Shown here piece by piece: positions 1-22,081 of a DNA stretch of 22,081 nt. Origin of the DNA: a virus; the IMG/VR virus record IMGVR_UViG_3300009132_000044, positions 1 through 22,081 of that record; one strand, 5' to 3'. The notes beneath the pieces are model-generated. The model worked only from the letters and a program-made list of their open reading frames with translations. It was not told where the DNA came from and did no database searches. Each line of letters begins with the position of its first letter. Within the stretch, counting starts at the first letter, position 1. The translations under genes were made by a program, and so were the position numbers.

Positions 1-746
1 GCAGACTTCGCCTTGCGCCCAGTCAGCCAGATGCGCAGAGAATATACATAATGCATAGCCTTTCCGCCTGGAGTGATAAAGGGTGTCGTCATGGCGACGA
101 TGCGTGCGTTCGGACCCTGCGGAATATTAGTCTTTAACTGGTTGAGGACCAGAAACGCAGACTTTGTATTCGCAATCGGGATTGTCAGCTTGGACATTCC
201 CTTGGAAAGAATACGCGCCTTCATTGCCATGGTGGATTGAGGATTGAAGTCCCCTTCCACATCGGACACAGTAGGAGTCAGAGCCAGCGAGTCCCAGATG
301 AACAGGGTTCGTTCGGCACCAGAGGCTAAAACAGCCTCGACAGTCTCTAGAACATGCTCCACTGATTGTGCCTGGACATAGATCAGATTCTCTAAATCAC
401 ATCCGGTTCGTTCTAGGAAACCTGGGTCAATCGCTGACTCTGAATCCATATACACCACGTTCATGCCCATTTTCTGGGCATTTGCAGCGCACTGTGCTGC
501 CATAAAAGATTTACCAGTCGATTCAAGACCAGCAATCTCTGTAAACTTGCCAACGGGAATGCCGGCAAGCTGGCCGCGACAAATGATAGAATCCAACCAG
601 CGCGAGCCAGTGGGAATCCATTCTGTAACTTCTGTAGGATTTGCTTCCTTCAGGTTATGGGCGACTTCCACACCCGAAGTTTTGTTGATTAGACTGCGCA
701 GGCCATCAATTGAAATCTTGCCTGCTTTTGATTTACTCTTTGCCAC
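1..746 (-). CDS. uvsX: RecA/UvsX-family recombinase (3' end beyond window)
   Basis: ATP-dependent strand-exchange recombinase that would act on ssDNA in phage recombination and recombination-dependent replication. The visible 248 residues form a RecA core: Walker A GLESTGKS at residues 73-80, the DSES stretch with the likely catalytic Glu near 103, Walker B around 147-153 (TLFIWDS), the LNQLK stretch at 201-205 matching the RecA Gln switch region, and PGGKAMHY near 226-233 matching the TGGNAL region of RecA. The start is GTG at 744-746, preceded by GGAG at a good distance; the frame has a stop upstream with no ATG between. The start overlaps the end of the small membrane protein gene before it. 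The C-terminus runs off the left edge. UvsX rather than cellular RecA is inferred from the phage context, with a gp32-like SSB 1.5 kb upstream. Confidence 0.93.
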   Translation of the reverse strand, partial: MAKSKSKAGKISIDGLRSLINKTSGVEVAHNLKEANPTEVTEWIPTGSRWLDSIICRGQLAGIPVGKFTEIAGLESTGKSFMAAQCAANAQKMGMNVVYMDSESAIDPGFLERTGCDLENLIYVQAQSVEHVLETVEAVLASGAERTLFIWDSLALTPTVSDVEGDFNPQSTMAMKARILSKGMSKLTIPIANTKSAFLVLNQLKTNIPQGPNARIVAMTTPFITPGGKAMHYVYSLRIWLTGRKAKS

Positions 747-888
747 TGTATCTCTCTCCGTATCTTGTATAAACTTCAGCTAGGAAGTCTTTGTGAAGTC
801 GTGAGACTTCTTCTTGAGTTTCACGTATCTGGCGCTGTAACTCCAGCATCCAATACAACATGATACCAAAGCACAGCGCCGTCAACAT
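733..888 (-). CDS. Small single-span membrane protein with coiled-coil tail (51 aa)
   Basis: This short frame encodes 51 residues. An N-terminal hydrophobic segment (about residues 2-16, LTALCFGIMLYWML) is followed by a charged, heptad-like helix (LELQRQIRETQEEVSRLHKDF) that would form a coiled coil, then a basic/acidic tail. No family is recognised. The ATG at 886-888 is preceded by GGAG nine bases upstream, and the gene ends 14 bases inside the RecA gene, a typical coupled overlap. An anchor with a coiled-coil tail suits a membrane adaptor or an inner-membrane spanin-like protein, but it is shorter than most characterised i-spanins, so function is open. It is very likely a real gene, because the stretch between the recombinase and the next small gene is otherwise empty and the frame has a good ribosome site. 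Confidence 0.7.
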   Translation of the reverse strand: MLTALCFGIMLYWMLELQRQIRETQEEVSRLHKDFLAEVYTRYGERYSGKE

Positions 889-894
889 TGTTTG

Positions 895-1023
895 CTACTC
901 CGTGCCGTTCAAGACGCGCTCGATCTTGTCGAGGCGCTGACTTGCCTGGATATTCTGTACGATACTCCATCCCGCATAAGCGACGAGAACCACACTACTG
1001 ATCACGATAATAAGCGTATTCAT
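895..1023 (-). CDS. Tiny single-span membrane protein (42 aa)
   Basis: The frame encodes 42 residues: a long hydrophobic stretch at about 3-18 (TLIIVISSVVLVAYAG) followed by a short polar amphipathic tail (SQRLDKIERVLNGTE). The ATG at 1021-1023 directly abuts the TAA stop of the lipoprotein gene, so translation is probably coupled; no strong independent ribosome site is visible. No family is recognised. Size and single span fit a pinholin-like, holin-like or adaptor protein, but nothing in the sequence proves a lysis role. It forms a run of three very small membrane-associated genes with its neighbours. Confidence 0.65.
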   Translation of the reverse strand: MNTLIIVISSVVLVAYAGWSIVQNIQASQRLDKIERVLNGTE

Positions 1024-1185
1024 TTATTCAGCCGCCGAGTCGTCGTCGTCGCCCGCGGAATCATCATCGTCCGCGGCAGAGTCGTCGTCGTCTGCAGAGG
1101 GGCAGCCAGTAAAAGTTACGGCAGCAAAGCCCATCAAAAGGGCAAAAATCGCAAAAAGTGCGATTCGGTTAGTTCGAGCAATCAT
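1024..1185 (-). CDS. Asp-rich mini-lipoprotein with three DDDDSA repeats (53 aa)
   Basis: The frame encodes 53 residues. Residues 1-27 are a type II signal peptide: basic start (MIARTNR), hydrophobic core 8-25, lipobox FTGC with the acylated Cys at 28. The Phe at -3 is unusual but tolerated. The mature part is only 26 residues and consists of CPSA plus three seven-residue units built on DDDDSA, giving 12 Asp. The ATG at 1183-1185 has AAAGG seven bases upstream and follows the Smr-like gene by 13 bases. The expected product is an envelope lipoprotein, probably in the outer membrane, with a very acidic, possibly divalent-cation-binding tail. An o-spanin role is possible by position next to small membrane proteins but the tail is atypical. 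Confidence 0.75.
   Translation of the reverse strand: MIARTNRIALFAIFALLMGFAAVTFTGCPSADDDDSAADDDDSAGDDDDSAAE
1030..1092 (-). repeat. Three tandem 21-bp units encoding DDDDSA(A/G)
   Basis: Three consecutive seven-codon units code Asp4-Ser-Ala plus Ala or Gly. The units differ at synonymous sites (GAC in units 1 and 3, GAT in most of unit 2; TCT, TCC and TCG for Ser), so the repeat is conserved in protein sequence rather than being a recent DNA duplication. Confidence 0.85.
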
Positions 1186-1198
1186 TTTTTTTACCTTT

Positions 1199-1417
1199 CT
1201 AAAAATCTTGTTCTGTTATGACCAAACATCCTTCGTTGATCAATCGTTCATAATGACTATGATACCCTAATTCGGACACCGTGTCAAGTACTATTTTTCT
1301 CATAATCTCAGATTTACCGGTGATGACACGAACGGGAAGTTCGTTGTTATACACAAAGGTGTGGATCTTCTGAACAACCCCCTCGTGCCGCTCACCGTGT
1401 AAATCCAAGGTTTTCAT
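1199..1417 (-). CDS. Mini Smr-domain-like protein (72 aa)
   Basis: The protein is essentially one small MutS-related (Smr)-type domain. It carries the LDLHG motif at residues 4-8 with a following His at 11, and an ITGKS loop at 32-36 in the place of the usual TGxG loop, followed by the helix IMRKIVLDTVSELG and a C-terminal strand GCLVIT. Smr domains are nucleic-acid nicking or RNA-cleaving/binding modules; the loop here is TGKS rather than TGHG, so activity is uncertain. The ATG overlaps the TAA stop of the upstream gene by one base (TAATG), indicating translational coupling. Family membership is inferred from motif order and size. Confidence 0.72.
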   Translation of the reverse strand: MKTLDLHGERHEGVVQKIHTFVYNNELPVRVITGKSEIMRKIVLDTVSELGYHSHYERLINEGCLVITEQDF

Positions 1418-1947
1418 TAGTTGAGAGTGAGGGTTCCAGCCTTTGTCTTGACGGAAACATTAAATCCCGACACAAAGGAATCAGCCGAGAAAAACTCAAA
1501 ACGACCTTCCTTGCTCTCGTTGGCAGCAATCAGATCACCTGCTCGGACACGAACCTCGGTTGAGATGTCGCAACGTCCGCGCTTGTAATCATACTGGGTA
1601 GTGGAATACTCAAGCGAATACTCGCCATCATAAATCGTCTCGGCCAGCTTCTCCTGGATATAATCCTCAAAGCCAAAGTCGCCGCGATCATAGTCGTCCA
1701 GCATGTCATTGGCACGCATGTCGTTAAGGATATCATTCCCCTCGGACACTTCGCCGTAAGTGCTGTATACCGGCACTGGCGAAACCAGCAATCCGGCGAG
1801 CATACTGGCGGTACCAGTCTCTCCCACGCTTTCCTGCACGTGGCTCTCGTTAATGTGCCAAACGTCGGCACCTTCACTGTAGCTGAGGGTTACAACGTCG
1901 TCCTCAGAAACATTTAGTTCTCTCAATGTATTTACGATATCACTCAT
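1417..1947 (-). CDS. Acidic protein of unknown function (176 aa)
   Basis: No family is recognised. The 176-residue product is acidic, especially in the middle (NDMRANDMLDDYDRGDFGFE, about 75-97), and has alternating polar/hydrophobic stretches towards the C-terminus that look like beta strands (VSVKTKAGTLTLN). There is no signal peptide or membrane segment. The ATG is preceded by AGGGAGAT at a normal distance. It lies between the histone-like gene and the Smr-like gene, and the shared hairpin element precedes it, so it is probably expressed with the SSB and histone-like genes. A role in DNA metabolism is only a guess from position. Confidence 0.8.
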   Translation of the reverse strand: MSDIVNTLRELNVSEDDVVTLSYSEGADVWHINESHVQESVGETGTASMLAGLLVSPVPVYSTYGEVSEGNDILNDMRANDMLDDYDRGDFGFEDYIQEKLAETIYDGEYSLEYSTTQYDYKRGRCDISTEVRVRAGDLIAANESKEGRFEFFSADSFVSGFNVSVKTKAGTLTLN

Positions 1948-1973
1948 TTTATCTCCCTATTCTGTGATAATGT

Positions 1974-1997
1974 GAGACCCCTGTATCCCCGGGCCTC
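1974..1997 (-). promoter_or_regulatory. Intergenic hairpin copy 2 (behind the histone-like gene)
   Basis: On the minus strand GAGGCCC pairs with GGGTCTC across a ten-base loop, giving a 7-bp stem with one G-U pair. It begins 16 bases after the histone-like stop codon and ends 26 bases before the next ATG. No U-run follows, so it does not look like an intrinsic terminator. The copy behind the SSB gene has the same flanks (CAGG before, AC after) and a compensatory base change. Confidence 0.6.
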
Positions 1998-2013
1998 CCT
2001 GCGGCGGTAGAGT

Positions 2014-2205
2014 CTACCCTGCGTTTTTGGTCTCTTGGACCTCAACGCGAAGCTCTTGAGCGAGCGTCTTAACTTCCTGCATAGCCTTGCGCACGCGAGT
2101 TCCTGCAGCGTTGTTACCGCTGGTGAAGAACTTGTCGTGATCGTCGCGAGTCTCTTCAAGAAGCGTAATCAGCGTCTCAAGTCGGTTCGTTGTCGTAGTA
2201 GTCAT
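2014..2205 (-). CDS. Histone H1 (Hc1)-like small DNA-binding protein (63 aa)
   Basis: After a short Thr-rich start the 63 residues read as the conserved bacterial Hc1-type module: a helix ending DHDKFFTSGNNAAGTRVRK (about 22-40), then MQEVKTLAQELRVEVQETKN. The GNxAAGTRVRK core is the family signature seen in bacterial histone H1-like proteins. It lacks the long Lys/Ala-rich tail of chlamydial Hc1. The likely role is a nucleoid-type DNA-binding or bridging protein acting on phage or host DNA. The start ATG has AAGGAAG eight bases upstream. It lies between the SSB and an unknown acidic protein, with matching hairpins on both sides. The family call is from remembered motif similarity. Confidence 0.75.
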   Translation of the reverse strand: MTTTTTNRLETLITLLEETRDDHDKFFTSGNNAAGTRVRKAMQEVKTLAQELRVEVQETKNAG

Positions 2206-2224
2206 AACTCTTCCTTTCTTTAGT

Positions 2225-2249
2225 GAGGCACCTGATAACCCTGTGCCTC
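2225..2249 (-). promoter_or_regulatory. Intergenic hairpin copy 1 (behind the SSB gene)
   Basis: On the minus strand GAGGCAC pairs perfectly with GTGCCTC over an 11-base loop. It starts 16 bases after the SSB stop and ends 19 bases before the histone-like ATG, leaving that gene's ribosome site free. It is followed by CACTAAAG, not by a U-run. The second copy at 1974-1997 has an A-U to C-G change in the sixth stem pair, which supports a conserved RNA structure. Confidence 0.65.
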
Positions 2250-2265
2250 CCTGTGGGGGGGATAT

Positions 2266-3039
2266 TTAGAGCGACCCTAGCTCTGCGAAAGCGGCATCGA
2301 CGGCGTTTCCTTCGCCCTCGGTCTTATTGCCATATCGCGTGGTTTCGGAACTGACAGACTCAGGATCCTCTACCATGCCATTAACGAAGGTGTCCAGGGA
2401 TGCCTGAACATCTGCGCTTGACTTACGCTCAAACAGTCCGGAAAACTCCGGGATGCTGTCAAGCAGTTCGGCACACTTGTCTGGCGTCATGTCAGCACAA
2501 AGTGCAGACGAGCGACGTCGTGGAACAAGCTTGGTCTGAGGGAACGAGGCGCCTGGAGGCTTTCCATACGTCATCGTCAAGTCAGTGCCAGCTTCAGTAT
2601 CGGTGATGTCACCGTACTCAGGATTGAGCACAAGCGTCAAAAGGTTCTCGTAAGCAGTCTTACCGTAGCCCCAGACGCGGATGCCCTTCTCTTCCTCACC
2701 GCGAACCATCACGGGGCTGAAGAAGCGCTGGCGAACGAAGAGGCTCTTCGCCGTCTTCTTGGAATGGTCGTCGTTGTTATCAACGCCCTCTCGCCAGAGC
2801 TGTGAAGCAAACTCGCAAACAGGGCAGTCGTCGCCGAAGTTACGCTTCGGACACAGGAATCCACCCTTTTCTACGTTGTAATGGAACCACATCTCCTTGA
2901 AGGGGTCTCCATCAGCTGTTGGGACAATACGGATGTCTTGCTCACCGTCAACCGGACGCCAGAAAACCGAATCTGAGGAGTTGCCCTCTCCTCTAAGGGA
3001 CGCGAGCTTCTCTCGCATCTTATCTAAGTTAATACCCAT
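2266..3039 (-). CDS. 32: Single-stranded DNA-binding protein, T4 gp32-like
   Basis: Cooperative ssDNA-binding protein that would coat ssDNA at phage forks and recombination intermediates and cooperate with the polymerase and the UvsX-like recombinase. The 257 residues show the gp32 pattern: a basic N-terminal segment (LDKMREKLASLRGEG, residues 5-19) suited to self-association, then FWRPVDGEQDIRIVP (26-40), and a zinc site formed by His53, Cys63, Cys72 and Cys75 (the gp32-type H-C-C-C order). T4 gp32 is about 300 residues, so this is a somewhat short version. The C-terminal part after about 215 is Ser/Glu/Gly-rich, as for the protein-interaction tail. The ATG is preceded by AAGGAGA. A hairpin element lies just behind the stop codon. 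Confidence 0.88.
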   Translation of the reverse strand: MGINLDKMREKLASLRGEGNSSDSVFWRPVDGEQDIRIVPTADGDPFKEMWFHYNVEKGGFLCPKRNFGDDCPVCEFASQLWREGVDNNDDHSKKTAKSLFVRQRFFSPVMVRGEEEKGIRVWGYGKTAYENLLTLVLNPEYGDITDTEAGTDLTMTYGKPPGASFPQTKLVPRRRSSALCADMTPDKCAELLDSIPEFSGLFERKSSADVQASLDTFVNGMVEDPESVSSETTRYGNKTEGEGNAVDAAFAELGSL

Positions 3040-3068
3040 TTTAATCTCCTTTTTGGGTTATAGTACGA

Positions 3069-3935
3069 TCAACTAATCTCTTGATCGTCTAGTAGTTCTG
3101 CATACGATTGTACCACAGATGTGTACCGAATGCAATAACAATATTTTTGTTCATATGTGGTCTTAAAGACTCCATAAGAAACATTCAAGGCGTCATCGAC
3201 GCGCGACTTTACAAAGTTATTAATCTTTCTAAACAGTGTGCCGTCGTTCTTCAAATCATCCTCGCTAATACCATAATAGTATACCACATCTCGAACTCCT
3301 GTCAAGGGGTAAAACCATTTTTCTGTGTGATTTCTCTCATCCTCGTCCGTAATATCAACAATACCTACGGTTGCAATCCTGCTTGTGTTGGCCGGGTGGA
3401 TGAAATTGCCAATTACGGGCTCTGTGTGCTTAAAAACATTAATCATGTGGATAGTATTCACAATTGCCTGATTAAGTGTATCGTAATATCCAATGATGGA
3501 CATGTCGCCGATGCTGTGCTCCAGAGCGCTGTTGCTTACCATAATCACACTCTCAATAATACCAGAGCGAGCGTACTCTTGCAAGACATTTCTAACAATC
3601 TTTTCCTGCTTCTTCTGAACCTCTGACATAATGGCGGTGTCGCCCTGAATGTAAATCACTGTCAGCCTATTCTTGTTCAGCTGCTCCAGCAGGCGCAGCG
3701 AGCCTCCAGAGATCTGTCCGGATCCCGCAATGATGACACTAACGTCCTCGTTGCTGAATTTTAGTTTCCTACGGAGGTTGGGGAAGTTTTCATCATAGTC
3801 CTCGTGGCTGGACTTCTTTCGGATTGTAATATCCGCTGATTCATCTGTATCAATCCCAAATGTCTCATACTGGGGGAATTTGGAGAATGCTTTGGCAATA
3901 TTGCAACCAGCTTTGCCTAGACCTACCACTATCAT
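3069..3935 (-). CDS. Divergent tubulin/FtsZ-fold protein (288 aa)
   Basis: The N-terminal half follows the layout of FtsZ/TubZ GTPases. Residues 1-12 (MIVVGLGKAGCN) match beta-1 and the T1 loop; 26-32 (FGIDTDE) match the NTD-type T2 region; 66-80 (SVIIAGSGQISGGSL) sit where the tubulin signature GGGTGSG loop and helix H4 belong; 91-97 is a strand; 131-138 (IMVSNSAL) matches the IPND-type stretch; and 150-168 (YYDTLNQAIVNTIHMINVF) matches helix H7. The signature loop is degenerate and no NxDxxD synergy loop is evident, so GTPase and polymerisation are uncertain. The tail is acidic. It overlaps the pyrophosphohydrolase gene by four bases. An alternative is another Rossmann-like nucleotide-binding protein. 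Confidence 0.6.
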   Translation of the reverse strand: MIVVGLGKAGCNIAKAFSKFPQYETFGIDTDESADITIRKKSSHEDYDENFPNLRRKLKFSNEDVSVIIAGSGQISGGSLRLLEQLNKNRLTVIYIQGDTAIMSEVQKKQEKIVRNVLQEYARSGIIESVIMVSNSALEHSIGDMSIIGYYDTLNQAIVNTIHMINVFKHTEPVIGNFIHPANTSRIATVGIVDITDEDERNHTEKWFYPLTGVRDVVYYYGISEDDLKNDGTLFRKINNFVKSRVDDALNVSYGVFKTTYEQKYCYCIRYTSVVQSYAELLDDQEIS

Positions 3936-4249
3936 TCGTCATCTACCCATTCAAGAATAACACCCTGGTCAAAGCCGCCGCGCAGGATGCGCTTAGAAGT
4001 AGCCTGGGCCATGATCATGCTATCCCTGATGTCTAGCTTGTCACAGAGAAAGTGAAAGATCTCCATCACATCAGCTGCCTCCTCTGCGGAAGGGTCCTCT
4101 GTGAATTCTTGGACCTCTTCGTGGAGCTTCTTGAAGGCATAGGAAAGGAGTTCCTCTTCGTCTGCCTTACGCGTGGCAAAGGACTTGCCGTCGTCTGCAA
4201 TGATGCCGGGGATGCGATCCCTTACTAGTTTTTGATAAATCTTCTTCAC
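3932..4249 (-). CDS. MazG/HisE-like nucleoside triphosphate pyrophosphohydrolase (105 aa)
   Basis: The protein is a small all-alpha NTP pyrophosphohydrolase of the MazG/phosphoribosyl-ATP pyrophosphohydrolase superfamily. The start KIYQKLVRDRIPGII (3-17) is characteristic of one housecleaning subfamily. The metal-binding pattern EExxE at residues 44-48 is followed by ExxD at 57-60. Such enzymes hydrolyse NTPs or modified dNTPs to monophosphates; in phages they are thought to clean or shift nucleotide pools. It overlaps both neighbours by four bases, so it is coupled to the DNA polymerase upstream and the tubulin-like gene downstream. The substrate cannot be read from sequence. Confidence 0.85.
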   Translation of the reverse strand: MKKIYQKLVRDRIPGIIADDGKSFATRKADEEELLSYAFKKLHEEVQEFTEDPSAEEAADVMEIFHFLCDKLDIRDSMIMAQATSKRILRGGFDQGVILEWVDDE

Positions 4250-5433
4250 AGCTTTAATTCCTTCATTTCTCCGAGATTCTTACCAGCGGAGACATTAACC
4301 TTGAACATATCATAACGGGTTTTCTTGAAGGTGTCAAGTAGATTTAACAAATCATAACGATCTTCTTCGGCCAAATCAATATAGACCGCATCGTGAATCA
4401 AAAATGAAATATAACTCTTCTTTTCCCTCAACAACTCAAATACCTTGTATGCCTGCTCATGCACCATATCAATAGTGGTGCTTTGAACGATGTAGTTAAG
4501 AGCATGATGCTCATCTACATTCTCTATTATTCTACCATAATCTGTCTCAATTTTACAGCCATCCCAGTACTTATTTCGCACTAAATCCTTGCTATAAAGT
4601 CGCTCTAAGTCCTTGTTTTCTTTACTAGAATACAGCCACGCAAAAGTCTTCGTCTTGGCTTCCTCACGGGTCAGCCGACCTCCAAAAATGTTCTTTACAT
4701 TCCAGTCATGAATGTCATTTTGGGGCTGTTCAACGCCGGCCAATGCCAACAGTACTCTTAGCTCTGCGGCGTTAAAGTCCAGTTCAACCAAATAGTCATT
4801 AACAGGCTGAATACAAGCTCGGAACTCTTTGTTCATTGTCAGAATCGGAAAAGTGTGGGGGTGTGTAGAGAGTCTGCCGGTAATCGTCCCCCATGGGTTA
4901 TAGTCGCATACGTGTCGCACGTTATGCAGGGTGCGGTGGAAGTTCATTCCGCGGACTGAGCTTAAAAGGTGCTTAATGGGGTTGATATTGATGTTTAAGT
5001 GCCGGGAGCGGATATCAACGAGCATCTTATTGAGATTTAGCATCTCGTCATGATTCTTAGGTCTCGGAAGATTCTCAACTACATGTTGGGTAATCTTATT
5101 TTTGGCACTTAGGTACTCATAAAGGAAATATTCGGGCAATACGTCATAAAGGCAATTTTCGTGCAAAGAAAGCTTGGCAGTGTTGAAGGCTCTCAGACAC
5201 GATTTAAGCGTCTTCTTGATCTTTTCCCAGTCCTCCTTCATATCTTCCGGACAAACGTCTGTAAGAGGCGCTCCTTGGCTGTAGATGCGTCCTAGCTCGT
5301 ACGCCTCACCGTGCATATGCTCGGACATCTCCCAAGTGGTCCCTTGGGAGGGTACATTGCCTGTTGAGTGAATGTGGTTGTCGGCGAAATATCCGACGCA
5401 ATCTTTCTTATGATCCAGAACCTGAAAAAGCAA
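4246..5433 (-). CDS. Family A DNA polymerase, polymerase domain only (395 aa)
   Basis: Template-directed DNA polymerase of the Pol I type. Landmarks: TGRLST at 185-190, motif A ELDFNAAELR at 217-226 (metal Asp219), motif B with Arg256, Lys260, Phe264 and Tyr268 at the spacing of the Pol I O-helix, Gln317 in NYIVQSTTID, and motif C IHDA with Asp348. The residue after that Asp is Ala where Pol I has Glu. There is no 3'-5' exonuclease domain: only about 180 residues of thumb-like sequence precede the palm, against about 600 for the Klenow fragment. The start is TTG at 5431-5433, with TAGGAG five bases upstream, overlapping the previous gene's stop. A separate exonuclease gene elsewhere, as reported for Rhodothermus phage RM378, is likely. 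Confidence 0.88.
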   Translation of the reverse strand: MLFQVLDHKKDCVGYFADNHIHSTGNVPSQGTTWEMSEHMHGEAYELGRIYSQGAPLTDVCPEDMKEDWEKIKKTLKSCLRAFNTAKLSLHENCLYDVLPEYFLYEYLSAKNKITQHVVENLPRPKNHDEMLNLNKMLVDIRSRHLNININPIKHLLSSVRGMNFHRTLHNVRHVCDYNPWGTITGRLSTHPHTFPILTMNKEFRACIQPVNDYLVELDFNAAELRVLLALAGVEQPQNDIHDWNVKNIFGGRLTREEAKTKTFAWLYSSKENKDLERLYSKDLVRNKYWDGCKIETDYGRIIENVDEHHALNYIVQSTTIDMVHEQAYKVFELLREKKSYISFLIHDAVYIDLAEEDRYDLLNLLDTFKKTRYDMFKVNVSAGKNLGEMKELKL

Positions 5434-5441
5434 GTTTTCTC

Positions 5442-6728
5442 CTAGTACAACTGCTGGCTAACTGCTCCAGCTGTACTAATATTACCAGATCTGGCCTGAT
5501 TGTCAAGCCCTTGTCGCACAATTTCTTGATTTAGCATCAAGTAGCTCACATCATAGATATAATCTCTAAAAATTGTATTGATGTATTCTGCAACGTTCTG
5601 AAGGGGCGTTATTGTGCTATCGGGGGGCGAATTATATATAGTGGCAATTTGACGTTCTACTTGTTTTAGGTTTTTTATCGGGTTATTTACCTCATTGGAT
5701 CGTAATTCGAGGTAAAGGAGAGCCATGAACTTATCGGTCAATAATGCATCCACACCCACTGTGGCCCCCAAACGAGTGCGTACCGTGACTCTCTGTTCCC
5801 CACAAGCATTAAGAGTAATATCATCATAAAGCGGGCTCTGCTCCTGAAAGCGGGCATACGAGGTAGTGATAAAGGACCTTAATAACTCTATATCTGTTAG
5901 GTATGTTGGCTGATAGTAGAAATCAAAAAATGTATCTTTAGTTGGAATGACGAAATCATTGGTACGATAGTTCGTTAAATAGGGCATAATGGCATCACTG
6001 AAGAGGTCCGCTGTGAGGAGCCATGGCAAATTTTTATTAACAGTGAATCCAAACTTTTTCGCAGCTTTTATATAGAACGAAAAGTTAGGGTCCTTAATAT
6101 AATTATCGTATTTATACGTATCGTCCGCAGGGCGTCCTAGCTCTATAGCCACCGAGAGTCCAGAACTTAAGCTATTGGCAAACCCACCCAATAAATAATT
6201 AGAGCGAGTTACAGGGAGAGCTTCAGATAGATTCTTGAGATATCTTACTAGTTGATTTGCATAAGTCTGAAAATCAGTTGCTTTGTTGTAGTCTCGCAAA
6301 CTCATCCTATTAACAAAGGTCGTGTGAATCTGGTCCAAGAACTTCATGTACTGTGCAGATGAATCAGAAAAGCCCTGAACAGCTTTCATGTTTGTTATGG
6401 TCTGGTTGCCGGTGCGATTAAGGGCGCCAACAATGACTCCCTTTTGCATATGCGCCACGAAGGCATCAAATGCATCAACCACAAAGTTAAAAGCTATAAG
6501 ATTAGGGTCGATACTATTTTTAAAAGACTTTAAAGTGGCTGGGATGGGGGTGATCGTGTTTTGAAGAGGATCCACCAATCCATAGAACTGCTTATCGTAC
6601 CATGTATCTAACGGTTCTACTAAATAACTGGGATATACAGCATCTTTGTAATATTCTCGCTGGAAATATAAAGCATAAGAGCTGAGGGAGTTTTTTCCAA
6701 GCGGTGTTGTGGGATTATTAGGGGGCAT
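5442..6728 (-). CDS. Putative virion/baseplate protein of unknown family (428 aa)
   Basis: No family is recognised. The 428 residues are mainly soluble and helix-rich with many aromatic residues, no signal peptide and no clear membrane segment. It starts MPPNNPTTP, like the MPPTSSAPPT start of the large hub protein upstream. It is the last gene of the structural run before the DNA polymerase and has AAGGAC as ribosome site after the hub stop codon. Position at the end of the baseplate cluster and size suggest a baseplate or tail-tip component; this is inference from context only. Confidence 0.7.
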   Translation of the reverse strand: MPPNNPTTPLGKNSLSSYALYFQREYYKDAVYPSYLVEPLDTWYDKQFYGLVDPLQNTITPIPATLKSFKNSIDPNLIAFNFVVDAFDAFVAHMQKGVIVGALNRTGNQTITNMKAVQGFSDSSAQYMKFLDQIHTTFVNRMSLRDYNKATDFQTYANQLVRYLKNLSEALPVTRSNYLLGGFANSLSSGLSVAIELGRPADDTYKYDNYIKDPNFSFYIKAAKKFGFTVNKNLPWLLTADLFSDAIMPYLTNYRTNDFVIPTKDTFFDFYYQPTYLTDIELLRSFITTSYARFQEQSPLYDDITLNACGEQRVTVRTRLGATVGVDALLTDKFMALLYLELRSNEVNNPIKNLKQVERQIATIYNSPPDSTITPLQNVAEYINTIFRDYIYDVSYLMLNQEIVRQGLDNQARSGNISTAGAVSQQLY

Positions 6729-6734
6729 TTTGTA

Positions 6735-9700
6735 TTAGTCCTTCCCGACTTCGTGCCACCAGCCCAGCAACTGTCCGCGCCAGCCCGATCCGTAAATTCG
6801 TTCGCGCTCTAGCTCAACTTCGGCTTGGTGGCGCGAGGCTGCATCCGTTGGATCATCTGCGCGCGCATCGACGCGAGCTTGGTGGCGAGCGGCGGCAATT
6901 CGACGATTGTCGCGCGCGGGGTTTCTTTCAGGAGGGGGAGTTTCCCCAATGACATTAAGCATGGTAAGTGAGTTATCGGGCTGAGCAAACTCGATGGCTT
7001 GATGAAGCGCGTCGATATTAGTATCAAATCCGTCTGGAGTGAGTTTAGATCTTACCCCAGTCACTAGATAGTAGCCGTGAAGTCCGAGATAATCAAGCTG
7101 TTGAGTATCGGCGTCTAATAAGGTTGGGTTAATATAGATATACATGCCATTCTTATATAGATTATTTCCCACTAAATCTAAATTCGCTGAGTAGAGTTCT
7201 CGGAGCTGCTCGGCACCTAGGGCGCCTTCTCGTTGGATCTTAGCTTCTCGCAAGAGGGGCTGGTCTTCTCGGGAGAATTTGAGCGTTTTGAGGAGTCCGC
7301 ATGATGCTCCAATATAATGATGGTAAATACCGCGGTTAAAGTCGGCATCATAGTCTCCTCGGAGATTCCTGGGGCGCCCGTCTGTTGGTAACAACACAAG
7401 TCCTTGGCGGACATGAGATGTGGGAGTAGAGGGAAGAATATCGCTCCGGCGAGCCAATTCCGTAACCTTGGATTCACTAGTTACTTCAAACCAGGATGGT
7501 CCTGAGTTGGTGTCGTCCTGATATGCTACGGGCTGGGCATCAAAGCGTTGTTGTAATGTGAGGTCGAGCCCAAAACAAGCTTTTCCTAGGGCACGTGTGA
7601 CCAGCTCTGCACAAAGTTGTTTAATGAAGTAAAGAAAATAATATGTGGGCCTCATTGGCTTCACCACTTTATTTTTAAAAAACAGCTGGAATGCGTCAAG
7701 GGAAATAGGAATGTCTCCAATATTCATGATATTACTAAACTGATTGGCCGTACTAAATGTCTCCGGATCGCTAGCTATCAACTGCTGCATAAACTGAGCA
7801 TCATTAAGGTTGCCGCAGAGGAGTTCCTCTTCTAGGTCTTTTGCTTGAAATGCTACGAGAGGGTTAATGACATCAACATCCGATAAGAACATATCAAAAT
7901 GAATTTTTTCGCCTCCGTTGTTTTTTTTCATTTGCTCTATAACATTATCAATCAAGTCGCCCAAATAAAAGAAAGGAATTGCTGTGGTATCTGAAGAGTT
8001 GCTAATTTGATCATATCGTGCTGTCTCATTTTCGGAATATTCTTCTGCGGCATTTGCTTCACTGTCATTTTCGGCGTTTCTGATAGCCTCCAATAGTGTC
8101 AGAGTATGTCGGCCGGCGTCAGCGAATTCCAAGGTACCAGTGTTAGGATTCAGGCGCCTTTTTGCGCGAGCGGCTCGTTGTTCTTCGGTTAGTTTGTGCC
8201 AAGGGGTAAGCTGAAATTCACGGGGATCTACCATGAGATAATGAATCTTTGAGTTCGAAGGTTGTGTGAGTTCTTCAAGAAGTTTTCTATACTTAACCAA
8301 CTGGTTTTGTTGTCGTAAGCGCTTCTTCTCTTCTAGCAGCTCTAAGCGCCGTTCGTTTTGCGTACTTGTTCGGTTATCAGCACCGAGATCGTCGATCTCC
8401 TCCAGTTCTTCGTCGATATCTCTGAGTAAATCTTTATGGGATGCGATATCTTGCGCAAAAATGTCTGCCTTAGGCGACGTCAGAAGTCCCGCTATTCCCG
8501 CTTGGTAGTCTATCGTTAGTTCCAGAGAGCCATCCTCATTAAAATTCAAATTATGGCGTACCTGAGTCAAATAGAGAGATACTTTGGTCTGCTCTATAGC
8601 CCAACTGAGGGCTGTTGCGTCTATATTAGAGCCCGGGGCTACCCAATCCTCCAAATTCTGTGGAGCTGACCAGCCAGCAACCACTTTAAGTCGATATTCC
8701 CTACCTTCATAGAGTCTATGCTTATGCTTGGATACTCCGTCGCAAACGGATTCATTCGACCCTAAGGTGCGCTCGCGTTGATCTTCTTTCCTTTTGGCTG
8801 ATGGGGAATTAATCAGTAAATCCAAAAAGTTGGGCTCTTTATCGCCGGCTTGAGAGGCTCCGCGAAAGAAATCATTGATGCTTTGAAAATAAATAACCAG
8901 TTCAGCAGTTATATTATTATCCACTTCTTCAGGCTGAACTCCCTCTAAGGACCAGGAAAAAGATTTAATGCCTGCGCCAGGAATGCGTCCTCGTGAGCCG
9001 TCTAGGATAGCAGCGACATCGGCGGGATCGACAAAGTTGGGGATCATTAACTCATTCTCGATCGGGAGTCGAGTGTCTGGATCTATTTTGGGGGAACCGT
9101 CCTTATTATACTCAACACGATATATTTTTATAGACGGTACCAGTGCAGCATACACATCCGGGCAGAGGCTTAAGATCTCCTTGATCCGTGCGGCGCGAGA
9201 GCTTTGCGGGGAGCCATGATTGAGTATGTTGGGGGTTACTGCGGGTGCGTGGGTCGCGGAGCGCAACTTCATTGTATGCTGGTAGTCTGCCAAAAAGGCG
9301 GGGATGGTCGTTCGGGCGGCAGCTAATTCTTCAATGTTTTCCATTAAATAACATTGCATGTCGAAGGGCGTGAGGTTCCGTGCCAGTCCGGCGAGAACTT
9401 CCTGGAGATCTCTAAGTGAATCTCCCCGGAGGTCAGCGAGCCGCGGCGCCAGGGGGCGATCAGGGAGGGGATCGTCGGGGGCTACTACACCAAAAAAGTT
9501 CAAAATAGCGTCAAACTCTTTCTGCACTCCCGCCTCGTATTCGGGAGTGCCGGGCGCCGGGAAGGGGACCGACTCAGACTCGAAGATGGGCTGCAGGAGA
9601 GAATCATAGTCCTGGAGGCGTTGGGGGGCCATAACTGCATCTATGTGCTGCCTCACAAGCGTCTTCAAAGGGGGTGCGTGGGTATTGGCATAGAAGATCT

Positions 9701-11501
9701 GCGATCCGGCCTTCCACGCCTGATCCAGCCCGGAGCCGACTAAACTGAATGTTGGGTCGCCTAGAGGCTGGCGAACATCAATGTCTCCGGGCACAGCGCT
9801 CTGTTCGCTCGCAGACATATTAGCCCACGGCTCCATGCGAACGGTTCGGATATCATGAATGATACCGTCCATAATCGAAACCGAGTTCTCCCAATCGGCT
9901 ACAGGGTAGATGGGCCTTCGGCTCGGATTCCCGAGGATGCCGGTCTGGGGGAAAGGTAAGAAACAAGAGGCCGGGTCCGTGCAGTCTTTAAGTTCCGGAA
10001 CGTCTGTGCCATTGTTGGACGTCGCTTCTACGACCGCCAGGCTATCGGCTATAAGCTGACGAGTATCTTGCGCCAAGATAAGTGCTAGTTGTTGGTATGC
10101 TTCTGCTAGGTCAGAGGGAACCGTGGGGGTCGCAAGAGCCGTGGTATTAGTGGTAAGGGCGAGACTGGCGTAGTCGAGGGGAGCGCCGGCATTGGTCAAA
10201 CCGTCCGCCCAAAACTGGTATTGATCTGGGATTTCAAAATGCACGCCGTCGGACTGCAGCGTCAGGGTTCGCGTCAGAGGCACCATATCATAATAAGTCA
10301 ATCCGGTGGTGCTGTTCGCTTTTTCCGCTACCCAATCCCGAACAATCTGCCGTGCGTTTTCATACAATCCATCCGGCTCAGTGACCCAAGAGCGCGTCGC
10401 GGTAGCATATGAGGGTCCTAGCCAGCGAACATCGGATACACCCGCCGCAGTAATAGCGTCCATCCATGCGTCGATAAGCTCGTGGTATCTAGACTTGGTG
10501 AGGTTCCCTTTATAAGCGTCTTCAGAGTCATTGGCGCCAAGTTGTATAACAACAACCGTAGGCTTAAAATTGTCGAGGGCATTCAGAATATCCTGAGAAG
10601 GTTTGTCGCCGGATGAGTGGCTCCGGAGTCCCCAGCCGTTCGTGGAAATGACATATGCCTCGGGTTCGGGTCCGGAAGACCCGCGGTGGTCCCAGTATTC
10701 GTAAAGGTGTGTAGGAATCCATCCTTTGAGTGTGGTTTCTGAAACGCCCTGTCCATTGGGTCCTGCAGGTCCATTGTGGTTACCTGTCTGGCTATCTCCA
10801 ATGAGCAGCATACGGACGCCGGATGAGCCACCAGATGTAGTAGCTGTGGCCGGAGAAGTGGAAGGGGCGCCGGTTGTTTGTGATGTACCCCGGGAAAGTT
10901 GCCATGCTTTGTTATTAAGGTACTGTAAAATAGCTGGGTTTGAAAAGAAGGAGTAGTTAGAGGCGTTCCGCGTGCCGTTCGCGGGGAGTCTGCTGCTCTC
11001 GGGATTGGTGATGTCGGAGACGTAAGGTGTCGTCTCCATAAAAGAATATTTTCGTGTGATGTTTGGTTGAGCAACATAATCAACGCCGGTATCATATTCA
11101 ATATCCTCATCCTGGAACGTGGCGCCCGCAGAGCGCGTACTGAGCATTCTAAACTCCTCCGCCTCGACGCGGTAGTCCTCAAAGACTTCGGGGTCGATGC
11201 CCGTGAGGAGTCCGGCCTGACGGAAGACCGTACGATTGTCTTTAAAGCGTGATAAGTCTCCTAGTGCTGCTTCGGCTTGCGTTTTATTCACCACCAAGTC
11301 GTTGGTGGCAGCTTTGATCACATTCCTATGATCGTAATATCCCGCGTCGAATTCACTGGCTTGTCCGGTTCCCACAAACTTATCATAAGCGATCTGGGCA
11401 AACATCGATTTTTGATAGTTGCGGAGCAATTCCCTGAAGGCTTCTTTGACTTCATAGGTGATTATTGATGTTGTAGGGGGTGCTGAACTAGTGGGGGGCA
11501 T
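6735..11501 (-). CDS. Giant baseplate hub protein with an SGNH/GDSL hydrolase domain (1588 aa)
   Basis: A multidomain structural protein. Residues 1-200 are an N-terminal domain. A Ser/Thr/Gly-rich linker (205-228) leads to a complete SGNH hydrolase: GDS at 235-237 (nucleophile Ser237), an oxyanion Gly near 289-291, GAND at 322-325 and DGVH at 418-421 (catalytic Asp418 and His421). Residues 450-840 are unassigned. KSFSWSLEGVQPEE at 846-859, followed by a strand-rich region to about 1005, resembles the hub scaffold of other marine-type phages. A charged coiled coil spans about 1017-1080. The C-terminal 60 residues are very basic/acidic (ARHQARVDARADD). Embedded position suggests that the hydrolase cuts an ester in the cell envelope or capsule during entry. 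T4 gp27 plus gp5 is the nearest functional comparison. Confidence 0.8.
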   Translation of the reverse strand: MPPTSSAPPTTSIITYEVKEAFRELLRNYQKSMFAQIAYDKFVGTGQASEFDAGYYDHRNVIKAATNDLVVNKTQAEAALGDLSRFKDNRTVFRQAGLLTGIDPEVFEDYRVEAEEFRMLSTRSAGATFQDEDIEYDTGVDYVAQPNITRKYSFMETTPYVSDITNPESSRLPANGTRNASNYSFFSNPAILQYLNNKAWQLSRGTSQTTGAPSTSPATATTSGGSSGVRMLLIGDSQTGNHNGPAGPNGQGVSETTLKGWIPTHLYEYWDHRGSSGPEPEAYVISTNGWGLRSHSSGDKPSQDILNALDNFKPTVVVIQLGANDSEDAYKGNLTKSRYHELIDAWMDAITAAGVSDVRWLGPSYATATRSWVTEPDGLYENARQIVRDWVAEKANSTTGLTYYDMVPLTRTLTLQSDGVHFEIPDQYQFWADGLTNAGAPLDYASLALTTNTTALATPTVPSDLAEAYQQLALILAQDTRQLIADSLAVVEATSNNGTDVPELKDCTDPASCFLPFPQTGILGNPSRRPIYPVADWENSVSIMDGIIHDIRTVRMEPWANMSASEQSAVPGDIDVRQPLGDPTFSLVGSGLDQAWKAGSQIFYANTHAPPLKTLVRQHIDAVMAPQRLQDYDSLLQPIFESESVPFPAPGTPEYEAGVQKEFDAILNFFGVVAPDDPLPDRPLAPRLADLRGDSLRDLQEVLAGLARNLTPFDMQCYLMENIEELAAARTTIPAFLADYQHTMKLRSATHAPAVTPNILNHGSPQSSRAARIKEILSLCPDVYAALVPSIKIYRVEYNKDGSPKIDPDTRLPIENELMIPNFVDPADVAAILDGSRGRIPGAGIKSFSWSLEGVQPEEVDNNITAELVIYFQSINDFFRGASQAGDKEPNFLDLLINSPSAKRKEDQRERTLGSNESVCDGVSKHKHRLYEGREYRLKVVAGWSAPQNLEDWVAPGSNIDATALSWAIEQTKVSLYLTQVRHNLNFNEDGSLELTIDYQAGIAGLLTSPKADIFAQDIASHKDLLRDIDEELEEIDDLGADNRTSTQNERRLELLEEKKRLRQQNQLVKYRKLLEELTQPSNSKIHYLMVDPREFQLTPWHKLTEEQRAARAKRRLNPNTGTLEFADAGRHTLTLLEAIRNAENDSEANAAEEYSENETARYDQISNSSDTTAIPFFYLGDLIDNVIEQMKKNNGGEKIHFDMFLSDVDVINPLVAFQAKDLEEELLCGNLNDAQFMQQLIASDPETFSTANQFSNIMNIGDIPISLDAFQLFFKNKVVKPMRPTYYFLYFIKQLCAELVTRALGKACFGLDLTLQQRFDAQPVAYQDDTNSGPSWFEVTSESKVTELARRSDILPSTPTSHVRQGLVLLPTDGRPRNLRGDYDADFNRGIYHHYIGASCGLLKTLKFSREDQPLLREAKIQREGALGAEQLRELYSANLDLVGNNLYKNGMYIYINPTLLDADTQQLDYLGLHGYYLVTGVRSKLTPDGFDTNIDALHQAIEFAQPDNSLTMLNVIGETPPPERNPARDNRRIAAARHQARVDARADDPTDAASRHQAEVELERERIYGSGWRGQLLGWWHEVGKD

Positions 11502-11507
11502 TGATTC

Positions 11508-11849
11508 TTAGCCTCCCTTAAATGCGCGCAGGCATGCCTCTAGAGGGGTGGGAACATAAATGGTGTCGCCAATGACTATGTTAGCCTCTGTGGGTTTCTG
11601 ATTAAATTGAGCTATGACCCACCAATAGCGCGATGAGCCGTAGTACTGATGTGCTAATTTATAGTATCTATCTCCGACTGCCCAAATATGATGTAACTGG
11701 GTGATGGACCTCAGTGCGCGCTGGTCGGGATAGTGAAGGTACGGTGATCCATAGTGCCTGATGGAATCCACCCCACGGGGCTTGATTATGTTCTCATAGA
11801 GTTCATTGTCGTTTCGAAAGATTATACGATTGTCATAGCGATTTGTCAT
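11508..11849 (-). CDS. LysM-like baseplate protein, gp53-type (113 aa)
   Basis: The C-terminal half (about 50-103) is LysM-like: HHIWAVGDRYYKLAHQYYG, then RYWWVIAQFN and an IVIGDTIYVPTPLE ending, the usual order of strand-helix-helix-strand. The N-terminal half is Arg/Tyr-rich. T4 gp53 is a baseplate wedge protein with a LysM domain, and small LysM proteins commonly link hub, tube and wedges in contractile tails. The gene lies between the tube-initiator-like gene and the hub gene. AAGGATC precedes the ATG, and its stop codon overlaps the GGGAGG ribosome site of the hub gene. Confidence 0.75.
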   Translation of the reverse strand: MTNRYDNRIIFRNDNELYENIIKPRGVDSIRHYGSPYLHYPDQRALRSITQLHHIWAVGDRYYKLAHQYYGSSRYWWVIAQFNQKPTEANIVIGDTIYVPTPLEACLRAFKGG

Positions 11850-11860
11850 TTTGGGATCCT

Positions 11861-12814
11861 TTAGTCCTCTATTCCGTAATCACGATCAAGAATATCAATA
11901 GCGCGCTGCCTGATAATAGGACCTGGCTCGCGGAATGTGAGAGCCATCGGGGCGCCCAGCCCGTCGCCCGGGGGGAGCGGCGACGAGAGGTCGGCCGCGG
12001 GGAGTCCGGTGAAGTCTTCGGCCGCGGGGGTCACCTCGTGGATGAACGTGGTTGCTGTTTCGATGGTCTTCGTTGATGGCATGTGGGGGTAACTATCGTT
12101 TACATACCTATCTCCGAAGACATAGCCGTCATTCATGGAGTCATATCGCCACCCATTCAGGTGTTGGTGAAGGACGGTAAATTCAAAACTGAGGCTAAGT
12201 TTTTTGGGAATATATAAGCTTTGATTGGTGATGTGGGTCTCTCTTGTATCATGAGATATCGTAGTGTCGGTGGGGTCGTCGTCGTAGTTGTTGTAATACT
12301 GTCCCATCCACCTTCGTTCTTCGAAGGGCATCTCAACGGCATTTTCATAACTATAGCCGAATCCGCCTTGGGACATGTCCGGATTGTAGCTAAGTCCGCC
12401 TAAGTAACCTATTAATTGGCCACTAGCGGCAGCATCAGTAATCAAGTTTGCCCATTTAAGCCCTATAAGGGGGGCTGCTTGAAGTGTTTTTCCCTGTCGG
12501 TCTCGGGATGCATTCGATGATTGTTGATAAACTGGGTATAAAAAAGTTATAAGCTGATTTACGCGATGCAGATTCTTTCTAGCCATTTGCAAACTATCAC
12601 TAACCACATCAAATCCTAATGATATAGTGCGGGAGGTGCCCGTAAATGTCGCCAAAGGGTCCATGCGCCCATACACTTTTGTAGGGGTCCAATCGGACGT
12701 AAATTTATCATTGAACTCAGTCACCCAGCCCTCAAACTCTGTTTCTTTACCTGTTGGCATGTGTTCAATCTTAATCTTAAAGAACTCATCGTTTCTCATT
12801 CGTGGCATCAACAC
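11861..12814 (-). CDS. Baseplate / tail-tube-initiator-like protein (317 aa)
   Basis: The conserved portion is the block KVYGRMDPLATFTGTSRTIS (46-65) followed by LGFDV and a helix (75-98), then APLIGLKWANLI (114-125), GYLGGLSYNPD (136-146) and LSLSFEFTVLHQHLNGW (206-222). This arrangement of tube-like strands is found in baseplate proteins that nucleate the tail tube in T4-like phages; a role like T4 gp48/gp54 is inferred. Residues 263-290 are a GC-rich Pro/Ala/Gly linker (11945-12030). The start is probably GTG at 12814 with GGAGG nine bases upstream; ATG at 12808 is a possible alternative. Confidence 0.68.
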   Translation of the reverse strand: MLMPRMRNDEFFKIKIEHMPTGKETEFEGWVTEFNDKFTSDWTPTKVYGRMDPLATFTGTSRTISLGFDVVSDSLQMARKNLHRVNQLITFLYPVYQQSSNASRDRQGKTLQAAPLIGLKWANLITDAAASGQLIGYLGGLSYNPDMSQGGFGYSYENAVEMPFEERRWMGQYYNNYDDDPTDTTISHDTRETHITNQSLYIPKKLSLSFEFTVLHQHLNGWRYDSMNDGYVFGDRYVNDSYPHMPSTKTIETATTFIHEVTPAAEDFTGLPAADLSSPLPPGDGLGAPMALTFREPGPIIRQRAIDILDRDYGIED

Positions 12815-12828
12815 GGCTTTATTCCTCC

Positions 12829-14868
12829 CTACCCGTTCCCAAACGGACTGAGGGCTTTGCGTCCAGCGTTGGAATTAAGCCCCTTAACAACTAGTTCATC
12901 AATCTTTTCTTGGCCGATATAAACAGCGATTTGCTGTGTGCCCGCTGTTCCGGCGTTCATATTATTTAACTGGCGGGACAAGTTCGCTATAGCATCTGTC
13001 AGTTGCTGTGTGACGGGGGCAGAGGTAACACGGGATCCCACAGGCATCTCCACCATCTCCGGTCCATGTTCGCCGACCATGGCTACGGAGGTAGCTTGCA
13101 CAACGCCTCCGCTGGCGAAGCGAGCCTTAGGCTTGACTGTGGTGCCGGCGCTGCTGGGATCCCAGAGGCTATTTCCGGCCATGTTCCCTAGAACACCGCC
13201 AGCAAGCCCTCCGATGCTAGCATACATCAGTACCTGCGAGGCTGAAAGAGCTGCCATGGTGGCGCCGACGACTGGTATCGCAGCTGTAAAAGCCAGCATC
13301 AGCCCAATTCCAGCCCCGAGGCTCGCGCCGATGGCTGTCATATACCCAATAAAGCCGTCTTTGGTCTTCAGGAAATCTCCAATGATTGTGGCAAATTTAC
13401 TTATTTTTTCAGTGAGGGGTATGATAACCTTCGTTATCACCGGCTCCATATTGAGATAAAGCGATCTCATAGAGTTGCTTAAAGCATCTGTGATACTTTG
13501 AGTTTTGGCCGCTTCGGCGGCGACCTCCGCCTCCTTTATGCGGCGAATCTCCATTTCTTCATTGGTTTCCCCCAACAGCTCTTTAGTCTCTGTAAGAGAA
13601 AGCCCCATGGCTTTGCTGACAGCCATCAATTCAGCGCCACTTAGATCTTCGATCGATCTGCCAGCGGCGTCGAAGCCGTCACGCAACATGCGAATACCCT
13701 CAACTGGATCTTCATATGATGCATTAAGCATGTCCATGGCATTGAGGAAAGGTCCGCCTAAAATAGCATTAAGTCGCCCGACTTGGGCGCCTGCTTCATC
13801 GAAGGTCTGGAATCCTTCCGTGACTTTTACCAGTAAGCCCATCTCAGTGCCGAGAGCTTTAGCGGATACAGCGAGGTCCTCGAATACTTCTTTGCCGTCT
13901 TTGCCAAAACGAACCAAGAAGTCGGCATTTTGTATAAAGTCTTGTCCGACATCATTTATGTCTTGACCAAGCGAACGAGCGATCGAGGCAATATCCAGCA
14001 TCAACGCCTGGCTCTCGCTTAATGACATGTTCATCGACTGCGTGGCTATCTGCATTACTTCGCTTTGCGTGCCAAACTCTAGTCCCATTGTTTGCAGTAG
14101 CGCGGTGCTTGTGCCAAGATCTTTCTGCTGTTGTTTGGACAGATATGTGAAGTCTGTATATACATTCTTTAGAGACGTCACTGCGGCTGTTACATCGCCG
14201 AATGTCACCCCTGCTTGAAAGGTCGAGCGCTCGATATCCGCTATTACTTCGTTAAATTCATTGCCCGCGCCTGTGCTAGCTCGGAAGCTGGCGAGAGCTG
14301 CGTCGGTCTCAAGAGCCATTGTGGCGAGCGAGTCGATCATCTTCATTGCGATGCCAATAAAGAGTGTTCCAGACACAACTCCATCCCTAAGAGTAGTACC
14401 AAACCCCAGCATGCTGTTTCTGCCGCCATTGATGATTTGAGACAAGGTCTCCATGGGTCCAGAGAGCCCTAGGACACTCTCTGCCATCGATTCGAAGGCT
14501 TGGGTGCCTGCGGCGAAGGAGCCTATTCCTTCATTGAAACCCTCCACATTTTCGGTGGCTTCTTTGAGGGCTGCAGCCACCTCTGCCATCTCAGCGGCGC
14601 CGGCGTTGTTGTCGAGCGCGGTGTTATAATTGGTCTGGGCTGCTGTAAGTTTGCTGAGAAGGTCCAGGCGCCTCTCTTCCTGCGCGTTGAGGTCGTCCAG
14701 GTGTTCCTTCCGCGCCTTAAGGTCGTCGAGTTCAGCGTTAGAGACACTTCCTCTAAGCGTCGAGCGCTTTTTGCCGCCGGACTTGGATGCGCCCGAGGAG
14801 GTGCTCCCTGACTTAAGGTGGTCGAGGATCTGTTGTAAAAGTTGTTCTTGAGTTAATGGAGGTGCCAT
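12829..14868 (-). CDS. Tape measure protein (679 aa)
   Basis: Sets tail length and occupies the tail lumen before DNA passes. It has a Ser/Gly/Lys-rich N-terminus, a long charged coiled coil (45-110), hydrophobic segments near 150-185 and 505-568 rich in Gly/Ala, and the C-terminal signature ASGGVV followed by MVGEHGPEMVEMPVGS (about 584-612) common to tape measure proteins. At the usual 0.15 nm per residue this predicts a tail near 100 nm, slightly longer than one would get for T4 gp29 (590 residues). It follows the tail tube and chaperone-like genes and precedes the baseplate genes, the standard order. The ribosome site (TAGGGGA) is modest. Confidence 0.9.
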   Translation of the reverse strand: MAPPLTQEQLLQQILDHLKSGSTSSGASKSGGKKRSTLRGSVSNAELDDLKARKEHLDDLNAQEERRLDLLSKLTAAQTNYNTALDNNAGAAEMAEVAAALKEATENVEGFNEGIGSFAAGTQAFESMAESVLGLSGPMETLSQIINGGRNSMLGFGTTLRDGVVSGTLFIGIAMKMIDSLATMALETDAALASFRASTGAGNEFNEVIADIERSTFQAGVTFGDVTAAVTSLKNVYTDFTYLSKQQQKDLGTSTALLQTMGLEFGTQSEVMQIATQSMNMSLSESQALMLDIASIARSLGQDINDVGQDFIQNADFLVRFGKDGKEVFEDLAVSAKALGTEMGLLVKVTEGFQTFDEAGAQVGRLNAILGGPFLNAMDMLNASYEDPVEGIRMLRDGFDAAGRSIEDLSGAELMAVSKAMGLSLTETKELLGETNEEMEIRRIKEAEVAAEAAKTQSITDALSNSMRSLYLNMEPVITKVIIPLTEKISKFATIIGDFLKTKDGFIGYMTAIGASLGAGIGLMLAFTAAIPVVGATMAALSASQVLMYASIGGLAGGVLGNMAGNSLWDPSSAGTTVKPKARFASGGVVQATSVAMVGEHGPEMVEMPVGSRVTSAPVTQQLTDAIANLSRQLNNMNAGTAGTQQIAVYIGQEKIDELVVKGLNSNAGRKALSPFGNG

Positions 14869-14877
14869 CTAGGTCCC

Positions 14878-15204
14878 CTAGTTCTTGAATGGCCAGCGGA
14901 GACCTGTTTCACTCTCAAAAGCCTTGACTGATCGGTTCAATTTATATTGGGAATTAAGTGTGCGCTGATCGCCCAATCCATGTTTCATATAAGAATCCAT
15001 GTAACGCTTCTCTCCCGACAGGGCGCCCATGAAGCTGTCGATTTGATTCTTGGTTCCTCTGAGACCCAGGGGAACATCAAAGCCAGCAAAGTATAAACTC
15101 AATAGTGCCTTGCGGACTTGTCCAGCGAATTTACTATATACGCGTTCGGAAAGTTGTCCATCTAAATTGTTAAGATTTATAACGTCTTTTGCCAGTTCAT
15201 CCAT
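14878..15204 (-). CDS. Small structural protein upstream of the tape measure (108 aa)
   Basis: No family is recognised. The 108 residues begin with an acidic helix (MDELAKDVINLNNLDGQLSE) and contain a mixed amphipathic region, with a Lys/Tyr-rich C-terminal half (KRYMDSYMKHGLG). No membrane segment is present. It sits between the frameshift chaperone-like frame and the tape measure gene, where tail chaperones or hub components are usual, and has GAGGA nine bases before the ATG. Its gap upstream holds one copy of the TAAATAGT motif. Confidence 0.72.
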   Translation of the reverse strand: MDELAKDVINLNNLDGQLSERVYSKFAGQVRKALLSLYFAGFDVPLGLRGTKNQIDSFMGALSGEKRYMDSYMKHGLGDQRTLNSQYKLNRSVKAFESETGLRWPFKN

Positions 15205-15227
15205 CTTTTATATTCCTCTTATACCTA

Positions 15228-15235
15228 TAAATAGT
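15228..15235. promoter_or_regulatory. TAAATAGT motif in the gap before the 108-aa gene
   Basis: The plus strand reads TAAATAGT (coding strand ACTATTTA), embedded in TATAAATA on the plus strand. The same 8-mer occurs in the gaps before the tube and sheath genes. Function is unproven. Confidence 0.3.
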
Positions 15236-15252
15236 TAGAACAGCAAGAAGTG

Positions 15253-15423
15253 CTACTTTTGCATTGCGGCGTCGTTTGCTTCTTTTTGTTTTTTGAATTC
15301 TTCAATGGTTCGTTGGAGGAACCACTTGCGTAGGGCGACCGGTAAATTATACATTTCTGTAAAGGACCATCCGCCATAATGTTTAAGAGTGAAGAACTCC
15401 TCATAAACACTACTTTGATACTC
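15253..15423 (-). CDS. Frameshift-expressed C-terminal extension of the gp26-like protein (56 codons)
   Basis: The frame reads EYQSSVYEEFFTLKHYGGWS followed by FTEMYNLPVALRKWFLQR and a Lys/Glu tail, ending in TAG at 15253-15255. The pattern FFTLKHYGGWSF...YNLPVALRKWF is a familiar phage tail motif, so it is a translated sequence. There is no ATG, GTG or TTG before the motif, and the frame is closed by TAA only a few codons above the gp26-like stop. The frame is +1 relative to that gene, so a ribosomal +1 (or -2) shift would give a 339-residue fusion. Start shown at 15423 assumes a shift at CTC TGA, giving FFWPDL-EYQ. A Met inside the motif (YNLPV side) would remove half of it and is unlikely. 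Confidence 0.72.
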   Translation of the reverse strand, partial: EYQSSVYEEFFTLKHYGGWSFTEMYNLPVALRKWFLQRTIEEFKKQKEANDAAMQK

Positions 15424-15445
15424 AGAGGTCAGGCCAAAAAAACTT
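15420..15445 (-). other. Probable programmed frameshift site
   Basis: The minus strand has a T7 run (15442-15436), then GGCCTGAC, then CTC TGA G (15427-15421). A slip by +1 on the T run lets tRNA-Phe re-pair perfectly (TTT to TTT); alternatively CTC TGA G resembles the CTT TGA C site of the release factor 2 gene. Either joins the gp26-like frame to the 56-codon frame. A -1 shift here would hit TGA at once and is excluded. TGCC and GGCA flanking ATTAAC just upstream could form a small hairpin. Confidence 0.6.
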
Positions 15446-16273
15446 TGCCGTTAATGGCATTGTTACCTCGCCTTCATGATCGCATTGGGCGCAGGTAAAA
15501 TCAAATGTGAGATCCACATCTGGCTTAAGGTCTTCATAAGTGGTCCGCAGAAAGCGTACATCACTGAGAGGCATGAGATCCACAAACTCGTGGAGCATGG
15601 AAGGCTTTGTGACCCCATTAACCGAAACAATAACTGACTTAAGCAGATCTGTAACGGGAGAGGTCTCTTTGGTTATCCGCTTCTTGTTCTCGATGGTCTG
15701 GGACAATGTCTGCTCGTCCGCTGATGTAAGCAACCGAACGGTCAAATGGACACCAGCAGCCGGTAAATCAAAAGTAAAGGTTCCATCACCATTGTCTTCT
15801 ACATTATCATTAACGGTAGAGCGGCTGGACTCGATGTCTTCTAGATTAAATACCTGATCTGTCTTGTTCTGGCACGAGGGACATCGCGTATTTACATCAT
15901 AGTGAGGTCCATATCCTGTGATGCGGGCTGCAACTAGAATGGCGTTCTTATCTCCCAACAGGAGGGTGCCAGGGTCAATGGTCTTGTCCTGAATAACAGA
16001 CTGGACCAGTCGGTCGAGTACTACGCCACTCTTAATGAGAGAAGCCGAGGTGAGAATATCCTCTTCCTTGGCGGTCATGTGCTTAATCTCCACCGTCGCG
16101 GCTTTATGCAAGGGGTGCCCTTCAGCATAATAGGCGCCGGCGCTTGGTAGCTCCACAAACTCCGTGGGTACCACGAAAGAGAAGATATTATTCTCAGCTT
16201 CTATAGTTGGGGTGGGTGTTGGCGCGTCGGGGTGCGGTGCGCCAAACCGCTCTTCATTATTCCTTCTTGACAA
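15422..16273 (-). CDS. Zinc-ribbon base plate protein, T4 gp26-like / tail assembly chaperone (283 aa)
   Basis: Belongs to the T4-type base plate protein family that includes gp26. After a Pro/Thr-rich N-terminus comes FVVPTEFVELPSAGAYYAEG (33-52), then VEIKHMTAKEEDILTS (61-76) and KSGVVLDRLVQSVI (81-94), the family signature. Two CxxC pairs (CPSC 131-134 and CAQC 261-264) form a four-Cys zinc ribbon. It lies between tail tube and tape measure genes, the classic place of tail assembly chaperones. Translation begins at TTG (16271-16273), with GAAGGTG six bases upstream. The C-terminus FFWPDL reads into the neighbouring frame after a +1 shift, so part of the protein pool may be 339 residues. 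Confidence 0.85.
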   Translation of the reverse strand: MSRRNNEERFGAPHPDAPTPTPTIEAENNIFSFVVPTEFVELPSAGAYYAEGHPLHKAATVEIKHMTAKEEDILTSASLIKSGVVLDRLVQSVIQDKTIDPGTLLLGDKNAILVAARITGYGPHYDVNTRCPSCQNKTDQVFNLEDIESSRSTVNDNVEDNGDGTFTFDLPAAGVHLTVRLLTSADEQTLSQTIENKKRITKETSPVTDLLKSVIVSVNGVTKPSMLHEFVDLMPLSDVRFLRTTYEDLKPDVDLTFDFTCAQCDHEGEVTMPLTAKFFWPDL

Positions 16274-16292
16274 AAGTCACCTTCTTTCAATC

Positions 16293-16868
16293 TTAGAGAT
16301 CAGTAGCAGCAGCTACAGCGGCTCCAGACACATACTCAGCCCAATCATACCTGAAAGTAATGTCAATATTAAGGAGAGTATCATTATCGTAGTTAAGATC
16401 ACCAAATTTAGCATCCGTAATAAAGGAGTTATTCAGTGTCCATGTTCCTACCAGTCCGCCTTCGCCATTGAGTTCCTCAATGATCACATCGCCGACTACG
16501 CGGACAGCTGCGGCTTTATTAACCGTAGATGGAGCCTGACTTGGGCTAAGGAATACATCCTGCTGAACGTCGGGCTTCAGATAACCCGAATTAACGAGTG
16601 CATCATAAAGAATCTGGTTGCCGTCAGGATTGACAGCATTAACGAGGACTACCGATACTGGTTGCCACGTAACTACGCCAGGGTAGTAATAAGTGTTACC
16701 CAGGAACTTGTGCTCAGTGGCTCCGACCTGATAAGACGGCTTTGTTGCCGACTTGGCCAGGTACTGCTGGTAAGTGAACGCGCCGTTAGCAGAGGCGAGA
16801 TTGGGTAGGGTGAGCAAAAAGCGATGTGATCGCCGGGGCTCTGATAGTGCGCTTGTCCAAAATGGCAT
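16293..16868 (-). CDS. 19: Tail tube protein, gp19-like (191 aa)
   Basis: Forms the inner tube of the contractile tail that guides DNA. The start MPFWTSALSEPRRSHRFLLT is the usual tail tube opening, with strands leading to YQVGATEHKFLGNTYYYPG (about 47-65) and WQPVSVVLVNAV (69-80), followed by a helix and the C-terminal strand set ending near DITFRYDWAEYV. Length (191) is close to T4 gp19 (163). It follows the sheath gene as expected. AGGAG lies 10 bases before the ATG. The 66-base gap before it contains TATATAATA on the coding strand. Confidence 0.93.
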   Translation of the reverse strand: MPFWTSALSEPRRSHRFLLTLPNLASANGAFTYQQYLAKSATKPSYQVGATEHKFLGNTYYYPGVVTWQPVSVVLVNAVNPDGNQILYDALVNSGYLKPDVQQDVFLSPSQAPSTVNKAAAVRVVGDVIIEELNGEGGLVGTWTLNNSFITDAKFGDLNYDNDTLLNIDITFRYDWAEYVSGAAVAAATDL

Positions 16869-16869
16869 T

Positions 16870-16877
16870 TAAATAGT
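16870..16877. promoter_or_regulatory. TAAATAGT motif at the tube gene ribosome site
   Basis: The plus strand reads TAAATAGT between the AGGAG ribosome site and the ATG of the tail tube gene (coding strand ACTATTTA). Because it is so close to the start codon it cannot be a promoter for this gene; it may be a translation-related element or chance. Confidence 0.3.
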
Positions 16878-16934
16878 CTCCTGTAATCCTTATATTATAT
16901 AGTGAGGGCAGCGCAAACTACCCTCCTTTTTATA

Positions 16935-19900
16935 TTAATCCTCGAACGATGCTCCAGTGCGCGAGATATTGAAGTCGATTGCAATGTATTCAATAGCTCG
17001 GGTTGGCTTCAAGAAAATCTGTGCATACATAATGTTTCTATCCACCAGCTCTGGTGTGGTTGTGGTACTATCCAGGACAACCTTAAAGTCCGACAAACCA
17101 AAGTTTGTTTTCACATCCTGCAAGAAGGGATTAACCTGAGCAGTGAAGCGCAACCATGTCTGCTTGACGTTGGGGTCAAAGAGCAGACCAGCTGCAATCT
17201 GAGAAATACGCTTCTTGACGAAGATCATCAAGCGTCGCACGTTAATGCGATCCAGTGCCGAAGGTGTAACCTGCAGGGTCTTCTGACCGAAGATTACAAT
17301 ACCCTCTGCTGGGAACTTGGCGATTGGGTTAATGTTGGCTGTATAGAGGTCATCACGGTCCTTGCGGCGCAGCTGGTGAGCTACATCGACAACGGGGATA
17401 CCTGCGGAACCTTCTGTGAGTCCGCCGCGGTTGAAGCCGGCTGGAGCGAACCAGACCTGCGTCTTGCGCTGGGAGCTTGAGAAGGTACCCAAAGCAGGGA
17501 TGGATGGCGGGAGCCATACCATAGCGCCGTTGATGGTGTCGCGGGCACGGACCCATGGGTAGTAGGTGCAACCGTAGGAGGAGTTAAGTCCTCGCGAACG
17601 GAGACCGTTGATAAGAGTTGTAATCGTGCTAGCTTTGTTCAGACGATCCACCGATGTACCCTCTTGTCGTGGTCGGAAAGCATCCGGGAGATCAATAATG
17701 GCTAGAGCGTCTGCACGATCCTCGCATGTATTCACTAAGTGTGTGGTAAGCCCATCATTAGTGAGACCCGGGATGGTGGCCAGGTTCATCTCAACTGCCT
17801 CTGGGTCGGCGATGGTGTCGATTGTTCGTCGAATAGTATTGAGAGTATAGCTCGTTGTCTCGGATGCTCCAATGTTGTTGTTGGAGAAAGCGTCCATATC
17901 TGTGATATTAACACCATCGAAACCGCCATACATTGGAATGCTGAATCGGTCATAACCGGCATCGAGCACACCAGATACTGCACCATTAGCGCGAGTAAGG
18001 GAGCCGCCGCGGGATCCGCCGACTGCCAGATTGTGCGATCCGCTGACCCAGATACCCTGGGAGCCGGAAATATCATCGAGACTGAAGCTCACGGAGCGCT
18101 CAGTGATACCGCTCTGCGCTGCAGCATGCATATCGTCGGCAATGCCGCCGCGGGGGCGGAGAAGATCGATCGTAGAGCGATCGAATACTGTGCCGCCGGC
18201 GGTCTCTGTCGTCTGGAATCCGAAATATGCGTCAGTTCTATTGCTAAGTCCGCCATCCGAAGCACTGAGGCGCAACTCTGGCGCTGGGTAGTATAGGGAG
18301 GCTGACACGGCTGAACCGGAAGCGTAGAAGGGTCCGAAACCATCAGTACTAGATGGAATTGGTCCCGCAGCGCCGCTGACCCAGTTGCCTACGGAGCGCG
18401 AAAGGAATGTTTCGTTATCATACTTAAGCATTCCCTGGAAACCGAAGGGGAGCAGCGAGGAGTCGGCGCCGTCGGCAGCCGAACTCATTACAACGCGAAT
18501 GTGATTAGAGTTGTTGGGCCAGTCTCCTTCTTGGCGCAAGCGGCGAGAAGTAGAGTCCCACACACGCTGCTGTGTTCCGATCTTTCGGGCAACATAGTTA
18601 AGCGAGTTAGGGTTAAGGTCACAGCCATCAAACTGCTCAATAATGCGGACTACATTATCTGAATCACTGAGGTGTCGGACCACCACAGAGAAAGTACCAT
18701 AATCAGTGCTATTGTTAGTCGAGCGCTTGATATCCTGGATGGATACCTTGATGTTTCGGTTAGACCAATCTCCGGGCTGCTCTAGAGCTTCGATGTGGAA
18801 GAGATTTACGGGGTTGGCCGAAGGAGAAAGGCGGCAGCTGATAATGTTGGGCGTGCGGGCCGACTTAAGATCAGTCTTGTAGTTGCCGCCTTCCTTATTG
18901 CTTGTTCCGCCGTCGAGTTTGACGATGGATGCATAGGTTGTGGCGGCTGTATTGCTGGTCACATTAGCATTCAGGTGACGATCAAAGGTTTCACCCAAGA
19001 AATATTTCACCAGAGCGCTAGAGTCGGTAGTTGTTGCATTCGTCAATTGAGGGTTAGTGTTAAAAACCTTACGAATGTAGCGGCTGTCCGTAGTTGTAAA
19101 ATTGAAGGTAGTAGTGAGGTCACTTGATCCCTTATAGTTATTGACTACAAGCTTGAATTCCTTATTAGGTCCGACTGCACGGACAACAGCATTTGCCGCG
19201 GCAACATCAGCGCCATCTGCAGGGGTTACGTCGGTGAAGTCTGCTAGAGCACCACTAAGGGCGAATGTTGTGCCACTATCGGTGCTGTATAAGATTGCTG
19301 CGAGGGCGCCGTCAAGTGACGGCTCTACGCCGCCGCCGAATGATCCAGACAGTGTGTCGCCTGTGCCGGCTGTGACACTCCAGTACGTTGCATTGGAAGA
19401 TGTAAGCTCGCACACTTGTCCGGCAACTCCAGCTAGTGCTGATTTAATGGTCACCACATTGGATGCAGCAGTGGCTGTAAGTTTTGGGGTGGATCCGGAA
19501 TCGTTGATATGGAGAGCTAGATTAGTGGCTAGCTCTGCGTTGGTGGTGCCGATGCCTACCTGGCCAGCGGCGTTGCTGGCGCCGATGGTCAGTAAGAAAT
19601 TACCGCCTGACCCTGTAAGTTGAAGGGTTGTGCCGGTCGAGCCGACTGAAACACAGTCTACACTAGCACTAGCAGCAGTGGCGGCGTCTTCCTCGAAGAC
19701 AACGAGCCCCCATGCGTCGCCATCAGCCTTCCAGCCAGCATTGCCGGCGGCACTTGGCGTTGCATCAACATTGTTGGCGCCCAAGAGGCGGATATAGGTT
19801 AGGGGCGAACTGTTGCGCAAGTATGCCTGTGCAGCATACATGCCATAGGTTGTAGAAGATTTATTCGTTCCCTCTCGCCATACATCTTCGCTGGCTCCAC

Positions 19901-20093
19901 CAGGAGCAGGGGATCCAAAGATATTGACGAACTCTTCAAAAGAATTCACCGTGACGGGGCGTAGGGCTGGTCCGGAGGCGGCGCGTCCGATGACGAGCGG
20001 TCCAATGTTCAAACCGGACTCGGGGATCTGCGAGTTATCGATCTCACTAACAAAAACCCCAGGGGATACGAATCTGTACTTTTTAACTGACAT
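16935..20093 (-). CDS. 18: Tail sheath protein, gp18-like, with inserted domain (1052 aa)
   Basis: Subunit of the contractile sheath. The start KKYRFVSPGVFVSEIDNSQI (4-23) with NIGPLVIGRAASGPA and a VTVNSFEEFVNIFG block is diagnostic; the C-terminus has the conserved LMIFVKKRISQIAAGLLFDPN and AIEYIAIDFNISRTG stretches. Length is about 1050 against about 660 for T4 gp18. The extra mass includes an Ala/Ser/Thr/Gly-rich domain at about 136-255 whose TTNAELATNLALHINDSG and VVTIKS pattern is a repeat-like domain seen in phage structural proteins. The variable outer part of sheath proteins is the expected place for such additions, so a surface or ligand-binding role is inferred. TAGGAG precedes the ATG. 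Confidence 0.95.
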   Translation of the reverse strand: MSVKKYRFVSPGVFVSEIDNSQIPESGLNIGPLVIGRAASGPALRPVTVNSFEEFVNIFGSPAPGGASEDVWREGTNKSSTTYGMYAAQAYLRNSSPLTYIRLLGANNVDATPSAAGNAGWKADGDAWGLVVFEEDAATAASASVDCVSVGSTGTTLQLTGSGGNFLLTIGASNAAGQVGIGTTNAELATNLALHINDSGSTPKLTATAASNVVTIKSALAGVAGQVCELTSSNATYWSVTAGTGDTLSGSFGGGVEPSLDGALAAILYSTDSGTTFALSGALADFTDVTPADGADVAAANAVVRAVGPNKEFKLVVNNYKGSSDLTTTFNFTTTDSRYIRKVFNTNPQLTNATTTDSSALVKYFLGETFDRHLNANVTSNTAATTYASIVKLDGGTSNKEGGNYKTDLKSARTPNIISCRLSPSANPVNLFHIEALEQPGDWSNRNIKVSIQDIKRSTNNSTDYGTFSVVVRHLSDSDNVVRIIEQFDGCDLNPNSLNYVARKIGTQQRVWDSTSRRLRQEGDWPNNSNHIRVVMSSAADGADSSLLPFGFQGMLKYDNETFLSRSVGNWVSGAAGPIPSSTDGFGPFYASGSAVSASLYYPAPELRLSASDGGLSNRTDAYFGFQTTETAGGTVFDRSTIDLLRPRGGIADDMHAAAQSGITERSVSFSLDDISGSQGIWVSGSHNLAVGGSRGGSLTRANGAVSGVLDAGYDRFSIPMYGGFDGVNITDMDAFSNNNIGASETTSYTLNTIRRTIDTIADPEAVEMNLATIPGLTNDGLTTHLVNTCEDRADALAIIDLPDAFRPRQEGTSVDRLNKASTITTLINGLRSRGLNSSYGCTYYPWVRARDTINGAMVWLPPSIPALGTFSSSQRKTQVWFAPAGFNRGGLTEGSAGIPVVDVAHQLRRKDRDDLYTANINPIAKFPAEGIVIFGQKTLQVTPSALDRINVRRLMIFVKKRISQIAAGLLFDPNVKQTWLRFTAQVNPFLQDVKTNFGLSDFKVVLDSTTTTPELVDRNIMYAQIFLKPTRAIEYIAIDFNISRTGASFED

Positions 20094-20130
20094 TAGTTAT
20101 GTTCTCCTACACATTAAGAAATGTTCAAAA

Positions 20131-20150
20131 GTAAATAGTCGTAAATAGTC
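20131..20150 (-). repeat. Tandem 10-bp repeat before the sheath gene
   Basis: The plus strand has GTAAATAGTC twice in a row (20131-20140 and 20141-20150); the coding strand reads GACTATTTAC twice. It lies about 38-57 bases upstream of the sheath ATG, the right place for a promoter or operator of the most heavily needed structural gene. Two copies 10 bp apart would lie on one DNA face, as for a dimeric regulator. Confidence 0.6.
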
Positions 20151-20159
20151 TGAATGGTA

Positions 20160-21104
20160 CTATTCTCTATAAAATCCATCTTTAATAGTGTCAGGTATAT
20201 CTCCAACGATTGTTCTTTCGCGAGCAAACTGAAATTCTACTGCGTTTTCGCGTTTCACAATCTTAGGCTTTTCTTGGTTTTCGCCGTCGCCGATCAAATA
20301 ACCCAGTGTTTCAATATTAATCGTAGTTTCGTAGTTACGCTGATCCATTCCGAGGGCTGCTTTATTGGAAGTATCTGAAAAGCTTCCGTCGATGAAGATC
20401 TCATAGTAATGTCCTTCATTTTCTATTCGTCGTGGCGTGCGAGAGTTACCGGGGACCGTCAGGAAGGGGGTCACCATGGAGTTTAGTTGCTGCTGATATT
20501 CCGAACGCACCGTGATTTCATAGACTACTTTAACCCAGACTGGCAGCGGGATGGTAATAGTCTCATATACAGTCTTAGCTGCCGACATATTGCGTTTATT
20601 GGTATTTTTCATCTTGCTCGCCACGTTGCCGTTGGCACCTAGGCGGCGATTCGCTTGTGCGTTTTGAAACTCTGCAGTTTTCTTTTGATTGATCTGGCGG
20701 GCAATTGTAATAGTGCCGCCTTTAGCATCATTCTCGGGATAGAGATTCGCCCACACAGACCCCTTAAATGCCGGGTCCTTTGTAACGCTGGCGCGATTCA
20801 CTGTAATCAAGGGCAAGACCAGGGTCTCCTCTTTATCTCGGAGGTCCTTGTTGTGCTTAATCTGATATGCTCTTTCGGCTGTTACCCAGAGTACTGGGAC
20901 CTTCTTGAACCCTTCATTGGTTGAAGTAGAGATATTAAGAGTCTCATCAACGAACTTTAGCATGGCCGCATCAATCGTTTCTAAAGTGGAAGATGGAACC
21001 TCAATCTCATGAAGGTGCTCGGCAACCTTGGGATCCCCCACGTAGTCATACTTGGTCGCCTCTTTGTCCTGAATCTCTGCTTGTGTTCTTTTGCTTCGTG
21101 ACAT
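20160..21104 (-). CDS. Putative tail-completion / structural protein (314 aa)
   Basis: No family can be named with certainty. After a charged N-terminus (SKRTQAEIQDKEATKYDYVG) come strands such as VPVLWVTAERAYQIKHNKD and ETLVLPLITVNRASVTKDP, then IPLPVWVKVVYEITVRSEYQ, NSMVTPFLTVPGNSR and ETTINIETLGYLIGDGENQ towards the C-terminus. This series resembles tail-terminator or sheath-completion proteins (T4 gp15 region) that cap tube and sheath; the gene's place directly before the sheath supports it. The upstream neighbour ends five bases away. Its ribosome site is weak (GGGGTAA), suggesting coupling. Confidence 0.6.
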   Translation of the reverse strand: MSRSKRTQAEIQDKEATKYDYVGDPKVAEHLHEIEVPSSTLETIDAAMLKFVDETLNISTSTNEGFKKVPVLWVTAERAYQIKHNKDLRDKEETLVLPLITVNRASVTKDPAFKGSVWANLYPENDAKGGTITIARQINQKKTAEFQNAQANRRLGANGNVASKMKNTNKRNMSAAKTVYETITIPLPVWVKVVYEITVRSEYQQQLNSMVTPFLTVPGNSRTPRRIENEGHYYEIFIDGSFSDTSNKAALGMDQRNYETTINIETLGYLIGDGENQEKPKIVKRENAVEFQFARERTIVGDIPDTIKDGFYRE

Positions 21105-21109
21105 CTAGA

Positions 21110-22081
21110 TTACCCCACAAAGATGCCGGTTGGCACGTTTTCAGTAATCTTCTTCGCCGAGTCCTGCAAGGATGCATCCACGGTTGCCAAGTTAGCATAC
21201 GTCGTCTCCTCAAGAATTGTCTTAAGCTCTTCACGGAGCTGATCCATTTCAGTGCGAGCTTGGCTCAGAAGGTCAGCAGCATTGAGTGTAACACTTTCTC
21301 CAGGGATCGGAACAGTAGAGAATTTGCCCCGGACCTGACCCAACATCTCCTTAGTAAGAGCTAAGGCGAAACGTCGGATCCACTGTTTGCCAATTGAGTT
21401 AATCTTTTCATAGGGGATATTCTCGAAAGGAATTGTGTTAAGATTGTTAATACCTTTAGCACCATTCTCGCCGCGGCCAGTTTCGTCCCACGGCTCAAAT
21501 TGGTTCTCAATTGTAAATTGAATCCAAATCTTCTCGGGACTTGTGCTATCAGGTCGTGGGTAAATCCGCAACATGTTATCTTTAATCTCGTAAGAATAGT
21601 GAGATACCCGAGTATAGAGCGCATCTTCGTAGGCCATCGCCTGCAGTTTGTTTTGCCACGTGGGAACAATTTCAAAGGTTGAGTCATCAGCGTACTGTCC
21701 ATAAGTACGCATATTGCCAACTACAGAGAAACCACCATAGTAGCCGTAGAATCTCCACATCGCTCGCGGCGTTCTAAAGAACACTTTTCGCACAATGATA
21801 CGCTTATCTTGCACTTGTTCGTAGTAGGGGGCGAGCGTGTCTGTAGCCGAGGAGGCGGATATAATCGACTGAATATCATAGTCTTGCTGTCCGGATACTC
21901 GCGCTAGTGATCCTGAGTATATGGGGACTGTTCCACCGAGCCCGGTTTCTGTCGACATCTGCTCTGTAACTCTGCGCACGTATCCATACTCAAAGCGAGG
22001 ATACCGTAAAGCTATGTCTGAGCCCGAAAGAGCGGATCCGGACTGGATCTGCCCGTCCTGATCGAATGACCCTGTGGTAGA
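21110..22081 (-). CDS. Putative neck (gp13-like) structural protein, 5' end beyond window
   Basis: The frame is open to the right edge and codes a further 34 residues (ending ALRYPRFEYGY) before the GTG at 21977-21979, so the true start lies outside. Visible sequence includes FRTPRAMWRFYGYYGG, a WIQFTIENQFEPWDE segment, and a C-terminal helix region (WIRRFALALTKEMLGQVRGKF, then PIPGESVTLNAADLLSQART with a Leu/Glu-rich tail). The pattern A-L-x-K-E-x-L-G-x-x-R-x-K-F, P-G-x-x-V-T-L-N, is seen in T4 gp13-type neck or connector proteins. Position before tail completion and sheath genes fits. Family assignment is inferred. Confidence 0.58.
   Translation of the reverse strand, partial: STTGSFDQDGQIQSGSALSGSDIALRYPRFEYGYVRRVTEQMSTETGLGGTVPIYSGSLARVSGQQDYDIQSIISASSATDTLAPYYEQVQDKRIIVRKVFFRTPRAMWRFYGYYGGFSVVGNMRTYGQYADDSTFEIVPTWQNKLQAMAYEDALYTRVSHYSYEIKDNMLRIYPRPDSTSPEKIWIQFTIENQFEPWDETGRGENGAKGINNLNTIPFENIPYEKINSIGKQWIRRFALALTKEMLGQVRGKFSTVPIPGESVTLNAADLLSQARTEMDQLREELKTILEETTYANLATVDASLQDSAKKITENVPTGIFVG

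Follow-up and report, generated by a model that had tools for sequence, protein, structure and literature searches.

Two short, matching hairpins lie on either side of a small histone-like gene in the virus record IMGVR_UViG_3300009132_000044, of which positions 1 to 22,081 (22,081 nt, hereafter the window) were analysed. The question raised by this locus is what structure these hairpins belong to and which of the adjoining genes they serve. An earlier note, made from the letters alone, had described both, and they were found again on the minus strand at 2249-2225 (GAGGCAC-AGGGTTATCAG-GTGCCTC) and 1997-1974 (GAGGCCC-GGGGATACAG-GGGTCTC). As it had claimed, the stems begin 16 nt past the TAA of ssb (2268-2266) and 16 nt past the TAG (2016-2014) of the Hc1 histone-like gene, and both copies have CAGG upstream, the loop bases GGG, TA and CAG, and AC downstream. 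The minus-strand order is ssb, TAA, 8 nt, first element, Hc1 gene, TAG, 8 nt, second element; a 176-aa gene with no match in Pfam or PHROG, a 72-aa gene and uvsX follow, the last of these marking the downstream boundary of the copy-bearing region (Table 1).

Either hairpin alone has a folding energy of -13.4 kcal/mol, with z-scores against dinucleotide shuffles of -3.6 (copy 1) and -3.3 (copy 2). With 15-20 nt of flank these scores are weak (-0.8 and -0.9, respectively), so that folding energy alone is not decisive and the evidence had to come from relatives.

Table 1. Features of the ssb-uvsX region of the window, numbered on the window; paired segments are given 5' to 3' on the minus strand.
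Feature	Position	Strand	Basis or remark
ssb, gp32-type single-strand DNA-binding protein, 257 aa	2266..3039	-	phrog_1192 E=1e-22, phrog_224 E=2e-5
Second conserved RNA element, ssb leader	3055..3088	-	stem ACGAUCAA/UUGAUCGU, tail ACUAUAACCC
Loop of the ssb leader hairpin, GAGAUUAG	3080-3073	-	41 nt before the ssb AUG
Spacer, ssb stop codon to pseudoknot, 8 nt	2258..2265	-	family mode 7-9 nt
Copy 1, complete H-type pseudoknot behind ssb	2225..2257	-	coordinates, covariation, conservation
Copy 1, S1	CCC 2257-2255 with GGG 2241-2239	-	
Copy 1, L1	ACAGG 2254-2250	-	
Copy 1, S2	GAGGCAC 2249-2243 with GTGCCTC 2231-2225	-	
Copy 1, L3	UUAUCAG 2238-2232	-	
Histone H1-like (Hc1) gene, 63 aa, between both copies	2014..2205	-	Pfam PF07432 E=4e-21
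Spacer, histone-like stop codon to copy 2, 8 nt	2006..2013	-	
Copy 2, behind the histone-like gene	1974..2005	-	
Copy 2, S1	CC 2004-2003 with GG 1989-1988	-	third position G2005/G1987 unpaired
Copy 2, L1	GCAGG 2002-1998	-	
Copy 2, S2	GAGGCCC 1997-1991 with GGGUCUC 1980-1974	-	
Copy 2, L3	AUACAG 1986-1981	-	
176-aa gene downstream of copy 2	1417..1947	-	in most cases not followed by a copy
uvsX/RecA-like recombinase, cut by the window end	3..746	-	phrog_97 E=1e-46

Structure of the element

Comparison with relatives makes it very likely that the element, here called M, is an H-type RNA pseudoknot, of which each reported hairpin is only one stem. Its consensus is x-C-C / R-C-A-G-G / 7-bp S2 / (A or G) G G x' / N-N-A-(U)-C-A-G / S2, where the upstream CC pairs with the loop GG and the base x before CC pairs with the fourth loop base, x', to form S1. 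The C-G pairs of S1 are invariant and hence uninformative by themselves; it is the x-x' pair that backs this stem by covariation. This pairing, which entered no search pattern and no filter, is formed in 103 of 115 distinct sequences (C-G 58, A-U 23, U-G 11, U-A 6, G-C 5), compared with a mean of 60.5 and a maximum of 78 in 10,000 shuffles. It is also formed in 225 of the 227 ssb-linked copies, with at least 34 changes of pair state on the tree of the 227 SSB proteins. In contrasts across well-supported branches, x and x' never move oppositely and move together in 5.3 of 6.

The second stem tells the same story for the two window copies in part only: the compensatory changes announced by the earlier note are real for pair 6 (A-U or C-G, both sides changed), but pair 4 (G-C or G-U) changes on one side. 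Across the family, pairs 1, 2, 6 and 7 show changes on both sides. Percentages of S2 pairing are inflated because the finders demanded most of these pairs; the anchored census, however, demanded only four of the seven and found S2 perfect in 36 of 36 distinct ssb-linked copies. In these, G-U pairs are frequent and A-C absent, which points to the sense strand and hence to RNA.

Three further features, namely R before CAGG, the first loop base and the length of L3, switch jointly between two types. Among ssb-linked copies, 144 are of the G/G/short type, 81 of the A/A/long type and two are A/A/short; in independent contrasts, R agrees with the first loop base in 11 of 11 cases and with L3 length in 10 of 11. 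The joint switch suits a base triple, and could also arise through conversion of whole copies by a neighbouring copy. Copy 1 of the window is of the A type and complete, with all three S1 pairs. Copy 2 is of the G type and has two C-G pairs and a G/G mismatch at x-x' (2005/1987); its class, GCCGC...GGGGATACAG, was found again in related loci. Two variations on the fold were observed besides: two pseudoknots in direct tandem in one intergenic gap in L110 and L166 (behind small genes, behind ssb), and an extra stretch inserted in the pseudoknot loop in L520, L183 and L434.

Distribution and genomic position

IMG/VR was searched with the SSB protein, which gave 80 loci at 72-95% identity, and a later profile search added more. 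For the conservation census, loci were picked by the SSB protein alone, regardless of M. At SSB identities of at least 80%, 55 of 56 loci have M immediately behind ssb or behind the ORF that follows it; M is present in 15 of 16 loci at 70-80%, in 13 of 22 at 60-70% and in 6 of 16 below 60%. In total, at least 460 distinct copies were detected in uncultured, mostly marine, tailed phages, all copy counts being lower bounds that depend on the motif patterns. Copies are thus present in relatives with their stems preserved, and the proposal of a conserved RNA structure common to several genes is strongly supported. A blastn search of named phage records with the 35-nt consensus returned no copy; in Microcystis phage Mel-JY01 and the Flavobacterium immuto phage, ssb and recA almost touch and M is absent.

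Among the distinct copies of M, ssb lies upstream of at least 248 and downstream of one, while uvsX lies downstream of at least 91 and upstream of one. In the remaining copies the preceding gene is small and of histone-like, cold-shock, FKBP-type or unknown kind, and most of these copies fall within the ssb-uvsX interval. In the 33 contigs that measure 48-293 kb, one to four convincing copies were counted per contig, mostly gathered in a single cluster. Where at least 1.5 kb of upstream sequence was available, 223 of 232 locus/strand sets include ssb. One of the nine others, an Oscillospiraceae contig (L433) without the array and the neighbouring genes, is apparently a chance match; in the other eight, M adjoins different small genes, on their downstream or upstream side, and most of these genes belong to the same families. 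A loose search also gave antisense matches and matches upstream of ssb, all of which were set aside as chance.

M begins a median of 8 nt (IQR 7-11) after the stop codon, mostly 7-9 nt after ssb, and the next start codon follows 22-31 nt (IQR) further on; many copies have A-rich RNA on their 3' side. Behind ssb-M, 46 classes of downstream gene were counted, unclassified included, and uvsX follows directly in 54 copies. In four loci (L363, L386, L112 and L181), a tRNA gene begins 7-10 nt after M.

The interval between ssb and uvsX (746-2266 in the window; L003-L537) is itself a hot spot where the small genes vary, and many of them have a pseudoknot of their own. They encode Hc1 histone-like proteins, an FKBP-type isomerase, a cold-shock protein, a D12-class adenine methyltransferase, and HNH-like and small acidic lipoprotein-like proteins. 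In L181, L190 and L434, arrays of such cassette genes (histone-like, cold-shock), each followed by a pseudoknot, occur with no ssb nearby, which suggests that gene and element move together.

Relation to intrinsic terminators

The hairpins had been described as lacking a U-run and as being something other than terminators. Both statements hold literally for the window copies, whose GC-rich stems are trailed by ACUAAAG and ACAUUAU rather than directly by a U-tract. They do not extend to the family. Indeed, TTTT occurs within 14 nt of 86 of 178 copies from distant relatives, whereas in the clade of the window, with SSB identities of 70% or more, only 4 of 68 ssb-linked copies have it. In the distant copies, the frequency of T is 0.5-0.7 at +4 to +7 (0.54-0.73 at +4 and +5) and about 0.2 further on, so that the family as a whole is terminator-like, its distant members having U-rich sequence from +4 to +8. 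The slot itself is shared: seven SSB relatives without M, at about 60% SSB identity, carry a canonical terminator hairpin and U-run in its place (L515, L519, L521, L531, L532, L534 and L536). Several other M-less relatives have neither M nor a terminator.

Like a rho-independent terminator, M is a GC-rich hairpin just past a stop codon, in a slot occupied by terminators in sister phages, and it carries a U-rich tail in distant members. It differs in being pseudoknotted, with a long and conserved loop, in its conserved A at +1, and in a U-tract shifted to about +4 and missing from the window; moreover, the tRNA genes 7-10 nt past M imply read-through. The family therefore looks like a pseudoknotted analogue of terminators, of which the branch of the window has kept the fold without the U-tract.

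Two strong sigma-70-like promoter matches (11/12) were also noted on the minus strand of the window, one at 3278-3305, before ssb and within the preceding gene, the other at 1259-1287, between the ssb operon and uvsX. They suggest that uvsX is transcribed separately in the window.

A proposed role at the 3' end of the preceding gene

Three observations suggest that M acts on the 3' end of the gene before it. The association of ssb with M is kept while the following genes vary over dozens of classes. Seven M-less relatives have a terminator in the same slot. Where a tRNA gene starts 7-10 nt after M, neither a promoter nor a ribosome-binding site would fit in between, and the RNA must be read through and processed, with M left at the new end. 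In general, M is thus neither a translational operator of the next gene nor a complete terminator. For the shared control site envisaged in the earlier note, processing or stability remains the best reading, while translational control of the next gene is weakened by these four tRNA loci.

On this basis it is tentatively proposed, at somewhat short of an even chance, that M is a pseudoknotted 3'-end element, both barrier and attenuator, for the mRNAs of ssb and its neighbours. Placed just past the ribosome at the stop codon, M would fold undisturbed by translation. The barrier would mark and protect the 3' ends of ssb and the neighbouring small genes from 3'-to-5' degradation after processing downstream. 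In lineages with a U-rich tail, M probably also attenuates transcription, as the terminators of sister phages do in the same slot, and one operon would yield more SSB than downstream products. The barrier and attenuation activities, and the dose effect with them, are predicted with the same slightly less than even confidence. A barrier to 3'-to-5' decay with optional attenuation would be the simplest common denominator of the family.

Four points count against this proposal. The window copies and nearly all of their clade are without a U-tract. An element that stabilised messages in general should also accompany other strongly expressed genes, but the 33 contigs have only one to four convincing copies each, mostly clustered. 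The strict loop (RCAGG, AG) exceeds the needs of a plain barrier, which base triples could explain. Finally, several M-less relatives have no terminator in the slot either.

The ssb leader hairpin and possible binding of SSB

The gp32-type SSB offers a second reading, rather unlikely but serious on account of T4 and RB69. M would be a site of the phage SSB itself, on which excess protein nucleates, then altering the decay of its own message or spreading in the 3' direction across the A-rich ribosome-binding site that serves the next gene (the histone-like protein, UvsX). In T4, T2 and RB69, a pseudoknot in the gene 32 leader is the autogenous translational operator of gp32, and binding of gp32 to this H-type pseudoknot is documented for T4 and RB69 (PMC535899, PMC3014915). 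M, too, is an H-type pseudoknot of compact form, carried by the mRNA for a gp32-type SSB (PHROG 1192 E=1e-22, 224 E=2e-5), with loosely structured A-rich RNA 3' of many copies; an SSB gene adjoins the first copy in at least 248 cases, and most genomes have their copies within a single region. The T4 site, however, precedes gene 32, whereas M follows ssb (at least 248 copies after, one before) and can number up to four copies, some of them behind other genes; its loop sequences are strict, and its binding by SSB is putative. Four loci have a tRNA gene instead of a ribosome-binding site after M, and eight have M without ssb despite at least 1.5 kb of upstream sequence.

In addition, the ssb leader has its own conserved hairpin where an SSB operator is expected. 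Its loop (consensus RANAUUNG) lies 40-46 nt before the AUG in most leaders and is followed by the tail CUNUA(A/G). The hairpin was found in 84 of 96 distinct leaders by a search that imposed no stem requirement; all inner stem pairs are formed, with up to five pair types per position, and the stem is kept by changes on both sides. In a stem-based scan of the loci, the loop-plus-tail form occurred nowhere but upstream of ssb. This hairpin is a better candidate than M for control by SSB, and hence a candidate SSB operator. A combined scheme also appears rather unlikely: M behind ssb and its neighbours would be read by SSB or another replication protein, and free SSB would set the stability or read-through of the ssb-uvsX operon, together with the leader hairpin as a second SSB-responsive element.

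Long-range pairing between the loop of M (GGGUUAU) and the tail of the ssb leader (AUAACCC) was considered and rejected: perfect in the window, it is no better within than between genomes and is reached by 48 of 300 shuffles. Separately, the cysteines of a zinc-binding-like motif are missing from some SSBs of the family (CPKRNFGDDCPVC compared with SPKKNFGEDDPLD), which are nevertheless accompanied by the pseudoknot.

Other readings

The spacing of M, mostly 7-9 nt past the stop and then 22-31 nt (IQR) to the next start, fits ribosome footprints, and M might act on translation as a roadblock, or as a spacer, that separates the ribosome finishing one gene from the one starting the next and so prevents or favours reinitiation. 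This appears improbable, given the tRNA genes behind M in some loci and the exclusion of stop-codon readthrough as a general role. For readthrough into the next gene, as with the MuLV-type pseudoknot, the downstream frame should be open and in phase; next starts fall at random, in frames 0, 1 and 2 in 47, 47 and 52 of 146 cases, and only 17 would allow an open fusion.

The hot spot of small genes between ssb and uvsX, many with their own copy, and the occurrence of these genes, M included, at sites away from ssb (L181, L190 and L434) could instead reflect a homology anchor acting mainly at the DNA level in the exchange of gene cassettes. This appears very unlikely, since what the compensatory changes preserve is the fold rather than the sequence, G-U pairs persist only in the sense strand, and M is maintained in the 54 copies where uvsX directly follows ssb-M.

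Compact H-type pseudoknots that bind small ligands have precedents in the preQ1-I and guanidine-III RNAs. The very strict loop sequences of M and the joint switch of three loop features would fit a riboswitch-like RNA of this kind. Such a role is nevertheless very improbable: M has no Rfam match, its position is tied to the upstream stop codon with the ribosome-binding site outside the fold, and the downstream genes share no common pathway. Sites of the CsrA and RegB types were dismissed because their GGA and GGAG cores are lost in the GGGGGC and GGAAGG variants.

Relation to known RNA families

No Rfam 15 family matches above or near its gathering score at M, and the covariance model of STAXI (RF01728) gave no match at E<=10. 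Both STAXI and M are multi-copy pseudoknots near genes of single-strand DNA-binding proteins, but STAXI units, reported in Enterobacteriales, are arrayed in tandem and have UUCG loops (PMC2864571), whereas M stands as one 33-nt unit after each gene and its phages are mostly marine. A search of the open-access literature retrieved no paper describing M with the terms tried. M is under strong selection and is classed here as a new RNA structure family among the pseudoknots of phage mRNAs and intercistronic 3' elements.

A strictly conserved pseudoknot is fixed 3' of ssb, and a different conserved hairpin 5' of it, across a large group of uncultured phages. M would show how large phages balance the dose of SSB against that of recombination proteins without a canonical terminator. 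It is short and offers clear point mutations for testing, and its covariance model provides a sequence handle with which to locate the ssb-uvsX locus in metagenomes.

Two other proteins of the window deserve mention. The gene preceding ssb (3069-3935, minus strand) encodes 288 aa with an N-terminal GLGKAGCN motif and IIAGSGQISGGS; by eye it recalls FtsZ/tubulin or Rossmann folds, and Pfam gives a weak TrkA_N match only. In the structural gene region, a 1588-aa protein (6735-11501, minus strand) has a GDSL/SGNH-hydrolase-like domain at about residues 230-420 (Pfam PF13472 E=3e-7, just under the cut-off), possibly a polysaccharide-deacylating part of the tail.

Follow-up and report, generated by a model that had tools for sequence, protein, structure and literature searches.

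A 22-kb virus record of a contractile-tailed phage (the window, i.e. the whole stretch of 22,081 nucleotides) carries a gene for a protein with a predicted tubulin fold. We regard this gene as conserved and as core to the replication module of a large lineage of uncultured viruses of bacteria. Known phage tubulins either form filaments as accessory proteins of jumbo phages or are parts of plasmid-like partition systems. The family described here escapes Pfam, PHROGs and NCBIfam and appears to have lost the canonical filament contact. Tubulin relatives may serve DNA replication in a role other than the usual filament, which would widen the possible uses of the tubulin fold and offers a test of whether tubulins function without T7-driven polymerisation.

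The 288-residue open reading frame pointed out in a first-pass annotation, which gave no strand, is present; it starts with ATG and lies on the minus strand (3935-3069; Table 1). The remainder of the record holds sheath, tube and T4-type baseplate genes. Beside these tail genes, a 1588-aa protein (6735-11501, minus strand), whose relatives vary widely in length, has a GDSL/SGNH hydrolase domain embedded in it, at about residues 232-422. The tail sheath (16935-20093, minus strand), at 1052 aa, is roughly double the normal length and carries a large insert ahead of its conserved C-terminal part.

Table 1. Features of the predicted tubulin-fold gene and of the genes around it
Feature	Position	Strand	Basis
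Tubulin-fold protein (predicted), 288 aa	3069..3935	-	ORF call, homologues, AlphaFold and structural matches
T1 nucleotide loop GLGKAG, residues 5-10	3906..3923	-	alignment
T4-position loop GSGQISGG, residues 71-78, modified tubulin signature	3702..3725	-	alignment
LQEYARSG, residues 118-125, end of H5, family hallmark	3561..3584	-	alignment
N135 (T6), putative guanine-pocket Asn	3531..3533	-	alignment with FtsZ
H7 start YYDTLN, residues 150-155	3471..3488	-	alignment; aromatic 151/N155 = E. coli FtsZ F183/N187
T7-equivalent linker, residues 172-183	3387..3422	-	alignment and models
Short acidic C-terminal tail LLDDQEIS, near clade only	3072..3095	-	alignment
Small putative NTP pyrophosphohydrolase (MazG-like)	3932..4249	-	weak basis; 4-base overlap with tubulin gene
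DNA polymerase A-like gene, 395 aa	4246..5433	-	4-base overlap with pyrophosphohydrolase gene
gp32-like single-strand DNA-binding protein (SSB)	2266..3039	-	adjoins tubulin gene downstream
RecA-like recombinase, cut by window end	3..746	-	homologous cluster

Predicted fold and profile similarity

AlphaFold modelled the window protein with 36 relatives at a pLDDT of 88.3 (pTM 0.88), and a distant relative (about 40% identical) with 28 sequences at 92.7 (pTM 0.90), the five models of the latter all exceeding 91. The predicted models show the two-domain tubulin fold joined by the core helix H7. When the two models were compared with known structures by Foldseek and VIA-align, all matches listed belonged to the tubulin superfamily. 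Foldseek against PDB gave best E values of 9e-13 and 4e-12, and the best 50 matches were tubulin-superfamily chains throughout; CetZ was matched with Z 24.5 and 24.8 over 258-261 residues (rmsd 3.0-3.1), TubZ with Z 22.2 and 23.5, and FtsZ with about 22. In a viral structure library, the best matches were phage FtsZ/tubulin-like entries, headed by an uncultured-phage “FtsZ Cell division GTPase”. Given two models, structural matches over the whole length and the PhuZ profile match described below, the tubulin/FtsZ fold suggested by the first-pass annotation is near certain as a prediction, and neither a different fold nor another Rossmann-like family arose as the best match. The predicted fold marks the family as a new and divergent tubulin-superfamily branch, outside the motif-defined FtsZ, TubZ and PhuZ.

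A weak TrkA_N match at residues 2-35 (E 0.001; 2.9e-5 for the best among relatives) might point to an ordinary dinucleotide-binding (NAD-binding), TrkA-N-like Rossmann protein with no tubulin ancestry. We find this hardly credible and rejected it on structure: the match is confined to the first beta-alpha-beta unit, the structural matches span residues 1-285 including H7 and the C-terminal domain, and the models contradict it.

Sequence searches of Pfam, PHROGs, NCBIfam and PDB gave no significant tubulin match to the family, and the window protein had no match to Pfam PF00091 above the cut-off. Profile-profile comparison (hhalign) of the family with PhuZ gave 81% (score 45.6), a link as strong as that between PhuZ and FtsZ (70.5%, score 43.0). 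The matched stretch is the Rossmann-like region T1-T5, and among the controls, which included no unrelated dinucleotide-binding profile, 14 unrelated profiles reached at most 0.71% and reversed profiles stayed below 0.5%. The comparison of the family with the FtsZ profile was null (0.4%).

Motifs kept and lost

The landmarks listed in the first-pass annotation do occur in FtsZ order in the window protein, namely GLGKAGCN (T1), GIDTDE (T2), IIAGSGQISGGS (T4 position), VSNSAL (T6), YYDTLNQAIVNTIHM (H7) and the tail LLDDQEIS. To describe the family, 202 distinct near-full-length relatives were aligned and conservation was counted over 203 rows, the window row being entered twice. The T1 glycines G5, G7 and G10 are present in 202 of the 203 rows, N135 of T6 in 189 and N155 of H7 in 190, and an aromatic residue (Y, F, H or W) stands at position 151 in 188; at the T4 position, GxGxI[ST]G replaces GGGTG[ST]G. 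In a forced alignment with FtsZ, which is non-significant overall, N135 falls on the Asn of the IPND stretch and N155 on E. coli FtsZ N187, both of them known nucleotide contacts. Judged from the alignment, the T1 GxGxxG and the guanine contacts of T6 (Asn) and H7 (aromatic/Asn) thus all appear to be kept, and GTP binding by the family protein is likely because T1, a modified T4, N135, N155 and the aromatic residue at 151 are retained.

In tubulins, the T7 acid and H8 activate GTP hydrolysis in the next subunit and stack on it. The catalytic acid of NxDxx[DE] is not conserved in the family, and the T7 region (residues 172-183) is among the more variable stretches, with a mean commonest-residue frequency of 0.50 versus 0.55 over the full length; NVDFAD, by contrast, reaches 0.97-1.0 in the set of FtsZ sequences used for comparison. 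For the window protein, the sequence bears out the earlier remarks that the GGGTG[ST]G signature is broken and the NxDxxD loop absent. An E or D occupies position 183 in 136 of 203 rows (the window protein has N), and this acid could act like that of T7 in part of the family. In both predicted models, on which the absence of H8 rests, no helix of 4 residues lies between H7 and S7 (H8) and no helix between S7 and S8 (H9). The protofilament contact of FtsZ, tubulin and phiKZ TubZ is formed by T7 and S9 together with the base of H8 (PMC3678025). A retained pocket with T7 and H8 lost would make the product a guanine-nucleotide-binding protein unable to activate its neighbour's GTP in the normal way.

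The best conserved motif alongside T1 is the family-specific LQEYARSG (Q119 and S124 in 202 of 203 rows, R123 in all 203). The loops T3 and T5 are unlike those of FtsZ, and no DNA-binding feature was found in the protein.

A nucleotide face that is kept together with a T7/H8 face that is gone is also the shape expected of a one-sided cap, and phages often inhibit FtsZ (e.g. PMC11897509). The protein might therefore be a decoy that docks with its nucleotide face under host FtsZ and stops division. This is quite unlikely in our judgement, since T3, T5 and the null profile comparison speak against a close likeness to FtsZ and the fixed position in the replication operon is left unexplained.

The replication operon and its distribution

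Relatives of the protein are encoded at no fewer than 588 IMG/VR loci, with identities down to about 38-40% among the matches listed. The gene order at about 100 loci is polymerase A - (pyrophosphohydrolase) - tubulin - SSB - small genes - RecA - (deaminase) - 5' exonuclease - DnaB helicase - ribonucleotide reductase, in which the deaminase and the ribonucleotide reductase were identified by reading. So that the sampling would not be circular, a further set of loci was retrieved through profiles of the polymerase and of SSB, and in all distinct loci of this kind with both genes (125 of 125) the tubulin gene lies between them on the same strand. The first-pass annotation had suggested looking for the same gene beside polymerase in other phages, and had placed it between polymerase and SSB with a 4-base overlap with the upstream gene (3932-4249); the window has both features, and the conserved gene context backs the replication-linked role that was proposed from them.

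Unrelated genes occupy the tubulin position in L341 and L428, two loci with polymerase or SSB relatives; these are apparent true absences that are probably losses or rearrangements, and the other missing cases are contig ends. An inserted DNA methyltransferase-like gene parts the tubulin-SSB pair in L054, L056, L116 and L118. Since all 125 anchored loci hold the gene, and isolated phages whose replication module is the same (Microcystis phage Mel-JY01 and Flavobacterium phage immuto) have other genes there, the tubulin gene is a lineage-defining part of the replication block. The 428-aa gene before SSB in Mel-JY01 was considered as a divergent tubulin and ruled out on reading, as it has neither the T1 nor the T4 motif.

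The median dN/dS is 0.06 over 81 family pairs (0.02-0.08 for pairs with the window, 0.02-0.04 for the two closest), and this strong purifying selection means that 3069-3935 is not a chance ORF. The gene evolves at the pace of the polymerase, with mean pairwise identities of 56% and 57% respectively. The word “degenerate” used in the first-pass annotation holds for T4 and T7 but not for the gene itself, which shows no decay, is near-universal in its lineage and is under strong selection.

The MazG label given earlier to the overlapping upstream gene rests on a single tblastn match (E 2e-8) between a relative and a phage gene whose annotation reads NTP pyrophosphatase; Pfam and NCBIfam give the gene no name. 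The tubulin-fold protein might be a nucleotide sensor tied to dNTP supply with this putative pyrophosphohydrolase as its partner, as the overlap, the frequent neighbourhood of the two genes and the ribonucleotide reductase and deaminase genes downstream in relatives would suggest. It is nevertheless improbable, for in several relatives with the tubulin gene, including many of the distant ones, no pyrophosphohydrolase gene was found.

Several other features of the operon were observed. The polymerase A-like protein (4246-5433, minus strand) is just 395 aa long and shows no obvious exonuclease domain; this size is maintained in most relatives, where the 5' exonuclease is a separate downstream gene. 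A strong promoter-like site (3305-3278, minus strand; TTGACA-16-TATACT with TG) lies inside the tubulin gene, in its 3' part, some 240 bases ahead of SSB, which it might drive separately. Just downstream of SSB, a Histone H1-like Hc1 protein (2014-2205, minus strand; PF07432, E 4e-21) is a possible nucleoid protein, and small proteins resembling it (cluster C13) often occur in the operon. A conserved 176-aa protein with no family assigned (1417-1947, minus strand) belongs to cluster C7, which has 55 loci.

Among 50,697 records of isolated phages, tblastn found no match to the window protein and only chance-level matches to two distant relatives. A scan of 84,980 prokaryote genomes from GTDB, whose reach is limited because only two short peptide patterns were used, gave no family member, and neither did a profile search, run without a positive control, of 150 genomes of one bacterial phylum. 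Searches of the open literature, which does not take in most subscription journals, found no description of the family. The cyanophage marker psbA was found in none of 15 contigs, and two large contigs encode a single tubulin each, with no second tubulin gene. In seven large, possibly incomplete contigs, we found no multisubunit RNA polymerase and no match to chimallin (a search without positive control), so a nucleus-forming lifestyle is not indicated.

These results bear on whether the protein is a working cytomotive tubulin like PhuZ, with a rewired catalytic loop and with filaments that would position phage DNA. PhuZ is the closest profile match, the predicted tubulin fold covers the whole length, the near clade has a short acidic tail like that of PhuZ, and two thirds of the sequences have an acid at 183. 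We nonetheless think it unlikely: T7 varies and the models have no H8, whereas T7 and the base of H8 are protofilament contacts elsewhere (PMC3678025); the seven contigs gave neither a multisubunit RNA polymerase nor, in the search without positive control, chimallin; and PhuZ is dispensable, one third of its phage family being without it (PMC10299810), whereas the present gene is near-universal in its lineage.

Proposed role and comparison with known systems

Taken together, the retained pocket, the lost T7/H8 and the fixed place in the replication operon make a GTP-controlled element of the replication centre the likeliest role. We tentatively propose that a GTP-binding tubulin has turned into a component of the replication centre, unable to form a canonical GTPase protofilament. 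This divergent member of the superfamily would bind guanine nucleotide in its N-terminal domain and, without the T7 acid and H8, would neither activate GTP normally in the next subunit nor stack on it. Its gene stands among those of the phage replisome (polymerase A, SSB, RecA, 5' exonuclease and DnaB helicase), and the protein would most likely work in the phage replication centre as a component or scaffold under GTP control, where the LQEYARSG surface may contact one or more partners and any assembly would proceed via a non-canonical interface. A shared operon does not amount to interaction, and the gene order may reflect timing alone. Somewhat doubtful is the broader statement that a tubulin has here left the cytoskeleton, binds GTP, is unable to build T7-type protofilaments and belongs to the regular equipment of a viral replisome or of a scaffold of the replication centre, LQEYARSG then being a novel functional surface.

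Among known systems, PhuZ of nucleus-forming jumbo phages (201phi2-1 gp59 and relatives) is likewise phage-encoded, has the tubulin fold and is of comparable size (315 vs 288 aa), and the profile similarity in T1-T5 and the acidic tail of the near clade add to the likeness. The family differs in lacking the T4 signature and the T7 acids, in the absence of H8 and H9 from its models, and in its place in a replication operon, near-universal in its own lineage and with no detected chimallin; besides, by tblastn at E 1 it has no match in the phage collection in which 141 records match PhuZ. Archaeal CetZ is the best structural match among those listed, at 12-16% identity, but is cellular and larger. 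TubZ, which serves plasmid and phage segregation, also ranks high structurally; the family protein is about 100 residues shorter, and no iteron-like repeat array of the TubZ type was seen next to its gene. FtsZ shares the fold, and its T6 Asn and H7 aromatic-xxx-Asn align with the family, which in contrast lacks the NxDFAD loop, GGGTG[ST]G and a significant profile match. FtsZl1 is another divergent branch of the superfamily in which parts of the canonical machinery for filaments cannot be recognised (Makarova and Koonin 2010, PMC2875224). It is cellular, and retains the GGGTG[ST]G loop with no recognisable T6-H7 or FtsZ-type C-terminal domain (PMC2875224), whereas the viral family keeps T6-H7 and, by alignment and models, loses T7-H8.

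Follow-up and report, generated by a model that had tools for sequence, protein, structure and literature searches.

Programmed frameshifting in the genes of tail assembly chaperones (TACs) is a well-known, classical phenomenon. Shifts of -1, -2 and +1 are on record in different phages, a +1 shift having been reported for the archaeal myovirus HSTV-2 (PMC5009743; HSTV-2 is also cited in PMC8211752). In lambda (Xu, Hendrix and Duda 2004, as cited in PMC5009743), the short form gpG and the long form gpGT come from a -1 frameshift near the 3' end of a gene in the interval between tail tube and tape measure. For T4-type phages, gp26 and gp51 have been described as TAC-N and TAC-NC, respectively (Vladimirov, Gautam and Davidson 2022, doi 10.1016/j.virol.2021.11.003, as cited in PMC10885494 and PMC12846349), and certain T4-like phages carry a short and a long TAC gene in place of a shift (cited in PMC10885494). 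The poly-T signals of T4-like TACs are given as -1 (PMC12846349), and no consensus motif holds for +1 programmed shifts in general (PMC10885494). Here we describe a putative TAC locus of a T4-type phage that is arranged for a shift in the forward direction. In the TAC literature consulted, which covers the T4-like TACs through citing papers, neither this direction nor a near-invariant signal is described for the T4-type branch.

The window, i.e., the whole stretch of 22,081 nucleotides analysed here (IMG/VR record IMGVR_UViG_3300009132_000044, positions 1 to 22,081), derives from an uncultured T4-type phage. Every feature of the locus lies on the minus strand, which the first-pass annotation had left unstated:

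16935..20093, minus strand: tail sheath protein, 1052 aa (phrog_23, E 5.7e-62; PF17482)
16293..16868, minus strand: tail tube protein (phrog_4542, E 3.9e-17)
15422..16273, minus strand: TAC-N, the gp26-like ORF, 283 aa, with TTG start, TGA stop and two CxxC pairs
15451..15453, minus strand: TAA that bounds the +1 frame on the 5' side of the slip site
15253..15450, minus strand: +1-frame ORF, homologous in all relatives, with stop TAG at 15255..15253
15431..15442, minus strand: proposed +1 frameshift cassette TTT TTT TGG CCT, near-invariant in 277 loci and the entropy minimum; the T7 run is at 15436-15442
15435..15256, minus strand: TAC-C domain, the part that would be translated after the slip (GLTSEYQ...AAMQK)
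15422..15424, minus strand: frame-0 stop TGA of TAC-N, preceded by CTC; this codon and the stop differ between relatives
14878..15204, minus strand: 108-aa ORF in the gap between TAC and tape measure, present in marine relatives (tblastn)
12829..14868, minus strand: 679-aa ORF at the tape measure position, placed by position and length only

The gene order seen directly in the window is thus sheath, tube, TAC, 108-aa ORF and tape measure position, and the placement of TAC downstream of the tube and upstream of the tape measure position, already proposed in the first-pass annotation, matches the annotated relatives L001 and L006. Family searches gave no match for the 108-aa and 679-aa ORFs. The TAC-N ORF matches Pfam PF12322 (T4_baseplate; E 4.9e-17, 62.8 bits, above the cut-off of 24.5) and the baseplate hub family phrog_150 (E 1.3e-18), and its start is the same in close relatives, as TTG, GTG or ATG. 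Its 3' end reads ...TAK-TTT-TTT-TGG-CCT-GAC-CTC-TGA, so the protein ends at FFWPDL-stop, as had been annotated. The +1-frame ORF, translated as RQSFFGLTSEYQSSVYEEFFTLKHYGGWSFTEMYNLPVALRKWFLQRTIEEFKKQKEANDAAMQK, continues for 60 codons without a usable start codon; no ATG, GTG or TTG was found in this frame ahead of the conserved block in the window, in agreement with the earlier description of a start-less continuation closed just upstream by TAA. One +1 step on the T run yields a read-through protein of 339 aa. The extension lies in the +1 and not in the -1 frame, so the heptanucleotide of -1 shifts (X_XXY_YYZ) does not account for it.

Two further ORFs of the window were noted. A 1588-aa ORF (6735-11501, minus strand) adjoins baseplate-type genes, and its residues 261-421 are GDSL/SGNH hydrolase-like (PF13472, E 2.7e-07, just below the Pfam cut-off). 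A 288-aa ORF (3069-3935, minus strand) begins with a glycine-rich stretch (VVGLGKAGCNIA ... GSGQISGGS) that looks nucleotide-binding and recalls FtsZ/tubulin; it gave a weak TrkA_N match at most and no match in PHROG and NCBIfam searches.

The locus was compared across 277 loci (window counted in) from IMG/VR, metagenome-assembled genomes (MAGs) and isolated phages. An IMG/VR search gave 80 relatives and phage records gave extra lineages; later scans added 80 Immutovirus-like, 20 L003-like and 80 Microcystis-phage-like loci together with 19 loci in MAGs. Because near-copies are frequent (the first 181 loci represent 146 distinct fusions), the locus counts are not independent. The downstream domain was found in the +1 frame in 277/277 loci, directly past a near-invariant 12-mer, an arrangement far beyond chance. 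The alignment of homologous phages proposed with the first-pass annotation did reveal a homologous +1 continuation. The 12-mer at the junction is exactly TTTTTTTGGCCT (TTT TTT TGG CCT) in 206 loci; the variants are TTTCTTTGGCCT (35 loci), TTCTTTTGGCCT (17), TTTCTATGGCCT (4) and CTTTTTTGGCCT (3), and the remaining ones are single or double cases with a different A-site codon.

The sites were tabulated in 278 rows, namely the +1 loci plus L302, which continues in the -1 frame instead. At every site, U or C comes directly after a UUU or CUU triplet, so tRNA(Phe) or tRNA(Leu) in the P site is able to shift its pairing forward by one base. UGG is the A-site codon at 266 of the 278 sites, and the codon then entered in the +1 frame is almost always GGC; codon use in the window is 26.6 per thousand for GGC versus 11.0 for TGG. 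The second codon of the cassette is TTT in 236, CTT in 36, CTA in five and TTC in none of the 277 +1 loci; elsewhere in the same genes TTC makes up about a quarter of the Phe codons (353 TTC versus 1020 TTT). Since the slip must fall on the first and not the second codon in the four loci with TTT CTA TGG CCT, the slip position is not uniform.

Codon-position entropy, computed over 135 distinct sequences, was 1.14/0.99/1.71 bits at frame-0 positions 1, 2 and 3 upstream of the site and 1.36/1.17/1.61 bits at +1-frame positions 1, 2 and 3 downstream of it. The wobble variation changes phase at the 12-mer, which is itself nearly invariant. Such a change of phase marks the joining of two coding frames at the cassette. 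Some of the constancy of GGCCT is owed to its double coding (W-P in one frame, G-L in the other) and cannot count towards a decoding signal.

We consider it highly probable, at roughly nine chances in ten, that TAC-N is extended to TAC-NC by a programmed +1 frameshift, in which the P-site tRNA moves forward on UUU or CUU while UGG occupies the A site. This corresponds to the first option of the first-pass annotation, a +1 slippage on the T7 run in a tail chaperone, which gains support from the 277 loci and the phase switch. We infer the occurrence of the shift, its efficiency and the tRNA event along the following lines. Most ribosomes would translate TAC-N (283 aa) and terminate at TGA. At UUU UUU UGG CCU, a fraction of the P-site peptidyl-tRNA(Phe) would re-pair one base forward (UUU_U) while UGG awaits tRNA(Trp) in the A site; GGC would then be the next codon, and translation in the +1 frame would give TAC-NC of 339 aa. 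The predicted junction is FF-GLTSEYQ and not FFWPDL-EYQ, because CTC TGA varies while TTT TTT TGG CCT is kept.

The proposed slip resembles those of prfB (CUU_UGA_C) and yeast Ty1 (CUU_AGG_C), where a P-site YUU also slips +1 under a slow A-site codon, and Ty1 enters the +1 frame at GGC as well (PMC5009743). The A-site codon differs, being the sense codon UGG here, a stop in prfB and a rare Arg codon in Ty1. Conserved RNA structure, a candidate second stimulator, was sought downstream of the site and none was found (mean z 0.03 and 0.08), nor was a Shine-Dalgarno-like element seen before the slip site in the window; the 60 bases upstream of the site fold somewhat better than shuffled sequences (mean z -1.3). 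The proposed shift is +1 where that of lambda is -1; its direction is that reported for HSTV-2, which is an archaeal virus. A +1 shift at this place had been called unusual in the first-pass annotation; this is fair as to direction, -1 being the usual one, but HSTV-2 provides a reported +1 precedent in a tail chaperone (PMC5009743).

A programmed -2 shift on the T7 run in the style of phage Mu, reading FFF-GLTSEYQ, would arrive in the same frame, with tRNA(Phe) pairing perfectly two bases back. It would, however, require UUU to be placed on UCU at the 17 loci with TTC TTT TGG, and it fails at the TTT CTA TGG loci too, while a +1 shift suits all of them; we regard it as very unlikely.

Independent initiation of the +1 ORF as a gene of its own is also very improbable. 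Start codons occur by chance in the +1 frame of many relatives, with none between the upstream stop and 12 codons past the site in 70 of 181 loci, and two relatives nested in the +1 clade, L179 (2200-2330) and L184 (2190-2330), do have an ATG of their own for the C domain immediately behind the stop of TAC-N, and in both the N-terminus of the domain differs. The window itself is without a start ahead of the conserved block, however, 46 of 80 close homologs are start-free through 20 codons, the Leu codon after GGC is frequently CTA or CTC instead of CTG, and the cassette itself is kept.

A tree of 59 TAC-N sequences places these arrangements. The side with T4, S-PM2, phiM12 and PhiW-14 is split from the side with all +1 members (support 100/99), and L179 and L184 form a pair (100/99) within the +1 clade; L179 is without the slip cassette and has TTC TTG TAT CCT instead. 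Because this pair sits inside the +1 clade, the change from a frameshift to separate ORFs appears to have happened twice. S-PM2, phiM12 and PhiW-14, which carry PF12322 too, show a -1 arrangement on a T run at the corresponding place, and the -1 rows L005 and L302 are long branches near the base of the +1 side. With such long branches, any number of direction changes read from this tree is uncertain. In L005 (3650-3800), an uncultured 595-kb phage, the homologous gene is followed by a -1-frame extension at GGGTTTT, a classical heptamer.

The second option of the first-pass annotation was an RF2-like +1 shift at CTC TGA G (15421-15427), which would read FFWPDL-EYQSS. CTC TGA does occur in the window where both frames meet. 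As last codon and stop it is found in just 12 of 80 close homologs, however, the others ending in TCC TAA, GCC TAA, CAG TAA, CGC TGA, CCC TAG etc.; the spacing from CCT to the stop varies from one to four codons, while the cassette is kept. Movement of tRNA(Leu) from CTC onto TCU would moreover create a middle mismatch, unlike the step from CUU to UUU in prfB. As the last codon, the stop and the spacing all vary among homologs, this prfB-type shift was rejected and is considered extremely unlikely. No better placed is slippage of RNA polymerase on the T7 run, by which the mRNA and hence the frame would be altered: the shift coincides with the run, but such slippage needs an unbroken run, and relatives with TTTCTTTGG, TTCTTTTGG or TTTCTATGG keep the frame relation without a long one. 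A sequencing error at the T7 homopolymer, named at the outset as what could undo the finding, or a decayed gene has a negligible probability, since many samples, with 277 loci between them, show the identical frame break; it is found even where the run is absent, and in the isolated, finished phage genomes L001, L002 and L007.

Position and family make a tail assembly chaperone the best inference for the gene, and the protein formerly labelled as a base plate gp26 is better read as TAC-N. The window TAC shares this domain with T4 gp26 and gp51; T4 has two genes (26 and 51) on opposite strands, and here a single gene would be combined with a +1 shift. T4 gp26 consists of the PF12322 domain alone and gp51 of this domain plus about 48 residues, which would make gp51 the counterpart of the long form. 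On the model of lambda gpG/gpGT, the role of the N domain would be to coat the tape measure and that of the C domain to bring in tail tube subunits, both departing before the tail is completed.

The two halves were modelled separately. In BFVD, the TAC-N model (pLDDT 86.7) matched phage proteins of the baseplate hub and of hub assembly; in the PDB, the best neighbour of this model was the HK97 tail assembly chaperone 2ob9, at poor significance (E 0.5, prob 0.60). The TAC-C model (pLDDT 80.7) comprises three helices, and a viral fold search with it gave no significant match; PDB sequence searches with both halves gave no meaningful match. The C extension aligned weakly with the C-terminus of gp51 (hhalign, E 0.065) and matched phrog_634 ('baseplate hub assembly catalyst') weakly in 3 of 44 members (best E 0.02), and the alignment of the whole-fusion profile with gp51 was confined to the zinc-finger stretch. 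A likeness of the C domain to the end of gp51 or to phrog_634 is thus suggestive only. The GenBank records of the isolated phages L001 (3833-3943) and L002 (3734-3970) list the C domain as a hypothetical ORF, truncated or overlapping, and miss the fusion.

A tentative proposal, which we rate as possible rather than probable, is that YUU_UGG_CCU is a distinct, self-sufficient +1 cassette acting without RNA structure or a Shine-Dalgarno element, and the equivalent, with a Trp codon, of prfB CUU_UGA_C and Ty1 CUU_AGG_C. Slow decoding of UGG might then set the ratio of TAC-NC to TAC-N, which could make tail assembly sensitive to how far host tRNA(Trp) is charged, and the direction of the shift may have been reversed on a T run at the same place within one chaperone family.

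For the records of this group, the comparison means that the C domain is currently mis-annotated (L001, L002). As a ready test bed for forward slipping, nature offers over 270 phage sites that share one near-invariant cassette and include variants for each slip position. Because one chaperone family contains -1 shifts, +1 shifts and separate genes, the choice of mechanism can be traced on its tree.
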